From the NCBI GenBank assembly GCA_903903985.1, contig CAIVAT010000034.1:124001-188000 (forward strand): a stretch of DNA of 64,000 nt, given 5' to 3'. Made by a program: the position numbers and the translations under genes. Numbering within the stretch: the stretch's first letter is position 1; each line of letters opens with the position of its first letter. Source of the stretch: an uncultured Bacteroidales bacterium (GTDB lineage Bacteria > Bacteroidota > Bacteroidia > Bacteroidales > FEN-979). The notes beneath the pieces were generated by a model. The model was not told the origin of the DNA. It saw nothing but the letters and a program-made list of their open reading frames with translations, and did not search any database. Shown piece after piece: positions 1 through 64,000 of the stretch.

Positions 1-2141
1 CCCGGATGGCCGCATTGCCACAGTACAAATGCAAACTGGTCGGCAAAATTGGCATAGGTCACACTCCTGTCTTCCGTGAAATGCCCGTTGTCGTAGTTTA
101 CCTTCATGAGCACAGGTTTGCCGGAAGTTGATGCGTTTTGAAGGGCAGCCGCGAATTTACCTGGTTCCCAGGCAACTACCCGCGGATCGTTCCAACCCCC
201 GACACAGATTACTGCCGGGTACTTCGTTCCGGCGACGACATGCTGAACACCATCCATTTCAAACAAAGCGCGGCATTCTGTACTGTCTTTCACGGTGCCA
301 AACTCAGGAATATTGACCGGCCCGTTGGATCCAAACTCCATCCTCATCGCATTGGCACACCCCACATTGCAGATGGCAGCGGCAAACAGGTCGGGGCGTT
401 CGGTGATGGACCGGCTGATCAGGATTCCGCCAGCGCTGGTACCTGTTCCTGCGAGTTTTGATTTTGAAGTATAGCCCTTTGCGATCAGGTATTCGGCGCA
501 ACTGATAAAGTCTTTCCAGGTGTTCGGCTTGGTGGTCTTATAGCCTGCCTTGTACCACTCCTCCCCTTTTTCGCTGCCACCCCGGATGTGCGGGTAAGCG
601 ATCACGACACCTTTTACAGCCAGTGCATTTTCAAGCATGCTGAAATAGGGGGTCATGCTGATGCCATAGGCACCGTATCCATCCATCAGGCAAACATTCA
701 ATCCATCTTTTTTGATTCCTTTTTTATAAATGATCGAAAGAGGGATCATCACCCCATCGTGCCCTTTAACCTCCACCTCTTCAACCATCAGATCTTTATA
801 GGCATCCGGGTAAACCGGTGGCTTGTTGAAACTGCTGGGTGTCAGGGCATCGGTCGCCGCATTATAGTTGTACTCCATATAAGGCCGGTTCCAGGAGGTA
901 ATCCCAAGGGAACAATCATTGGTTTTTGAATTGACACAACTGATGCCGATGGTGCCCGAATAAGGAAGTTTCACCTCAGAGGTCTTTTTGGTCTTGAAGT
1001 TATATTTCGACAGGTGATTGTTGATCCCATCGCTATGCACGATTAAAAGGTAATCTTTTGAATAGGTTACATTTTCAAGGGTCTGGTCTTTCCTTTCAGC
1101 AGCGATGGTCACGGCATTTGTCCAGTCCGGATGTTTAAGGCTGGTAGCGATCAGTTTGTAGTTCTTGGCGTTATTGTGCGTGATGGCATAGGCATCATCT
1201 CCGATAATTGCAAATCCACGCACCAGTTTATCGGATGGGGTGCATAAGGTCTTCCATTGGATTTTTTTAGCATGGAGTTGATCTGCCGGTGCATAGTTGG
1301 CAGTGATTTCAGGCTGAACACTTCCGACACCCGAAAAAATGTAGTTCTTTGAATCTTCAGATAAAAACGCAAAGGGGTAAACGCTTGGATCTATCTTCAT
1401 TTCCGGGTAACTTTCGTTGCTGAAGAAGTCAATGTCGCTGCTCATCGGGTTGCCCAGGACATGCAGTTTGGTTTTTGAATTCAGCCTTGACCCGGGGTCT
1501 TTGTTATCAGCTGATTTTATCCACGTATAAAAGAAACTTTTATTGTCAAAAGTCCAGCTGCCGGGACCTGCCGACGGATAAATGGAATCATTCAGGAATT
1601 TCTTTGTATCCACATCCATCACTTTGATGATGGTCACTTCCGCACCCTGCTGGGAATAACCGATGGTTAATTTTTTCCCGTCATAGCTGGGAATGGCGGC
1701 ATCTATGGTGAGGGTCTTCCCTGTGATGTAGGCCTGCGGGTCAAAAAGCAACTCCTCTTTCCCGTTGATCCCCTGACGGTAATAAAGCTTGCTAACGATT
1801 TCGCCGGGATTTCTTTTGTGGTAAAAATACCTTCCGTTTTCATAGATGATTGAGTTGATCCTGGGGGGCTGAAGTTTGTCCAGCTTCTTCCATTCCGCAA
1901 TAAGTTCATCCCGCCCATTCAGCTTGTTAAGGACAGAATTGGTAAGATCAGCCTGTTGCCTGAACCAGCTTTCCACTTCGGGTTTATCAATGTATTCCAG
2001 CCAGCGGTAGGGATCATGGTAGGTAACACCCCAATAGGTGTTGGTGCTGTCGACTTTTTGTGTGGCAGGATACTGCCATTGTGCATGGGCTGATAATGCC
2101 AGTAAGAACATGAATATCAGCGAACCAATTTTTGTTTTCAT
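1..2141 (-). CDS. Prolyl oligopeptidase (S9A family), last few residues off the window
   Basis: Secreted or periplasmic serine peptidase that cleaves short peptides after proline. The frame is open from the ATG at 2141 to base 1, giving 713 visible residues. The visible end (WQCGHPG) matches where S9A proteins normally stop, so only a handful of residues should be missing. The N-terminus is a Sec signal peptide ending SAHAQ. The family N-terminal signature (YHDPYRWLE) follows, then a propeller region and the hydrolase domain. The likely catalytic triad is Ser569 (in GTSAGG), Asp652 (in NDPRV) and His687 (in DNGHF). The nucleophile elbow is GTSAGG rather than the GGSNGG of porcine POP. The gene diverges from lpdA. 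The family call is secure; the substrate is not known. Confidence 0.9.
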   Translation of the reverse strand, partial: MKTKIGSLIFMFLLALSAHAQWQYPATQKVDSTNTYWGVTYHDPYRWLEYIDKPEVESWFRQQADLTNSVLNKLNGRDELIAEWKKLDKLQPPRINSIIYENGRYFYHKRNPGEIVSKLYYRQGINGKEELLFDPQAYITGKTLTIDAAIPSYDGKKLTIGYSQQGAEVTIIKVMDVDTKKFLNDSIYPSAGPGSWTFDNKSFFYTWIKSADNKDPGSRLNSKTKLHVLGNPMSSDIDFFSNESYPEMKIDPSVYPFAFLSEDSKNYIFSGVGSVQPEITANYAPADQLHAKKIQWKTLCTPSDKLVRGFAIIGDDAYAITHNNAKNYKLIATSLKHPDWTNAVTIAAERKDQTLENVTYSKDYLLIVHSDGINNHLSKYNFKTKKTSEVKLPYSGTIGISCVNSKTNDCSLGITSWNRPYMEYNYNAATDALTPSSFNKPPVYPDAYKDLMVEEVEVKGHDGVMIPLSIIYKKGIKKDGLNVCLMDGYGAYGISMTPYFSMLENALAVKGVVIAYPHIRGGSEKGEEWYKAGYKTTKPNTWKDFISCAEYLIAKGYTSKSKLAGTGTSAGGILISRSITERPDLFAAAICNVGCANAMRMEFGSNGPVNIPEFGTVKDSTECRALFEMDGVQHVVAGTKYPAVICVGGWNDPRVVAWEPGKFAAALQNASTSGKPVLMKVNYDNGHFTEDRSVTYANFADQFAFVLWQCGHP

Positions 2142-2320
2142 AAGTTAGGTTGGTTTAAGGTAATCCGGTTTTGTTCCCGGGAAAATGATTCTAATCTGGA
2201 ATGATTATGATTACCGCACGAAGATAAGGCAAACCAGGGCCGAATCCAAAGAAAAAAGGAAAAAATGGAAGGCAATGCAGGGTGATTAGATTCCTGGCCA
2301 AGTTCCCTGTGCGACCTTCA

Positions 2321-2350
2321 TTGTCATCACACAGGATTTTAGTATCTTTG
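2321..2350 (+). promoter_or_regulatory. Bacteroidota-type promoter for lpdA
   Basis: TTG at 2321-2323 and TATCTTTG at 2343-2350 are separated by 19 bases. This fits the -33 TTG / -7 TAnnTTTG consensus known for Bacteroides and Flavobacterium. The -7 box lies 22 bases before the lpdA ATG. Inferred by eye only. Confidence 0.5.
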
Positions 2351-2372
2351 CCGATTCCAAAAAAAGCAAATC

Positions 2373-3761
2373 ATGAACTACGATATCATTGTCATTGGCA
2401 GCGGTCCGGGTGGGTATGTTGCCGCCATCCGTGCCGCGCAGCTGGGTTTCAAAGTGGCCATTGTTGAGCGCGCCGAACTGGGCGGGATCTGCCTCAACTG
2501 GGGTTGCATTCCAACCAAGGCACTGCTGAAAAGCGCCAGTGTTTTCCAGTATATTAAACATGCCGCCGATTACGGGATCAGTGCAGGGGAGCCAAACTCA
2601 GATTTTCCGGCCATCATCAAACGCAGCCGCGATGTGGCCGACCAGATGAGCAAAGGAATCCAGTTCTTGCTGAAGAAGAACAAGGTGGAGCACCTTCAGG
2701 GATCCGGCAAAGTGAAACCGGGAAAAATTGTAGAGGTAACTGATGCGGCCGGTGCAAAAACAGAGTTTGCTGCAAACCATATCATTCTTGCAACCGGTGC
2801 CCGCTCAAGGGAATTGCCTAACCTGATGCAGGATGGAAAAAAAATAATCGGTTACCGCGAAGCCATGACCTTGCCCGTTCAGCCTAAATCGATGGTTGTG
2901 GTTGGTTCCGGGGCCATCGGTTCGGAGTTTGCCTATTTTTACCAGTCGATCGGCACGCAAGTCACGCTCATCGAAGTGCTCCCGAATATAGTCCCCATCG
3001 AGGATGAAGAGGTTTCCAAGGCATTGGAACGTTCCTTTAAAAAATCCGGCATGAAAGTGCTGGTGGGCGTTTCCGTCGAATCTGTGGACACTTCGGGTGA
3101 AGGGTGCCTGGTAAAGGTGATGACGAAGAAAGGGGAAGAGATCATCGCATGCGACATTGTATTGTCCGCGGTGGGTATCGCAACGAATATCGAAGGGATC
3201 GGCCTTGAAGAAACCGGTATTGCCACGGAACGCGGCAAAGTGGTCGTGGATGATTTTTACAAAACCAGCATCGAAGGATATTACGCCATCGGCGATATCG
3301 TGAAAGGACCAGCGCTTGCCCACGTTGCCTCACATGAAGGGATTATCTGCGTGGAAAAGATTGCCGGGAAACATGCTGAACCACTTGATTACGGTAACCT
3401 TCCGGGATGTACCTACACCCATCCCGAAATTGCTTCCGTTGGCATGACCGAAAAGGCAGCCAGGGAAGCCGGATATGAAATTTTGGTTGGCAAGTTCCCG
3501 TTTACCGCATCAGGGAAAGCCACCGCCTCCGGATCGCGCGAGGGTTTTATCAAGGTGATCTTTGATGCCAAATATGGAGAATGGCTTGGCGCTCATATGA
3601 TCGGGGAAAATGTTACAGAGCTGATCGCTGAAGTCGTTGTAGCCCGCAAACTTGAGACCACTGGCAAAGAGATCATCGAGGCTGTTCACCCCCACCCGAC
3701 CATGAGCGAAGCAATCATGGAGGCGGTTGCGGTTGCATATGGGGAGTGCGTGCATTTGTAA
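2373..3761 (+). CDS. lpdA: Dihydrolipoyl dehydrogenase (E3)
   Basis: FAD flavoprotein that reoxidises dihydrolipoamide with NAD+ in 2-oxoacid dehydrogenase complexes or the glycine cleavage system. The 462 residues match the family length. An FAD-binding glycine motif (IGSGPGGYVAA) begins near residue 8. The redox disulfide is Cys40-Cys45 in GGICLNWGC. A second dinucleotide motif (VVGSGAIGSEF) is near residue 176. The second FAD contact is YAIGD, and the C-terminal dimerisation segment holds the catalytic HPHPTMSEA. No E1 or E2 gene is adjacent, so it probably serves several complexes. The ATG at 2373 is the only start compatible with the Rossmann motif. Confidence 0.96.
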   Translation: MNYDIIVIGSGPGGYVAAIRAAQLGFKVAIVERAELGGICLNWGCIPTKALLKSASVFQYIKHAADYGISAGEPNSDFPAIIKRSRDVADQMSKGIQFLLKKNKVEHLQGSGKVKPGKIVEVTDAAGAKTEFAANHIILATGARSRELPNLMQDGKKIIGYREAMTLPVQPKSMVVVGSGAIGSEFAYFYQSIGTQVTLIEVLPNIVPIEDEEVSKALERSFKKSGMKVLVGVSVESVDTSGEGCLVKVMTKKGEEIIACDIVLSAVGIATNIEGIGLEETGIATERGKVVVDDFYKTSIEGYYAIGDIVKGPALAHVASHEGIICVEKIAGKHAEPLDYGNLPGCTYTHPEIASVGMTEKAAREAGYEILVGKFPFTASGKATASGSREGFIKVIFDAKYGEWLGAHMIGENVTELIAEVVVARKLETTGKEIIEAVHPHPTMSEAIMEAVAVAYGECVHL

Positions 3762-3774
3762 AAGGGAAGTAAAA

Positions 3775-3805
3775 CAATGCAGACATGCCTTTATTGCCTG
3801 CATTG
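3775..3805 (+). terminator. Possible weak terminator hairpin after lpdA
   Basis: An 8-bp stem (CAATGCAG at 3775-3782, CTGCATTG at 3798-3805) with a 15-base loop lies 13 bases past the lpdA stop, before rfbC. There is no clear T tract, so this is only a candidate. Confidence 0.3.
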
Positions 3806-3825
3806 ATCAATTAATTTGACTACAT

Positions 3826-4368
3826 ATGGAAATTATCAAAACCCCGTTAGCGGGATTGCTGACCATAAAGCCGGATGTTTTCGAGGACGACCGTGGCTAT
3901 TTTTTCGAATCATACAGCCACGAAAAATTCATGAAAGCAGGACTGGACCTTACGTTCCTGCAGGACAATGAATCCAAATCCAAAAAAGGAGTTTTGCGGG
4001 GGCTGCATTTCCAGGCGCCGCCTTTTGCACAGGGCAAACTGGTTCGGGTGATGCGGGGCTCCGTCCTCGATGTAGCCGTAGACATTCGAAAAGATTCTCC
4101 GACATACGGAAAATGGGAATCGATCGTTCTTTCAGGACAAAATAAATGGATGTACTGGATCCCGCCCGGATTTGCCCATGGATTTGCCACCCTGGAGGAT
4201 GACACCATCTTCTTTTACAAGTGTACCAATGTTTACAGCAAAGCCTGTGAGGGCAGCATCTTGTGGAACGATCCCGACCTGAACATCAACTGGGGAATCG
4301 AAGAACCATTGATTTCGGATAAGGATAAAGTTTCCCCGGGGTTTAAGGAATTTTTAAGTCCGTTTTGA
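3826..4368 (+). CDS. rfbC: dTDP-4-dehydrorhamnose 3,5-epimerase
   Basis: Cytoplasmic cupin enzyme that epimerises C3 and C5 of dTDP-4-keto-6-deoxyglucose in dTDP-L-rhamnose synthesis. It has 180 residues, the usual length. Family signatures are visible: FEDDRGYFFESY near residue 20, the catalytic-His motif RGLHFQ, then PPGFAHGFATL and the C-terminal WNDPDLNINW. The other rhamnose genes (rfbA, rfbB, rfbD) are absent from this window, so the gene is separated from its pathway. It lies 64 bases after lpdA. Confidence 0.95.
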   Translation: MEIIKTPLAGLLTIKPDVFEDDRGYFFESYSHEKFMKAGLDLTFLQDNESKSKKGVLRGLHFQAPPFAQGKLVRVMRGSVLDVAVDIRKDSPTYGKWESIVLSGQNKWMYWIPPGFAHGFATLEDDTIFFYKCTNVYSKACEGSILWNDPDLNINWGIEEPLISDKDKVSPGFKEFLSPF

Positions 4369-4450
4369 GAGAAGGGACGAGTGAACAAGTGGACATACGA
4401 ACGATGAAAATTGAAAATGAAAAATGAATATAAAACCGCTGAATTTTAAT

Positions 4451-4514
4451 CCCCCTGTCCCCCTGTCACCCTGTTACCCTGTTACCCTGTTACCCTGTTA
4501 CCTTGTAACCCTGT
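4451..4514 (+). repeat. 8-bp tandem repeat (about 8 copies) before the transglycosylase gene
   Basis: Eight consecutive 8-base units, mostly NACCCTGT (two are CCCCCTGT, one is TACCTTGT), fill the gap between rfbC and the gene at 4537. The array ends 22 bases before that gene's ATG, so changes in copy number would alter its leader. It is not CRISPR-like because there are no spacers. Confidence 0.85.
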
Positions 4515-4536
4515 AACCTCATACTTAATCAATTAG

Positions 4537-5538
4537 ATGAAAAACAAAGCATTTTATATTCTGGGTGGTTTTAGCTTTTTTCTGTTCGTCGCCCTTTCGG
4601 TTTGTGCCATCGTGGCGGTTAACAACCAGGACAAAGAATATCAAAGCCTTTTTTACCGGCACGCCAGGGTCATGACTCCGGCGGTTCCGGCCAAAGCCAG
4701 TTTTGCAGGAGAAGAGGTGCCGCTCGATCTTTTTTATGTAAGGGAGGCCTTTGAACGTGAGATCCTTGCCAATACGTTCATGCATTCCACTTCCATCATG
4801 ATGTTCAAACGCGCCAACCGGTGGTTTCCGGTGATTGAACCCATCCTGAAGAAGAATGGCATCCCCGATGATTTCAAATTCCTGGCGGTTGCTGAAAGCA
4901 ACCTGGTCAATGTCATTTCACCAGCCGGTGCCGAAGGCTACTGGCAGTTTGTCAAACCAACCGGCCAGCGATACGGACTGGAGATCAACGAGAAAATAGA
5001 CGAACGCTACAACATGGAAAAGGCAACCCAGGCCGCATGTGATTATTTCAAGGATGCTTACCAGAAATTCAACAGCTGGACTCTCGTGGCAGCTTCTTAC
5101 AACCGCGGGCTCGACGGGCTTCAAAAGGCTTTGGAAAATCAAAAGGTCACCAACTATTACGACCTTTACCTGAATGATGAAACGTCCCGTTATATTTTCC
5201 GGATCATGGCAATCAGGGAAGTTTACAACCACCCGGTACAGTTTGGGTTTTACCTGCGTGAAAAAGACTTTTACCCGCAAATTCCGGTCCGACTCGTTAC
5301 CATCGACAGCAGCATCAGCAACCTTCCTGCCTTTGCACGAGCCATGTCCACCAATTACAGGATCCTGCGGGAGATGAACCCATGGATTAAAAATTACAGT
5401 CTGCCAAATAAATCAAATAAATCATACACTTTCAGAATTCCCAAAGAAGGTGAGGTGAGTTATAAAACCCTGATGAAAAGTGTGCCAGCGTGTGAAACCT
5501 TCTTTCACGATACGCTGAAAATCAACGAGATTCATTAA
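4537..5538 (+). CDS. Membrane-anchored lytic transglycosylase, MltD/SLT-like
   Basis: Cleaves the glycan strand of peptidoglycan. One N-terminal hydrophobic segment (about residues 6-28) should act as an anchor or uncleaved signal. The SLT (GH23) domain follows, with likely catalytic Glu120 in FLAVAESNL and the family motifs PAGAEGYWQF and ASYNRG. The C-terminal 70 residues (LPAFARAMSTNYRILREMNPW) look like a diverged LysM-type segment and end in FRIP. The protein has 333 residues, shorter than E. coli MltD with its multiple LysM domains. The uvrA frame begins just after the stop, so the two are probably co-transcribed. Confidence 0.88.
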   Translation: MKNKAFYILGGFSFFLFVALSVCAIVAVNNQDKEYQSLFYRHARVMTPAVPAKASFAGEEVPLDLFYVREAFEREILANTFMHSTSIMMFKRANRWFPVIEPILKKNGIPDDFKFLAVAESNLVNVISPAGAEGYWQFVKPTGQRYGLEINEKIDERYNMEKATQAACDYFKDAYQKFNSWTLVAASYNRGLDGLQKALENQKVTNYYDLYLNDETSRYIFRIMAIREVYNHPVQFGFYLREKDFYPQIPVRLVTIDSSISNLPAFARAMSTNYRILREMNPWIKNYSLPNKSNKSYTFRIPKEGEVSYKTLMKSVPACETFFHDTLKINEIH

Positions 5539-5543
5539 AACAA

Positions 5544-8390
5544 TTGTTTTTCAAGTTCATTGTGGAAGAAAATCTGGAAGTATTCGGCGCGAGGGTTCAC
5601 AACCTGAAAAACATTGATGTGACCATTCCGCGTCATAAACTGGTTGTTTTCACCGGTCTGAGTGGAAGTGGCAAATCTTCCCTGGCATTCGACACCATAT
5701 ACGCTGAGGGCCAGCGGCGCTATATGGAAACCTTTTCGGCTTATGCCCGGCAGTTCATTGGCAACCTTGAAAGGCCTGATGTTGATAAGATCAACGGGCT
5801 GAGCCCGGTAATTTCCATCGAACAGAAATCGACGAACCGCAATCCGAGATCAACGGTAGGCACCATCACGGAAATTTACGATTTCATGCGTTTGCTTTAT
5901 GCTCGTGCGGCTGATGCATATTCTCATGCAACAGGGGAAAAAATGGTCAGGTACAGCGAGCAGCAAATCGTTGACCTGATCCTTACCCATTATCAGGGCA
6001 AAGAGATCCTTGTGCTTGCCCCGGTGGTAAAAGGCCGGAAGGGCCATTACCGGGAATTGTTCGAACAGATACGTAAACAGGGGTTTCTCAATGTGCGCAT
6101 TGATGGTGAAGTGAAAGAGATATCTCACGGGCTGCAGCTGGATCGGTACAAGATCCATGATGTTGAGATTGTGATCGATCAGGTTCAGGTGAAGCCGGAA
6201 TCAAAAACAAGGCTTGCAGGTTCCGTGAACCTGGCCATGCGGCATGGGAAGGAAGTCCTGATGGTTCTTGACCGGGAAACGAATATTGCCCGGCATTTCA
6301 GCCGGCTGCTGATGTGTCCTACCTCCGGGATATCCTACGAAGAGCCTGAACCAAACACCTTTTCGTTCAATTCACCTTATGGAGCGTGTCCGAAGTGCAA
6401 CGGACTGGGGACCATTTCAGAGATCGATATAAATAAGATCATCCCCGACCGGTCGAAAAGCATTAAAAAAGGAGGCATTGTTCCCATTGGTGAATACAAG
6501 AATTCCTGGATCTTCAAACAAATTGAAGCAATCGGTGAGAAATACGGATTCGATCTCAGTACACCGATTTCGGAAATCCCTGAACATGCGATCAACGTCA
6601 TCCTGAACGGATCTGATGAGATTTACAGGGTGAAGAACGAATATCTTGGCGTATCCTCAAGCTATTCGCTGAACTTTGAAGGCATTGTAAGCTTTATTAA
6701 TTCACAGCATTCGGAATCGGCGCCTTCCGGGATCATGAAGTGGGTGAACAGTTTCATGAATAAAATGGCCTGCCCGGAATGCAACGGGGCCAGGCTGAAA
6801 AAGGAATCACTCTACTTCAAACTTGATGAAAAGAACATTTCTGAACTGGCTGATACAGATCTTGTAAACCTTTCTGCATGGTTTGACCATCTTTACCTGA
6901 AGATGGACGAGCGAAAGCAAACCATTTCCTTTGAAATTATCAGGGAGATCAAAGCCAGGATCCAGTTTCTGCTCGATGTCGGGATCGGCTATCTCACCCT
7001 GAACCGCACGGCACGAAGCCTTTCAGGCGGTGAGAGCCAGCGGATAAGACTTGCCACCCAGATCGGTTCGCAACTGGTAGGCGTTCTCTATATCCTTGAT
7101 GAACCAAGCATCGGTTTGCATCAGCACGACAACCTGCGCCTGATCAATGCACTGAAGAGCCTGCGCGATGCAGGAAATTCGGTGATTGTGGTCGAGCATG
7201 ACCAGGAGACCATCCTGTCGGCTGATTATGTCATCGACATCGGTCCGGGTGCCGGGGTTCATGGCGGCAGGATTGTGGCACAGGGAACTCCTGAAGAGAT
7301 TATGCAGAACGGACATCTCACCGGACTCTACCTGAGCGGCAAACGTAAAATCAATATACCAAAGGAACGGCGAAAAGGCAATGGAAAATTCCTTACCCTT
7401 ATAGGTGCTTCAGGAAATAACCTGAGGATGGTTGACCTTAAACTACCGCTTGGCACATTGATCTGTGTCACCGGGCTGTCGGGCAGCGGAAAATCATCAC
7501 TCATCAACGAAACCCTCTATCCTATTCTCAGCCAGCATTTCTATAAATCAGATCAAAAGCCTCTGCCTTACAAATCAATCGATGGAATAAAGAATATAGA
7601 CAAAGTCATCGAAATCGATCAATCGCCCATCGGACGGACTCCGCGGTCAAATCCGGCCACCTACACCAAAGTATTTGATGACATCAGGAAATTGTTTGCC
7701 GAATTGCCGGAGTCGAAGATACGTGGCTACCTTCCCGGGAGGTTTTCTTTCAATGTTAAGGGAGGCCGGTGCGAAACCTGCAAAGGCGCAGGACTCAGGG
7801 TGATCGAAATGAATTTTTTACCGGATGTTTATGTCCTTTGCGAAGCATGCCACGGCCATCGCTACAACCGTGAAACCCTCGAGGTGCGCTATAAAGGAAA
7901 ATCCATCAACGATGTACTGAACATGACCATTGAACAGGCTGTTGAATTCTTTGAAGCCATCCCGTTCATCGTTCACAAAATACATACGCTCAATGATGTC
8001 GGGTTGGGTTATATCACACTGGGACAGCAATCAACCACCCTCTCCGGCGGTGAGGCTCAGCGTGTGAAGCTGGCAACGGAACTGTCAAAAACAGACACCG
8101 GCAACACGATCTACATCCTTGATGAACCAACCACCGGGTTGCATTTCGAGGATGTGAAGGTCTTGCTGTGCGTGCTGAATAAACTCGTTGCAAAAGGGAA
8201 CACCGTACTTGTAATCGAACACAACATGGAGGTAATAAAAGTTGCTGATCACATCATCGATTTAGGGCCTGAAGGAGGTGAAAGGGGCGGACAGATCCTT
8301 GCCCAGGGAACTCCTGAAAAGGTTGCCGGGCATAAAACAAGTTTTACAGCGCATTATTTAAAAGAGGTCCTGGGGGATGGGGTCCTGTAG
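5544..8390 (+). CDS. uvrA: Excinuclease ABC subunit A
   Basis: DNA-damage recognition ATPase of nucleotide excision repair, working with UvrB and UvrC. It has two ABC modules: Walker A GLSGSGKSSL near residues 33 and 645, and signatures LSGGESQRIRL and LSGGEAQRVKL. Zinc modules CPKCNG/CPECNGARL and CETCKG/CEACHG are visible. No ATG fits the start. The TTG at 5544 opens the longest frame, but a GTG at 5562 would start MEENLEVFGARVH, closer to the usual UvrA N-terminus and more likely. At the 3' end a 6-bp stem (GGGTCC/GGACCC) straddles the stop codon. Confidence 0.96.
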   Translation: MFFKFIVEENLEVFGARVHNLKNIDVTIPRHKLVVFTGLSGSGKSSLAFDTIYAEGQRRYMETFSAYARQFIGNLERPDVDKINGLSPVISIEQKSTNRNPRSTVGTITEIYDFMRLLYARAADAYSHATGEKMVRYSEQQIVDLILTHYQGKEILVLAPVVKGRKGHYRELFEQIRKQGFLNVRIDGEVKEISHGLQLDRYKIHDVEIVIDQVQVKPESKTRLAGSVNLAMRHGKEVLMVLDRETNIARHFSRLLMCPTSGISYEEPEPNTFSFNSPYGACPKCNGLGTISEIDINKIIPDRSKSIKKGGIVPIGEYKNSWIFKQIEAIGEKYGFDLSTPISEIPEHAINVILNGSDEIYRVKNEYLGVSSSYSLNFEGIVSFINSQHSESAPSGIMKWVNSFMNKMACPECNGARLKKESLYFKLDEKNISELADTDLVNLSAWFDHLYLKMDERKQTISFEIIREIKARIQFLLDVGIGYLTLNRTARSLSGGESQRIRLATQIGSQLVGVLYILDEPSIGLHQHDNLRLINALKSLRDAGNSVIVVEHDQETILSADYVIDIGPGAGVHGGRIVAQGTPEEIMQNGHLTGLYLSGKRKINIPKERRKGNGKFLTLIGASGNNLRMVDLKLPLGTLICVTGLSGSGKSSLINETLYPILSQHFYKSDQKPLPYKSIDGIKNIDKVIEIDQSPIGRTPRSNPATYTKVFDDIRKLFAELPESKIRGYLPGRFSFNVKGGRCETCKGAGLRVIEMNFLPDVYVLCEACHGHRYNRETLEVRYKGKSINDVLNMTIEQAVEFFEAIPFIVHKIHTLNDVGLGYITLGQQSTTLSGGEAQRVKLATELSKTDTGNTIYILDEPTTGLHFEDVKVLLCVLNKLVAKGNTVLVIEHNMEVIKVADHIIDLGPEGGERGGQILAQGTPEKVAGHKTSFTAHYLKEVLGDGVL

Positions 8391-8433
8391 AAAGGACCCG
8401 ACTGCCTGGCAACTAAACGACTTAACTACCTAA

Positions 8434-9156
8434 ATGACAGCATCCATGGAATCAGAAGACATCGAAAAACTGAAACAATCCATCCAGCCAAAAAACTGGT
8501 CTGAAACAATCAGCTATGACACCTGGGAAATTTTCAAAGTGATTTCAGAAATGGTTGAAGGATTTGAAAAGCTGAGCCGGATCGGCCCCTGTGTGTCCAT
8601 CTTTGGATCGGCCCGCACGCGGGAGGGGAATCATTACTACAAACTCACCGAAGAGATTGCATACCTGATGACCAAGGCCGGTTTCGGGATCATCACCGGG
8701 GGCGGCCCGGGAATCATGGAAGCAGCCAATAAAGGCGCTCATTTTGCGGGAGGAAAATCGGTCGGATTAAATATCAACCTTCCTTCAGAGCAAAACCCAA
8801 ATCCTTTCATCGACCGCAATAAGCTCATCAACTTCAATTTTTTCTATGTCAGGAAAACAATGTTCATGCGTTATTCCATGGGATTTATTGCTTTACCCGG
8901 CGGATTTGGAACACTTGATGAACTGACCGAAGCCATCACGCTGATCCAGACTCATAAACTGGTTCGCTTTCCCATCGTCCTCGTTGGCCATGATTACTGG
9001 CAGGGGCTGATTGATTGGATCAAATCAACGGTATTAAAGGAAAAGAACATTACCACGGAGGATCTTGAAATATTCACAGTGGTTGATACTGCTGAAGAAG
9101 CGGTCGGTTACATTACTGAGTTTTACAAGACGTATGCACTGAAACCCAACTTCTAA
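8434..9156 (+). CDS. LOG-family protein (TIGR00730), putative nucleotide 5'-monophosphate phosphoribohydrolase
   Basis: 240-residue Rossmann-like protein with the two family motifs, GGGPGIMEAANKGA (near residue 90) and PGGFGTLDE (near residue 155). These bind the nucleotide and hydrolyse the N-glycosidic bond in characterised LOG/YgdH/PpnN enzymes. In plants the reaction releases cytokinins; in bacteria it acts in purine nucleotide salvage. The first ATG (8434) and the one at 8446 are both possible starts. The gene sits between uvrA and rsfS with short gaps, so co-transcription is likely. The physiological substrate cannot be read from the sequence. Confidence 0.9.
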   Translation: MTASMESEDIEKLKQSIQPKNWSETISYDTWEIFKVISEMVEGFEKLSRIGPCVSIFGSARTREGNHYYKLTEEIAYLMTKAGFGIITGGGPGIMEAANKGAHFAGGKSVGLNINLPSEQNPNPFIDRNKLINFNFFYVRKTMFMRYSMGFIALPGGFGTLDELTEAITLIQTHKLVRFPIVLVGHDYWQGLIDWIKSTVLKEKNITTEDLEIFTVVDTAEEAVGYITEFYKTYALKPNF

Positions 9157-9175
9157 CAGGGTCCGTATATTTGAT

Positions 9176-9183
9176 TACTTTTG
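9176..9183 (+). promoter_or_regulatory. -7-like box (TACTTTTG) before rsfS
   Basis: The box matches TAnnTTTG and ends one base before the ATG at 9185. If it is a real promoter, transcription would begin inside the annotated N-terminus, and RsfS would start at the ATG at 9209. No good -33 element is visible. Confidence 0.3.
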
Positions 9184-9184
9184 C

Positions 9185-9583
9185 ATGATTAAACAAACTT
9201 CCTTCATGCCTCGTAAGAAGAAGCAGCAACCGCAGGAGATTTTGATCGAAGCAATCATCAGCGCGATGACTGACAAAAAGGCCATGAAGCCGGTGATCAT
9301 TGATTTTGCCGGTATGAAAGGCAATGTTTGCGATGCATTTATCATTTGCCATGGGAGTTCCCGTACACAGGTTGAAGCAGTTACCGATCATATTATCGGC
9401 GATGTAAAGAAAAAAACCGGATTGAACCCCAATCATAAAGAGGGATTTGAAAATGCGGAATGGATTTTGATCGACTATTTCGACGTGGTCATCCATGTAT
9501 TTCAGGAAGAACGGCGCAGGTTCTACGATTTAGAGCAACTATGGGCCGATGCACGCATGATCAGGATTGACACGCCCGAATAA
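9185..9583 (+). CDS. rsfS: Ribosome silencing factor RsfS
   Basis: Binds ribosomal protein uL14 and blocks subunit joining when nutrients are scarce. The Iojap/RsfS fold is evident from residue 15 on: KKAMKPVIIDF, then CDAFIICHGSSRTQVEA, the conserved GFENAEWILIDYFDVVIHVF and the C-terminal YDLEQLWADA. The 132 residues from 9185 include eight that are not typical. A start at 9209 (MPRKKK) gives 124 residues and agrees with the -7-like box directly upstream. Adjacency of rsfS and ftsH is common in Bacteroidota. Confidence 0.94.
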   Translation: MIKQTSFMPRKKKQQPQEILIEAIISAMTDKKAMKPVIIDFAGMKGNVCDAFIICHGSSRTQVEAVTDHIIGDVKKKTGLNPNHKEGFENAEWILIDYFDVVIHVFQEERRRFYDLEQLWADARMIRIDTPE

Positions 9584-9600
9584 ACAGAGTCATTAATTTT

Positions 9601-11628
9601 TTGGAATCAGACAGAATGGCAGACAAAGGAAGTAGTTTTATCCCTCCGAAAGGAAAACGGCCAAAATTCAATTTTTACTGGATCTACGCGATCCTGGCAA
9701 TCGGTTTTATTGCCATCCAGTACTTCAATCTATCCAACCCGGTAAAAGAAATAACCTGGACCAGACTGGAAGAGATCCTGATGAAGCAGGATGTAGCCAA
9801 GATTGTGCTCGTTAACAAAGAAAAAGCTGAAATATTCATAAAAAAAGAAAAACTCAAATCCGACACGGCCTATAAAGACTTTACCAAACGCACTTTTGGA
9901 AGTTCTTCAGCCGACAATCCCGAGTTCACCTACCAGGTTGCCTCCATGGATATCTTTGACAGAATGCTCAACGATACGCGTGACAGCATGGTATCCCGTA
10001 TGAAACGTGACAGTATTCCGTCAACCCAGATCCTTGAATTTCAGAAACAATATCCCTATCCACCGGTTGCGATCGACCGGAAAGATGTGTTTGGTGACAT
10101 CCTGGGGTACCTGTTTCTCCCTGTGATCCTCATCGGCGCATGGTTTCTGATCATGCGCTTCATGAGCAAAGGTGGTGGCGGCGGAGGCGGCCAGATATTC
10201 AACATCGGCAAATCCAAAGCCCAGCTTTTTGACAAAGACACCAGCGTAAGCATTACATTCAACGATGTTGCGGGGCTGGAAGAGGCCAAAGTCGAAATCA
10301 TGGAAATTGTTGATTTCCTGAAGAATCCATCGAAATACACCAACCTTGGCGGCAAGATCCCCAAAGGAGCCCTGCTTGTTGGTCCGCCGGGTACAGGTAA
10401 AACATTGCTTGCAAAGGCAGTGGCGGGTGAGGCCAAAGTGCCATTTTTCTCCATTTCAGGATCCGATTTTGTGGAAATGTTCGTCGGGGTTGGTGCTTCC
10501 CGGGTACGCGATCTTTTCCGCCAGGCGAAAGAAAAAGCGCCCTGCATCATTTTCATCGATGAAATTGATGCAATCGGCCGTGCCAGGGGGCGAAATGCCA
10601 TCACCGGCGCCAACGACGAAAGGGAGAACACCCTGAACCAGCTCCTCACCGAAATGGATGGATTCGGAACCAACGCAGGAGTCATCATCCTTGCAGCTAC
10701 CAACCGGGCCGACATACTCGACCGGGCCCTGATGCGCGCCGGACGGTTCGACCGCCAGATCAATGTTGAACTTCCCGACCTGGAAGAACGCAAGGCGATA
10801 TTCCAGGTGCACCTGAAACCCCTGAAACTCGATCCGGGTCTCGATGTTGAATTCCTGGCCAAGCAAACCCCGGGATTCTCGGGTGCCGATATTGCAAACG
10901 TTTGCAATGAATCCGCCCTGATCGCTGCCCGGAAAAACAAGTCCACCATCGAAAAACAGGATTTTCTTGATGCCATCGACCGCATCATCGGTGGACTGGA
11001 AAAACGAAACAAGATCATCTCCGTCCACGAAAAAAAGGTGATTGCCTACCATGAATCAGGACATGCCACCACCAGCTGGCTTCTTGAGTATGCTCATCCG
11101 CTGGTAAAGGTGACCATTGTGCCCCGTGGAAAAGCACTGGGCGCTGCCTGGTACCTGCCTGAAGAACGCCAGATTACCACCTACGAGCAAATGTTCGACG
11201 AAATAACTTCTGCCATGGGAGGCCGTGCCTCAGAAGAGCTCATTTTCGGGAAAGTGTCTACCGGCGCCCTCAACGACCTTGAAAAAGTTTCAAAACAGGC
11301 ATATGCCATGGTGGTCTATTTCGGTTTGAACAAAGAGATCGGAAATATCAGCTTCTATGATTCAAGCGGTCAGAATGAATATGCGTTTCAGAAGCCTTAC
11401 AGCGAAAAAACGGCTGAAACCATTGACCAGGAAGTCCGTAAAATCGTTGAGGAAGCCTATGAACGGGCGAAAACCATTTTATCGGAAAACCGGGACAAAC
11501 TTGAACAATTAGCCACATTGCTTCTTGAACGTGAAGTCATTTTCAGGGAAGACCTGGAAGCGATCTTTGGAAAACGTCCATGGGATAAGGAAGAGGAAAA
11601 ACCACCGCTGCCAATATTGTTATCTTAA
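9601..11628 (+). CDS. ftsH: ATP-dependent zinc metalloprotease FtsH
   Basis: Membrane-bound AAA+ protease that degrades unassembled or damaged membrane and regulatory proteins. Two membrane segments are visible (about residues 24-43 and 162-182) with a periplasmic domain between them. A glycine-rich stretch (SKGGGGGGG) and the AAA module follow, with Walker A GPPGTGKT, Walker [12 protein letters not shown] and second-region homology GRFDRQ. The zinc motif HESGH is near residue 484. The frame opens at a TTG (9601), but the ATG at 9616 (MADKGSS) is the more likely start. It heads the ftsH/LUD/cdsA/psd group. Confidence 0.96.
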
Positions 11629-11646
11629 CCTGATCATGATCACAGC

Positions 11647-12300
11647 ATGGAAGAAAGCACCTCCAGGGAAAAAATCCTGAAAAAAGTCAGGGACGCACTG
11701 ATCGAAAAGACAGAAGCCCCTTACCCAATCATTGACCAGGAATCCTCCATCTATAAAGAGATGACGGAACCCCTGGATGTCACCTTCGCTGAAGAATTGG
11801 TGAGAATTGCCGGTAAATTTGTCTATTGTGAAAGCGAAGATGAATTTATCGGGAATCTGAAATCGTTCATTCTTGAAAAAGACTGGGGGGTTCTTTTCTG
11901 CCAGGATGCGAAGCTGCACCGCATGCTCAAAACAGGCGGAATTCCCTTTGAAAGTCATTCTGATGCCTTGCTGGAAGCGCGGATCGGCATCACACGCTGC
12001 GAATACCTGATCGCCCGCCTCGGAACGGTTATGGTATCCTCAAGGTTAAGCCCGGGACGTAAAATCACGGTTTATCCTGAAATACACCTCGTCCTGGGAT
12101 ACACGTCACAACTGGTTCCTGATTTGAAACAAGCCCTGGCAGGCATTAAGAAAAAGTACAAGGATGATTATCCTTCCATGATCTCCCTGATTTCGGGTCC
12201 GAGCCGTACTGCCGACATTGAGAAGACGCTTGTGATGGGAGCTCACGGGCCAAAAGAACTTTATGTTTTCTTAATCGATGACGCAACAACCACTGGCTAA
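11647..12300 (+). CDS. LUD domain protein (LutC/YkgG family)
   Basis: 217 residues with the LUD fold used by LutC and LutB, iron-sulfur lactate utilisation proteins. Supporting segments are GITRCEYLIARLGTVMVSS near residue 115 and the C-terminal SLISGPSRTADIEKTLVMGAHGPKELYVFL. Its lut partners are absent; it lies between ftsH and cdsA, an arrangement seen in many Bacteroidota. A stand-alone LUD protein here may not act on lactate, and no role can be assigned from sequence. Confidence 0.85.
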   Translation: MEESTSREKILKKVRDALIEKTEAPYPIIDQESSIYKEMTEPLDVTFAEELVRIAGKFVYCESEDEFIGNLKSFILEKDWGVLFCQDAKLHRMLKTGGIPFESHSDALLEARIGITRCEYLIARLGTVMVSSRLSPGRKITVYPEIHLVLGYTSQLVPDLKQALAGIKKKYKDDYPSMISLISGPSRTADIEKTLVMGAHGPKELYVFLIDDATTTG

Positions 12301-12311
12301 CAGATCAACAG

Positions 12312-13166
12312 ATGAGTAATTTCTGGGTGCGGACCATAACCGGCTTATCGATGGTGTTCGTGATGCTTGCAGCACTATGGTTCAGCGGCTGGGTTTTTGC
12401 ATTTATTTTCCTGGTGATCACCCTCCTCGGACTCTGGGAATTTTATGGCCTGATCACCACTGAAAACTGCCATCCGCAGAAATATTACGGAACCATTGCG
12501 GGCGCCTTTCTTTACCTGACATCTGCGTCGATGTACCTGATCCCCTGGACACTTAGCGAAACAGAAGTTTCTATGCTTGCAATGGTCCCCTTCCTTACTG
12601 CTGTCTCTCTGTTCTTTATCCCTTTCATCATTGAAATCTACCGGAATAAACCCAATCCCCTGGTAAACATTGCTACCACGGCACTGGGATTCTTATACAT
12701 TGCGGTGCCATTTTCTTTGCTGATCTATTTCAACCGGCCGGGTGCACTTCATGCCTATGGGATGCCGGTGGTGATGGTCGGTTATTTCGCATTTACCTGG
12801 ATTTACGATACCGCTGCATACCTTTATGGCAAGCAGTTCGGAAAACACAAATTTTTTGAGCGCATCTCCCCGAAGAAAACCTGGGAAGGAACCATTGCCG
12901 GGGCTGTGGTGACCTTGCTGACCGCTTTCGGACTTCATTTCCTGGTACCTGCACTCCCCCTTGCCGACTGGCTCGTGCTTGCATGCATGGTCGTGTTCTT
13001 CGGCACCCATGGCGATCTGGTGGAATCATTGTTCAAACGCAGCCTGAACATCAAGGATTCGGGGACCATCCTTCCCGGACATGGCGGTATCCTTGACCGT
13101 TTCGACACCATGCTTATTTCAGCGCCATTCGTATTTTTGTACTTCTTTTTTCATCAACCGAACTGA
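12312..13166 (+). CDS. cdsA: Phosphatidate cytidylyltransferase
   Basis: Integral membrane enzyme that makes CDP-diacylglycerol from phosphatidate and CTP, the branch point of phospholipid synthesis. Eight or so hydrophobic segments are spread over 284 residues. The C-terminal CdsA signature is present: SPKKTWEGTIAG near residue 186, then the GDLVESLFKRSLNIKDSG stretch and LPGHGGILDRFDT. It is followed 5 bases later by psd, so substrate and decarboxylase steps are physically linked; the intervening phosphatidylserine synthase is not in this window. Confidence 0.95.
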   Translation: MSNFWVRTITGLSMVFVMLAALWFSGWVFAFIFLVITLLGLWEFYGLITTENCHPQKYYGTIAGAFLYLTSASMYLIPWTLSETEVSMLAMVPFLTAVSLFFIPFIIEIYRNKPNPLVNIATTALGFLYIAVPFSLLIYFNRPGALHAYGMPVVMVGYFAFTWIYDTAAYLYGKQFGKHKFFERISPKKTWEGTIAGAVVTLLTAFGLHFLVPALPLADWLVLACMVVFFGTHGDLVESLFKRSLNIKDSGTILPGHGGILDRFDTMLISAPFVFLYFFFHQPN

Positions 13167-13171
13167 AACCC

Positions 13172-13831
13172 ATGACTATTCACCGCGAAGGATATAAGAC
13201 CATTACCATTGCTTTTTTATTTGTGGCCGCTGTTTTGCTTGCCTTAAACGACATCTTTGTTGATCAAACCTGGTTTCATTATACCATGTATGCACTTGGG
13301 CTTTGGTTTTTCATCATGATCGTTCGTTTTTTCCGTTCCCCCAGGCGTGAAGCCAATGTTGGCGAAAAGATAATCCTGTGTCCTGCCGATGGAAAAATTG
13401 TTGTGATCGAACGCACCATCGAACCGGAATATTTCAAGGATGAACGGATCCAGGTATCCATCTTCATGTCTGCGACCAATGTGCACGTCAACTGGTTTCC
13501 GGTAGGTGGTGAGATCCTTTATTACTATTACCATCCGGGAAAACACATGGTTGCCTTCAACCCCAAGGCCTCCCTTGAAAATGAACGTGCCACGACCGTG
13601 ATCCAGGGGGTTGACAACAAGAGAATCCTGGTAAGACAAATTGCAGGCGCAATGGCACGCAGAATCAAATGTTATCCGAAAGTTGGCGAACCCGTTCTAC
13701 AGGGAGACGAACTCGGGTTCATTAAATTCGGATCCAGGGTTGATCTTTTACTGCCGGTGGATACGAAACTTGATATCAAACTGGGCCAGAAAGTTACCGG
13801 AAAACAAACCATCATCGGGCACCTGGCATAG
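13172..13831 (+). CDS. psd: Phosphatidylserine decarboxylase, short form
   Basis: Pyruvoyl-dependent membrane enzyme producing phosphatidylethanolamine. The precursor self-cleaves before a serine. Here the site is FIKFGSRVDLLLP near residue 188, where Gly-Ser replaces the LGST of the long form, as in the short (219-residue) family found in Bacteroidota. Two N-terminal hydrophobic segments (about residues 10-50) should anchor it. ILCPADGKIVVIE and NVHVNWFPVGGEI are further family motifs. It is the last gene of the plus-strand run and converges on the DUF2461 gene with a 7-base gap. Confidence 0.93.
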   Translation: MTIHREGYKTITIAFLFVAAVLLALNDIFVDQTWFHYTMYALGLWFFIMIVRFFRSPRREANVGEKIILCPADGKIVVIERTIEPEYFKDERIQVSIFMSATNVHVNWFPVGGEILYYYYHPGKHMVAFNPKASLENERATTVIQGVDNKRILVRQIAGAMARRIKCYPKVGEPVLQGDELGFIKFGSRVDLLLPVDTKLDIKLGQKVTGKQTIIGHLA

Positions 13832-13838
13832 CCGGACC

Positions 13839-14498
13839 TCAATCATCCAACGCCCTCCGCAGGAATGTATTGAAAGGATACATGGTCTTAAACGCCATCA
13901 GCACCACCTCATGAAAATGCTCTGAAGCTACCATTTCATCCCTTAATGGATAGGAAAGCGTGTAATGCTTGTACTTCAGCAACTCGATGCCCGGGAAATC
14001 TTTTGGAAAATCGCGGGGAGGCATTTTCATTTTTTCATTTTCGGATAATCCGGTGCTGTACTTCGTAAGTTTCTTCTCATGAAGGATTAGGTTGAATTCT
14101 GTAAGATTGTAATAAATCTCATTTCTTATTTTTTTCAACTGATCCGGTTCAGGCATATAGACCCCGGCTGCAAGAAATGATCCCCCCGGCTGAAGATGAA
14201 TGTAATATCCCGGACCGGGGCTTTTCCGACCGGCCTGGGTTATCCATGCTCCCATGTTTATTTTATAGGGCGACTTGTCCTTGGCGAACCGCACATCGCG
14301 GAAAATCCGGAACATGCAGTCTTTCGCCTCAACATACTTTACCGCGTCGTCGAATTTAGCCAGGCCCGGAATGATTGAGTTCACAAACGATTCAACCTCC
14401 GTTTTGGCATTCTCATATTGTTTTTTATTAAGCTGAAACCATTCGCGGTTATTATTTTTCTCCAGCTGAGCCAGAAATTCAAGTACGATATTGTTCAT
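13839..14498 (-). CDS. DUF2461 family protein (TIGR02453)
   Basis: 219 residues matching the DUF2461 pattern: an N-terminal FLAQLEKNNNREWFQLNKK, a central IFRDVRFAKDKSPYK and the GPGYYIHLQPGGSFLAAGVY stretch near residue 100. The family is widespread but has no established function. There is no signal peptide or membrane segment, so it should be cytoplasmic. It stands alone on the minus strand between two plus-strand groups. Confidence 0.85.
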   Translation of the reverse strand: MNNIVLEFLAQLEKNNNREWFQLNKKQYENAKTEVESFVNSIIPGLAKFDDAVKYVEAKDCMFRIFRDVRFAKDKSPYKINMGAWITQAGRKSPGPGYYIHLQPGGSFLAAGVYMPEPDQLKKIRNEIYYNLTEFNLILHEKKLTKYSTGLSENEKMKMPPRDFPKDFPGIELLKYKHYTLSYPLRDEMVASEHFHEVVLMAFKTMYPFNTFLRRALDD

Positions 14499-14602
14499 GG
14501 GTGGTTCTTTGGAGCAAAACTACAAAATTATAATTTCACAAAAAAAGTCCTGTTTACCCTATTACCTTTTCCATTTTTTCCGATTAAGCAAAAAACCGGA
14601 AT

Positions 14603-15421
14603 ATGAAAGCCATGATCATCATCGGTTTGGCTGTTTTGCTTACAACACATCAAGGACTCGCGGCAGGAGAGCGCATTGCCGCCGGAGGCCGGTCACTGGC
14701 CATGGGCGGAACGTCGGTGGCTGCCTGCGAATTCTGGTCGGCAGGCAACAACCAGGCCGGAATGGCATGGCTCAAGGCACCAGGCATCGGCATCAGTTTC
14801 GAAAATCGATTTCTGATAAAGGAACTCCTGATAGAACAATTTGGTGCTGTCATTCCCTGCAGGTCAGGAACATTTGGACTCCTTGTAAACAGCACCGGGA
14901 ACAACCAATACAGTGAAATAAAAGCAGGATTGAGCTTTGCCCGTAAATTCGGAAAATTTTTGTCTGTTGGCATTCAACTGGATTACTTCCGGATTCATAT
15001 AGCGGATGATTACGGCAGCAAGAATCTCATGACGTGTGAACTGGGACTGATGTTTATGGCGGATAAGCACCTTCATATCGGGGTACAGCTTGTGAACCCG
15101 GTACCGATTAAGATTACTGAAGTTCCGGCAGAACTTCTGCCGTCTGTCATCTGTATCGGATTAACCTACCGGTTTTCCGATGATTTCCTCACCGCTGTGG
15201 AGGCGGAAAAAGATCTTTTACATCCGCCTGTATTCAAAACTGGGGCCGAGTACCGCGTTGCAAGCCCGGTATATGCACGGGTCGGGATTTCAACCAGCCC
15301 CATGTCCTTCACCTTCGGGTTTGGACTGGAGTTTGGAAAATTAAAGCTGGATATGGCCTCGGGTTACCACCAGGTACTTGGATTCAGCCCTTCGGGTTCC
15401 ATTATTTATTCATTCAGGTAG
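14603..15421 (+). CDS. Outer-membrane beta-barrel protein, PorV/PorQ-like superfamily
   Basis: 272 residues with a short signal peptide (cleavage near GLAAGE). The mature start resembles the N-terminal signature of Bacteroidota PorV/PorQ/FadL-like barrels (AAGGRSLAMGGTSVA, then NNQAG). The rest alternates short amphipathic strands and ends in an aromatic/Arg terminus (IIYSFR), consistent with BAM-inserted barrels. It probably forms a pair with the following HhH outer-membrane protein, 26 bases downstream. A transport role is inferred from fold only. Confidence 0.65.
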   Translation: MKAMIIIGLAVLLTTHQGLAAGERIAAGGRSLAMGGTSVAACEFWSAGNNQAGMAWLKAPGIGISFENRFLIKELLIEQFGAVIPCRSGTFGLLVNSTGNNQYSEIKAGLSFARKFGKFLSVGIQLDYFRIHIADDYGSKNLMTCELGLMFMADKHLHIGVQLVNPVPIKITEVPAELLPSVICIGLTYRFSDDFLTAVEAEKDLLHPPVFKTGAEYRVASPVYARVGISTSPMSFTFGFGLEFGKLKLDMASGYHQVLGFSPSGSIIYSFR

Positions 15422-15447
15422 CGCATTAATTCAAATTAAAATGCAAA

Positions 15448-17640
15448 ATGCAAAAGGCTAAATCAGGCAGAGAAATAGATGTGGGAAATCAAGATGATCT
15501 CACGCCTGGTTTGAAAACAATATTGCTGACAGGCTTGTTGCAACTCATCCTCATGCATGTTACAATCCATTCGGCAGGACAGGTTGAAAACACCAGGGAT
15601 ACGGTCACAGTTTCTGAAACAGTGGTGAATCAGGGCGATCAGATCGAGAAAACTGCAGAAGCTCTAGAATTGGATCAGGACTATTCAGAACTTGCGGAGG
15701 ATATTGCCACCTTTGCCGGAAAACCTGTTAACCTGAATGCCGCGAAAGAGGATGACCTGGATGCGATTCCTTTTCTGACACCGGCACAACGCGGAAACCT
15801 CTATGCCTATCTCACCACCTACGGAGAAGTATTCTCCATATTTGAACTTCAATCGGTGAAAGGATTTGATTCTCTCCTGATCCGGAGGATCAGCCCTTAC
15901 ATCACAATTTCACATCCATCTCAAGTGCCTTCTCCTACACCTGGGAATTTATTCCGGTTTGGCCATTATGACCTTCTTTTGCGCTATGAGCAATCTTTCC
16001 CAAAATCGATGGCCTACCAGAATGAAGATTCTTCCCGGGCAATCAATCCTGATTCGTACTACAGGGGCAGCCCCCAGCGGTATTATTTCCGCTACAATTA
16101 TTCCTGGTTCGACAAACTCACGATTGGCATTGCCGGAGAAAAGGACCCCGGAGAGCAGTTTTTCCGCGGGGCCCAGCCTGCCGGAATGGATTTCTATGCA
16201 TCCTACCTGTGTTTAAGAAACATCGGGATATTAAAGAATTGTACTCTTGGGAATTTCAGGGTTTCCTATGGACAGGGCCTGACGTTGGGTTCAGGGCTCT
16301 CCCTGGGCGCTGTTCCCGGATTTGCGACCAATTTTCCAAATGCCACCGGCATCAGGCCAAACCTTGGTATGAGTGAAGGCTCATATTTGCGAGGTTCCGC
16401 GGTCACGATAAAAATAAAACGCCTCGAAATCAGTGGTTTTATTTCATTTCATCCACGCGATGCGACGGTAAGCCACATCGACAGCATCTCTTCCTCTGTT
16501 GATGAAATAAGTTCTTTTTCAGGGACCGGGTATCACCGCAACGGACAGGAACTTGAAAAAAGGAATGTAATGACGGAACTTGTCTCCGGAGGGAATATAA
16601 ACCTCAGCATGGCGCCAACCCAGGAGATTGGTTTTAAAATCGGACTGACAGGTTTATATTACAAGTATTCAGCGGAAGTAAATCCTGTGATTCATCCATA
16701 CAATCAGTATGTGTTTCATGGGAAAAAGAATCTGAACACAGGCATTGATTTTCAACTGAGATTTCGCGGACAGTTCTTTTTTGGGGAGATCAGCAGAAGC
16801 CTGAACGGAGGATTGGGCTGCCTTGCAGGCACCGTTCTAAATCCCGACCCCAGGATGTGTATGACATTGATCTACAGGAATTACCAACCAGGGTATCAGA
16901 ACCTGTTTTCCAATGCATTCGGACAAAACAGTATGAATGCCAATGAACGGGGAATCTATGTGGCGGTTAATGCTGCCGTTAACCCGGGGATAACCATCTC
17001 CGGGTACATCGATTTATTCACCTTCCCATGGCTGAAATATCGTGTTGATGCGCCCACCAGAGGCCAGGAGTTTGGAATGATCCTGTTATTGCGGCCTGCC
17101 AGGGAGGCGACATTCAGCCTGCGGTTCTGTCAGAAAAATACGCGGTTCAATGAAAAAACTGAACCCGGCGCGATCATCCATGAACTGTGTGATAACCGGA
17201 GCAGGTCGTACCGGTTGGGGATTGACTGGCTACCCGGGAACGGCATTATCATGAAAACCCGGGTTGATGTAAAGGAGTCAGGCGAATCAAATTCATCTAC
17301 CCCTTTTGGGTATCTCGTTTACCAGGAGGTACAGATCAAATCATTTAAAAGGCTGGAAAACATTACGCTGCGGTTTGCACTCTTCGACATTCCCGATTAC
17401 ACTTCAAGGATTTATGTTTATGAACCGGAAGTGCTGTTTGGTTATTCAGTTCCGGCTTACCAGGGGAAAGGAATGCGTTGCTGTACGGTTATAAAACTAA
17501 TGGTTACGAGGCATATTGACCTGTGGTTCCGAGGCGGGATTACCTGTTATTCTGACAGAAGCACAGTGGGGAGCGGGCCTGACCTTACAGAAGGAAGTGT
17601 ACGTGGGGAACTGACCGCACAATTGCTGATAAGGCTATAA
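15448..17640 (+). CDS. Helix-hairpin-helix plus beta-barrel outer-membrane protein
   Basis: 730 residues. A hydrophobic signal segment lies at about residues 22-45 (ending HSAGQ). A ComEA-like helix-hairpin-helix pair follows near residues 85-150: NLNAAKEDDLDAIPFLTPAQ, then FELQSVKGFDSLLIRRI. The remaining 550 residues are strand-rich with many Tyr/Phe/Gly and end in LTAQLLIRL, so a barrel is likely. Such HhH-barrel proteins recur in Bacteroidota next to a PorV-like barrel as here, without a proven function. A DNA-uptake role would be speculation. Confidence 0.7.
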   Translation: MQKAKSGREIDVGNQDDLTPGLKTILLTGLLQLILMHVTIHSAGQVENTRDTVTVSETVVNQGDQIEKTAEALELDQDYSELAEDIATFAGKPVNLNAAKEDDLDAIPFLTPAQRGNLYAYLTTYGEVFSIFELQSVKGFDSLLIRRISPYITISHPSQVPSPTPGNLFRFGHYDLLLRYEQSFPKSMAYQNEDSSRAINPDSYYRGSPQRYYFRYNYSWFDKLTIGIAGEKDPGEQFFRGAQPAGMDFYASYLCLRNIGILKNCTLGNFRVSYGQGLTLGSGLSLGAVPGFATNFPNATGIRPNLGMSEGSYLRGSAVTIKIKRLEISGFISFHPRDATVSHIDSISSSVDEISSFSGTGYHRNGQELEKRNVMTELVSGGNINLSMAPTQEIGFKIGLTGLYYKYSAEVNPVIHPYNQYVFHGKKNLNTGIDFQLRFRGQFFFGEISRSLNGGLGCLAGTVLNPDPRMCMTLIYRNYQPGYQNLFSNAFGQNSMNANERGIYVAVNAAVNPGITISGYIDLFTFPWLKYRVDAPTRGQEFGMILLLRPAREATFSLRFCQKNTRFNEKTEPGAIIHELCDNRSRSYRLGIDWLPGNGIIMKTRVDVKESGESNSSTPFGYLVYQEVQIKSFKRLENITLRFALFDIPDYTSRIYVYEPEVLFGYSVPAYQGKGMRCCTVIKLMVTRHIDLWFRGGITCYSDRSTVGSGPDLTEGSVRGELTAQLLIRL

Positions 17641-17644
17641 ATTA

Positions 17645-17754
17645 TTTCACGCAGTTTTGCGCTGATTTTATTCGTGGATTCATGCAGAATTCCATTCATG
17701 TTGTATTCCATTCTGCGAAAATCTGCTCCATAATCTGCGCAAAACTGCGTGAAA
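17645..17754. repeat. Inverted repeat with perfect 18-bp arms between convergent genes
   Basis: TTTCACGCAGTTTTGCGC at 17645-17662 is the exact reverse complement of 17737-17754. The 74 bases between contain further related words (TGCAGAATTCC, TTCTGCGAAAATCTG). It lies between the HhH protein gene and the convergent DUF4252 gene, where it could act as a bidirectional terminator. The sequence resembles intergenic repeat words seen in other Bacteroidota. Confidence 0.8.
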
Positions 17755-17758
17755 CAAT

Positions 17759-18316
17759 TTATTTATGATGCGGGTTGCCCATTTTCTTCAGCCCTTCCAT
17801 TCCATGGATATTCATGCCTTTTGATAGTTTTGAAACCGTTGAAAGATCGATATTCCCGGTCAGGCTGAGTACGGCCACTTCGGTTTTATCTTTCATCAGC
17901 ATGACCATTTCACTGATCTTGCCACTGGCATCCTGTTTGGTCATGAATTTAATATTTTGCCTGCCTTCATTGATGGTCATCAATTCCTTGTAAGTGTTTG
18001 CCGGGAAAACGCCTGCAAACTCATTATACACAGAAACAGCCTTTACAATTTTAGAGGAATCAAATTCAAATGTGAGGACTTTAAGACCGGTGAGTTGTTC
18101 CATCATTTTTTTTATTTCGACCATGCTGGTGTCTTTTGAATCACCTTGTCCCAATTGCATCAACATCTGGAACATCTCCTTTGAAATATTCACGCTGGTA
18201 AATCCGTCCTGGCTGGAGTATTTTTCAAACACTTTATCAATCGGACTCTGGGCATTCACAAGGAAAGGCACCAGCAGGAATGCCGCACAAACTAATTTTA
18301 TCATCATTTTTTTCAT
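17759..18316 (-). CDS. DUF4252 domain secreted protein
   Basis: 185 residues with a clear signal peptide (cleavage near VNAQS). The body has the DUF4252 pattern: an early FEKYSSQDGFTSVNIS, a central LTGLKVLTFE and a C-terminal LSLTGNIDLSTVSKL. It is the third gene of a sigma / anti-sigma / DUF4252 operon (2-base gap to the anti-sigma gene), a recurrent arrangement in Bacteroidota. It may be a target or sensor of the sigma factor; function unknown. Confidence 0.85.
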   Translation of the reverse strand: MKKMMIKLVCAAFLLVPFLVNAQSPIDKVFEKYSSQDGFTSVNISKEMFQMLMQLGQGDSKDTSMVEIKKMMEQLTGLKVLTFEFDSSKIVKAVSVYNEFAGVFPANTYKELMTINEGRQNIKFMTKQDASGKISEMVMLMKDKTEVAVLSLTGNIDLSTVSKLSKGMNIHGMEGLKKMGNPHHK

Positions 18317-18318
18317 GA

Positions 18319-18894
18319 TTATTTTGATTTTATGGACTGGTTTGATGTTTCGTCCGGGTTAATGAATATGGGTTGATATTGATAGAATTTATTAAAAAGT
18401 CGCACATTTTTCATGGCCTTATCGACCATCTGGAATTTTTCCACCTGTTTCAGCCCGATATTCAGGTTGGCTGATACAAGCATAAGCGCATGACTGGCTT
18501 CTGCGTAGGCAATTTGAGTGTCGGGATTTCCTGCCTGCTTCAGGGAATTTTTGAAAACATCCTGTTTAAAAGTAAAGAAAAGGCCGATAAGAAGCAGTAT
18601 CCCTGCCGCGATGCCTGTAACGTATATAAAGCTGCTGCGATATGGCTGAAGCCGGATAGCGGGTGGCGCCTCGGTTTCTTCCATAAGTATTGCCGTCAGT
18701 TTTTGTTCGAAATCATGATCTTTGATTTCATGCCTTTGTTCGTTCCTGTAATAAGCAAACACGGGCTGATGCGATTTAAGGTGTGCCGGTACATCGTTGC
18801 TGCAGAAAAAATCCCGTAGGATTTTTTCTTCCAGAAGACTCGTATTGCCATCATAGAACCTTTCGAGCAAGGCTTCAATTTCGCTGGTATTCAT
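18319..18894 (-). CDS. Putative membrane anti-sigma factor
   Basis: Start chosen at the ATG at 18894 (MNTSEIEALLERFYDGN); the longer frame to 18969 lies inside the sigma gene. The 191-residue product has a cytoplasmic N-terminal helical region (LLERFYDGNTSLLEEKILRDFF) typical of Bacteroidota anti-sigma proteins. One membrane segment (SFIYVTGIAAGILLLIGLFF) follows, then a short periplasmic tail. It overlaps the 3' end of the sigma gene by 20 bases, implying translational coupling. No zinc-binding HxxxCxxC motif is visible, so it is not a ZAS-type anti-sigma. Confidence 0.75.
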   Translation of the reverse strand: MNTSEIEALLERFYDGNTSLLEEKILRDFFCSNDVPAHLKSHQPVFAYYRNEQRHEIKDHDFEQKLTAILMEETEAPPAIRLQPYRSSFIYVTGIAAGILLLIGLFFTFKQDVFKNSLKQAGNPDTQIAYAEASHALMLVSANLNIGLKQVEKFQMVDKAMKNVRLFNKFYQYQPIFINPDETSNQSIKSK

Positions 18895-19390
18895 ATATTT
18901 TCGCATTAGACAACAATTCACGAATCCGCTTTCTGGCACGTGACAGCGCCACCCGGATTGCATTTTCATTCATATCAACAATCTCGGCAATCTCCTCAAA
19001 ATCATACCCTTCTATATCCCTGAGATGGACAATTATCTGCTGCTGTTCGGGCAGCAATTTCATGGCCTGGCGAATTCCATGAATGAGATCGGAATAATCA
19101 ACTTTGATTTCGTCCGGAACATTTTCAATAAACTGGCGATGGTTCTCGAAGTTCTCTACCGGGTAACGCCTGGCTTTAATTTTATCCAGGCATAAATTTT
19201 TTGTCGTGATCATGGCCAGTGCCTCCACGCTCCGGTACTCGTCCAGTTTGTCTCGCCGGTTCCAGAGTTTGATAAAAACTTCCTGAACAAGGTCTTCTGC
19301 CTCTTCCGTATGATCCAGCATGCGCTTCGCAAAGCGAAACAATTTGTTTTTCAAAGGGTAGACCTTTATCTGAAATTCCTGTAGGTTCAT
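18875..19390 (-). CDS. ECF-type RNA polymerase sigma factor
   Basis: 171 residues, the usual ECF length. Region 2 is visible near residue 33 (AEDLVQEVFIKLWNRRDKL). Region 4 is at about 110-160 (LLPEQQQIIVHLRDIEGYDF, then EEIAEIVDMNENAIRVALSR with the helix-turn-helix). It is the first gene of an operon with the putative anti-sigma and the DUF4252 protein. This layout suggests response to an envelope signal, but the signal is not known. Confidence 0.93.
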   Translation of the reverse strand: MNLQEFQIKVYPLKNKLFRFAKRMLDHTEEAEDLVQEVFIKLWNRRDKLDEYRSVEALAMITTKNLCLDKIKARRYPVENFENHRQFIENVPDEIKVDYSDLIHGIRQAMKLLPEQQQIIVHLRDIEGYDFEEIAEIVDMNENAIRVALSRARKRIRELLSNAKIYEYQRN

Positions 19391-19472
19391 ACGGACAGTG
19401 AGACGAAGTTCTGCACTAAATATTACACCATTACAAAAAAATATGTAAAATTCTGTATTTGATCATGATGGC

Positions 19473-19502
19473 TTGTTTGGTATGCAAATTTGACTATTTT
19501 TG
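19473..19502 (+). promoter_or_regulatory. Candidate promoter for the POT transporter
   Basis: TATTTTTG at 19495-19502 fits the TAnnTTTG -7 box, with TTG at 19473-19475 (19-base spacing) as a possible -33. It is about 50 bases before the ATG at 19553. The 160-base gap also holds the divergent sigma-factor start. Confidence 0.4.
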
Positions 19503-19552
19503 CAATGTGCATCCTCAAGAATCCAATGATTATTCACCAATAATTTGTTTAT

Positions 19553-21220
19553 ATGTTTAAAGGACATCCTAAAGGGCTTTATGTGGCGTTTTTCGCCAAT
19601 ATGGGGGAACGGTTTGGTTACTATACCATGCTGGCTATTTTCCTGTTATATCTTCAATCAAAGTTTGGATGGTCGACCACCCAGGCTGGCCATGTTTATG
19701 GTATTTTTCTTTTTGGCATATACTTTCTTCCGCTATTGGGTGGAATTATTGCAGACAATGTCCTGGGGTACGGGAAAACAATCCTGCTTGGAATCGTGGT
19801 TATGTTTTGCGGATATGCCCTGTTGGCCATGCCTGGTACCGGCGAGTATTTCATATACCTCGCGCTCGCTGTAATATCGCTTGGAACAGGATTATTCAAA
19901 GGAAATTTACAAGCCCTTGTGGGGAATATGTACGACGATCCAAAGTATGGCAAGCTAAGGGATTCTGCCTTCAACCTTTTTTATATGGGGATTAATATTG
20001 GCGCATTTTTTGCCCCGAGTGCTGCCGGAGGGATGCGGAACTGGATTCTCGCCCGCAGCGGGTTTACTTATGATTCAGCCATTCCCAGTCTGGCACATAA
20101 ATTTTTGAACGGAACGCTGGAAAGCACTACCCAGCTTGAACAGTTCGCCCATACACAGGCCGGAGGCAGAATTACCGATCTTACGGAATTTTGTCATCAA
20201 TATATCGCGAGTATCGGCCAGGCGTACAATGCAGGTTTTGGGGTAGCCGCATTGAGCATGATCGCCTCCCTGGCGATTTTCATCGGATTCAGAAAATATT
20301 ACAAAGCTGCTGATGTAACCCACAAACAACAAAAAGCAGCCAAATCTGCAAACCTGGTCGAACTGACAGCAAGCCAAACAAAAGACCGTCTGATAGCGCT
20401 CGGATTGGTTTTCTTTGTCGTTGCCTTTTTCTGGATGGCATTTCACCAGAATGGATTCACCCTGACCATTTTCGCGAGGGATTATACGGTTGCTTCCGTA
20501 TCACGAGGTTCAGCCGTAATCTTCAACCTGGCAACCTTTTTACCCTTGTTAATCGCCATTTTAGGAATTGTACTCTTGTTAGGGAAAGCAAATTCAGTTA
20601 GAACCAAAGCCATTGGCGCATTTGCAGCAGTGATATCACTCATCGTGGCCTTTTTCACTATCCGCCAGCTTCAACCGCAGGGAAATCCTATTTCTCCGGA
20701 AATCTTCCAACAATTCAACCCGATTTTCATTGTGTTTATTACGCCCCTTGTGATCGGTTTCTTTGCTTATTTAAGAAAAAAAGGAAAGGAACCCTCCTCT
20801 CCCAAGAAAATTGGCATTGGTATGCTGATTACCGCTGTTGGATTTCTGATCCTGGTTATCGCTTCGCAAGGGTTGATGAGCCCGGCTGAACTGGCAGTTA
20901 AAGGAGGCGTTTCCGACACGCTTCGCTCACCATACTGGTTAATCGGCACCTATTTTACCCTCACCATTGCCGAATTATTCCTCAGCCCTATTGGCATCTC
21001 ATTTGTTTCAAAGGTTACCCCTCCTCAATTCAAAGGATTGGCGCAAGGAGGCTGGTTCTGCTCAACAGCCATTGGTAACCTGCTGGCTGGATTTATTGGT
21101 CCTTTTTGGGATAAATGGCAACTCTGGCAATTCTTTATGCTGCTGGTTGGTTTAACAATTTTATCCGCCATTTTCATTTTCTCGATCCTGAAACGCCTGG
21201 AAAAGGCAACAACCAGTTAG
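19553..21220 (+). CDS. POT-family proton-dependent peptide transporter
   Basis: 555-residue major facilitator protein with about 14 hydrophobic segments, the layout of bacterial di/tripeptide transporters. The diagnostic N-terminal motif is present (NMGERFGYYTML near residue 16, the ExxERFxYY signature of proton coupling). LGTGLFKGNLQALVGNMY near residue 105 and FYMGINIGAFFAPS near residue 143 follow. Uptake of small peptides driven by the proton gradient is the expected role. Confidence 0.92.
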   Translation: MFKGHPKGLYVAFFANMGERFGYYTMLAIFLLYLQSKFGWSTTQAGHVYGIFLFGIYFLPLLGGIIADNVLGYGKTILLGIVVMFCGYALLAMPGTGEYFIYLALAVISLGTGLFKGNLQALVGNMYDDPKYGKLRDSAFNLFYMGINIGAFFAPSAAGGMRNWILARSGFTYDSAIPSLAHKFLNGTLESTTQLEQFAHTQAGGRITDLTEFCHQYIASIGQAYNAGFGVAALSMIASLAIFIGFRKYYKAADVTHKQQKAAKSANLVELTASQTKDRLIALGLVFFVVAFFWMAFHQNGFTLTIFARDYTVASVSRGSAVIFNLATFLPLLIAILGIVLLLGKANSVRTKAIGAFAAVISLIVAFFTIRQLQPQGNPISPEIFQQFNPIFIVFITPLVIGFFAYLRKKGKEPSSPKKIGIGMLITAVGFLILVIASQGLMSPAELAVKGGVSDTLRSPYWLIGTYFTLTIAELFLSPIGISFVSKVTPPQFKGLAQGGWFCSTAIGNLLAGFIGPFWDKWQLWQFFMLLVGLTILSAIFIFSILKRLEKATTS

Positions 21221-21284
21221 AGACGCATTGCAATGCGTCCATATCGGTACAACAATGGGTTCCTGCCTGCACCAGGTTTTTTGA

Positions 21285-22280
21285 ATGTCGAATATTGAAC
21301 AACGAATGTCGAATATTGAACGCTATTCGTGGGGACATACCCGACGGTTCAACTCCTATACCGAACATATCCGGAAGACTTTTGGCGGGCGGATGCAGAA
21401 AGTGGTGGTGGATGCCGGGTTTACCTGTCCCAACCGTGACGGAACCAAAAGTTTTGGAGGTTGCACTTATTGCGACAACAATGCCTTCAACCCCTCCTAC
21501 TGCAACCCGGTGGAGCCGCTGCACAGCCAGATTGCACAAGGCATCACTTTCCATCGGGTCCGTTATCGCAAAGCCACGAAATACCTGGTTTATTTTCAGC
21601 CATACAGCAATACCTATGCACCTTTAGCAAAGTTAAAATCACTTTACGAGGAAGCACTCGGGTATCCGGGCGTGGTCGGACTCGTGATTGGCACACGCCC
21701 CGACTGCATCGATGATGAAAAGCTCGATTATCTCAGCGAATTATCCCGGAAATTTTACATCCAGGTTGAGTACGGCGTGGAATCCTGCTATGATAAAACG
21801 CTGGATCGGATCAACCGTCAGCATGATTTTGCGCTCAGTGAACAGGTGATCATCAAAACGCATCAATCAGGCATTAAAACCGGTGCACATTTTATTTTCG
21901 GATTGCCCGGAGAATCAGAAGAGATGATGCTCTCCTGTGCCGGCATCATTTCTAAACTTCCTCTTGATTCCGTTAAGTTCCATCAGTTGCAGATCGTGAA
22001 AGGGACAAAAATGGAACAGGAATTCAATAATACTGATTTTCATCAATTCACCCTCGAAGGGTATATTGAGTTCATCGTAAAGTTCGTGGAACGCCTGAAC
22101 CCGGCAATAGTCATTGAACGGTTTTCGGGGGAGGTTCCACCGCGGTTCATGGTCGCTGAGACCGGGCATGCTCCGCCTGTTCCCGTTGGCTGGGATTTAA
22201 TCCGATACGATGCCGTGTTGAGGCTGATCGAAAAAGAATTGGAGCTGCAGGATACCTGGCAGGGGAAATATTATACGTGA
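21285..22280 (+). CDS. TIGR01212 family radical SAM protein (YhcC-like)
   Basis: 331 residues. The iron-sulfur cluster cysteines lie in the N-terminal CPNRDGTKSFGGCTYC, the long-spaced motif specific to this family, then NAFNPSYC. IQVEYGVES, ALSEQVIIKTHQSGIKTGAH and FGLPGES are further family stretches. The reaction is not established. The first 12 codons are built from two copies of a GTCGAATATTGAAC repeat, giving MSNIEQRMSNIER; the real start could be the ATG at 21306. It converges on the GPP34 gene with a 10-base overlap. Confidence 0.9.
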   Translation: MSNIEQRMSNIERYSWGHTRRFNSYTEHIRKTFGGRMQKVVVDAGFTCPNRDGTKSFGGCTYCDNNAFNPSYCNPVEPLHSQIAQGITFHRVRYRKATKYLVYFQPYSNTYAPLAKLKSLYEEALGYPGVVGLVIGTRPDCIDDEKLDYLSELSRKFYIQVEYGVESCYDKTLDRINRQHDFALSEQVIIKTHQSGIKTGAHFIFGLPGESEEMMLSCAGIISKLPLDSVKFHQLQIVKGTKMEQEFNNTDFHQFTLEGYIEFIVKFVERLNPAIVIERFSGEVPPRFMVAETGHAPPVPVGWDLIRYDAVLRLIEKELELQDTWQGKYYT

Positions 22281-22963
22281 ATAGAGACGTTTGATGCAAT
22301 GATGGCCCTTGAGATGGCCGTCTGCAAAAGTTTGATCACTTCTTCCGTTTCTGTTCCTGGGTTTTTAAACTGGGTTATTTCGTTGATGCGGCCTCTGATT
22401 TTGATGTATTGAATGTATCCGCCGAAATTTTTCCGTACCATTTTGCAATTATTCATCACCACTAGCAGCATGATATCCTCGTCGGACAATACGTTGCCGG
22501 AAACGATTCCTTCGCAAATCTGCTCCTGCAATTTTCGTTTTAGTTCAACATGGAGCAGGGGGAATTTTGTTTGATAAAACACCACCATCAGGGTGTATTC
22601 TTCGCGGGAGATCACCTGGGAATGAATCAACTGTTTTAAAACGGTTTTCCGGAGAAGGAGCTTTTTATAAACAATACGCTGGATCCAGGAACGAAGGCTT
22701 CGGTTTTTCTTGGATGATTTGATGAGGTTCAGAACACGGTCGAGAATGACATCATCAGTTGATTTGGCATTGGTTACAATCACCTCATCATCAACAAACC
22801 TGATCCTGTCAATTTGATATAATTTAAAAAGAATGGCACCAACCAGCCCGAATTTAATTTTATGTTCAGATGATCCAAACCATCCTTTATCATCCAGGGC
22901 GAGCAGGACAATCTTTTGAAGAAATGTTAATTCACTGTTTTTTTCTGGCTTATCCATCAACAC
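22271..22963 (-). CDS. GPP34 (GOLPH3/VPS74-like) family protein
   Basis: 230 residues with the GPP34 N-terminal motif LTFLQKIVLLALDDKGWFG and a helical all-alpha body. Eukaryotic members bind phosphatidylinositol 4-phosphate on Golgi membranes; bacterial members have no established role. The start may be the second ATG (22957). It overlaps the convergent radical SAM gene by 10 bases and lies 54 bases downstream of the pst operon, so it may be read through from it. The family call rests on the N-terminal motif and length. Confidence 0.7.
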   Translation of the reverse strand: MLMDKPEKNSELTFLQKIVLLALDDKGWFGSSEHKIKFGLVGAILFKLYQIDRIRFVDDEVIVTNAKSTDDVILDRVLNLIKSSKKNRSLRSWIQRIVYKKLLLRKTVLKQLIHSQVISREEYTLMVVFYQTKFPLLHVELKRKLQEQICEGIVSGNVLSDEDIMLLVVMNNCKMVRKNFGGYIQYIKIRGRINEITQFKNPGTETEEVIKLLQTAISRAIIASNVSIHV

Positions 22964-23017
22964 GAGGCAAAATTATTTCCGGCAATAAAAATAAAGAAAA
23001 TTTTACTTTAAATACAA

Positions 23018-23779
23018 TTAATTAAATGTCCCTCCCAGGTAAAGTTTTGTCTTTTCCATCTTCGGGTTTCCAAACACCTCTTCCACGCTGCCCTGTTCGA
23101 TCACATCACCAAGGTACATGAATACAACGTTATCGGCAATTCGCCTTGCCTGTCGCAGAACATGGGTAACCAAAACGATGGTATAGTCGTGTTTAAGCCT
23201 GACGAAGGTCTCTTCAATAAACTGGCTTGAAATCGGATCGAGGGCGGATGTTGGCTCGTCGGCAAGGATGATCTCAGGATTGACGGCAAGGCCCCGTGCA
23301 AGGCAAAGGCGCTGCTGCTGACCAATCGAAAGCCGGGAAGCAGGCTCACGCAAACGGGTTCTGATCTCATCCCAAAGATTGGCCTGCTGCAGGTAATGCA
23401 TGACCAGTTTGTGGGTCTCCCTCCGGTTTCTTATTCCTCTCAGTTTCAAAGCATAAGCGATGTTGTTATAAATGGTCATCGGCAAAGGGTACGGACGTTG
23501 TGATAACAATCCCATTTGCTGCCTCAGCTTATAAATATCTTCCTTGGCCTCCAGGATGTTGTTGTCGTCAATCATGATTTGTCCATTCACCCTGAGTTCG
23601 GGATAAAGGTCGGTAAGTCTGTTCAAACACTTCAGCAGCGTGGTTTTCCCGCAACCGGAAGGGCCCATGATGACCGTGATTTTATTTTTAGGGATATCAA
23701 TATTGATATTTTTAAGTATTTGGGTTTTCCCAGCCGATACATTCAGATCCCTGATCGATATTTTTGTTGAAGTATACAT
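23018..23779 (-). CDS. pstB: Phosphate ABC transporter ATP-binding protein
   Basis: ATPase of the high-affinity phosphate importer. The 253 residues show Walker A GPSGCGKTTLL near residue 38, the signature LSIGQQQRLCLARGLA (Gly-to-Ile compared with the canonical LSGGQ, as in other PstB proteins) and Walker B ILADEPTSALDP. It is last in the pstSCAB order on the minus strand and no phoU follows. Confidence 0.95.
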   Translation of the reverse strand: MYTSTKISIRDLNVSAGKTQILKNINIDIPKNKITVIMGPSGCGKTTLLKCLNRLTDLYPELRVNGQIMIDDNNILEAKEDIYKLRQQMGLLSQRPYPLPMTIYNNIAYALKLRGIRNRRETHKLVMHYLQQANLWDEIRTRLREPASRLSIGQQQRLCLARGLAVNPEIILADEPTSALDPISSQFIEETFVRLKHDYTIVLVTHVLRQARRIADNVVFMYLGDVIEQGSVEEVFGNPKMEKTKLYLGGTFN

Positions 23780-23791
23780 CCCTGCAGCCTG

Positions 23792-24649
23792 CTAAAAGTT
23801 GATTTTTGTTTTATGATATCGCTTACCCACTCCCCGGGAAAACAAACTTACAATTAAAATGATCAGGGTAAGCACCAATGCGGAAGCATAGGCCCTGTTT
23901 TGAACTTCGGGAACCGGCGACGAGAGCTGAAAGAAAATTGACAATGGCAGGGTAGCCACCGGTTCAAGCAAGCCATTGGGCAGATGGTCGGTATAACCTG
24001 CCGTGAACAAAACCGCTGCTGCATCACCGATTCCACGGCCGAACGAAAGTAAAACTGCGGTAATGATCCCTGAGAATGACTGGCGTGTAAATATTTTAAA
24101 AGCAATTTCCGATTTGTTGGAGCCCAGTGAATAGGCAGCCTCCTGCAGTCCGATCGGGACGGTGCACAAGATCTCATCCATCGACCGTATCATGATCGGA
24201 AGGATAAACAAGGTAACAGTAAGAATTCCGGCTAACAAGGATGTCTGGAGCCCGAAGAAAATCATCAGGGAAAATCCGAAAGCCCCATAAACAATCGAGG
24301 GAATGCCCCACACCAGGTCAAGCAGAAAACGGATGATCGCGATTACTTTTTTATGCCTGATCAGGAAGACATTGAGATAGAGCGCCACAGGCATCCCAAT
24401 GATGAAAGCCAGCAGGGTAGCTCCAAAGGCAAGGGCGAGGGACCCAAGGATCGCATTCAGGATGCCGCCTCCTTTTCCATAATAGTAGCCACCATGCGGA
24501 ACCTGCGTCAGCATTTCCCAGGAGATGGATTTAATGCCTTTTTCGAAAATGCTGTAGATAATGATCGCAAGAATGGCAAGAATGAAGTATGTTGCCAGGA
24601 TCATCAGCAACTTGAAAAACTTTTCTTCTATTTTCTGCGAGCGTGTCAA
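23792..24649 (-). CDS. pstA: Phosphate ABC transporter permease PstA
   Basis: 285-residue permease with six predicted membrane segments. The inner-membrane coupling loop is visible near residue 188: GLQEAAYSLGSNKSEIAFKI, the EAA motif that docks on PstB. The periplasmic stretch VPHGGYYYGKGGGI is typical of PstA. It lies 3 bases after pstC and 12 bases before pstB, so the three are one transcription unit. Confidence 0.93.
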   Translation of the reverse strand: MTRSQKIEEKFFKLLMILATYFILAILAIIIYSIFEKGIKSISWEMLTQVPHGGYYYGKGGGILNAILGSLALAFGATLLAFIIGMPVALYLNVFLIRHKKVIAIIRFLLDLVWGIPSIVYGAFGFSLMIFFGLQTSLLAGILTVTLFILPIMIRSMDEILCTVPIGLQEAAYSLGSNKSEIAFKIFTRQSFSGIITAVLLSFGRGIGDAAAVLFTAGYTDHLPNGLLEPVATLPLSIFFQLSSPVPEVQNRAYASALVLTLIILIVSLFSRGVGKRYHKTKINF

Positions 24650-24652
24650 CGA

Positions 24653-25543
24653 TTAATATTTATTATACCTGACGATGAAAAAGTGCATGACAAGATTAAA
24701 AAAAAGGGAGACCGCCAGCAGCAGCAGCGCTGCAAACATCAAAGCGGCGTCGTATCTGGGGATGGAAAGCATCTCCCCGTAATTGTTGGCGATCAATGCG
24801 GGCAGGGTATACCCCGGATCGAACACGCTTTTTGGAAGGCGCACCACATTCCCAACCACCATCAGTACCGCCATGGTTTCGCCAAACGCCCTTGCAAGCC
24901 CAAATCCAAAAGCTGCAATAATTCCCGGCAAAGCTTTCTTGACAAGCACATGTTTGATCGTCTGCCATTGGGTAGCTCCCAGGGACAGGGTTGCCTCTTT
25001 TAATTCCACAGGAATTGCCCTGAAAATTTCGATCAGGATATTTAATACAAATGGGATGATCATGATGGAAAGCACAAAAGCTGCAGCCAGGATGCTGTAA
25101 CCCATCGTTTTTATTCCCATCCAGGGGCCCAGATACCTGGATATAAATGGCACGATGACCAAAATTCCCCATAAACCATAAACCACGGAAGGGATTCCTG
25201 CCAGAATATCGATTGCCGGGTGCATAATGCGCAGGAAATATTTCTTGGTATACTGGGTAACATAAATGGCGGTAAGCAGGCAAACCGGCGCAGTAATCAG
25301 CATGGCAACAAGGGTTACCCATATAGAACCAATGATGAAGGGATAGAAGCCGAACTGACCCGCAGAAGGCCGCCATGTTTTCGAAAAGATCAGGTCGATC
25401 ACCGAATAATCATGAAGCAGCAGGACCGATTTCAGGTAAAGTCCTATGAAAAGAAGGAATGGCAACAACGCAACCAGCAGCAAACTGATGATCATCCACG
25501 TGGAATTAACGGTATGACGCTGCGTGCGGTTGAGAAGGTACAT
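24653..25543 (-). CDS. pstC: Phosphate ABC transporter permease PstC
   Basis: 296-residue permease with six membrane segments. The early FLLFIGLYLKSVLLL segment and the periplasmic W-R-P-S motif (SKTWRPSAGQFGFYP) are typical of PstC. The EAA coupling loop reads VELKEATLSLGATQWQTIKH. The pore helix segment GFGLARAFGETMAVLMV is also typical. It begins directly after the pstS stop codon (1-base gap). Confidence 0.94.
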   Translation of the reverse strand: MYLLNRTQRHTVNSTWMIISLLLVALLPFLLFIGLYLKSVLLLHDYSVIDLIFSKTWRPSAGQFGFYPFIIGSIWVTLVAMLITAPVCLLTAIYVTQYTKKYFLRIMHPAIDILAGIPSVVYGLWGILVIVPFISRYLGPWMGIKTMGYSILAAAFVLSIMIIPFVLNILIEIFRAIPVELKEATLSLGATQWQTIKHVLVKKALPGIIAAFGFGLARAFGETMAVLMVVGNVVRLPKSVFDPGYTLPALIANNYGEMLSIPRYDAALMFAALLLLAVSLFFNLVMHFFIVRYNKY

Positions 25544-25544
25544 T

Positions 25545-26531
25545 TCAGTTCAACTTTTGCAATTCGAGGGTGATCTGTTCTGGCTTAACTGTTACATATC
25601 CGGCCTCATTTACAAACTTCTGTCCATCCGTGAGCACCCATTTCAAAAAGTTCAGCACCAGCTTATTCGCTGGTTTTCCGCCGGAAACGAAATAGAGGTC
25701 TCGTGCTGGCGGCGACGGATATTTCCCATCGTTGATGGCTTTCATTACCAGGTCCATGCTCCCGTAGAAATCTTCATCCGGGTCGATCTTCCCGTTCCCA
25801 TTCAGATCAATGGGAATGACCTCGAGTCCTGCATAAATTTTCCGGGTTTGCATTTCATACACAAACCCAAGATTGTTGAAGCCAATTCCCTCGGGTGTCC
25901 GCCGTACGGCATCCGCTACACCCGGGTCTCCATTTACACCAAGTCCGAGCAGGTCCTCCTGTTTTTTCCCGTTCAGGAATTTTGCCCACATGTCGGCGGC
26001 GCCACAGGCATCGGACCGTGTGAAGGCATTCAGTTCCGCCTTGGAATTGTTGCCCACAGCCTGCCCCCATGTTTTAATGGTACCGCTGATAAAAATATCA
26101 TAGAATTTTTGCCGGGTCAATCCTTTCTTCTTGAGATCGGCCAAAACCGGATTATGCGCATTGACGGTTGGAAGCACGGCATCCTTTGCAACCGCAATCC
26201 ACCAGGCTCCTTTGGCCTGTTCCTCCGGGCTTACTGCTTTTGAATACATTCCAAGGTCTACCATTTTTGAGAGGGCATCAGTCATCCCTTTTCCTGCACC
26301 ACCGGCAGAAACATTCACGATGACCTTCGGATGCAATTTCTGAAATTCTTCCGCCCATTTAACAGCAAGCGGATAAAGTGCGAATGCGCCGGACAGGGTA
26401 ATTTTGCCTTTCAGCGTGTCGGTTCCTGAACCGGCATTGTTCTTTCCTGACTGGTTGCAAGAAAAGAGGCACGAAAGGCAGATAAATCCTGCAATCAGGA
26501 TGAATGATGCAATCAAATTCTTCCATTTCAT
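25545..26531 (-). CDS. pstS: Phosphate-binding lipoprotein PstS with an EF-hand-like loop
   Basis: Periplasmic phosphate receptor of the Pst importer. The N-terminus is a lipoprotein signal (hydrophobic segment, then CLFSCNQ; lipid on Cys25). The family pattern follows: ITLSGAFALYPL near residue 45, VNVSAGGAGKGM near 75, and the phosphate contact RSDACGAADMW near 180. A 12-residue DLNGNGKIDPDE at 25773-25808 has all ligands of a canonical EF-hand calcium loop (D1, N3, N5, G6, I8, D9, E12), which is unusual in PstS. Its ATG overlaps the MoxR stop codon (ATGA). Confidence 0.93.
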   Translation of the reverse strand: MKWKNLIASFILIAGFICLSCLFSCNQSGKNNAGSGTDTLKGKITLSGAFALYPLAVKWAEEFQKLHPKVIVNVSAGGAGKGMTDALSKMVDLGMYSKAVSPEEQAKGAWWIAVAKDAVLPTVNAHNPVLADLKKKGLTRQKFYDIFISGTIKTWGQAVGNNSKAELNAFTRSDACGAADMWAKFLNGKKQEDLLGLGVNGDPGVADAVRRTPEGIGFNNLGFVYEMQTRKIYAGLEVIPIDLNGNGKIDPDEDFYGSMDLVMKAINDGKYPSPPARDLYFVSGGKPANKLVLNFLKWVLTDGQKFVNEAGYVTVKPEQITLELQKLN

Positions 26532-27505
26532 ATTCCAAGGTTTTTAATGAAGTGATTGATGATATCTTCCACGGTTATTCCTTCGGCCTCTGCCTTGTAA
26601 TTCCGTACGATGCGGTGACGAAGCACTGAGGTGGCCACTGCCCGGACATCTTCAATGTCGGGAGAGTATTTTCCGTTCAACACGGCATGGCATTTTGCCC
26701 CGAGGATCAGATATTGCGAAGCCCTGGGGCCAGCTCCCCACGTAAGGTATTCGTTAGCCCAGGCGTTTGACCTCTCCGTCCTGGGCCTGGTTGATGATAC
26801 CAGGTTGACGGCAAAGTGGAATACATTATCGGGAACCGGGATTTTACGAATGAGATTCTGAAAAAAGAGGATTTCCTCGGAAGATAAGACCACGGAGGGC
26901 GTTACCGTTTTTTCAGTGGTCGTTGCCTTGACGATCATGATCTCCTCTTCAAAGGAAGGATAGTCAAGCCAGATGTTAAACATGAAACGGTCAAGCTGTG
27001 CTTCAGGCAGTGGATAGGTGCCCTCCTGTTCGATGGGGTTCTGCGTGGCCAGTACAAAAAAAGGTTCCACAAGATGATAGCTTGTTCCGGCAACGGTGAC
27101 CGCCTTTTCCTGCATGGCTTCCAACAGGGCAGACTGGGTTTTAGGCGGGGTACGGTTGATCTCGTCTGCCAGGATGATGTTGGCAAAAACAGGCCCTTTG
27201 ATAAAGCGAAAGTGGCGGTTTTCATCCAGAATCTCGGTGCCGATGATATCGGAAGGCATCAGGTCGGGGGTAAATTGAATCCGGCTGTAATTAAGCCCGA
27301 GCGACTTTGACAATGTATTCACCATGAGCGTTTTAGCCAACCCTGGCACCCCGACCAGCAGGCAGTGTCCCTTACAGAAAATGGCAATGAGCAGGTTTTT
27401 CACCACCTCATCCTGACCCACGATCACCTTGGCTATTTCAGCTTTTAAGAGATTATATTTTTTTTCGAGTGCATCTACTGCTTCAACATCTGACGAAAAT
27501 TGCAT
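26528..27505 (-). CDS. MoxR-family AAA+ ATPase
   Basis: 325 residues. Walker A is GVPGLAKT near residue 54, followed by the MoxR-specific FTPDLMPSDIIGTE and Walker B ILADEINRTPPKTQSALLEA. The sensor ATQNPIEQEGTYPLPEAQLDRF is diagnostic. MoxR proteins act as chaperone ATPases, usually with DUF58 and VWA partners. Those partners are not downstream here; instead the gene runs into pstS with a 4-base overlap. It lies 12 bases after the SurA-like gene. Confidence 0.93.
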   Translation of the reverse strand: MQFSSDVEAVDALEKKYNLLKAEIAKVIVGQDEVVKNLLIAIFCKGHCLLVGVPGLAKTLMVNTLSKSLGLNYSRIQFTPDLMPSDIIGTEILDENRHFRFIKGPVFANIILADEINRTPPKTQSALLEAMQEKAVTVAGTSYHLVEPFFVLATQNPIEQEGTYPLPEAQLDRFMFNIWLDYPSFEEEIMIVKATTTEKTVTPSVVLSSEEILFFQNLIRKIPVPDNVFHFAVNLVSSTRPRTERSNAWANEYLTWGAGPRASQYLILGAKCHAVLNGKYSPDIEDVRAVATSVLRHRIVRNYKAEAEGITVEDIINHFIKNLGI

Positions 27506-27516
27506 GTTTTTACGGT

Positions 27517-28893
27517 TTAGTTTTTAATCCATTTGCGCTGGAATGAACAGTTGCGGTAATCACCTGTGATGGAAATGAAAGTTGAATTCATTTTCCCGGT
27601 AATCCAATCGGCTAAGACATCCTGCTTTTTCTTTTCCAGCGCTATTTGCTGAATGCGTGCATAATCATCCTCGAGGTTTGCTTTGTGAGGATTTGTCCGG
27701 CCTTTCAGGTAATAGATCCGGTAATCCTGTTTTCCCCGTTCATTGGTAAGCACCGGCGCCGAAACTTCGCCAGCCTTGAGCTTATCAACGATAAAAAAGA
27801 TCTTTGCATCGACCTGACTGGCTTCGAACCTGGTATTTCCGGATGCAGGATTTATCATCCATCCCCCGCTGTTTTTTCCGGGATCATCTGAGTAGGTGAC
27901 CACGGCGGCATCATAAGTTATTTTATTGGAAGTGATCAGGGATGCCACGCTGTCGAGGGTGACTTTTGCCTTGTTCAGGTCGACGGGCGAGACTTTTGGC
28001 TGCAGCAGGATGTGGCGCACATTGATATACTCCCCTCTTCTTTCGATCATCTGGATCAGGTGGAATCCATCTTCGGTTTCCACGATATCGGAGACCTCTC
28101 CAGGTTTCAGTTTGAAGGCGGCCCCTTCGAATTCAGCCCGCATCTCACCACGTTTGAACATGCCCAGTTCACCACCCTGTTTGGAGGAGCCGGGATCTTC
28201 GGAGTAAAGCACAGCCAGTGTACTGAAATCATCACCCTTTGCGACCCGTTCCTTGAAATTTTTCAATTTATTTTTTGCCTCCTGTTTTTCGGTTTCCCCG
28301 ATGGCCGGTTGTTTTACGATCATACCGATTTCAAACTCCGAATTGATAAGCGGGATGCTGTCTTTCGGGATTTTTTTAAAGAAAGCCTTTACCTCTGAAG
28401 GTGTAATAACGACATCCTTGGTGATTTTCTGTTGTTCCTGTTCGGTAAGCATTTGTTCTTTAATCACATCGCGAAGTTCATTTTTAATCTCCAGCAGTGT
28501 TTTGCCGAAATGTTCTTCCAGCCGGTCTGGCGAACCTGCCTGTGAAATGAAGTAGCGCATCCTGCGGTCCATTTCAATTTCAACCTGCGAATCGGTAACA
28601 GTGATGCTGTCAACCTGGGCCTGGTGAAGCAGCAGTTTCTGAAAAAGCAATGATTCAAAGACCTGGCATTTTACTTTTGGTTCCGTACCCATGATACTGC
28701 CCTGGCTTCGGATCTGGAGGTACTGGTTTTCAATATCCGATTTAAGGATCACATTGCCCCCGATGATGCCAACCACACCGTCGATGATGGTGTCGGATGA
28801 AGATTGTGCATGGATGGAACCGGCTAACAACGACGTGAACAGAAGCAATAACAGCGGTGATCGGAAGATTTTCATATCTATTTTTTTGGGCAT
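27517..28893 (-). CDS. SurA-like periplasmic peptidyl-prolyl isomerase
   Basis: Outer-membrane protein chaperone candidate. A signal peptide (MKIFRSPLLLLLFTSLLAGS, ending HAQ) starts at the internal ATG 28875, which is probably the true start. A SurA-type helical N-terminal domain spans about residues 30-180, with IIDGVVGIIGGNVILKSDIE at its start. A PpiC domain follows near 185-290 (SSKQGGELGMFKRGEM and EDGFHLIQM). A second, degenerate PpiC domain follows (VRHILLQPKV, NSGGW). Three consecutive genes here are foldase-related, an arrangement of guaB / PPIase / PPIase / SurA / MoxR typical of Bacteroidota. Confidence 0.88.
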   Translation of the reverse strand: MPKKIDMKIFRSPLLLLLFTSLLAGSIHAQSSSDTIIDGVVGIIGGNVILKSDIENQYLQIRSQGSIMGTEPKVKCQVFESLLFQKLLLHQAQVDSITVTDSQVEIEMDRRMRYFISQAGSPDRLEEHFGKTLLEIKNELRDVIKEQMLTEQEQQKITKDVVITPSEVKAFFKKIPKDSIPLINSEFEIGMIVKQPAIGETEKQEAKNKLKNFKERVAKGDDFSTLAVLYSEDPGSSKQGGELGMFKRGEMRAEFEGAAFKLKPGEVSDIVETEDGFHLIQMIERRGEYINVRHILLQPKVSPVDLNKAKVTLDSVASLITSNKITYDAAVVTYSDDPGKNSGGWMINPASGNTRFEASQVDAKIFFIVDKLKAGEVSAPVLTNERGKQDYRIYYLKGRTNPHKANLEDDYARIQQIALEKKKQDVLADWITGKMNSTFISITGDYRNCSFQRKWIKN

Positions 28894-28902
28894 TGAATCC
28901 CC

Positions 28903-29742
28903 TTAATAAATCTCAAAAACATTTTTCTTTTGCGCACTTGAAAACAGGTCTTCCTGCATCCGGCTGATCAGTTCAATCTTTCGTTTGTTCAGGAGGATGT
29001 CATGTATCCGTTGTTTTTCAAAACTCAGGGGCGAAATTCCCTCCTTGATTTTAAAATCCTTGAAACGGACCAGGTAAACATACATAGAATCCTGATATTC
29101 AAGATCTCTGTGATTTTTTAGGTACTCTTCCTGGTTATAGGTTTTGATGGGGATCTGTTTTAATAAATCGTTAAATAACAGCCAGTTTTCACCATCAAGA
29201 AAATAGTCAGCCGCATTTTTTTCGCACAGGTCGGCTAACTTGTTTTTATCATTCGGATCAACTGAGTTCAACAGTTTTTTTATTTGTTTCGAGACTGTTG
29301 ATTTTAAAGGTAGTTTAACATACTGCACCTGCACGATGTTGTCCTTCAGAAGGAAATTTTGCGGGTTGGCATCGTAATAGTTCTGTGTTTCCTCATCGGT
29401 GATCAGGGTATCCAGTTTTTGTCGCACAAGTTCATTTTCATATGCGTAGATGGTCAGTGAATTCTTATAATTCTCCAGCTGTTTGGTAAAGTCCATCTGG
29501 GAAGCGGTCAGGTTCTTGACAGCCTGCTGAATGACAAGTCGTTGCCTGACCCAGTTGTCAATAAAGCCCTGGGTGATCAACAGGCTGTCTTTGGGCAAGG
29601 TTCCCGGCGCTACTATCCCTTTCAGATCGGATTCATAAAGGTAATCATCATAAACCCTGGCTAAAACCCGCTCTGTTTTTTTCTTGAAAAAAGTGGAGCA
29701 GGCTGTCGCTAAGAGTAATAGCAGGAAGAGGGAGCGGTTCAA
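28903..29742 (-). CDS. Lipoprotein with SurA/PPIase-like N-terminal domain, no parvulin core
   Basis: 279 residues with a short lipoprotein signal (LLLLLATAC; lipid on Cys15). The body is helical and resembles the N-terminal chaperone domain of SurA-type isomerases (ARVYDDYLYESDLKG, then ITQGFIDNWVRQRLVIQQA). No PpiC catalytic motif is visible. It sits 6 bases after the double-PpiC gene and 9 bases before the SurA-like gene, so the three probably act together in outer-membrane protein folding. Function is inferred from context. Confidence 0.7.
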   Translation of the reverse strand: MNRSLFLLLLLATACSTFFKKKTERVLARVYDDYLYESDLKGIVAPGTLPKDSLLITQGFIDNWVRQRLVIQQAVKNLTASQMDFTKQLENYKNSLTIYAYENELVRQKLDTLITDEETQNYYDANPQNFLLKDNIVQVQYVKLPLKSTVSKQIKKLLNSVDPNDKNKLADLCEKNAADYFLDGENWLLFNDLLKQIPIKTYNQEEYLKNHRDLEYQDSMYVYLVRFKDFKIKEGISPLSFEKQRIHDILLNKRKIELISRMQEDLFSSAQKKNVFEIY

Positions 29743-29748
29743 TTTTTT

Positions 29749-31740
29749 CTATTTAATTTTTGCAAGGACTTCTTTATTCACCTCAACCGGGTATTTGGTT
29801 CTCAGGGAAGCGATCCACTCTTTTTCAAGGTAATTTTGATAATCGGCTGTAATAAGTCCTTTGGCCTCATTGAGTTGTTTAATTTCCGGTTTCATAACCT
29901 TGCGGACGTAAACAAAAACCGTGGTGCCTTTGTTGACGATGTCGTTTGAAAAACCAGGTGTCCATGGGATTGAATCGATCAGTTTGTTGTCTTTGCGTGA
30001 AAACTTGGCACTTTCAATCGTCAGCACCTGCAAGGAATCAGTATTTATTTCTTTCAGAATATCATTGTCAGACGATCCTGATTTGATGAAATTTTTAACT
30101 TTTTGAACGGCTTTATTGTCCTTAACGGTAAAGATGCCCGCATCGAGTCGCGTATCCCACCTGTAGTTGTTCTTGTTTTTTTGATAAAATGCTTCCAGTC
30201 CAAGGGTATCTTTCACCGCTTTCGACCACACTTTCTGATCGGTCAGGTCAAAAAGGAGGATGCCATCCCGGTATTCCCCCATCAGCGCTTTGAATTCAGG
30301 ATACTTTTGTTCAAGCTGTGAATTCTCCCATTTCAGCAAACTCTCATCCAGGAATTCAGTATACATTTTATCCACATAGACATCAATTTTCTGTTTATCC
30401 TGTTTCCGCTGGGTGGTTGCGAGGTAATCGGCAAAATCTTTCTGGCGGAAAGTGATGTTGCCAATTTTAAAAATCATACCGGTGAGATCACCCGCCAGTG
30501 AAGCTTTCCATTTTCCAAAGAAGATGCTGTCGGTAACAACGCTGTAGAAGGCCTTCAATGCTTCAGGATTTTCAGTGACCCCGTATTCTTTCCTGATCCT
30601 TGCGATAACGACCTGTCGTGTTTGATCGCCACGGTTATCTTTCATGATCTTTTGTTTCAATTCGGCCTTTTCCTCATCAAGCGGTTTCTGGGTTTTACGT
30701 TCAACCAGTTTCACGATATGCCAGCCATAGCTTGTAAGGATGGGTTTTGTATAGTCGCCGGTACTGTCGAGCGAATAGATGGCTTCAACAAACTCAGGCA
30801 CCATCCTGTTTACGCCGAAAGCCGGCAGCACACCTCCTTTTGCGGCGGAGCCTTTATCGTCGGAATACGCTTTGACAAGGTCCTCAAATGAAGTGCCCCC
30901 TTTTAGTTTGGCGTAAACGGAATCGATGCGTTTCTGTATCCTTGCAGAATCTTCGGCAGTTGCGTTTTTGGGAATTGCCAGGAAAATATGCGCTACAGTT
31001 ACTTTGCCAAGTGCAGGACGGCGGGCGGTCACTTTAATGAGATGGAAGCCATATTCCGTGCGGACCGGCATGGAGACTTTCCCAACCCCGGTATTCCAGG
31101 CGCCATTTTCAAAGGCGTAAACCATATCGAAGACTGCAAAAAAGCCAAGATCCCCCTTGTTCCCTTTCAGGAAAGGGTGTTGTTGGGTTGCTTCCCGGTC
31201 CTTTGCCGACGGGTCTTCGGAGAATTCAACAGCAACTGCTTCAAATGAATCGCCATTCATCACTTTTGCCCTGGCAGCAATTGCATTTTTGTAGGCAATC
31301 ATCGTATCAGCCGGGGTCGCATCCGGTTTCAGGCGGAAAAAGATATGGCTTGCGCGCAGGTCGGTCTTTTCGCGCTCATACGCCTCCTGTATGAGGCGGT
31401 CGAGGGTGGCTTCATCCGTAAAATACGGTTTGGCAAGCTGATCACGATACCCGTTCAGCTCGGTCTTGAAGGAAGTCAGGGTATCGAGCCCCATTTCTTC
31501 GGCTTGCTTGACCTTGAGTTTGAAATTGATGAACAGATCCAGGTATTCATCCAGCGATTTCTTATCAATCGCTTCACCTTTCACATTGTTTTTCTGGTAG
31601 ATATTCAAAAATTCACTCACATAGACCTGTTTTCCTGCAATGGTCATAAGTACCTCGTCATTGTTTACCTGAGCATTAGATGAGATCAATGTAACAAGTA
31701 CAAAAACCGGCAATAGAATTTTTCCTTTCAAGCTGTTCAT
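29749..31740 (-). CDS. Peptidyl-prolyl isomerase with two PpiC domains
   Basis: 663 residues, signal peptide ending SSNAQ. An N-terminal SurA-like helical domain (about residues 25-130, LMTIAGKQVYVSEFLNIY) is followed by two parvulin domains. The first is near 130-240 (RASHIFFRLKP, KGDLGFF, YGFHLIKV). The second is near 240-350 (VTVAHIFLAIP, AAKGGVLPAFG, YGWHIVKL). A long C-terminal helical domain follows. Expected to help fold outer-membrane proteins in the periplasm. It is the first of three foldase-type genes, 82 bases downstream of guaB. Confidence 0.92.
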   Translation of the reverse strand: MNSLKGKILLPVFVLVTLISSNAQVNNDEVLMTIAGKQVYVSEFLNIYQKNNVKGEAIDKKSLDEYLDLFINFKLKVKQAEEMGLDTLTSFKTELNGYRDQLAKPYFTDEATLDRLIQEAYEREKTDLRASHIFFRLKPDATPADTMIAYKNAIAARAKVMNGDSFEAVAVEFSEDPSAKDREATQQHPFLKGNKGDLGFFAVFDMVYAFENGAWNTGVGKVSMPVRTEYGFHLIKVTARRPALGKVTVAHIFLAIPKNATAEDSARIQKRIDSVYAKLKGGTSFEDLVKAYSDDKGSAAKGGVLPAFGVNRMVPEFVEAIYSLDSTGDYTKPILTSYGWHIVKLVERKTQKPLDEEKAELKQKIMKDNRGDQTRQVVIARIRKEYGVTENPEALKAFYSVVTDSIFFGKWKASLAGDLTGMIFKIGNITFRQKDFADYLATTQRKQDKQKIDVYVDKMYTEFLDESLLKWENSQLEQKYPEFKALMGEYRDGILLFDLTDQKVWSKAVKDTLGLEAFYQKNKNNYRWDTRLDAGIFTVKDNKAVQKVKNFIKSGSSDNDILKEINTDSLQVLTIESAKFSRKDNKLIDSIPWTPGFSNDIVNKGTTVFVYVRKVMKPEIKQLNEAKGLITADYQNYLEKEWIASLRTKYPVEVNKEVLAKIK

Positions 31741-31822
31741 TGTTTAAGATATTAGTTTGACAATTAGACAAACGATTAGAATTCTATTTAATTTTCAATG
31801 ATTAATTTTAATTATTCCATCA

Positions 31823-33298
31823 TCACCGGCTGTAATTCGGTGCCTCACTGATTATCGTTACATCGTGCGGGTGACTTTCTGCTACTCCGGCAGATGTAAT
31901 TTTAATAAACTTTGCCTTTTGCAGGATTTCAATGGTTTGCGATCCTGTATATCCCATCCCTGCCCTCAGGCCTCCGACCATCTGGTAAATGACTTCAGAC
32001 AAGGATCCTTTATAGGGAACCCGGCCAACAATTCCTTCCGGAACAAGTTTTTTTATATCCTCTTCCACATCCTGGAAATAGCGGTCTTTGGAACCATGTT
32101 GCATGGCTTCAATGGATCCCATTCCCCGGTAAGTCTTGAATTTCCGGCCCTCAAAGATAACTGTTTCGCCGGGGGATTCGTCAACACCGGCAAAAAGGGA
32201 GCCTGCCATGATGGAGTGTGCGCCAGCCGCGAGTGCTTTTACGATGTCGCCGGTATAACGGATCCCTCCATCGGCGATGGAAGGAATGCCGCTGCCCTGG
32301 AGGGCTGAAGCAACATCATGAATGGCCGACAATTGAGGAACCCCGATCCCGGCGATGATGCGTGTGGTACAGATCGATCCCGGGCCAATCCCTATTTTCA
32401 CCCCGTCAACGCCGATTTTGGCAAGATCTCTGGCGGCTTCCCCGGTGCCGATATTGCCAATAACCAGGTCAACGCCGGGGAATGCGTTTTTCACTCTTAT
32501 GGCCATTTCCATCACGCCCCGTGAATGTCCGTGCGCGGTGTCGATCACGATGGCATCCACATTTTCACGAACCAGTGCGGCGACACGGTCAAGCGTATCG
32601 GAGGTCACTCCCACCCCGGCCGCAACCCTCAGACGCCCGAGGTTGTCTTTGCACGCGTTGGGACGGGCTTTTACTTTCAGGATGTCTTTATAGGTGATCA
32701 GCCCGATGAGCTTGTTGTTTTTATCGACAACGGGCAGTTTTTCAATCTTGTGTTTCTGGAGGATGGCTTCAGCCTGTTCAAAATCGGTGAATTCGCTGAT
32801 GGTGATCACATTTTTGGTCATCACTTCCGTGACCGGCCGCATGTGGTCTCGTTCGAAACGCAGATCGCGGTTGGTCACGATGCCGACAAGTTCGTTGTTG
32901 GCATTGGTAACCGGGATTCCGCCGATGCCGAACTCCTTCATCATGGCAAGGGCATCGCCAACCAGTGCATGTTCCATGAGAGTAACCGGCTGCAGGATCA
33001 TGCCATTCTCGGCACGTTTGACTTTACGTACCTGCAGGGCCTGGTCTTCGATCGACATGTTTTTATGCAGCACGCCGATTCCGCCTTCCTGTGCCATGGC
33101 AATGGCCATGCGCGATTCGGTGACGGTATCCATGGCCGCGGAGACAATGGGAATGTTAAGTTTGATGTTCCTGGAAAACATTGTTGAAACATCTGTTTCC
33201 CGCGGAAGCACGTCCGAATAGGCAGGAACCAGCAATACATCGTCATATGTCAATCCTTCACCCCGGAATTTATCTGAATTTAGGAACATATGCGTCAA
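31823..33298 (-). CDS. guaB: Inosine-5'-monophosphate dehydrogenase
   Basis: Converts IMP to XMP with NAD+, the committed step to GMP. The 491 residues have the standard layout. The N-terminal [20 protein letters not shown] and the first half of the TIM barrel come first. Two CBS domains at about residues 95-215 (TNRDLRF and [13 protein letters not shown]) follow. The catalytic loop is [15 protein letters not shown] and the flap is SKDRYFQ. The start may be the second Met (33289, MFLNSDK). A -7-like box (TACATTTG, 33310-33317) lies just upstream. Confidence 0.96.
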
Positions 33299-33309
33299 AA
33301 TTAAGTGTG

Positions 33310-33336
33310 CAAATGTAAGAAAATTTTATTTACAAA
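33310..33336 (-). promoter_or_regulatory. Candidate promoter for guaB
   Basis: On the minus strand, TACATTTG (33310-33317) matches the -7 TAnnTTTG box and TTTG (33333-33336) could be the -33 element, though the 15-base gap is shorter than usual. It lies 12 bases before the guaB ATG. Confidence 0.4.
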
Positions 33337-33386
33337 CCGCACGCTTAAATCCTGCATGGAAACCATACCAAATCCTTGAAATAGCA

Positions 33387-33425
33387 CCTCAACCTGACCC
33401 TCTCCTGAAGGAGAAGGGAATGAGG
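33387..33425. terminator. C-rich hairpin after the first FISUMP gene
   Basis: An imperfect inverted repeat: CCTCA at the left edge pairs with TGAGG at the right, and CTCTCC pairs with GGAGAA around a TGAA loop. It lies directly downstream of the FISUMP gene stop (33428). It belongs to the dispersed hairpin family also found near 36040, 37420, 46837 and 47560. Confidence 0.6.
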
Positions 33426-33427
33426 TA

Positions 33428-35935
33428 TTAATTGTCTTTAAGGCAACGCAACGAAAAACCCATTGCCTTGCTGTTGGTATTCATGCCACTTGAAGAATTT
33501 TGAACATAAAAGTTCCGGCTACCACCTGACCCGTTTTGTGAACTGCTCCAATAAAATCCTTTCTGGCCAGGATCGTTTAGTAAACCATCCGAATAGTAAA
33601 TGAATCCGGCAGCATGGAGTTTTAAAACGGAGTTCCATGGATCATTCCAGTTTGTCCATCCCCCACCTGGTATAATACTCGACCATTCTGTATCAGTTGG
33701 AATTCGCCAGCCCATGCCAAGCTCAAGAGTACAAGGGTCATTGATAGCCTCCCAATCAAGGTTCTCATTGATGGCCGTTATCCAGGTTGTACCTGGGGTT
33801 CGGGTCGTTCCATTATGTTTGAACCCCTGTTTTCGGTTAAACTGCCAGTACCATCCCGCCGAAGCTTCGGTGGCATCGTCAACAGAAGTAGCCTGGTGGT
33901 CGGCGCCCAGATTGCTGGTGATCCAGCATTTGGTGGGTTCGCCGGGAATGTTTGTAACCGTGCCGTAAGTTACGGTTTTGGTTACTGGAGCTATTGTGCC
34001 TTCCAGGTGGTTAATGATGAAAGGATTACCGCATGAAAAATATGACGTATAACTTATATTGTCAATACAAACCTGACCCGACGTTGTTGATTGCTGCTTA
34101 AAATCGAGAATGAAATTTCCGGCAACATTCACAGTAACAGGTCCGGAATTTTTCACAATGCCTTGTTCACCCGATGTTGTTGCAGTATATACCAGATTGC
34201 CATTAACAAATACATTCAGAGCTACACCAGAAGAAAAAACCTGTTTATAATCGAAACTTAGTGTGCCACATCCATTGGATATAGTCCCCGATGTTACTTC
34301 AGCTGTCGGGGTGCGTCCCTTGCCAAGTGTGGGAGAAGGAGCAGCGATTACGGAATCTCCGCGACATTGGTAATATAACCATGATGATCCATCCTGACCT
34401 AAAAAGGTACCATTGCGGTAAACGTTAGTCGTTTCAAGATAATTTGTAAAGTTTTCCATTCCAGATGCGGGTGGGCAGGAAGAAGTGGTTTGTGTTAACA
34501 ACACGGGGGTGGAATTTCCACAACTATTGTATGCCCATGCATACCTCGCATAATTTGAGTTACAGGTCAGCCCGGTTTCTGTTTTTGTGGTTGTGGTGCC
34601 CATATCAGTTGCCGATGCATATTCGTCGATGGTATTCCATTTATAACCGGTTGCGCCTGGCACGGCGTTCCAGTTCCAGATAATCTGTGTTTGAGAAGGA
34701 ACATGGGCAGCAGAAGTAGGCCCATCCGGCACAGTACAGGGATTTTTAAGACAACGTGCACTATTCCCATTATTTTCATTAATGCCGTTGTCTGAGTATA
34801 CCATCGCTCCATAACTAACCAGATGCCGGTACCCAACGAGTCCCCAGGTGAACTTCGTAGAAGTCCAGAAGGTCGCACCATTGCCTAACCCGCCAAAGCC
34901 ATTGGCGGTTGAATTTAAGCCGCCAGGAAGGGCGGTATAACCCGTTTCATTTGTCGCACCTGTATTGGGACTTTGCCAATGGCTGAAACCGGTTTCTTTC
35001 AATTTTCCACCTGCAATGCTTTCTCCCCCGAGAAAGGATACAAGAGTACTCCATTCTGAATGTGTCGGAATGTGCCAACCAGAAGGGCATAGACCTGGAG
35101 CTCCGTCTGCGGTTTCATATTGCATCAATTCATTCCATTGGTACAAACCTCCGTAAACATCGCAATTCGATTCCAGATTATCATAGCAATATTTCTCAAT
35201 GATGCTGTTGTTTGTCTGTTCCTGCGTACCGTCGATCCGGGTTCCGATATTGAGGTTTTCCTTAAACCAGCACTGGGTACCAATTTGAACAGTGTTGTAG
35301 GTTTTTCCGCCATGAGTTACGGTTGGTGTACCCGGGCACGGTTGTCCCAAGGGATTGGCTTCAACCGAAACGTTAAAAGTGCAGGATGAATTGCCGTAGG
35401 TTACGTTAAATGTCGCGATTCCTGCGGTATCAGGTATACCACTTCCGTTTAATACGACAAGATGGGAACCAATAGAAGTGAAAGTTCCCATCTTTGAAAA
35501 CCGGAAACCGTTGACGGTATTGGTTGAGATATTGTACCCGCCGGCTGTGGCATTGGTCAACGTAACTGAGACGGTATTGGCAGCAGATAATGGCGTTCTC
35601 TCCATATATACACCACTGACAACCGGACCGGCACAACTGATCGTACCGAAGCTCAAACAGGGAGAGTGCCATCCATTGGCTGACCCCGCATAAAACTCAA
35701 TGCACTTCAAATCGGTGTTGTAAATGGTCAATCCCTCGGCAGGGGTTTGAATGGCATCCCGCTGGGCAGTGGTCATCCGCGGAGGTAGAAAACCTTTACT
35801 GGCTGAAGATACATCAAGCATGGCCGAATTATCCGGTACACCGGAATGGTCGTTGATGCCCACCTGGGCAATCAGTTGCAGGCCGATGAGCAGCAGCATT
35901 GCAGCCAAAACGAATGAAAATATTTTTTTTGTCAT
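33428..35935 (-). CDS. Secreted FISUMP-domain protein (835 aa), two lectin-like modules
   Basis: Signal peptide ends near residue 23 (LQLIAQ). The N-terminal module shared by three neighbouring genes follows: MLDVSSASKGFLPPRMTTAQ, then a strand-rich segment to about residue 195. A classical FISUMP (Fib_succ_major) domain spans about 205-400 (QIGTQCWFKENLNIG, LCPSGWHIPTHSEW). An Fn3-like linker spans about 405-485 and a jelly-roll-like segment 490-640 (GTISNGCGTLSFDY, CIDNISY). A second FISUMP-like module of the WYWQFNRKQG type fills 655-835 and ends in SLRCLKDN. FISUMP domains are expected to have a C-type-lectin-like fold. Surface display and ligand binding are inferred; no type IX tail is visible. 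Confidence 0.85.
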   Translation of the reverse strand: MTKKIFSFVLAAMLLLIGLQLIAQVGINDHSGVPDNSAMLDVSSASKGFLPPRMTTAQRDAIQTPAEGLTIYNTDLKCIEFYAGSANGWHSPCLSFGTISCAGPVVSGVYMERTPLSAANTVSVTLTNATAGGYNISTNTVNGFRFSKMGTFTSIGSHLVVLNGSGIPDTAGIATFNVTYGNSSCTFNVSVEANPLGQPCPGTPTVTHGGKTYNTVQIGTQCWFKENLNIGTRIDGTQEQTNNSIIEKYCYDNLESNCDVYGGLYQWNELMQYETADGAPGLCPSGWHIPTHSEWSTLVSFLGGESIAGGKLKETGFSHWQSPNTGATNETGYTALPGGLNSTANGFGGLGNGATFWTSTKFTWGLVGYRHLVSYGAMVYSDNGINENNGNSARCLKNPCTVPDGPTSAAHVPSQTQIIWNWNAVPGATGYKWNTIDEYASATDMGTTTTKTETGLTCNSNYARYAWAYNSCGNSTPVLLTQTTSSCPPASGMENFTNYLETTNVYRNGTFLGQDGSSWLYYQCRGDSVIAAPSPTLGKGRTPTAEVTSGTISNGCGTLSFDYKQVFSSGVALNVFVNGNLVYTATTSGEQGIVKNSGPVTVNVAGNFILDFKQQSTTSGQVCIDNISYTSYFSCGNPFIINHLEGTIAPVTKTVTYGTVTNIPGEPTKCWITSNLGADHQATSVDDATEASAGWYWQFNRKQGFKHNGTTRTPGTTWITAINENLDWEAINDPCTLELGMGWRIPTDTEWSSIIPGGGWTNWNDPWNSVLKLHAAGFIYYSDGLLNDPGQKGFYWSSSQNGSGGSRNFYVQNSSSGMNTNSKAMGFSLRCLKDN

Positions 35936-36032
35936 AGTTGCCGGAGTTTAAAAGGAAGAAAAATTTTGATTTTATATGATATATAAGTTTAGGTTTGATG
36001 TTCATTGTGGGCTCCTAAATTCCTCGAAAGAA

Positions 36033-36062
36033 CCTCACCCTGACCCCTCCTTCCTGAGAGGG
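36033..36062. terminator. C-rich repeat after the second FISUMP gene
   Basis: CCTCACCCTGACCCCTCC followed by CTGAGAGGG, immediately downstream of the stop at 36065. It is a shortened copy of the hairpin family found after neighbouring genes and probably ends transcription. Confidence 0.45.
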
Positions 36063-36064
36063 AA

Positions 36065-37276
36065 TTAATTGTCCTTGATGCATCGGAGGGAAAAGCCATA
36101 AGTCTTGTCAGCATTGTTAATACTGAGAAAACTGCTGCCAAAAACCAGGTAAAGGCCATTGACACTACCAGACTGCGAACCGCTCCAGTACACTCCTGTT
36201 TGGCTGCGATCGCTCAATGCCCCGTTGAGGTTAAGGAGGTAGCCGGCAGCATGAATTTTCAAACCAGCATCCCAAGGGCCATTCCAGTTTGCCCAGGCGC
36301 CACCTGCCTTAACATTGGTCCACTCTGTGGAGGAAGGAATACGCCATCCGGTACCAAGTTCACTTTTACAGGGATCGTTGGCGGGGATCCAATCTGAATC
36401 TTCATTGATGCCGGCTATGGTCCAGGTTGGAGTTAATGTTGAACCATCGTGTTTATAGCCCTGCTTGCGGTTAAACTGCCAATACCAGCCTGCAGAAGTT
36501 TCGGTGGCATCGTCAATGGCGTTGGCCTGGTGGTCGGCACCAAGGTTGCTGGTGATCCAGCATTTGGCGGGTTCGCCGGGGATGTTGGCAACCAATCCGT
36601 AAGTAACGGTTTTTGAAACCGGTGCAATGGCCCCTGCAATATGGGTGACAGTAATAGAGGAACCTGGTATCCCCGGGCAAGGCTGTCCCAATGGATTTGC
36701 AATGACCGGAACATTAAAAGTGCAGGTTGAATTGCCGTAGGTTACAGTAAACGATGAGGTTCCAGCGGTATCCGGTATCCCGCTTCCAATTAGCACAACA
36801 ACCTGGGAACCGATGGTGGTGAAGCTTCCCATTTTTGAAAACTGAAAACCGTTGACGGTATTGGTCGAAATATTGAATCCTCCGGTGGTCATGTTATTAA
36901 CCGTAACCGATACGGCGTTGGCTGCCGACAATGGCATTCCTGCCGTAAACGTGCTGTTGACGACCGGGTTGGTGCAACTGATGGTGCCAAGGCTCAAACA
37001 GGGAGCATACCAGCCGTTGGCCGCACCGGTATAGAACTCGATGCACTGTAAATCGGTGTTGTAAATGGTCAACCCCTCAGCCGGGGTTTGAATGGCATCC
37101 CGCTGTGCCGTGGTCATCCGCGGAGGCAAAAACCCTTTGCTGGCCGACGACACATCCAGGATGGCGGAATTGTCCGGTGCGCTTGAATTATCGTTAATGC
37201 CTACCTGGGCAACCAGGTGCATACTGAAGAAGAGCAGCATGGCAGCAAACACGAATGAAAATATTTTTTTTGTCAT
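36065..37276 (-). CDS. Secreted FISUMP-domain protein (403 aa), single module
   Basis: The smallest of the three paralogues. Signal peptide to about residue 23, the shared N-terminal module (VSSASKGFLPPRMTTAQRDA) nearly identical to the preceding paralogue, a strand-rich segment to about 200, then one WYWQFNRKQG-type module (about 215-403) ending SLRCIKDN. The 5' leader (ATAAAATCAAAAT and CTCCGGCAA just before the ATG) is shared with the 835-aa gene, so the two arose by duplication including regulatory DNA. The C-terminal segment (36065-36247) is rich in NNC/NNT codons at variable positions. Confidence 0.85.
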   Translation of the reverse strand: MTKKIFSFVFAAMLLFFSMHLVAQVGINDNSSAPDNSAILDVSSASKGFLPPRMTTAQRDAIQTPAEGLTIYNTDLQCIEFYTGAANGWYAPCLSLGTISCTNPVVNSTFTAGMPLSAANAVSVTVNNMTTGGFNISTNTVNGFQFSKMGSFTTIGSQVVVLIGSGIPDTAGTSSFTVTYGNSTCTFNVPVIANPLGQPCPGIPGSSITVTHIAGAIAPVSKTVTYGLVANIPGEPAKCWITSNLGADHQANAIDDATETSAGWYWQFNRKQGYKHDGSTLTPTWTIAGINEDSDWIPANDPCKSELGTGWRIPSSTEWTNVKAGGAWANWNGPWDAGLKIHAAGYLLNLNGALSDRSQTGVYWSGSQSGSVNGLYLVFGSSFLSINNADKTYGFSLRCIKDN

Positions 37277-37388
37277 AATTGCCGGAGGTTAAAATAAATT
37301 ACATTTTGATTTTATTTGTTTTATGCGTTTTATGTCTTGTATCTGATGCGGGGTCCGCGCTTAAGGCCTGTCGATACCCATCCTAAAT

Positions 37389-37441
37389 CCCTCCCCAAAA
37401 AGGGAGGGACTTACTCCACTTCTCCTTCAGGAGAAAAAGTG
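37389..37441. terminator. Double hairpin after the giant FISUMP gene
   Basis: Two stems lie in series: CCCTCCC (37389-37395) with GGGAGGG (37402-37408), and CACTTCTCC (37417-37425) with GGAGAAAAAGTG (37430-37441). They sit just past the stop of the 2493-aa gene (37490) and would end its transcript. The 213-base gap to the next gene holds nothing else recognisable. Confidence 0.55.
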
Positions 37442-37489
37442 GGGGGATGAGGTTTGTACAATATAACGATTGTCATGGCCAACAAGTTG

Positions 37490-37672
37490 TCAATTGTCGC
37501 GAACGCAACGGACGGAGAAGCCGAATGCCTTTTCGTTGCCGCCCATGTTGCTGTTGCTATTGTTAAAGTTCAGGTACCAGCAGAGCGTGGCATTGAGCTG
37601 CGAACTACTCCAATAGAAGCCGTCCGAGCCGCGACTGCTCTGTGAACCATCACGGCCGTACAGGTACCCGGC
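37490..37672 (-). repeat. Variable segment of module B7 (C-terminal, DGR-VR-like)
   Basis: The last 60 codons of the giant FISUMP gene. Constant residues (YWSSSQ, WYLNFN, GFSVRC) are interspersed with codons that are mostly NNC or NNT. Examples are TAC-GGC-CGT, AGC-AGT, GAC-GGC-TTC, and AAC-AAT-AGC-AAC-AGC-AAC followed by GGC-GGC-AAC. This is the composition expected if AAY codons of a template were changed at the A positions, as in DGR variable regions, which also sit at the C-terminus of lectin-fold proteins. No template copy is present in the window. Confidence 0.5.
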
Positions 37673-40600
37673 AGCATGTATTTTTAAAGCAGAATTCCAT
37701 GGGCCGTTCCAATCATTCCAGTTCCCGCTTGCATCCACATTGGTCCAATCGGTAGAGGTTGGAATGCGCCAGTTGGCGCCAAGTTCAATGGTACAAGGGT
37801 CGTTAGCGGCAACCCAATCAGAAGTTTCACTGATGCTGGTTATTGTCCACGATGGGGTTACGGTTGAGCCATCATTCTTGTATCCCTGCTTACGATTAAA
37901 CTGCCAGTACCAGCCGGCAGAGGCTTCGGTAGTGTCGTTAACTGCAGTTGCCTGGTGGGTTGCACCCAGGTTGCTGGTGATCCAGCATTTATCGGGTTCG
38001 CCGGGAATATCTCTGACAATCCCGTAGGTAACGGTTTTATCAACCGGAGCAACCAAGCCTGTCATATGGTTGACTGTAATGGAAGAATTGCATGTTACAG
38101 GACAAGACAGGGTTGTACGTTCCAGCAAAACCCGACTGGAATTCCCGCAGACATTGTAAGCCCACGCATGACGGGTGTAGGCAGTGTTGCAGGTCAGCCC
38201 GGTTTCGGTTGTGGTTGTTGCTGTGCCCATGTCTGTCGCATCAACATAATTGTTCGTGATGCCCCATTTATATCCTGTAGCACCGGGTACTGAATTCCAG
38301 CTCCAGTTGATTTGTGTTTGTGATGAGGTATGGGAACCGGAAGATGGAGATGAAGGAGGGGCGAAACATTCTTTCACACAACGGACAGAGAACCCACCAG
38401 CTTTGGAGTCGATGGTTATCCAGGGACTCCAACTGTAGAAGACCATGAACCAGCCGTAAGAGTCATCGTTCTGCGTACTACTCCAGTAGCTGCCGCCTGA
38501 GCCGCGACTGGAAAGCGAAGCATTGAAGTAGTAAATGTATCCGGCTGCATGGAGTTTTAACCCAGAGTTCCATGGGCCATCCCAGGTTGTCCAATTTCCA
38601 CTTGATTCCACGTTGTTCCATTCAGTATATGTTGGTATGTGCCAGCCAGCGCCAAGCTCCAGGGCACATGGGTCGTTGGAGGTAATCCAATCTGAATTTT
38701 CACTAATGTTGCTGACCCAAGTCATATTAGGGGTTCGAGAAGTTCCATCATGTTTGTATCCCTGCTTGCGGTTAAACTGCCAGTACCAGCCTGCCGAAGC
38801 TTCAGTAGCATCATCGACTGCAGTTGCCTGGTGGTCGGCGCCCAGGTTGCTGGTGATCCAGCATTTGGTGGGTTCGCCAGGAATATTGGTTACGGTGCCA
38901 TAGGTCACTGTCTTGGTGACAGGAGCCACCGAATCCGCCACATGGTTGATGATGATGGTTTCCATACCGGGACATGGGTAAGTCGTTTCAACAGTTGTAA
39001 AAGTGATTTCATTCCCATAACCTGTTCCTAAAACATTTGTCGCATAAGCTCGAAGGTAATAGAGCGTACCTGGTGTGAGACCGGTGATGTTGCTGACAAA
39101 CGTTCCATCTCCGATTCCATCGGTGGTACGATTGTCTGTAATTGCCGGGTTTGGTGAAGTACTCCAACAAACACCCCTTGTTGATATAGCACCCCCTCCA
39201 TCATCGGTTACATCTCCTCCAGAACTTGCAGCACTTTGCCCAATGTTTGAAACCATTGATGTGGTAACAGTGGGAATTGCGGAGGGAATCCGGTCATCTT
39301 TGAGACAGCGGACAGAGGAACCATAAGCCTTGTCCTGGCCATATCTGCTGCATTCCCAATTGGTGAAGTACAGGTAATCTCCATATGGAGCATTGGATTG
39401 CATCATACTCCAATAGGAACCGATTGAACCTCGATTGTAAAGCGAACCATCATAGTAGTATATGTACCCGGCTGCATGGAGCTTTAAAACAGAGTTCCAG
39501 GGGCCGTTCCAGTCTGTCCAGTTTCCGGAATTAATAACATTATTCCATTCAGTAAAGGTAGGAATGTGCCATCCAGTGCCAAGTTCAAGGGCACATGGAT
39601 CGTTGGTTGTTATCCAGTCAGAATTTTCAATGATATTGGTGATAATGGTCCAGGAAGGGGTAGCAGTAGAGCCATCGTGTTTATAACCTTGCTTGCGATT
39701 AAATTGCCAGTACCAACCTGCCGAGCCTTCTGTGGCATCATCAACAGATGTTGCCTGGTGGTCGGCACCCAGGTTGCTGGTGATCCAGCATTTACCGGGT
39801 TCGCCGGGAATACCTGTAACTGTTCCGTAGGCAACTGTTTTTGTAACAGGCGCTACATCTCCGGCAACATGTTTGATGGTAAATGTTCCACAATTCGGAA
39901 GACAAACAGGTGTTGATTGGGTTAAAGCAACCGGGCTGGAATTCCCGCATGAGTTGTAAGCCCACACATATCGTGTGTAACCAGAATCGCAAATTAATCC
40001 GGTTTCCAGATATCTGTTTGCAGTTCCAATGTCAATCGCTGTGCCGTAGGTAGCGCTTGTATTCCACTTATAACCGAGTGCCCCGGGCACCGTATTCCAA
40101 CTCCAGTTGATTTGTGTTTGTGCTGAGGAGTGGGTGCTGGTTGATGGAGACGATGGAGGGCCGGAACAATCTTTCACACAACGGGCGGAGAAGCCGTTCG
40201 TCTTGTAGTCGTTGGTCATCCAGGGGGCCCAACTGTATAAGTACAGGCACCAGCCCCAGGAAGTTCCGCCCTGCGCATTACTCCAGTAAGTGCCTCTTGA
40301 GCCTCGACTGTAAAGAGAACCATCATTGTTGTTCAGGAACCCGGCTGCATGGAGCTTTAAACCAGCGTTCCATGGTCCATCCCATGTTGTCCAGTTTCCA
40401 CTTGATTCTACGTTGTTCCATTCCGAATAGGTTGGTATATGCCAACCAGTACCAAGTTCAAGGCCACAGGGATCATTAGCGGTCATCCAGTCAGAAGTTT
40501 CATCGATAGTGGTGATCGTCCATGATGGAGTGATGGTTTGGCCGTCGACTTTGTATCCTTGTTTGCGGTTGAATTGCCAGTACCAGCCGGCTGAGGCTTC

Positions 40601-43600
40601 CGTGGCATCATCAACAGATGTTGCCTGATGGTCGGCGCCCAGATTGCTGGTGATCCAGCATTTGGTGGTTTCGCCGGGAATATTGGTAACGGTGCTGTAG
40701 GTCGCTGTTTTGGTGACCGGGGCAACTGAATCTGCCACATGGTTGATGGTGATGGTTTCCATCCCGGGACATGGATAAGTTGCTACAGCAGTTGTGAACG
40801 TGATTTCATCCCCGTATCCCGTTCCAAAACCATTGGTCGCATACGCCCGAAGATAATACAGTGTGTTTGGCGTGAGGCCGCTGACGTTGCTTATAAAAGT
40901 CCCATCTCCGGTTCCATCTGTGGTATGACTGTCTGTAATTGCCGGGTTTTGTGAGGTACTCCAGCATACACCTCTCGCTGATACGGCACCCCCTCCATCA
41001 TCGGTAACATTGCCTCCTGAGCTTACAGCACTTTGCCCGATGTTGGAAGCCATAGATGTGATAACAGTGGGTATTGCCGTGGGAATCCGGTCATCTCTGA
41101 GACAGCGCAATGAATATCCGCCTGCCTTTTCATTATAGCTGTTGTAAATATAACTATTGTAAAAATAAATCCCGTTGCCATAGCTGGCATTGCCTTGGGA
41201 ACCACTCCAGTAGGAGCCAGACCAACTTCGGGAATATAGATCACCATTGTAGCTGTAAATGTAACCGGCAGCATGCAGTTTTAGACCTGAGTTCCATGGA
41301 CCGTACCAGTCTGTCCAGTTTCCGGCAGTACTAACATTCGTCCATTCTATGTTAGTTGGGATCCGCCAGCCGGTGCCAAGCTCATGAAGACAAGGGTCGT
41401 TTGTTGCCTGCCAGTCAGAATTTTCGTTGATGCTGGTCATCGTCCATGATGGCGTAACGGTTGAGCCATCGTGTTTGTATCCTTGTTTGCGGTTGAACTG
41501 CCAGTACCACCCAGCCGATGCTTCGGTGGCATCATCAACGGCAATGGCCTGTTGGTCAGCGCCCAGGTTGCTGGTGATCCAGCATTTACCGGGTTCGCCG
41601 GGAATACCTTTAACCGTTCCATAGTTCACTGTTTTGGTGACTGGCGCCACCTCTCCGGCAACATGGTTGATGGTAAATGTTCCGCAATTCGGAAGACAAA
41701 CCGGGGTTGATTGGGTTAAAGCCACCGGGCTGGAATTCCCACAGGAATTATAAGCCCACACATATCGTGTGTAAGCAGAATCGCACCTTAACCCGGTTTC
41801 CAGATGGCTGGTTGCATTGCCAACATCTATTGCTGTGCTGTAATTATCTGTTGTATTCCATTTGTAACCGGGTAACCCAACGACCGTGTTCCAATTCCAA
41901 TTGATTTGTGATTGTGAAGAGGTATGGGTACCAGATGATGGAGACGATGGGGGGTTGATGCAATCTTTCACACAGCGGAGAGAGCAGCCGTAAGCCTTAC
42001 CCCATGAGGACACTGCTTCTTGTTGCCCAGTATCGAAGAACAGGTCATAGCCTTGACCAGGATTCCATTGCAAACCAATACTACTCCAGTAAATTCCAAC
42101 TACACCGCGATTGAATATAGAACCTTCACTTATGTTCAGAAACCCGGCCACATGAATTTTTAACCCAGAGTTCCATGGACCGGTAAAATCGGTCCAGTTT
42201 CCACCTGCATTCACATTGGCCCATTCGGTAACAGTTGGAATACGCCAACCATTGCCAAATTCAATACTGCAAGGGTCATTAGCAATAATCCAGTCGGAAT
42301 TTTCATCAATATTGGTGATGGTCCAGGATGGGGTAACCGTCAAGCCATCCTGCTTGTAACCTTGTTTGCGGTTAAACTGCCAGTACCAGCCTGCCGATGC
42401 TTCGGTAGCATCATCAACAGATGTTGCCTGGTGATCGGCGCCCAGGTTACTGGTGATCCAGCATTTGGCTGTTTCACCGCGAATTTTGGTGACGGTTCCA
42501 TAGTTCACTGTTTTAGTAACCGGCGCTACCTCTCCGGCCACATGATTGATGGTGATGGTTTCCATTCCGGGACATGGATACGTTGCTTCAGCAGTTGCGA
42601 ACGTGATTTTATCCCCATAGCCCGTTCCAAAACCATTGATCGCATATGCCCGTAGGTAATATGTTGTGTTTGGTATGAGGCCAGTGAGGTTACTTATATA
42701 AGTTCCAACTCCGGTTCCATCGGTTGTATGATTGTCTGTAATTACCGGGTTTTGTGTGATACTCCAGCATACACCCCGAGCCGTTACGGCACCTCCTCCA
42801 TCATTGGTAACATTGCCTCCTGAAATTGCTTCACTTTGCCCGATGTTGCAAACCACGGAGGTGGTAACAGTGGGAAATGCCGTGGGAATTCGGTCATCTC
42901 TGAGACAGCGGACAGAGAAGCCATAAATCTTATAATAGCTAGTCATATAGCTGTAGTCACTATTAAACATAAGGTACCAACCGTAGGGATCACCTTCCTG
43001 GATACAACTCCAGTAGCGGCCGGATGAGCCTCGAGTGTTCAGTGAACCATCACTGTAGAAAAGGCGCCCGGCTGCATGGAGCTTTAAACCAGAGTCCCAT
43101 GAACCATTCCAGGTTGTCCAGTTTCCACTTTCTTTTACGTTGTTCCATTCTGTGTAGGTGGGAATCCGCCAACCGGCGCCAAGTTCAAGGGCACATGGGT
43201 CGTTGTCGGTCATCCAATATGAATTTTCACTGATGCTGCTAACCCAAATCGTATTGGGAGTACGGGTAGTTCCATCATGCTTGTATCCCTGTTTACGGTT
43301 AAACTGCCAGTACCAGCCTGCCGAGGCTTCAGTAGCATCGTTAACAGCAGTGGCCTGGTGGTCGGCGCCCAGGTTGCTGGTGATCCAGCATTTACCAGGT
43401 TCGCCGGGAATACCTGTAACAGTTCCATAGGTTACTGTTTTGGTCACCGGTGCTACCTCTCCGGCAACGTGGTTGATGGTAAATGTTCCGCAATTCGGAA
43501 GACAAACAGGGGTAGATTGGGTTAAAGCAACCGGGCTGGAATTCCCGCAGGAATTGTAAGCCCACACATACCTTATATAAGCAGAATCGCACCTTAATCC

Positions 43601-44971
43601 GGTTTCCAGGAAACTGGTTGCAGTTCCTATATCAGTCGCTGTACCATAAGTAGCGATTGTATTCCACTTATAGCCAGTTGCCCCGGGAGTCGTATTCCAT
43701 ATCCAGTTGATTTGTGTTTGCGAAGAAGAATGAGCACCGGAAGCAGGAGCATTGGGAGCCATGGTACAGGTGTCTTTGAGGCAGCGGGCGCTAAATCCAG
43801 CTTCCTTTTCATGGTTATAATGCCACAAATCAGAACGAAAATTAAAAAGTTCAATTATTGCCGAACTTGTGGCAGAGGTCTCTGTAGAAGTCCTTAAGTA
43901 ACTTGTGTATCCCATATCGAGAAAAAATAGGCCATTGCTGGTCCGAGCACCACCAGGCAGGCATGTAAATCCACTTTCGTTGGTGGCTCCTGTATTGGGG
44001 CTTTGCCAATGATTATAACCGATCTCCTTCATTTTTCCTCCTGCCACTGATGCTCCACCCAAATAATCCGCAAGTACAGACCATTCGCCATCCGATGGAA
44101 TGTGCCAACCGGAGGGACAGATTCCCTGGACTCCTGCTGTGGTTAAATATTGCATCATCTCATTCCATTGGTACAATCCTCCATAGATATCGCAGTTTGA
44201 TTCAAGATTGTTGTAACAGTATTTTTCGATCACATTGTTGTTTGTCTGTTCCTGCGAGCCATCGATCCGCGAACCGATGTTGATATTTTCCTTAAACCAG
44301 CATTGGTCTCCGATTTCAACAGTATGGTAGGTTTTCCCGCCGTATGTAAATGTGGGCAATCCCGGGCACGGATGTCCATATTGATTGGTAACGACAGGGA
44401 TGTCAAAAGTGCACGTTGAATTGGCATACATGACAGTAAAAGAAGTTGTGCCCGTTTCGGTTGGGGTGCCGGTGCCGTTCAGTTCGATGGTCTGTGTTCC
44501 GATGGTAGTGAATGTTCCCGTTTTTGAAAAACGGAAGCCGTTGACGGTATTGGTTGAGATATTGTACCCGCCGGTGTTCATGTTGTTGACGGTAACTGTT
44601 ACCGTATTGGAAGCGGTCAAGGCTGTTTCAACCATGTAGGTGCCATTGACAACCGGGTTGGAACAACTGATGGTTCCAAAACTCATGCAAGGACAGCGCC
44701 AGCCATTGACAGGCCCGGAATAAAACATGAGGCACTTCACATCGGTGTTGTAAATGGTCAATCCCACGGCCGGGTTTTGAATGGCATCCCGCTGGGCGGT
44801 GGTCATGCGCGGAGGCAAAAACCCTTGATTGGCTGAAGAGACATCAAGCATCGCTGAATGGTCAGGCGCGATGGAATCTTTGCTGATGCTTACCTGGGCA
44901 ACCATTTGCATGCTGATAAACATCAACATTGCTGCAAATACACTTGACTGTAGTGTTTTTATCATAACCAC
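37490..44971 (-). CDS. Giant secreted multi-FISUMP protein (2493 aa), eight lectin-like modules
   Basis: Signal peptide ends near residue 25 (MQMVAQ). After the shared N-terminal module (NQGFLPPRMTTAQRDA) comes one classical FISUMP domain (A; KTYHTVEIGDQCWFKENINI, about 210-405). Seven WYWQFNRKQG-type modules (B1-B7) follow, joined alternately by two Fn3-like linkers. L1 carries YVWAYNSCGNSSPVALTQ; L2 carries RGVCWS, then GLTPNTLYYLRAYATNGFG. The order is A-L1-B1-L2-B2-L1-B3-L2-B4-L1-B5-L2-B6-L1-B7, so B-L2-B-L1 recurs every 1797-1803 bp. Each B module keeps a constant core (KCWITSNLGADHQA, WRIPT, LKLHAAG, SVRC) and a hypervariable segment of about 50 residues. The likely role is an extracellular adhesin or receptor; function is not established. 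Confidence 0.88.
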   Translation of the reverse strand: MVMIKTLQSSVFAAMLMFISMQMVAQVSISKDSIAPDHSAMLDVSSANQGFLPPRMTTAQRDAIQNPAVGLTIYNTDVKCLMFYSGPVNGWRCPCMSFGTISCSNPVVNGTYMVETALTASNTVTVTVNNMNTGGYNISTNTVNGFRFSKTGTFTTIGTQTIELNGTGTPTETGTTSFTVMYANSTCTFDIPVVTNQYGHPCPGLPTFTYGGKTYHTVEIGDQCWFKENINIGSRIDGSQEQTNNNVIEKYCYNNLESNCDIYGGLYQWNEMMQYLTTAGVQGICPSGWHIPSDGEWSVLADYLGGASVAGGKMKEIGYNHWQSPNTGATNESGFTCLPGGARTSNGLFFLDMGYTSYLRTSTETSATSSAIIELFNFRSDLWHYNHEKEAGFSARCLKDTCTMAPNAPASGAHSSSQTQINWIWNTTPGATGYKWNTIATYGTATDIGTATSFLETGLRCDSAYIRYVWAYNSCGNSSPVALTQSTPVCLPNCGTFTINHVAGEVAPVTKTVTYGTVTGIPGEPGKCWITSNLGADHQATAVNDATEASAGWYWQFNRKQGYKHDGTTRTPNTIWVSSISENSYWMTDNDPCALELGAGWRIPTYTEWNNVKESGNWTTWNGSWDSGLKLHAAGRLFYSDGSLNTRGSSGRYWSCIQEGDPYGWYLMFNSDYSYMTSYYKIYGFSVRCLRDDRIPTAFPTVTTSVVCNIGQSEAISGGNVTNDGGGAVTARGVCWSITQNPVITDNHTTDGTGVGTYISNLTGLIPNTTYYLRAYAINGFGTGYGDKITFATAEATYPCPGMETITINHVAGEVAPVTKTVNYGTVTKIRGETAKCWITSNLGADHQATSVDDATEASAGWYWQFNRKQGYKQDGLTVTPSWTITNIDENSDWIIANDPCSIEFGNGWRIPTVTEWANVNAGGNWTDFTGPWNSGLKIHVAGFLNISEGSIFNRGVVGIYWSSIGLQWNPGQGYDLFFDTGQQEAVSSWGKAYGCSLRCVKDCINPPSSPSSGTHTSSQSQINWNWNTVVGLPGYKWNTTDNYSTAIDVGNATSHLETGLRCDSAYTRYVWAYNSCGNSSPVALTQSTPVCLPNCGTFTINHVAGEVAPVTKTVNYGTVKGIPGEPGKCWITSNLGADQQAIAVDDATEASAGWYWQFNRKQGYKHDGSTVTPSWTMTSINENSDWQATNDPCLHELGTGWRIPTNIEWTNVSTAGNWTDWYGPWNSGLKLHAAGYIYSYNGDLYSRSWSGSYWSGSQGNASYGNGIYFYNSYIYNSYNEKAGGYSLRCLRDDRIPTAIPTVITSMASNIGQSAVSSGGNVTDDGGGAVSARGVCWSTSQNPAITDSHTTDGTGDGTFISNVSGLTPNTLYYLRAYATNGFGTGYGDEITFTTAVATYPCPGMETITINHVADSVAPVTKTATYSTVTNIPGETTKCWITSNLGADHQATSVDDATEASAGWYWQFNRKQGYKVDGQTITPSWTITTIDETSDWMTANDPCGLELGTGWHIPTYSEWNNVESSGNWTTWDGPWNAGLKLHAAGFLNNNDGSLYSRGSRGTYWSNAQGGTSWGWCLYLYSWAPWMTNDYKTNGFSARCVKDCSGPPSSPSTSTHSSAQTQINWSWNTVPGALGYKWNTSATYGTAIDIGTANRYLETGLICDSGYTRYVWAYNSCGNSSPVALTQSTPVCLPNCGTFTIKHVAGDVAPVTKTVAYGTVTGIPGEPGKCWITSNLGADHQATSVDDATEGSAGWYWQFNRKQGYKHDGSTATPSWTIITNIIENSDWITTNDPCALELGTGWHIPTFTEWNNVINSGNWTDWNGPWNSVLKLHAAGYIYYYDGSLYNRGSIGSYWSMMQSNAPYGDYLYFTNWECSRYGQDKAYGSSVRCLKDDRIPSAIPTVTTSMVSNIGQSAASSGGDVTDDGGGAISTRGVCWSTSPNPAITDNRTTDGIGDGTFVSNITGLTPGTLYYLRAYATNVLGTGYGNEITFTTVETTYPCPGMETIIINHVADSVAPVTKTVTYGTVTNIPGEPTKCWITSNLGADHQATAVDDATEASAGWYWQFNRKQGYKHDGTSRTPNMTWVSNISENSDWITSNDPCALELGAGWHIPTYTEWNNVESSGNWTTWDGPWNSGLKLHAAGYIYYFNASLSSRGSGGSYWSSTQNDDSYGWFMVFYSWSPWITIDSKAGGFSVRCVKECFAPPSSPSSGSHTSSQTQINWSWNSVPGATGYKWGITNNYVDATDMGTATTTTETGLTCNTAYTRHAWAYNVCGNSSRVLLERTTLSCPVTCNSSITVNHMTGLVAPVDKTVTYGIVRDIPGEPDKCWITSNLGATHQATAVNDTTEASAGWYWQFNRKQGYKNDGSTVTPSWTITSISETSDWVAANDPCTIELGANWRIPTSTDWTNVDASGNWNDWNGPWNSALKIHAAGYLYGRDGSQSSRGSDGFYWSSSQLNATLCWYLNFNNSNSNMGGNEKAFGFSVRCVRDN
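38375..38545 (-). repeat. Variable segment of module B6
   Basis: Corresponds to B7's variable segment. Its frame reads TAC-TAC-TTC-AAT, then TCC-AGT-CGC, AGT-AGT and AAC-GAT-GAC at positions that differ in other modules. It resembles B4 more than B7 (shared SW-PW stretch), so segments may have been exchanged between alternate modules. Confidence 0.5.
39300..39472 (-). repeat. Variable segment of module B5
   Basis: Equivalent segment. It reads TAC-TAT-GAT-GGT and TAC-AAT-CGA where B7 has GGC-CGT-GAT-GGT and AGC-AGT-CGC: the first two codon bases differ and the third is kept. Confidence 0.5.
40177..40345 (-). repeat. Variable segment of module B4
   Basis: Equivalent segment. It reads AAC-AAT-GAT-GGT and TAC-AGT-CGA at the columns described for B5. 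The AAC-AAT pair is what an unmutated adenine-rich template would show. Confidence 0.5.
41098..41269 (-). repeat. Variable segment of module B3
   Basis: Equivalent segment with a Tyr/Asn/Ser-rich stretch (YFYNSYIYNSYNEKAGGYS), coded mainly by TAY, AAY and AGY codons. Alignment to the others is less clean at the NNC-NNT columns. Confidence 0.45.
41972..42148 (-). repeat. Variable segment of module B2
   Basis: Equivalent segment but the most divergent (GIYWSSIGLQWNPGQGYDLF). It shows little of the NNC/NNT pattern, so it may be an old, drifted copy. Confidence 0.45.
42899..43072 (-). repeat. Variable segment of module B1
   Basis: Equivalent segment. It reads TAC-AGT-GAT-GGT and AAC-ACT-CGA at the diagnostic columns, then AGT-TGT where B7 has AGT-AGT and B4 AGT-AAT. 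Third bases are shared; first and second bases differ. Confidence 0.5.
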
Positions 44972-45055
44972 CGTATTGTTAAGTAAATAAAATTTTCTAA
45001 CCTCAGTAATTTAGTCGTTTCACAAAATAAATTCTATATGGGATCATAAATAAAA

Positions 45056-45101
45056 TCCACCCACAATTCCTCCCTGCCTGCAGGAAGGATTGGTGGGTGG
45101 A
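45056..45101. terminator. Long imperfect inverted repeat after the cytochrome gene
   Basis: TCCACCCA (45056-45063) pairs with TGGGTGGA (45094-45101), with an inner imperfect stem around CCTGCCTGCAGG. It lies 33 bases past the cytochrome stop (45134, minus strand) and before the giant FISUMP gene, a plausible terminator. Confidence 0.55.
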
Positions 45102-45133
45102 CTGATCGTTATTTAGTCTGTGGAAAAAAGTCA

Positions 45134-46624
45134 TCACGGGTACAATTCCCTATGACACTCAGTGCAGAAGTATGTTTTCCATTTATCTTTCACGTCAATG
45201 GGATGTTGAAATTCCATGAGGTTGTCGATGGTGGAATATTGCACATTCCCTGTCGGGCCCTGGGCGATGATGCTGTGGCACAGGTTGCAGTCCCTGGAAA
45301 TAACTTTTCCCTTCTCGCTTTTATGCCTGTCGGAGTGGCAACGGAAACAACCATCTGATTCAAGATGCCCGATATGGTTAAGATAGTTTTTCGCGGAAGC
45401 CCGCATATAAGGAAACACATTGAGTGAAAACGCCTCCTGGATGCCGGCAATGGCTTTGTCAATCAGTGGCTTTTGAGCCTTGTATATGGTGGGATAACCG
45501 GTTTTGTAAAAATTGGTGATGCTGTCGCGAATGAACATAAATGCAGAATCTTTGGTGGTAAAAGTGCCTTTAAGTACGTTCATTGCCACCTTTTTGATGA
45601 ACGGGAGTTCCTTGGGGATATCACCGGTGATCATTCCATTGTCGACATACACCATCGGTGATTTGTATGAATGCGACGGGCGGTTGTGGCAGTCCATGCA
45701 GTCCATGATACGGTGCTGCAAGGTATCCAGGGCTTTCTTATCGAGCATGTTATCGGTATCCTGGAAGATCTGAACATCACCGGTTTTCAGGTTGGTGAAT
45801 TTTACCCATGGAATCGATTCCCGGTCTTTTGTGGAAGCGACATATTCAATACGCATGTCTTTATTGATGTGCCAGTGAATCCCTTCAACCAGCCCCAGCG
45901 CGCTGTAATTCGGACCAATCTTCATCAGCAGTGAATAATTGAATTCGGTATTGAGTGAATCGGTGATATACACCTTTTGGGTACGAAGTTTGCGTGCATA
46001 GAATTTTTGCGGCCAGTGGCATCGTTCGCAGGTTTCACGCGCCGGACGAAGGTTTTGAATCGGCGTTTCGATGGGCTGAGGAAATTTATGGAAGATGACT
46101 GAATAGACCTGGTATAACCCCGCTAGTTTTGATTTCACATACCAGCCGGCACCCTCTCCCACATGACACTCCACGCAGGCAACACGGGCATGAGGAGAAT
46201 GAAGGTAGGTAACATATTCGGGTTCCATTACATTGTGACAAAGTTTACCGCAAAACTCAACGGATTCCGTGTAGTTAAAAGCTTCATAACTGCCCATGGC
46301 AGAGACAATTAAAAACAAAAATGTGAATACAGACACCATCAGCAGTTTCTGGCGTTGCCTGGGAACATTCATATCCAGTACCGGCCAGCGGTTAGACGGA
46401 TCGTGTGTTTTCTTCCGGTTGATCAGCATCCCGATCGGGATCAGCAGCAACCCGATCACCAGGATCGTTGGAAGCACGATGTAGGTGAATATACCGTTAT
46501 ACGGGTTTTGATGATCCGAAAGCAACGCCTGAACAAATAATACCACAATGAGGATGAAGCTGTTTACTGCAAAAATAAAACCAGTGATGCTGATCCAGTT
46601 AGAGGTCGATTTTGGTAATTTCAT
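45134..46624 (-). CDS. NapC/NirT-type membrane multihaem cytochrome c
   Basis: Quinol-oxidising electron-transfer protein candidate. Three hydrophobic segments lie in the first 112 residues, then a long periplasmic part. Haem sites are visible: CGKLCH (Cys125-Cys129, a CX3CH spacing), CVECH, CERCH, CMDCH, CFRCH, CNLCH and CTECH, seven in all. The first motif followed by Asn-Val-Met (HNVM) resembles the NapC/NrfH quinol-site haem, where a Met is nearby. It is larger (496 residues) than four-haem NapC. No reductase catalytic subunit is encoded nearby, so its electron acceptor is unknown. Confidence 0.85.
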   Translation of the reverse strand: MKLPKSTSNWISITGFIFAVNSFILIVVLFVQALLSDHQNPYNGIFTYIVLPTILVIGLLLIPIGMLINRKKTHDPSNRWPVLDMNVPRQRQKLLMVSVFTFLFLIVSAMGSYEAFNYTESVEFCGKLCHNVMEPEYVTYLHSPHARVACVECHVGEGAGWYVKSKLAGLYQVYSVIFHKFPQPIETPIQNLRPARETCERCHWPQKFYARKLRTQKVYITDSLNTEFNYSLLMKIGPNYSALGLVEGIHWHINKDMRIEYVASTKDRESIPWVKFTNLKTGDVQIFQDTDNMLDKKALDTLQHRIMDCMDCHNRPSHSYKSPMVYVDNGMITGDIPKELPFIKKVAMNVLKGTFTTKDSAFMFIRDSITNFYKTGYPTIYKAQKPLIDKAIAGIQEAFSLNVFPYMRASAKNYLNHIGHLESDGCFRCHSDRHKSEKGKVISRDCNLCHSIIAQGPTGNVQYSTIDNLMEFQHPIDVKDKWKTYFCTECHRELYP

Positions 46625-46924
46625 ACGTGTTTTAATTTAGAATTATTCTATATATAGCCCTGTAAATGAGTGGTTAAAATTAATACTTATTATCACAAAT
46701 AAAAATCCACAGGGCCGCATTGTGAAAAATTAGACATAAAAACATACCATTTCGTATTTTTGGGCTGACATTATCTGGGATTGACTTTATATCCTGGCCA
46801 CTTTTTGGTATACCTCATCCCCTGACCCCTTCTCCTGAAGGAGAAGGGGAATTCCCGCTCATTGGTGAACGGGCAGGGTGAGGTCAATGGAGGGCTTCCG
46901 GGTGAAATGATATAATAACAGACC
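46625..46924. other. 300-base intergenic region with dispersed hairpin repeat
   Basis: Divergent leader of the cytochrome gene and upstream region of the cyclophilin gene. The left half is AT-rich and should hold the cytochrome promoter, though no clean TAnnTTTG box was found. The right half holds the hairpin repeat described at 46811-46849. No gene was recognised. Confidence 0.6.
46811..46849. repeat. Dispersed hairpin repeat, copy before the cyclophilin gene
   Basis: A perfect 10-bp stem, CCCCTTCTCC (46826-46835) and GGAGAAGGGG (46840-46849), around a TGAA loop. Bases 46811-46836 are identical over 26 bases to 47543-47568 on the other side of the gene. Confidence 0.85.
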
Positions 46925-47557
46925 ATGAAAAAACAACTTATTTTAATTTTGCTGCTCCTGTCAAGGTTTCCTGCATTCACGCAGGTTTTGCCCGATCAAT
47001 CGACCCTGATGGCACATGCCCCACCCACATTCCGGGCAGTTTTCAAAACAACAAAGGGGGAGTTCACCATTGAAGCGAACAGGGAGTGGTCATCTGCCGG
47101 CGCCGACCGGCTTTATCAACTCCTGATGACAGGTTTTTACAGGCAGAATGCCCTGTTCAGGGTTCAAAAAGGGTATGTGGTGCAGTTTGGCATCGGAAAT
47201 GAAAGGGAGGTCAATTACTTTTGGGACAAACGTCCGATTCCCGACGAACCTGTTCACCAAAACAATCTCCGGGGAACCATTTCCTATGCCCGTGACGGGA
47301 TGAACAGCAGAACGGCCCAATTGTTTATCAACCTGAAAGATAATTACAAACTGGATACCGTCCATTTTAACGGGTTGCAGGGGTTTCCCCCTGTAGGTAA
47401 GATTATCTCGGGGTTTGAGGTAATAGAATCATTTTTTAGCGGCTATGGATTTGAGCCGGCAAACCACCAGGATTCGGTGATGATGTACGGAAATGCCTAC
47501 CTGAAAAAGAAATTTCCGGAGCTGGACTATATCATCGATGCGTACCTCATCCCCTGA
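46925..47557 (+). CDS. Cyclophilin-type peptidyl-prolyl isomerase, secreted
   Basis: 210 residues with a signal peptide (LLLSRFPAFTQ). The cyclophilin fold follows: FKTTKGEFTIEANREWS, FYRQNALFRVQKGYVVQFGI (with the FxRV catalytic Arg), the ISYARDGMNSRTAQLFINL stretch and a C-terminal FPPVGKIISGFEVI. Expected to accelerate proline isomerisation in the periplasm. The last residues (LIP) and the TGA stop lie inside a copy of the dispersed hairpin repeat (47543-47568). Confidence 0.9.
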   Translation: MKKQLILILLLLSRFPAFTQVLPDQSTLMAHAPPTFRAVFKTTKGEFTIEANREWSSAGADRLYQLLMTGFYRQNALFRVQKGYVVQFGIGNEREVNYFWDKRPIPDEPVHQNNLRGTISYARDGMNSRTAQLFINLKDNYKLDTVHFNGLQGFPPVGKIISGFEVIESFFSGYGFEPANHQDSVMMYGNAYLKKKFPELDYIIDAYLIP

Positions 47558-47580
47558 CCCCTTCTCCTCCAGGAGAGCGT
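47543..47580. repeat. Dispersed hairpin repeat, copy overlapping the cyclophilin stop
   Basis: The same 26 bases as the upstream copy, followed by CCAGGAG instead of GAAGGAG. It supplies the TGA stop (47555-47557) of the cyclophilin gene and the 3' hairpin. Confidence 0.85.
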
Positions 47581-47646
47581 TAGGATGAGGTCGTCAGAGG
47601 GATTTTGGTCGAGGCTATTTAAGTTCAAAGACTAATATATCATGCA

Positions 47647-48924
47647 ATGTTTTATTTAATGATCGTTGTTTTTATTCTTGGCTACGCTTTCATTGCCCTG
47701 GAGCATCCGCTCAGGATCAACAAATCGGCTACGGCCCTGCTCCTTGGGGTGTTGATGTGGGTATTGATGGCCACGGGTTTTCCGGAATTGTTTTCGCAGA
47801 ATACCTTGCTTGGGCATTTAGGCGGAATTTCCGAGATCCTCTTTTTTTTACTCGGAGCCATGACCATTGTTGAACTGATCGATTCACATGAAGGATTCAG
47901 GATCATCACCGATAAGATCAGCACAACCAAAAAGGTCAAACTGCTTTGGATTATCGCCATTATCACATTTTTTCTGTCAGCTGTTCTTGATAACCTTACC
48001 ACCGCGATTGTCATGGTTGCCTTGCTGCGTAAACTCATCGGGGATAAAAAGGAACGATGGTTTTATGCCGGAATGGTTATTGTTGCCGCGAACAGCGGGG
48101 GGGCCTTCAGCCCGATCGGCGATGTTACCACCATCATGCTGTGGATCGGAGGACAGGTAACGACGCTGAATATCATCGTAAAAACTTTCATTCCCAGTGC
48201 CTTGTCGATGGTGATTCCACTGGTGCTGATCTCAGCAACCATGAAGGGCCATATACAGAAGCCACCGGGCGATAAATCGGACCATTCAAATTCGACGACA
48301 CCCCTGGAACGGAATATCGTTTTCTTCCTTGGCATCGGGTTTCTTCTTTTCGTACCCGTTTTTAAAACGCTCACAAGCCTCCCCCCCTATATGGGGATCC
48401 TGCTTGGCCTGGGGATGTTATGGGTGATCACCGAAATCATGCACAAGGCCAAGAATGATGCATACCGCCCCATGGTTACTGTTGCCGGTGTGCTGCGCCG
48501 GGTCGATACTCCGAGCGTCCTTTTTTTTCTTGGGATCCTCCTTGCAGTAGCTGCGCTTCAATCAGCCGGACAACTTGAAATGCTGGCCCGGTCCCTTGAC
48601 AAACATATAAGCAACTTATATGTAATCAACATCATGATCGGGTTGCTGTCGTCAGTGATCGACAACGTTCCCCTTGTTGCCGGAGCCATCGGCATGTATC
48701 ACAACACTTTCCATGCCGACCATTTTTTCTGGGAAATGCTGGCGTACTGTGCTGGAACAGGCGGAAGCATTCTGATCATCGGCTCAGCAGCAGGAGTTGC
48801 TGTTATGGGGATGGAAAAAATAGATTTCATATGGTACCTTAAGAAGATATCGCTGTGGGCACTGATCGGCTTCCTTTCGGGAAGCCTGGCCTATTGGGCG
48901 ATGAGTGTCCTGGTGTTTACGTGA
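47647..48924 (+). CDS. nhaD: NhaD-type Na+/H+ antiporter
   Basis: Integral membrane antiporter exporting sodium. The 425 residues have about 11-12 hydrophobic segments. Family motifs are AVLDNLTTAIVMVALLRKL (near residue 117), ANSGGAFSPIGDVTT (near 150) and SSVIDNVPLVAGAIGMY (near 338), the paired D-N-x-T/P motifs of the ion transporter superfamily. It stands alone. It converges on the LEA-like gene. Confidence 0.9.
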   Translation: MFYLMIVVFILGYAFIALEHPLRINKSATALLLGVLMWVLMATGFPELFSQNTLLGHLGGISEILFFLLGAMTIVELIDSHEGFRIITDKISTTKKVKLLWIIAIITFFLSAVLDNLTTAIVMVALLRKLIGDKKERWFYAGMVIVAANSGGAFSPIGDVTTIMLWIGGQVTTLNIIVKTFIPSALSMVIPLVLISATMKGHIQKPPGDKSDHSNSTTPLERNIVFFLGIGFLLFVPVFKTLTSLPPYMGILLGLGMLWVITEIMHKAKNDAYRPMVTVAGVLRRVDTPSVLFFLGILLAVAALQSAGQLEMLARSLDKHISNLYVINIMIGLLSSVIDNVPLVAGAIGMYHNTFHADHFFWEMLAYCAGTGGSILIIGSAAGVAVMGMEKIDFIWYLKKISLWALIGFLSGSLAYWAMSVLVFT

Positions 48925-48933
48925 GATGTTGGA

Positions 48934-48956
48934 TGTGGGACTTCTTACGTCTCACA
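48934..48956. terminator. Hairpin between convergent genes
   Basis: TGTGGGAC (48934-48941) and GTCTCACA (48949-48956) pair with one G-T wobble around a 7-base loop, 10 bases past the nhaD stop and just before the convergent lipoprotein stop. Confidence 0.45.
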
Positions 48957-48958
48957 TG

Positions 48959-49567
48959 CTATTTCGCAGCATAATCCGTCTTGATGGTAATATATCCAGG
49001 GTATGTAATCGCTGTGCCGGCGATGATCAGGGTGGGTTTTAACTTGATTTTAAAGCGTGTCGGCATATTTCCGACACCAGCAAGGTTCATGCAGAAATTA
49101 AGCATTGCGGTCGAGGATTTTCCCGAAAGGACTGTTTTAAGGTCAAGGCCCACCTGAACCGGGATGGCCGAGGTGCTTAATGCCGGAATCGTTACGGGTT
49201 GATCCAGGATTCCAGAGGTCATCTGAATGTCATCGATAAAAAGAATCCATTCAAGCCGGTTAAGGCCGGCTGCCGTGGTGTTCGGGTTTCTGCCTTCCAG
49301 GTTGAGTTGAAGGGAGAGTGGAAAAACAGGGCTTGTGAAGCCGGCCAGGATAAGCGCCACATCAGACAGTTGCAGGTCGCTGACCGATCGGATATACTGA
49401 AGTTCGACTCCCGCAAGGTTTACTTTCTCCACCGACCGTATGCGAAAATCACAGTTCGCAAGATTGGAAGCCTGCTGCGCCTGACGGGCTATGTTGCACC
49501 CGGTGAAAGGAACCATCATGATGAGAAACAGGAGAAAAAAGGAGACAGGTCGGCAGAGCTTTATCAT
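48959..49567 (-). CDS. LEA14/WHy-like lipoprotein
   Basis: 202 residues with a lipoprotein signal (MMVPFTGC; lipid on Cys24). The mature part looks like an LEA type 2 (WHy-like) beta domain. It has FRIRSVEKVNLAGVELQYIR, a SLQLNLEGRNPNTTAAGLNR stretch with the typical NPN motif, and IPVQVGLDL. Bacterial members are poorly characterised; stress or desiccation protection is known for plant homologues only. Convergent with nhaD. Confidence 0.75.
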   Translation of the reverse strand: MIKLCRPVSFFLLFLIMMVPFTGCNIARQAQQASNLANCDFRIRSVEKVNLAGVELQYIRSVSDLQLSDVALILAGFTSPVFPLSLQLNLEGRNPNTTAAGLNRLEWILFIDDIQMTSGILDQPVTIPALSTSAIPVQVGLDLKTVLSGKSSTAMLNFCMNLAGVGNMPTRFKIKLKPTLIIAGTAITYPGYITIKTDYAAK

Positions 49568-49848
49568 GTTGAAGAATCTGAACCATAGACCAGATCCGTT
49601 TGATTTTTTCCCAAAATTACAAAAATCCTTCTTTAACCTATGTAAATCCCTCTCAGGATGCTGAAAAATTTCTATTTACCCGGTTGGGTTGGTATTGTTT
49701 TCATTAATTTTAACCCGGGATTATACCCGGTTCATACAAGCATAGCGCTGCATGATTCACCTTGAAAATTCAATGACACAGAAGTTCTGGAGGCAATGCA
49801 GTGCATGGAGAAAAAGCACAATGATATATACCATTAAATCATCAAACC

Positions 49849-51273
49849 ATGACGTTGAAACATCCGGCCTTCGCCATTCTCTTTCTTGCGGTTCTTTTGA
49901 TTGGATGCAAAAACAACCAGAAGGAAAATAGCAGCATGAATGCAATATCCGGTGACAGTTCCCGATATTTGCCAAAAAATTACGTGGAGATCATGCACCC
50001 CGATTGGTCTAAGAATGCTACGATCTATGAAGTAAATATCCGCCAGTATACCCCGGAAGGAACATTTACTGCTTTTGAATCACATCTTCCCCGTTTGAAG
50101 GAACTTGGAATCGATATCATCTGGTTGATGCCCATCCATCCCGTTGGCGTTAAAAACAGGAAAGGCAAGCTTGGCAGTTACTATTCCGTGAAAGATTATT
50201 ATGGTGTCAATCCCGAGTTTGGCAACCTGGAAGATTTTAAATCCCTGGTCAATAAAATTCATAAAATGGGAATGCATATCATCATCGACTGGGTGGCCAA
50301 CCATTCGGCCTGGGACAATCCGCTGGCAACCGAACACCCTGAATGGTACTCGAAATCCCAGGATGGCAATTTCCAGCCCACACCCTGGTACGATTGGGCC
50401 GACATCATTGATTTCGATTATGACCAGCCCGGGATCAGGAAATACATGACGGAGGTGATGAAATACTGGGTGAAGGAAGCGGATATTGACGGCTACCGCT
50501 GTGATGTAGCCGGATTCATCCCTGTTGATTTCTGGGAGAACCTGCGGAGCGAACTTGATCAGATCAAACCGGTTTTCATGCTGGCGGAATGGGAATCGCG
50601 CGACCTCCATAAAAAGGCATTCGACATGACCTATTCATGGAGCCTGTGGGATAAAATGCATGATATTACCGTGGGCAAGAAAGCCATTGGCGGCCTCATC
50701 GAATACATGGCGCACGATGTCAACACTTTCCCGAAAAACGGGTACAGGATGACCTTTACCGACAACCATGATAAAAATTCCTGGGAAGGAAATCAGTTCT
50801 CCAATTTTGGCGAAGGGCTGAAAACCTGCATGGTGCTTGCCGGAGTGGTAAACGGAATGCCGCTGGTATACAGTGGCCAGGAGGCGGGGCTTGACCGGTC
50901 GCTTGCTTTTTTCGACAAGGATGTAATTCAGTGGAAAAAACATCCCTTTTTTGACATCTATAAAAAACTGTTCGCCCTGAAGCATGAAAACCAGGCATTG
51001 TGGAATGGTGACTGGGGTGGCGGAATGGTAAGAATATTCAATGATCAACCCGACCGGGTCATCTCATTTTCCAGGGAGAAAAATGGCGATCAGGTGATCC
51101 CTGTCTTTAATTTCAGCGATAAACCCGTGAAGGTGAAACTCGAATCGAAACACCATGAGGGGAATTATACTGAGCTCTTCTCGGGTGCTGCATTTATTTT
51201 AAAAGGAGGGGACGAATTGTCGCTGGGGCCCTGGGGCTATCTCGTGCTGGTGAAAAAGGTCACGAAATCATGA
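49849..51273 (+). CDS. Alpha-amylase family (GH13) lipoprotein
   Basis: Secreted glycoside hydrolase acting on alpha-glucans. The N-terminal signal ends at a lipobox (VLLIGCKN). The TIM barrel shows all GH13 regions: region I DWVANHSA, region II DGYRCDVAG with nucleophile Asp219, region III MLAEWE with acid/base Glu247, and region IV FTDNHDKNSW with Asp308. A small beta domain ends the 474 residues. No sus-type outer-membrane pair is adjacent. Its 3' end overlaps the convergent PAS gene by 6 bases. Confidence 0.93.
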   Translation: MTLKHPAFAILFLAVLLIGCKNNQKENSSMNAISGDSSRYLPKNYVEIMHPDWSKNATIYEVNIRQYTPEGTFTAFESHLPRLKELGIDIIWLMPIHPVGVKNRKGKLGSYYSVKDYYGVNPEFGNLEDFKSLVNKIHKMGMHIIIDWVANHSAWDNPLATEHPEWYSKSQDGNFQPTPWYDWADIIDFDYDQPGIRKYMTEVMKYWVKEADIDGYRCDVAGFIPVDFWENLRSELDQIKPVFMLAEWESRDLHKKAFDMTYSWSLWDKMHDITVGKKAIGGLIEYMAHDVNTFPKNGYRMTFTDNHDKNSWEGNQFSNFGEGLKTCMVLAGVVNGMPLVYSGQEAGLDRSLAFFDKDVIQWKKHPFFDIYKKLFALKHENQALWNGDWGGGMVRIFNDQPDRVISFSREKNGDQVIPVFNFSDKPVKVKLESKHHEGNYTELFSGAAFILKGGDELSLGPWGYLVLVKKVTKS

Positions 51274-52683
51274 ATGAAGCGTATATTTTTCTTCGCCTCC
51301 GTTTTTCTTCAGGAGTTCATTTATTTCCTTCTTAAGTTCAATCATTCTGATTTCACGGCCAACCATCAGGTTGTTAAACTGTTCAAGTTCATCGGAGTTC
51401 TTTTTCAAAGCAATTTCGGCGTGTTTGCGTTCTGTTATATCGCTGATGGTCCCGATCAATTTTACTGGTTGCTTCCTGCTGTCAAATTCAAGTTGGCCCA
51501 TGCCATGGACCCATACTTCCCGGCCGGTTGTATGGTTGATGATCATATATTCCTTGTCAAACACCTGCCCTTTGCCAATTACTTCATTTTCAACATAATC
51601 AGACATCTCACGGCGCCAATCCGGATGAATTAAACCCAGCCAGCCTTCCAGCGACCGCAGATAATTTTCATCAATTCCAAAAATGCCATCCAAAATTTTT
51701 GAACTTTTCCACAACCCATCAGTGATTTTCCAAACATAGCTTCCCAAACGGGCAACTGCCTGTGTTTCCATCAACAGCCTTTCATTTTCCCGCAACTCCG
51801 TTTCAGCCAGTTTGCGATCAGTGATATCAATCAACGCTCCATAGACGATACAGTTTCCGGGGTAATCTGAATCGTGAAAACACTCGGCGTAGGATGCAAC
51901 CCATAAAATGCCGCCCTGCTTGTTCCGGAGGCGAAGTTCACACCTCCCGGAAGATCCGGGGGTGAGACCGGCTACATTTTTCCTGAAAATATCCAGATCC
52001 TCCTCCATCACAAGTTTACCCCAGCATCCGAAACCAATGATCTCCCCGATGGAATAACCTGTAATTTTCTCGGCGGTACCCGTCATCCAGTCGATCGAAT
52101 AATTGCCGTCCGCCAGGAGTACACAGGAATAAGATAAATCAGAGATTGTAGTCGTGACATGCCTGAAACGTTCTTCGCTCCTTTTTAATGCATTCTCCGA
52201 TTTCACCTGGTCTGTGATGTCGGTTGTTACGCCAATTACTCCAATTATTTCACCGGAGCTGTCAAACCACGGTGTTTTATTGGCAAGAAACTGGTGTATC
52301 CTCCCATTGATCAACCCGGTTTCTTTCGTTTTGTAAGGCTGACCTGTCGACATTACATATTCATCAGACTTCCGGAATTCATGCGCCGTCGCAGCCGGAA
52401 GTAATTCCAGGTCGGTATGGCCCAGCACTTCTGTCACTGTAAGTCCAATCATACGTGCGCCTGCTTCATTGACGACCTGGTATTTCCCTGAGGCGTCTTT
52501 GGCAAAAATAGCCTCTGACGCACTGTTGATGATCGTGCTGAACAAGTGCCTCTGGTCCGGAATTTCCGGCCCTTCCGGTTTGGAATTTACTGTATCGACA
52601 ACAGTCAAACGGGGTTTTTCTCCTTTGGAGGATTGCACTGAAAACCCAGCATGCTTTTTTTTATCATTTCCCGGTATGCTCAT
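51268..52683 (-). CDS. PAS-domain protein without an output domain
   Basis: 471 residues with three PAS/PAC repeats. They lie at about residues 46-160 (SASEAIFAKDASGKYQVVNE, then DITDQVKSE), 165-290 (YSIDWMTGTAEKITGYS, then DITDRKLAE) and 295-425 (LGSYVWKI, then SDITERKHAE). A C-terminal coiled coil follows (LKKNSDELEQFNNLMVGREI). This is where a histidine kinase would begin, but the frame ends instead. No kinase, GGDEF or HTH domain is encoded. It could be a partner of a separate kinase. Confidence 0.82.
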   Translation of the reverse strand: MSIPGNDKKKHAGFSVQSSKGEKPRLTVVDTVNSKPEGPEIPDQRHLFSTIINSASEAIFAKDASGKYQVVNEAGARMIGLTVTEVLGHTDLELLPAATAHEFRKSDEYVMSTGQPYKTKETGLINGRIHQFLANKTPWFDSSGEIIGVIGVTTDITDQVKSENALKRSEERFRHVTTTISDLSYSCVLLADGNYSIDWMTGTAEKITGYSIGEIIGFGCWGKLVMEEDLDIFRKNVAGLTPGSSGRCELRLRNKQGGILWVASYAECFHDSDYPGNCIVYGALIDITDRKLAETELRENERLLMETQAVARLGSYVWKITDGLWKSSKILDGIFGIDENYLRSLEGWLGLIHPDWRREMSDYVENEVIGKGQVFDKEYMIINHTTGREVWVHGMGQLEFDSRKQPVKLIGTISDITERKHAEIALKKNSDELEQFNNLMVGREIRMIELKKEINELLKKNGGEEKYTLHS

Positions 52684-52789
52684 TGTATTTTCTGAGAGGA
52701 AAAATTTGTAAAAAAAATTAATAAATCAGGAGAACACATCAATTTTTGCCCCCGACTTAATTCAAAAATCGTAATTCGGTTTTCACTCT

Positions 52790-54700
52790 TCATTTTGAAA
52801 GTGTGAATGTTCCTGTCACCTTGTGAATTACACCGGGTAAATATTTGCTTTCATAACTTGCATTGTATGTGTAAACCTCCGGTCCCGCGTCCCTGCCTTT
52901 CACTTTTCCGTCCCAACCGTAGGTAATATCGCCCGATTCAAAAATCAGCGTACCCCATCGATCAAAAATCTGCAGTTTGTACTTGATGATATCTTTGCCA
53001 ACAGGCATGTAGTAATCATTCAACCCGTCGCCGTTTGGAGAAAAGGCGGTCGGGAACCAAATTTCAAGAGGGCACTCACTAACCTGAAGGTTGGTGATCA
53101 GCAGGCTGTCACATCCTTTTGCCGACCGGAGTGTGTCGTGGTAAACCCCGGTGGAATATTGCAAAGCATTCTGGGCCCAGTATGATTGTCCCTTGCAAAT
53201 GGTTGTATCGACCATGGACGGAGCGGGATTATCCAACGTAACTTTTATTGTATCAGAAACTTCACATTTCCAGGAATTCACAACCTTCACCCAGTATTTT
53301 CCTGTGGCATCCACGACGATGGACTGTGTTCTGGCTCCTGTCGACCAGAGATAGAGACTGTCGCCTGTTCCGGCATTGAGCGTTGTAACCTTGCCTTTGC
53401 AGATCGTCCGGTCGGGGCCCAGAGACAAGATCGGTTTGGGCATTACAACTACATTTTTACACTTCGATGACTGTGCGGAATTTTGATCGACAACAGTGAG
53501 CATAACATTGTAGCTTCCTGGCACATGATACGTAATTGGCGGAGGGTCGATCCCGGAATAGAATGGAAGCGATGCGTCGGCGCAGGAAGGGAAATACATA
53601 CGGGTGATCGTAGAGCTGCCATAGTTTGCCACCAACGCATATAAAGTATCTCCCTGCCGTACAAATTCCGAAATGCCATAGGGCTTGTTCAATATCCCGT
53701 TATTGGGTATCTGATAGCCACTTACAGGGCCTCCAAGGCCTTGTTTAAAAACCAGGTGCACAATACAAAGGTCGGCCTGTTGTACACAATTGGCCACAAA
53801 ACCATTGATGGTGCCACATTCAATGACCAGTGATATTCCTGAATTCAGGATTAACCCGCCGATATTGGGAATCGGAGAACCACCCGGAGCAGGGTTCATC
53901 AGGGACGAGCCGAATTTTATCCGGCTCAGCGTGCTGTTGCCTAAATTGCAGATGAATGCATACCAGTTGTCATTTTCAGTTGCGAGGATGATGCTGGCAG
54001 GTGAATTCAGCTGGCCTATATTCCCAAGGTTGGTCTCCACCGGATCATTGCCAAGATTTTGACCGAAATCCAGGCGCACTAAGTTGTTACCGGAAATATC
54101 AGTCAAAAAGCCAACCCATTCTGCATTTTGCATGGCAACAGCCAATCCGCAGCCCATGATAACCGTCGACAAATCAATAACCTGTGAAGTCGGTATATTT
54201 GAAAGCGAACTCCCGAAAACCAATCTCACAAGTTTATTCCCATTGGCAACATACCCAAACCAGGTGCCCTTGTCTTTTTTAACCTGGATGCCTGTTACCT
54301 CATTTGAGAGAACATTAAAATTTCCAAGATCTGTGATCGCCAGTGGATTCTGGATCAATGAATTTCCGTAGTAACACCTGATCACCTTTGCATTTCCGGT
54401 GCTTGTTGTAAAAGTATAATACTCCGGGCCATCATTAACAACTGTGATAAACCGCGGTGCGCTCAATAACGAATTGGGACTGCCCAGGTTATCTCCGTCC
54501 GGTTCATTGGATGCATTGCCTGTGCAAAAACTCCATTTATAAGAGATTGCCGAAGGCGGTTGCACATTGGTGATGACAACCGGGTAATCTTCGCAGAGTG
54601 TATCAGGCATTGAAAAGCCTGCATCCTGGGCCCTGCAGATGACAGAAACAGCAAAAAATAAAAAAATAAAAAGTAACCTGTTTTTCATATGGCATATCAT
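52790..54700 (-). CDS. Type IX-secreted protein with propeller-like repeats and type B C-terminal domain
   Basis: 636 residues with a signal peptide (CRAQDAG). The middle (about 110-390) has repeated blades such as GSSLSNIPTSQVIDL and FGQNLGNDPV, consistent with an NHL/SMP-like propeller. A PKD-like domain (VPGSYNVMLTVVDQ) and SPRCP-type linkers lead to the gliding-motility-associated C-terminal domain (FPTAFSPNGDGLNDYY, then LQIFDRWGTLIFE). That domain is the type B signal for the type IX secretion system. The binding target is unknown. Its start overlaps the upstream gene by 4 bases (ATGA). Confidence 0.8.
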   Translation of the reverse strand: MICHMKNRLLFIFLFFAVSVICRAQDAGFSMPDTLCEDYPVVITNVQPPSAISYKWSFCTGNASNEPDGDNLGSPNSLLSAPRFITVVNDGPEYYTFTTSTGNAKVIRCYYGNSLIQNPLAITDLGNFNVLSNEVTGIQVKKDKGTWFGYVANGNKLVRLVFGSSLSNIPTSQVIDLSTVIMGCGLAVAMQNAEWVGFLTDISGNNLVRLDFGQNLGNDPVETNLGNIGQLNSPASIILATENDNWYAFICNLGNSTLSRIKFGSSLMNPAPGGSPIPNIGGLILNSGISLVIECGTINGFVANCVQQADLCIVHLVFKQGLGGPVSGYQIPNNGILNKPYGISEFVRQGDTLYALVANYGSSTITRMYFPSCADASLPFYSGIDPPPITYHVPGSYNVMLTVVDQNSAQSSKCKNVVVMPKPILSLGPDRTICKGKVTTLNAGTGDSLYLWSTGARTQSIVVDATGKYWVKVVNSWKCEVSDTIKVTLDNPAPSMVDTTICKGQSYWAQNALQYSTGVYHDTLRSAKGCDSLLITNLQVSECPLEIWFPTAFSPNGDGLNDYYMPVGKDIIKYKLQIFDRWGTLIFESGDITYGWDGKVKGRDAGPEVYTYNASYESKYLPGVIHKVTGTFTLSK

Positions 54701-55977
54701 CGGATGAGCATTACTGTACCCTTGTTGCTGACTCTTTTTTTATTTGCATCCTCGTAATAAATGGCCCACACATAGGCATCACCGGGGCAAAGTTCGCCGG
54801 TGTTGTTCATTCTGCCGTTCCAGGGTTTCGTAATGTCGGTTTCCGAAAAAACCATCTGGCCCCAGCGATTGTATATGTTGATGTTGTATTTTGTAATGTT
54901 TTCGGATGGCAGGCCAAGGATATCGAAGGTGTCATTCAACTTGTCATCATTGGGAGTAAAGGCAGTGGGGACATTCGGAAAAACTTTCACGGTGACGAAG
55001 TCTGTAAAAGTTTCCCCGTTGCATATTGTGGCAGTCACTTTGTAGGTGGTGGTTTCGTTGGGCGTTACCACCACGGTGGAGTCTGTTGAAAACGGATCCT
55101 GGCTGGAACCTTCGTACCAGCGATATTCAATTTTATCGCCCGGAGTGATGGGTTCGAGTTTATCATTCAGGATGGGCTCCACGACATAGGTATCCTGGTT
55201 TTGCCGGATATACCGCCAGCCTTCAGGCGAACCGGCCGCGACCGACCATGAGGTTGCATTCCGGCCGGGGGCAGGCATTCCCTGCACATTGTAGGCGTTC
55301 TGGATCCCGAGGGTTCCCTTGTTGGCATCCTCTGTTAAACACTCGGGTTTGACCATGATATGATTTTCAATGGAATCCGCCCCGGTCAGGACGATCTGGA
55401 AGGTTGCCACCTTTTCTTCGCACCAGTTCATCGGAATCTGGCACCACATCACCACCAGTTTTTTGTGCGTACCTTCCCCTATCGTGCGATAAAAAATATA
55501 AGGCCCGCCCGAAGCTTCGGGGTTAAAATTCTGGAAGGGCCCAAGGATGCAAATTTTTGGCATATAGGTATTTGTCGGCTGGCCGGGTACCAGGAAAGCA
55601 TTGCGAATGTTGCAGTTTATATCCAGCGGGTTGAAACTGATCCAACCGTTTGCACCGATGTAAAACCGGGAATAGATTTCGCCATAAAAAGTGAAATCGA
55701 AACCGATCGGGAAAGGCCCCTTGACGCCATCATCGGTGATGGTCACTTCATTGGCCAGCAACCCGTAAGAGGCCTTCAGGGTGACCGGCACCCCCGGATT
55801 GATCGTTACATCGGGACCGGCGTCAAGCTGAGCGAAAAGAACCGCCGGAAGAAACAGGCAAGCCAGGATAACAAGAAATGAATATCGAATATTGAATATT
55901 GAATATTGAATACTGAATATTACATTTTGCATTTTGAACTTTGAATTTTGAATTCGCAATTTGACTTTTCCGAGCAA
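54697..55977 (-). CDS. Type IX-secreted protein, gliding-type C-terminal domain
   Basis: 426 residues. The signal peptide core is LVILACLFLPAVLFAQ, but the first 30 residues (QNSKFKMQNVIFSIQYSIF) come from an AT-rich repeat; a start at the internal Met (55926, MQNVIF) is possible. The middle is a secreted beta-sandwich domain of unknown role (VTITDDGVKGPFPIGFDFTF). The end is a type B C-terminal domain (VPTAFTPNDDKLNDTF, NIYNRWGQMVFSE). It is co-transcribed with the following 636-aa cargo gene. Confidence 0.8.
   Translation of the reverse strand: MLGKVKLRIQNSKFKMQNVIFSIQYSIFNIRYSFLVILACLFLPAVLFAQLDAGPDVTINPGVPVTLKASYGLLANEVTITDDGVKGPFPIGFDFTFYGEIYSRFYIGANGWISFNPLDINCNIRNAFLVPGQPTNTYMPKICILGPFQNFNPEASGGPYIFYRTIGEGTHKKLVVMWCQIPMNWCEEKVATFQIVLTGADSIENHIMVKPECLTEDANKGTLGIQNAYNVQGMPAPGRNATSWSVAAGSPEGWRYIRQNQDTYVVEPILNDKLEPITPGDKIEYRWYEGSSQDPFSTDSTVVVTPNETTTYKVTATICNGETFTDFVTVKVFPNVPTAFTPNDDKLNDTFDILGLPSENITKYNINIYNRWGQMVFSETDITKPWNGRMNNTGELCPGDAYVWAIYYEDANKKRVSNKGTVMLIR
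55880..55970. repeat. AT-rich repeat spanning the start of the T9SS cargo gene
   Basis: Repeated words GAATATTGAAT and TTTTGAATTTTGAA run from about 55880 to 55970. Similar words (GTCGAATATTGAAC) recur at 21282-21320 at the start of the radical SAM gene, and AAAATGCAAAATGC at 15440. Confidence 0.7.
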
Positions 55978-56004
55978 ATATCAAGATTTTATCCGAAATA
56001 ATTT

Positions 56005-56012
56005 TACTTTTG
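56005..56012 (+). promoter_or_regulatory. -7-like box before glyA
   Basis: TACTTTTG matches TAnnTTTG, about 60 bases before the glyA ATG. No convincing -33 element was seen. Confidence 0.3.
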
Positions 56013-56073
56013 TTCCTCCGGAAGACCTTCTATACAAATCAACGATATTTAATCTCCAAAATTTTAACCTGTT

Positions 56074-57354
56074 ATGAAAAAAGATAGTGCGATTTTCAAG
56101 GTCATTAAGGATGAATTGCATCGGCAAACCTGCGGGTTGGAACTGATTGCTTCAGAAAATTTTGTAAGCGACCAGGTACTGAAAGCCATGGGATCGTGTT
56201 TGACCAACAAATATGCCGAGGGATATCCCGGCAAACGGTATTATGGCGGATGCCAGAATGTGGACAGATCGGAGCAATTGGCCATCGACCGCGCAAAAGA
56301 GCTGTTCAATGCAGAATGGGTCAACGTGCAACCCCATTCAGGCGCGCAGGCCAACATGGCCGTGCTGCTGGCCTGCCTGAAGCCCGGGGATACCTTCATG
56401 GGTCTTGATCTTGCTCATGGCGGACATCTTTCGCATGGTTCTCCTGTGAATTCATCCGGCATATTATATAAAGCCGCGGCTTACCAGGTGGAGCAGGAAA
56501 CGGGAATGATCGATTATGACAAAATGGAGCAAAAGGCGCTTTCACTCAGGCCAAAACTGTTGATCGCCGGCGCCTCCGCCTACTCCCGCGACTGGGATTA
56601 CAAGCGCATGCGCAGTATTGCCGACAAGATCGGCGCCTTGCTTCTTGCCGACATCGCCCATCCGGCCGGACTGATCGCCCGGGGACTGCTTAACGATCCG
56701 TTGCCGTATTGCCATGTTGTGACCACTACCACCCACAAAACCCTGCGTGGCCCGCGTGGCGGCATGATCCTCATGGGCAAGGATTTTGAAAACCCCTGGA
56801 AACTTACAACACCAAAAGGCGAGATCAAAATGATGTCGCAACTGCTTGATTCTGCAGTATTCCCCGGAATCCAGGGCGGACCCCTTGAACATGTGATCGC
56901 ATCCAAGGCGGTTTCTTTCTTTGAAGCCCTTTCCGATGAGTATATGGACTATATCCTCCAGGTGAAGAAGAATGCGGCTGCCATGGCAAAAGCATTCATT
57001 GACAAGGGTTATCATGTTATTTCAGGAGGAACAGACAACCACCTCATGCTCATTGACCTGAGATCCAAATTCCCCGACATCACCGGGAAACAGGTTGAAA
57101 ATACACTTGTCAGGGCCGATATTACCGTGAATAAAAATATGGTCCCTTTCGACAGCCGTTCCCCATTTCAAACTTCCGGGTTGCGTGTCGGTACGCCGGC
57201 CATCACCACACGCGGACTGAAAGAAAAACACATGGCGAAAATCGTCAGCCTGATTGATGAAGTGATCAGCGATATTGAAAATGAATCGAAGATCGTCAAA
57301 GTACGCACAAAAGTGAATGAAATGATGGCGGAATTCCCGTTGTTTGCATACTAG
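56074..57354 (+). CDS. glyA: Serine hydroxymethyltransferase
   Basis: PLP enzyme interconverting serine and glycine with transfer of a one-carbon unit to tetrahydrofolate. The 426 residues show the start [20 protein letters not shown], the folate/active-site region [11 protein letters not shown], and the PLP lysine Lys222 in [15 protein letters not shown]. Standard length, no oddities. It is followed by a hairpin and sixA. Confidence 0.96.
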
Positions 57355-57366
57355 TACCCACCCTAA

Positions 57367-57386
57367 CCCTCCCTTTCAAGGGAGGG
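57367..57386. terminator. Hairpin after glyA
   Basis: CCCTCCCTT and AAGGGAGGG form an 8-9 bp stem with a tiny loop, 13 bases past the glyA stop, related to the other C-rich hairpins in the window. Confidence 0.55.
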
Positions 57387-57407
57387 GGACGAAGTAAAAA
57401 CAATCAC

Positions 57408-57902
57408 ATGAAAACCCTCTACCTGATGCGCCATGCCAAATCCTCCTGGGAAGAACCGGGTGTGTCGGATGCCGATCGTCCGCTGATTCCCAAAGGCATA
57501 AAGAAGACCTCGCTGGTCGTGGATTTCCTGTTGAAAAGGGAAACCACCATTGATTTGATGATTTCCAGCCCGGCGGTCAGGGCCTATGAAACCGCTAAAA
57601 TTGTTGCTGCAGGATTGTTCTATCCGGTTAATAAAATCAAAACCGACCGGAAGATTTACGATGGCTATTACGACCGGATCCTAGACATCATTTACGGCAC
57701 TTCGAACGACTTCAAATCACTGATGATTTTTGGCCATAATCCGACCATCACCAACCTGGCTAACCTTTTTTTACATCCCGGGATCGAGTACATGCCAACA
57801 TCCTGCATGGTGTGCCTTGCATTCAACACGGATAAATGGGAAGAAATCCCGTCAAATGAGGCCATTCAGGAGTTCATCGTATATCCAAAGATGCTGAAAT
57901 AA
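57408..57902 (+). CDS. sixA: SixA-type histidine phosphatase
   Basis: Small phosphohistidine phosphatase of the histidine phosphatase superfamily. The 164 residues begin LYLMRHAKSSW (catalytic Arg8-His9) and carry the second motif SSPAVRAYETAKI and the third FGHNPTITNL. E. coli SixA dephosphorylates ArcB and the nitrogen PTS, but the target here is unknown. It ends one base before ppk1, so the two are translated from one message. This suggests a role connected with polyphosphate or a shared phospho-relay. Confidence 0.88.
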   Translation: MKTLYLMRHAKSSWEEPGVSDADRPLIPKGIKKTSLVVDFLLKRETTIDLMISSPAVRAYETAKIVAAGLFYPVNKIKTDRKIYDGYYDRILDIIYGTSNDFKSLMIFGHNPTITNLANLFLHPGIEYMPTSCMVCLAFNTDKWEEIPSNEAIQEFIVYPKMLK

Positions 57903-57903
57903 C

Positions 57904-59958
57904 ATGGCCGACCGAAAGAAAGTCCCGATCCTGAACCGAGATCTCAACTGGCTTTATTTTAATGGCCGGGTGTTGCAGGAAGCAGCCGATACGCGCAACC
58001 CGTTGCTGGAAAGATTGAAATTTCTCGGGATATTCTCCAACAACCGCGATGAGTTTTTCAGGGTACGCGTTGCAACCCTGAACCGAATGCTGAAAGTTGA
58101 ACGGTTTCATTACGATACGCCCGTCAACCCAAAGAAGGCTTTAAAGGAGATCGGGGAATTGGTGCAAACACAGGAGCGTGAGTTCATGCAGGTTTATGAA
58201 ACCATTGTGCATGACCTGGCCCTTCACGACATTTTCATTGTCAACGAAACACAACTTACTGATTTTCATGGAGAATACGTTCGTAAATATTTCAGGGAAC
58301 AGGTGCGGGTCGGGTTATTTCCAATCATGATCAGCAGTTTGCGCGACATTTCCTCCCTCCGCGACAAATCAATCTACCTTGCCGTGACCGTCGGACGCAA
58401 AGACAAAGCACTCAAAGATGATTATGCCCTCATTGAATTGCCTACGAAGACCATTTCCCGGTTCCTGATCCTTCCTACCGAAGGGGATAAACGCTATATC
58501 ATCCTGCTCGATGACATCATCCGGTATTGCCTGTCTGAAATTTTCTCCATTTTCGGTTATGACACCTTTTCGGCCTATACGGTAAAAATCACCCGTGATG
58601 CTGAAATTGACATCGACACGGATGTTTCCAAGAGTTTCCTGGAGGTGATGACCGAAAGCCTGAAACAACGGAAACGCGGAATCCCTGTGCGGTTTGTGTA
58701 TGACAAATCCATTCCGCAGGATTTACTGAAGATCATTACCAAACGCCTGGAAATCACCAAAGACGACCCCATCAGGGGTGGCGGGCGATATCACAACTTC
58801 AAGGATTTCATGGGGTTTCCCAACCTTGGCCACAAGGAACTTGAATACGAGCCGCTGGTTCCGCTGATGCACAAAGACCTGCCCATGAACAGGAGCATTC
58901 TTGCATCCATCAGGCAAAAAGACATCATGCTGCACTACCCATACCAGTCATTCCAGTACATCATTGACCTGCTGCGTGAAGCTTCCATTGATCCGAAGGT
59001 GCGGTCGATCAAAATGACGATCTACCGGGCGGCCAAAAATTCGGGTGTCATCAACGCACTGATCAATGCCGCAAGAAATGGCAAATATGTGACGGTATTC
59101 ATGGAACTCCAGGCAAGGTTTGACGAGGAAGCCAATATTTTCTGGACAGAAAGACTGCGTGAAGAGGGAGTGAAAGTCATTCACAGCATCCCCGGGTTTA
59201 AGGTTCACAGCAAACTGATCCTGATCCGGAGAAAAGAGAACAACAGTAACTTTTTCTTCGCTTTTATCGGAACCGGGAACTTCAATGAGACCACGGCCAA
59301 GATTTATTCCGATGTAAGCCTGCTGACTGCAAATCAAACCATCTGCACCGATGTTGTCAATGCTTTTCACCTGATCGAAGAAAGTTACCGTCCGTACAAA
59401 TTTAAAGCGCTGGTGGTAGCCCCTGTCAACATGCGTAATTTCTACATCAAGATGCTCCATAATGAGATGCACCATGCTGCAGCGGGCCGGGAAGCATGGG
59501 TCATCATCAAACTGAACAGTCTCGTGGATGGAGCGATGGTAAAAAAACTATATAAAGCAAGCCAGGCAGGCGTTAAGATCAAACTCATCATCCGGGGAAT
59601 CTGTACCCTCGTGCCGGGTATTCCGGGACTCAGTGAGAACATTGAAGCCATCAGCATCGTCGACCGTTTTCTTGAACATGCCCGGATCCTGGTCTTTTGC
59701 AATGGCGGCGACAACCAGTTTTACATTACCTCCGCCGACTGGATGGTCAGGAATTTTGATAACCGCATCGAAGTGGCAACACCGGTGTTGGATGAGGGAA
59801 TCCGTGAACAACTTCGTAAAATGCTCGAGATTCAATTGTCAGACAATGTCAAGGCCAGGATCATCGGACCGGGTGAGCAAAACAAGTACAAAAAAACAGG
59901 TGGCCCGAAAATACGATCGCAGGTGGAGATTTACAACTATCTTAAGGGACAAATATAG
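57904..59958 (+). CDS. ppk1: Polyphosphate kinase 1
   Basis: Polymerises the gamma phosphate of ATP into polyphosphate, reversibly. The 684 residues have an N-terminal N domain (NRDLNWLYFNGRVLQEA) and a head domain. Two phospholipase-D-like C domains contain the autophosphorylated His435 in FKVHSKLILIRRK and the partner motif SADWMVRNFDNRIEV. Genes for phosphate uptake (pstSCAB) lie elsewhere in the same window, so storage and import are both encoded nearby, though not co-transcribed. Confidence 0.95.
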   Translation: MADRKKVPILNRDLNWLYFNGRVLQEAADTRNPLLERLKFLGIFSNNRDEFFRVRVATLNRMLKVERFHYDTPVNPKKALKEIGELVQTQEREFMQVYETIVHDLALHDIFIVNETQLTDFHGEYVRKYFREQVRVGLFPIMISSLRDISSLRDKSIYLAVTVGRKDKALKDDYALIELPTKTISRFLILPTEGDKRYIILLDDIIRYCLSEIFSIFGYDTFSAYTVKITRDAEIDIDTDVSKSFLEVMTESLKQRKRGIPVRFVYDKSIPQDLLKIITKRLEITKDDPIRGGGRYHNFKDFMGFPNLGHKELEYEPLVPLMHKDLPMNRSILASIRQKDIMLHYPYQSFQYIIDLLREASIDPKVRSIKMTIYRAAKNSGVINALINAARNGKYVTVFMELQARFDEEANIFWTERLREEGVKVIHSIPGFKVHSKLILIRRKENNSNFFFAFIGTGNFNETTAKIYSDVSLLTANQTICTDVVNAFHLIEESYRPYKFKALVVAPVNMRNFYIKMLHNEMHHAAAGREAWVIIKLNSLVDGAMVKKLYKASQAGVKIKLIIRGICTLVPGIPGLSENIEAISIVDRFLEHARILVFCNGGDNQFYITSADWMVRNFDNRIEVATPVLDEGIREQLRKMLEIQLSDNVKARIIGPGEQNKYKKTGGPKIRSQVEIYNYLKGQI

Positions 59959-59999
59959 GCAATGCAGAAAATAAATCGTAAATCGTAATTTAGTTTTCC

Positions 60000-60314
60000 A
60001 TGTCTGTCCTGAGATTCATCTTCCGTATCCTCATCAACAAATTCTTCCTGACTACAGTTGCATTTGTGGCGTGGATGTTATTTTTCGACAGCAACAATCT
60101 TTTAAGACGCAACCATTTGCAGGAAAAACTGGATGGGCTGAACGTTGAGAAACAGTTTTATCTCCAGGAGATTAAAAAAGATTCAACCTTGACACAGCAG
60201 TTAATGACCGATAGTTCGCAACTCGAAAAGTTTGCCAGGGAGCACTACCTGATGAAAAAGGAGCACGAGGACCTGTTCCTGGTCATAGACACTACTGCGG
60301 ATCAACATCCATAA
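60000..60314 (+). CDS. FtsB/DivIC-type septum formation initiator
   Basis: 104-residue single-span protein. A membrane segment (about residues 12-28) is followed by a coiled coil (RNHLQEKLDGLNVEKQFYLQ) and the typical FAREHYLMKKEHEDLFLV end. These proteins bridge early and late divisome components. Its 3' end overlaps the convergent priA gene by 23 bases. Confidence 0.85.
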   Translation: MSVLRFIFRILINKFFLTTVAFVAWMLFFDSNNLLRRNHLQEKLDGLNVEKQFYLQEIKKDSTLTQQLMTDSSQLEKFAREHYLMKKEHEDLFLVIDTTADQHP

Positions 60315-62790
60315 TCACTTTCACCGGCCTGAAGGCAGGCTCAGCCCTGAACTTTTCAATCGCTTCCACCAATTTTTCTTTCATTGCAGCAGATGATACG
60401 CCACGTTCAATCTTGAACATGATGTGTTTGATAAAATAATTCATGATCCTTGAAACCATTGGAAATTCGGGTCCAAGGATCCGTTTCCCGAAAATCAGAC
60501 GCAGTGATTTTGCCAGATCATCGGCCGCTTTGTTGAGCAGGTCAGCGTCTTTGTGCTTCAACTTCAGCAGTATCAGCCTTGTATATGGCGGATACCTGAA
60601 CTTCTGCCGTTCGAGGAGTTGCTTCTTAAACATCGCCAGGTAGTCGTTTTTAACCACATCGATGATCATGGGATGGCCGGGATTGTATGTTTGGATAATC
60701 ACCCTGCCCTGTTTGTATTTCCTCCCGGAACGGCCGCTGACCTGCGCCATGAGTTGAAAACTGCGTTCGGCAGCCCTGAAATCAGGATAGCTCAGCATGT
60801 TATCTGCATTCAGGATGCACACCAGGCTGACGTTGTCAAAATCGAGTCCCTTCGTCACCATCTGGGTGCCCACCAGGATATCAATTTTCCGCGCCTCAAA
60901 GTCGCCAATAATCTGCTGAAGCGAATGTTTGCTCCGGGTCGTATCCAGGTCCATGCGGGCAATCCGGGCTTTGGGGAAGATCAGGCCCAGTTCTTCCTCC
61001 ACCTTTTCAGTACCAAAACCTTTCATTTTAATATGAACGCCATGACACTCAGGGCATTTTTCAGGTATCCGGGCAACATACCCACAATAATGACATCTTA
61101 ACTGATTGATTTTCTTATGATAAACCAATGTCACATCACAATTTTCACAAGCGGGCATCCAATGGCACAGATCACATTCAAGGCGTAGGGAAAACCCCCG
61201 CCTGTTCTGGAAAAGGATGACCTGCTCCCCGTTGCCCAGCGCAGTTTCAATCTGTTCAAGGAGGATGGACGAAAAATGGCTTTTCATCATGCCTTGCCTC
61301 AACGATTCTTTGACGTTGACGATCTGTATCCGTGGCATTTCCATATTTCCATAGCGTTCAAACAGTTCGATCAGGCCATATTTCCCCTGCATGGCGTTAA
61401 AATAACTTTCCACCGAAGGTGTCGCAGAACCCAACAAGGTTTTTGCACCATGAAGGCGGGCAAGGTAAATGGCCGCATCCCGCCCGTTGTAACGCGGGGC
61501 CGGTTCCGACTGCTTGAAAGAAGGGTCATGCTCTTCATCGACGACCACGAGTCCCAGGTTCGAAAACGGCAAAAACAAAGAAGAGCGCGCCCCGAGAATG
61601 ATGTCAAATTTTCTCCCGGTTGCGATGCTGTTGCTTTTATCGAGGACCGCATTCCAGATTTCAACCCGTTCATGCTCATTGAACCTGGAATGGTATACGC
61701 CGACCCTGTCTCCGAAATATTTTCGCAACCTGCTGATTATTTGTGTTGTCAATGCAATTTCCGGCAACATGAACAACACCTGTTTTCCCTGGTCTATGAC
61801 CTCACGGATCAGTTTGATATAGAGTTCAGTCTTTCCGCTTGAGGTAACGCCATGCAACAAAACAACATCTTTCGTTTCGAACGACTTCCTGATTTCAGCA
61901 AGGGCATCCTGTTGTCCTCCAGCAAGTTCAATGAGTCCGGTATCTGTCTCCGGGTTTTCACCTTCAAACCGGCTCACGAGTTTTTCATACGATCCAAACA
62001 CGCCTTTTCCGATGAGGCCCTCCAACTGGGATGCATTCCCCTTCGATTGTTTCAGAAGCTCACTGCGTTTCACCTCCTTTAAAGTTCCAAAACCATAATT
62101 GGAAAGGCGGATATAGGTCATCACGATCTCCAGTTGCTTTTTGGCGCGCTTTTCAAGCTGATCGAACAACAACTTTACAGCTTGTTCATCGTCGGCGTAA
62201 GCAGGCATCAATTTTACAAATCCTTCGCGTTTGGGTTTATATGGATCATGAAGTTCTTCTTCGGGAACAATGAACCCTTTTTCGATGAGGGTTTTAATGA
62301 TGGGGATGGTTTTTTGCTGTTCCAGAATTTTGGAAACCTCGGATATGGAAATGCTCTTGCGGTGGTGGAGGGCTTCCATCAGCATCAGTTCCTTTTCATT
62401 CAGGCCTGAAATATTGTCCGGAAGCGCAGGGTTCAGGGCTATTTTCGATTCACTTGCCAGTTTGAATGCGGATGGCAGGGCGGCATTCATTACTTCTCCG
62501 GGGAGGCAGAGGTAATAACCTGCAAGCCAATCCCAGAAGGCACGTTGCAAAGGCGCAACGATCGGGTTTTCATCCAGTACAGAAAGGATATACTTCGGAA
62601 TGTGGTTACCGGGTGGGATTTCATGTACCCGGAGGACCAGTGCCGTATAAATTTTCTTTGATCCGAACTGCACAACCACCCGTATGCCCTCCCGGATCTG
62701 TTTATTCAGATCAAACGGCACCCGGTAGGTAAAGGTGCCGCTAACCGGAAGTGGCAATAAAACATCAGCAAACAGGGTGATCCGTTCCAA
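60292..62790 (-). CDS. priA: Primosomal protein N' (replication restart helicase), TTG start
   Basis: Restarts stalled replication forks. Start chosen at the TTG at 62790, which gives MERITLFADVLLPLPVSGTF, the usual PriA N-terminus. The longer ATG frame (62883) would run 74 bases into pfkA and has an unusual N-terminus. Walker A is VTSSGKTELY, Walker B DEEHD, and the zinc cysteines are in CDLCHWMPACENCD and CHYCGYVARIPEKCPEC. Helicase motif GRSGRKYKQG is also visible. About 832 residues. Confidence 0.93.
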   Translation of the reverse strand: MERITLFADVLLPLPVSGTFTYRVPFDLNKQIREGIRVVVQFGSKKIYTALVLRVHEIPPGNHIPKYILSVLDENPIVAPLQRAFWDWLAGYYLCLPGEVMNAALPSAFKLASESKIALNPALPDNISGLNEKELMLMEALHHRKSISISEVSKILEQQKTIPIIKTLIEKGFIVPEEELHDPYKPKREGFVKLMPAYADDEQAVKLLFDQLEKRAKKQLEIVMTYIRLSNYGFGTLKEVKRSELLKQSKGNASQLEGLIGKGVFGSYEKLVSRFEGENPETDTGLIELAGGQQDALAEIRKSFETKDVVLLHGVTSSGKTELYIKLIREVIDQGKQVLFMLPEIALTTQIISRLRKYFGDRVGVYHSRFNEHERVEIWNAVLDKSNSIATGRKFDIILGARSSLFLPFSNLGLVVVDEEHDPSFKQSEPAPRYNGRDAAIYLARLHGAKTLLGSATPSVESYFNAMQGKYGLIELFERYGNMEMPRIQIVNVKESLRQGMMKSHFSSILLEQIETALGNGEQVILFQNRRGFSLRLECDLCHWMPACENCDVTLVYHKKINQLRCHYCGYVARIPEKCPECHGVHIKMKGFGTEKVEEELGLIFPKARIARMDLDTTRSKHSLQQIIGDFEARKIDILVGTQMVTKGLDFDNVSLVCILNADNMLSYPDFRAAERSFQLMAQVSGRSGRKYKQGRVIIQTYNPGHPMIIDVVKNDYLAMFKKQLLERQKFRYPPYTRLILLKLKHKDADLLNKAADDLAKSLRLIFGKRILGPEFPMVSRIMNYFIKHIMFKIERGVSSAAMKEKLVEAIEKFRAEPAFRPVKVIMDVDPQ

Positions 62791-62809
62791 CGAAATGGTC
62801 TTTAACGCT

Positions 62810-63790
62810 TTACAGGGCCAGGATGCGTGACATTTCCAGCAGGTCCCTGTTGATGTCCTTATTGTGTTTGATGGCTTTTTCAAAAGGGGTGTAAACCACC
62901 TCTTTATTTACGATGCCGGCCATTTCCCCGCGACGGCCTTCCAGCAATCCTCTCACGGCCAGAAATCCAAGGGTACTTGCCAGTACACGATCAAAGCAGC
63001 TGGGTGAACCGCCCCGCTGGATATGCCCGAGTATGGTAACGCGGGCATCCATTTCAGGAAGTTTTTCCTTTACTTTTTTTGCAACCTCATAGGCTCCTCC
63101 CATATCATCGCCCTCAGCCACGATGACAATTCCAGAGGTTTTGCTTCTGCGCCAGTCATGTTTCAGCAGGCGGGCCATGTTGTCAATATAGGTGGTCGTC
63201 TCCGGTACCAGGATAAACTCGGCGCCGCAGGCAATGCCGCTGCGAAGGGCAATAAAACCGGCATCCCTGCCCATCACCTCTATAAAAAAAAGCCGCTCGT
63301 GTGAATTTGCAGTATCGCGTATCTTGTCAGCTGCTTCAACGACTGTGTTGACCGCAGTGTCGTATCCAATGGTTGCATCCGTTCCATAAAGATCATTGTC
63401 GATCGTACCGGGTAACCCGATGATGGGGAAATTGAACTCTGTGTCAAAAATGGCAGCCCCGGTAAAGGTGCCATTGCCTCCAATCGCAACCAGGGCATCG
63501 ATGTTGTGTTCCCTGAGGTTGTTATATGCCTGGAGACGCCCGTTATATTCCATAAACCGCTTGCTGCGGGCAGTTTTCAGGATGGTACCGCCCCGCTGGA
63601 TGATGTTTGAAACAGAGTTGCTATACATCTGTTCAATCTGGTTATCAATCATTCCTTCATAGCCACGGTAGATGCCGAAAACATCCAGGCCGCTGTATAT
63701 CGCTGTACGCACTACTGCCCTGATGGCCGCATTCATTCCCGGGGAATCGCCTCCGGAAGTCATTACTCCGATTCGGGTTATTTGAGTCAT
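62810..63790 (-). CDS. pfkA: 6-phosphofructokinase with Asn in the Mg-binding motif
   Basis: Phosphorylates fructose 6-phosphate in glycolysis. The 326 residues match PfkA: GGDSPGMNAAIRAV at residue 13, PGTIDND (catalytic Asp of TIDND) and EVMGRDAGFIALRSG. The ATP/PPi-selectivity position after the motif residue is Gly, which favours ATP. The usual GGDG(S/T) motif reads GGNGT: residue 106 is Asn (AAT, 63473-63475) where Asp coordinates magnesium. This could reduce activity or reflect a sequencing or assembly error. It lies 19 bases upstream of priA. Confidence 0.92.
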   Translation of the reverse strand: MTQITRIGVMTSGGDSPGMNAAIRAVVRTAIYSGLDVFGIYRGYEGMIDNQIEQMYSNSVSNIIQRGGTILKTARSKRFMEYNGRLQAYNNLREHNIDALVAIGGNGTFTGAAIFDTEFNFPIIGLPGTIDNDLYGTDATIGYDTAVNTVVEAADKIRDTANSHERLFFIEVMGRDAGFIALRSGIACGAEFILVPETTTYIDNMARLLKHDWRRSKTSGIVIVAEGDDMGGAYEVAKKVKEKLPEMDARVTILGHIQRGGSPSCFDRVLASTLGFLAVRGLLEGRRGEMAGIVNKEVVYTPFEKAIKHNKDINRDLLEMSRILAL

Positions 63791-63875
63791 GTTTGGTTGG
63801 TTGTTTTGTTTTTATGTGGACGAGCGGACCTGTGGAAAATTTTCACTGCCTCGCTATTTCGCTATCTATTATCGG

Positions 63876-63883
63876 CAAAAATA
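63876..63883 (-). promoter_or_regulatory. -7-like box for pfkA
   Basis: On the minus strand the bases read TATTTTTG, matching TAnnTTTG, about 85 bases before the pfkA ATG. The remaining 210 bases to the window end hold no recognisable gene. No -33 match was found. Confidence 0.3.
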
Positions 63884-64000
63884 CAAAATTTGCGCACCAT
63901 GTATCTTGTCATGAAGGTGGTAAATGTAAAATAAAGTGCCGGTCATTGATTTCTAATTGCTGGAATAATTAGTAATTTTACAAAAAAATCCTGAGGCTGT

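Follow-up and report, generated by a model that had tools for sequence, protein, structure and literature searches.

The diversity-generating retroelement (DGR) of Treponema denticola is reported to consist of one core cassette with extra targets elsewhere in the genome, and there are isolates that have targets and no reverse transcriptase (RT) or template (PMC4891356). Human-microbiome DGRs include targets with DUF1566 and Fib_succ_major domains, which are said there to share similarity (PMC4159848). A large adhesin of Pseudomonas costantinii contains several variable repeats in one ORF, with few A-to-N changes and other substitutions instead (PMC6642488). Our literature search found no paper joining DGRs with FISUMP and, within the few DGR papers it went into, no account of the modules of the genus studied here.

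We analyzed a stretch of 64,000 nucleotides from an uncultured Bacteroidales bacterium, hereafter the window, for which an earlier note had proposed that FISUMP-type modules are diversified at adenines by a DGR. The features are given below; the mismatches are those of third codon bases, in the variable segment relative to the templates of congeners and in the preceding core relative to the nearest congener target.

37490..44971, minus strand: g1, a 2493-aa protein that carries seven B (Lcl_C/FISUMP-like) modules besides its single FISUMP domain
43775..44320, minus strand: FISUMP domain proper of g1, aa 218-399 (PF09603, 2e-36)
42896..43075, minus strand: B1 variable segment; 0.38, core 0.49, not significant
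41963..42151, minus strand: B2 variable segment, with two small insertions; 0.47-0.50, step from core not significant
41093..41272, minus strand: B3 variable segment; 0.52-0.55, core 0.51, no patch
40169..40348, minus strand: B4 variable segment; 0.25-0.28, core 0.56, p=5e-5 to 3e-4
39296..39475, minus strand: B5 variable segment; 0.43-0.47, core 0.57, p=0.05 to 0.12, a weak residual match
38369..38548, minus strand: B6 variable segment; 0.28-0.30, core 0.52, p=0.002 to 0.0035
37496..38071, minus strand: module B7, C-terminal in g1
37496..37675, minus strand: B7 variable segment; 0.15-0.18 (9/60 against the G016 template), core 70/132
36065..37276, minus strand: g2, 403 aa, containing a single B module (36071-36646) whose variable segment, 36071-36250, gives 0.47 and no patch
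33428..35935, minus strand: g3, 835 aa, combining a FISUMP domain with a single B module (33434-34012)
33434..33613, minus strand: g3 variable segment; 0.52-0.55, no patch

The family name Lcl_C presumably replaces the former name DUF1566. When g1 was scanned as a whole protein, rather than module by module, its N-terminal domain was the single stretch above the FISUMP cut-off (TIGR02145 at 1.5e-56, aa 212-400); g2, whose sole module is of the B type, scored 24 bits against a cut-off of 41.65 (TIGR02145/PF09603) and matched no Pfam family. The N-terminus of g1 is signal-like by eye. As a side observation, g1 is a giant surface protein and its host a lake bacterium. A module profile search of the 87%-complete assembly identified 26 B-type modules in all. 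The AlphaFold2 model of B7 (pLDDT 82.8, pTM 0.83; an earlier model from 9 sequences, with pLDDT 37, was discarded) was closest by Foldseek to the Lcl C-terminal domain as well as to C-type-lectin-like proteins, with no match reaching E<=0.001. The Legionella Lcl C-terminal domain (PDB 8q4e) was the best fold match (E 3.5e-3, probability 1.00) and also the sole PDB profile match (E 0.71), although the TM-score is low (0.42 by target) and nothing was found tying Lcl to a DGR.

Complete DGRs, with target, template, Avd, RT and A-only mismatches, were found in two congeners, G013 (locus L107) and G016 (L111), and in both the target is a B-type module. In these loci and in L108 of G088, which belongs to another family of the order, the last B module ends in the variable repeat, followed downstream by the template and by Avd-like and RT frames. 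Between template and variable repeat there are 20 adenine mismatches in L107, 20 in L111 and 28 in L108; the six non-A mismatches of each locus are confined to the two extremities of the extended alignment, and the 60 codons under comparison are free of them (0/67 and 0/57 in L107, 0/68 and 0/57 in L111, 0/63 and 0/53 in L108). The RTs of L107 and L111 carry PIGNLTSQL and YVDD, and the Avd of L107, the one locus scanned for the Avd and RT families, lies above the PF22296 cut-off (1.1e-14). The RT frame of L108 is short (221 aa) with an Avd-like start and a partial, weak RVT_1 match. The module family therefore does belong to the DGR target class, as had been proposed, being the target of DGRs in G013, G016 and G088. 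Congener Avd matches occur in 6 of 19 genomes of the genus (1e-5); RT matches were checked for DGR motifs on 14 contigs. A scan of 81 loci (63 of which, with nine window modules, form alignment A3) gave seven with template/variable pairs, and only L230 and L253, the G016 and G013 cassettes, combine a pair free of non-A mismatches with a DGR-RT motif. At L227, L254, L261, L273 and L294 the pairs differ at 2-3 non-A positions per 80 bases and an RT motif is lacking, and the scan showed no pair in the viral loci L305 and L306. Since templates are highly conserved between species, with 2-6 of 60 third bases differing within the genus (0.43 for the RT), a third-base match gives no date for the writing of a module.

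Compared with the congener sequences, B7 is mismatched at about half of its third bases up to the template boundary, and then at 2/18, 2/16, 4/17 and 3/7 in successive blocks; the difference between core and variable part has p=3e-7. The corresponding steps of B4 and B6 (p=5e-5 and 0.002) hold after correction for the nine window modules, and those of B1, B2, B3, B5, g2 and g3 are not significant. Against the G016 template, B7 differs at 22/52 adenine sites of codon positions 1-2 (0.42), at 6/68 non-A sites (0.09) and at 9/60 third bases (0.15); differences at template adenines with the other positions preserved are thus present in B7, and more weakly in B4 and B6. The 17 template AAC/AAT codons of B7 are mismatched at 0.59/0.47/0.06 of positions 1/2/3, compared with 0.65/0.38/0.00 for 34 AAY codons of the two RT-adjacent targets, and the base spectra at the AAY adenines are A.47 G.29 T.18 C.06 in B7 and A.49 G.26 T.19 C.06 in those targets. 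Permutation of third bases over all codons gave p<=0.003 in all nine window modules, a result open to explanation by codon families and ancestry; the strict permutation, limited to codons with C or T as third base in both sequences, gave p=0.0002 for B7 and B6, 0.002 for B4, 0.007-0.02 for B5, B2 and B1, and >=0.05 for B3, g2 and g3. Within the genome itself, with no template involved, third bases of B7 and module C37_25814 differ at 76/132 in the core and 15/60 in the variable part (p=2e-5, the best of 325 pairs, uncorrected). The FISUMP domains of g1 and g3, tried as products of a FISUMP-type DGR of G088 (template L114), were rejected for lack of a third-base match: third bases are mismatched at 36/58 and 35/58, adenine sites at 34/63 and 39/63, and other sites of positions 1-2 at 16/63 and 23/63.

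Ordinary tandem and dispersed duplication, followed by diversifying selection on ligand-facing loops with no reverse transcription, would leave unexplained both the fall of third-base mismatch from about half to 0.15-0.30 at the congener template start in B7, B4 and B6 and the adenine-site spectrum equal to that of RT-adjacent targets. It agrees with the seven modules of g1 compared among themselves, where the earlier note's statement that third bases are kept while the first two change does not hold: pairwise identity averages 0.34/0.40/0.43 at codon positions 1/2/3 (25 variable-region columns with at least 4 residues) and 0.47 at the core's 28 aa-invariant fourfold sites. Adenine resembles thymine in presence, in all variable nucleotide columns (0.72 vs 0.72) and in those with at least three bases (0.89 and 0.86), and stands out only as the commonest base (0.36) at three-state positions 1-2. 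This within-window test of third-base conservation and adenine content gave no signal and was misleading until an outside template was used. All nine codon pairs quoted in support of the DGR are present at correct coordinates, yet they are a selection from the seven modules. The first pair omits B2 (ATA-AGT), B3 (AGC-TAC) and B6 (TAC-TTC), because no GAT-GGT follows there; the second omits the fitting TTC-AAT of B2 and the non-fitting TAT-TCC of B3. The AAC-AAT ancestor deduced from these pairs does stand before CGC in all four genus templates, whereas before GAT-GGT they read AAC-AGC (G013, G016, G001) or AAC-ACC (G004); the G088 template reads AAC-AAC, before AGG. Third bases are kept only when measured against the right template, and even then the conservation is clear in just some of the modules. 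The DGR idea thus seems largely right, and visible only with an outside template: the third-base step bears it out for B7, B4 and B6, with weak traces in B1, B2 and B5 and none in B3.

We extended the comparison to 94 modules of eight genomes, the 26 of the window's genome and 68 from a sample of the modules of seven congeners (78 loci entered, of which 10 failed a motif/frame filter; L158, with an in-frame stop, was kept with that codon as X), each module being compared with whichever of five templates was closest to it. Extrapolated to zero third-base mismatch, change amounts to 0.41+-0.018 at adenine sites and 0.05+-0.012 at other sites of positions 1-2; the own genome's 26 modules alone give 0.41+-0.03 and 0.05+-0.02. 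Where only one of the first two positions of a template codon is A, the contrast is flat, as duplication with selection would have it: 34/142 at A and 37/142 at non-A in nine young modules, 4/16 vs 2/16 in B7 (p=0.33), 13/48 vs 12/48 in B4, B6 and B7 together, and 109/411 vs 124/411 in all 26 modules. This test has low power, because even the two RT-adjacent targets give only 3/32 vs 0/32. Adenine-site change of 0.41 at zero third-base change is left unexplained by duplication and selection, and together with the boundary step it argues strongly against that account, which we regard as very improbable in spite of the lack of any DGR part in the assembly.

Another possibility is that B7, B4 and B6 received DGR products from a cassette-borne target through recombination or gene conversion, and not by retrohoming. 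Every module sampled from G013 and G016 has non-A mismatches except the RT-adjacent one, and in G001 the one module free of them adjoins an accessory-gene fragment; the next best modules have third-base mismatches of 0.08, 0.22 and 0.12, so that current writing in trans is not seen. Copies should share adenine-site states, and some modules do: B4 with B6 (p=0.001), C37_26774 with C90_9884 (p=0.0002), and in all 8 of 66 pairs at p<0.01, uncorrected. B7, in contrast, looks independent of most young modules of its own genome, being at chance level with B4, B6, C37_25814, C37_26774, C8_6083 and C90_9884 (p 0.29 to 0.96), with C166_22992 (p=0.03) as the exception. It also shares some states with G013_L149 (p=0.009) and with the G013 (0.03) and G016 (0.04) targets, which would fit some copying or shared selection. 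Overall, we consider transfer by conversion unlikely, yet deserving of serious weight.

The search of the window's own genome, an assembly of 195 contigs and 87% completeness, found no DGR RT, Avd, accessory gene or template repeat, contrary to what the DGR proposal had led one to look for. Genome-wide, RVT_1 matched no RT other than that on contig C42, a candidate rejected as a group II intron RT with two intron RNA matches beside it; the congener DGR RT had no match at 1e-10 and the congener Avd none at 1e-5. PF22296 gave none at 0.01, and none in the control genomes either. Of 24 matches to the G013 template DNA at E<=10, 16 are the modules themselves and eight are 15-26 bases long (E 0.46-5.6). 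The module profile matched at 46 places (E<=0.01); apart from the 26 modules, these are 20 ordinary FISUMP-like ends with 2-18% Asn (28-33% in templates). The RadC neighbor of the G013 cassette was rejected as an anchor for an empty site, as it is a multicopy gene with 8 matches in the genome. Since none of these parts was found, nothing shows a DGR running here. A complete DGR that is present in the genome and was not assembled or binned, with the window modules still its targets, would be compatible with the incompleteness and fragmentation of the assembly and with the short contigs that bear the cassette or its RT part in G013 (6.8 kb), G001 (9.6 kb) and G004 (5.1 kb), which may drop from a bin; the G016 cassette contig has 30 kb. 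We think this improbable, based on the non-A changes of B7 (6/68 at positions 1-2, 9/60 at third bases), of which RT-adjacent targets have none, and on the lack of the congener RT at 1e-10 in G018, G009, G014 and G002, which are more complete and rich in modules.

Most likely, B7, B4 and B6 are old DGR products that are apparently now without their DGR. Very probably, an ancestral DGR wrote the ends of some B modules and has since been lost from the lineage, or lies in the missing part of the assembly; we favor loss. The B modules would be a C-type-lectin-like family targeted by a DGR in this genus of Bacteroidales, and the C-terminal ~180 nt of some of them would have been written, in an ancestral genome, by mutagenic reverse transcription from a template closely resembling those of G013, G016, G001 and G004, probably in place and not by copying from another written module. 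Template AAC/AAT codons would have been randomized at positions 1-2, with third bases left as in the template. B7, the closest to the template, B4 and B6 may still carry the written segment, while B1, B2, B3, B5, g2 and g3 would have drifted too far or were never written; duplication, suggested by the states shared between B4 and B6, and drift would account for later change. The modules presumably bind ligands, and any model would predict selection on the residues that face the ligand. Tentatively, and leaning somewhat against it, we suggest that one cassette per lineage serves as the writer for a dispersed archive of some 25 lectin modules, internal tandem ones included, occasionally rewriting the last 180 nt of a remote module, which is then frozen. 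If so, genomes without the writer would keep a graded fossil record of its products. Remote targets are said to escape DGR surveys based on RTs with nearby repeats (PMC8144416). Here a third-base step at the template boundary of relatives makes variable repeats recognizable with no DGR RT found in the genome. Past DGR products can thereby be counted and traced, and one can ask if hypermutated binding modules persist as a standing repertoire.

Nanoarchaeal DGR fragments differ from the system described here, since they are archaeal and have targets without known homologues (PMC4372165), whereas ours is a bacterial C-type-lectin-like module. The human-microbiome DGRs have the same two domain families as targets; they are, however, cassettes with template and RT, unlike the window modules, and their targets contrast with the window's B module, which lies below the Pfam and NCBIfam cut-offs (PMC4159848). 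Like the P. costantinii adhesin, g1 has multiple variable repeats in one large surface protein; unlike in that adhesin, the adenine-site bias is clear in B7 and the template was not found in the genome (PMC6642488). As in some isolates of T. denticola, the window's genome has target-type modules with no RT or template found; in contrast to it, there are up to some 25 modules per genome, up to seven of them in tandem in one protein, and their third-base match to the template decays in a graded manner (PMC4891356).

The three neighbouring genes that carry the Lcl_C/FISUMP-like modules (B modules) all lie on the minus strand:

37490-44971, minus strand, g1, secreted-looking protein of 2493 aa, with B1 to B7 (B7 C-terminal)
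36065-37276, minus strand, g2, secreted-looking protein of 403 aa, with one B module
33428-35935, minus strand, g3, secreted-looking protein of 835 aa, with one B module

One domain in g1 and one in g3 exceed the FISUMP family cut-off, and the nine B modules give only marginal matches to FISUMP and Lcl_C. The modules (192-195 aa each) were aligned codon by codon. An earlier note had proposed that variable codons of the seven g1 modules keep the third base and change only at template adenines, as in a diversity-generating retroelement (DGR). The codons it quoted are present in the sequence, but the sets were selective, the first omitting B2, B3 and B6 and the second B2 and B3, and B3 does not fit the pattern. 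Third bases of variable columns were not kept among the seven modules of g1 (mean identity 0.43, with fourfold sites of invariant residues at 0.47), and when these modules were compared with each other, about as many variable columns contained A as T. Taken alone, this comparison of sequences within the window would have spoken against a DGR.

Across the genome, 12 contigs carry a total of 26 full B modules, and 20 further, weaker matches are ordinary FISUMP-like ends. The DGR reverse transcriptase (RT), Avd and template that the earlier note suggested looking for were not found in this assembly, which is 87% complete, and searches with the congener DGR likewise detected neither its RT or Avd nor its accessory gene. 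The sole RT detected in it is a group II intron RT/maturase ORF, with its intron, at G000:C42 (L001). The 24 matches to template DNA, none of them a template, comprised 16 modules and eight short stretches of 15-26 bases (E 0.46-5.6).

At E<=1e-20 the B module was detected in 29 of the 120 relatives, and RTs adjoin some of these copies. Three cassettes combine a target that has a B module at its end with an accessory ORF, a small ORF enclosing the template repeat, and frames for Avd and RT:

L107, genome G013, same genus; accessory ORF at L107:3871-4446
L111, genome G016, same genus; accessory ORF at L111:4556-5095
L108, genome G088, other family of the same order; accessory ORF at L108:6914-7417; short RT frame

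Template and variable repeats differ at 20, 20 and 28 adenines, respectively; the six remaining mismatches per cassette are all at the ends, with no non-adenine mismatch across the 60 compared codons. The L107 Avd scores above the PF22296 cut-off. Among 19 genomes of the genus, including the one studied here, five (G013, G016, G010, G001 and G004) gave a strong match to the congener RT, with one stop in the G010 copy. G007 and G017 hold fragments, and the weaker matches in G008 and G015 are more distant RTs. No match at 1e-10 was detected in G018, G009, G014 or G002, each with at least 12 modules.

In all three cassettes the accessory ORF separates the target from the template and is conserved (168-192 aa; 46% identity between L107 and L108) and was detected in four of the 19 genus genomes, also at G004:C302:117-638. 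The L107 copy had no match in Pfam, NCBIfam or PDB, and the sole PHROGs match was a weak one of the L108 copy (E 0.0086). It may encode a DGR accessory protein that is new to the literature. Between species, the templates of G013, G016, G001 (L185) and G004 (L225) differ at 2-6 of 60 third bases. The third-base difference of the RT beside the template is far higher (0.43, G013-G016), as is that of Avd (0.47), with the accessory ORF intermediate (0.23).

Other retroelement loci were also observed. G088 carries a second DGR (L114, G088:C101) with a true FISUMP-like target, whose repeats show 46 adenine mismatches and six other mismatches (of 131), the latter located at the extension ends. In the DGR-like L120 (G015:C211), one template-like repeat and a pair of variable repeats, with 21 and 19 adenine mismatches, precede an RT with PIGNYLSQ and YADD. 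L111:182-1405 encodes a second DGR-type RT (PIGNLTSQI, YVDD), 0.9 kb past the first, for which no separate target was seen. A 73-kb contig classed as viral (L305, IMGVR_UViG_3300050030_000022) bears a B module with 67% identity to B7.

Compared with the G016 template, B7 has changed at 22 of 52 adenines and 6 of 68 other bases in codon positions 1-2, and at 9 of 60 third positions, while 70 of 132 third bases in its core differ from the nearest congener target. This third-base step falls at the template boundary (variable part versus core, p=3e-7). A weaker form of this step is seen in B4 and B6, and in B1, B2, B3, B5, g2 and g3 it is not significant. A stricter third-base permutation supported B7, B6 and B4, weakly supported B5, B2 and B1, and did not support B3, g2 and g3. 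At adenines of template AAC/AAT (AAY) codons, the B7 base spectrum equals that of RT-adjacent targets. Regression across 94 modules of eight genomes gave intercepts of 0.41+-0.018 for adenine sites and 0.05+-0.012 for other position 1-2 sites. The test of template codons with one A in positions 1-2 was flat, which counts against a DGR origin.

As far as a sequence footprint allows, it is most likely that an ancestral DGR wrote B7, B4 and B6; drift and module duplication would have followed, the latter suggested by adenine states that B4 and B6 have in common (p=0.001). The segments may have been written in place or may be copies of a target borne on a cassette: B7 appears unrelated to most of the young modules of the same genome, but zero non-A mismatches occurred, among the examined congeners, only in modules located at a cassette.

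The AlphaFold2 model of B7 (72 sequences, pLDDT 82.8) matched the Legionella Lcl C-terminal domain best among solved structures and C-type-lectin-like proteins next, all at modest scores. By a manual count along the codons of the template, AAY codons correspond to residues 138, 139, 145, 146, 150, 152, 159, 163, 166, 168, 170, 173, 175 and 177-180, in or next to the last strands of the model and often at alternate residues, a spacing that would fit one face of a sheet.

Parts of this arrangement have published parallels: DUF1566 and Fib_succ_major families as DGR targets (PMC4159848), remote and left-over targets in strains without the core (PMC4891356), and multiple variable repeats within one ORF (PMC6642488). 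As far as the literature was searched, the novelty lies in the scale, in the tandem arrangement of modules and in a graded footprint that can be seen although no DGR RT was found in the genome.
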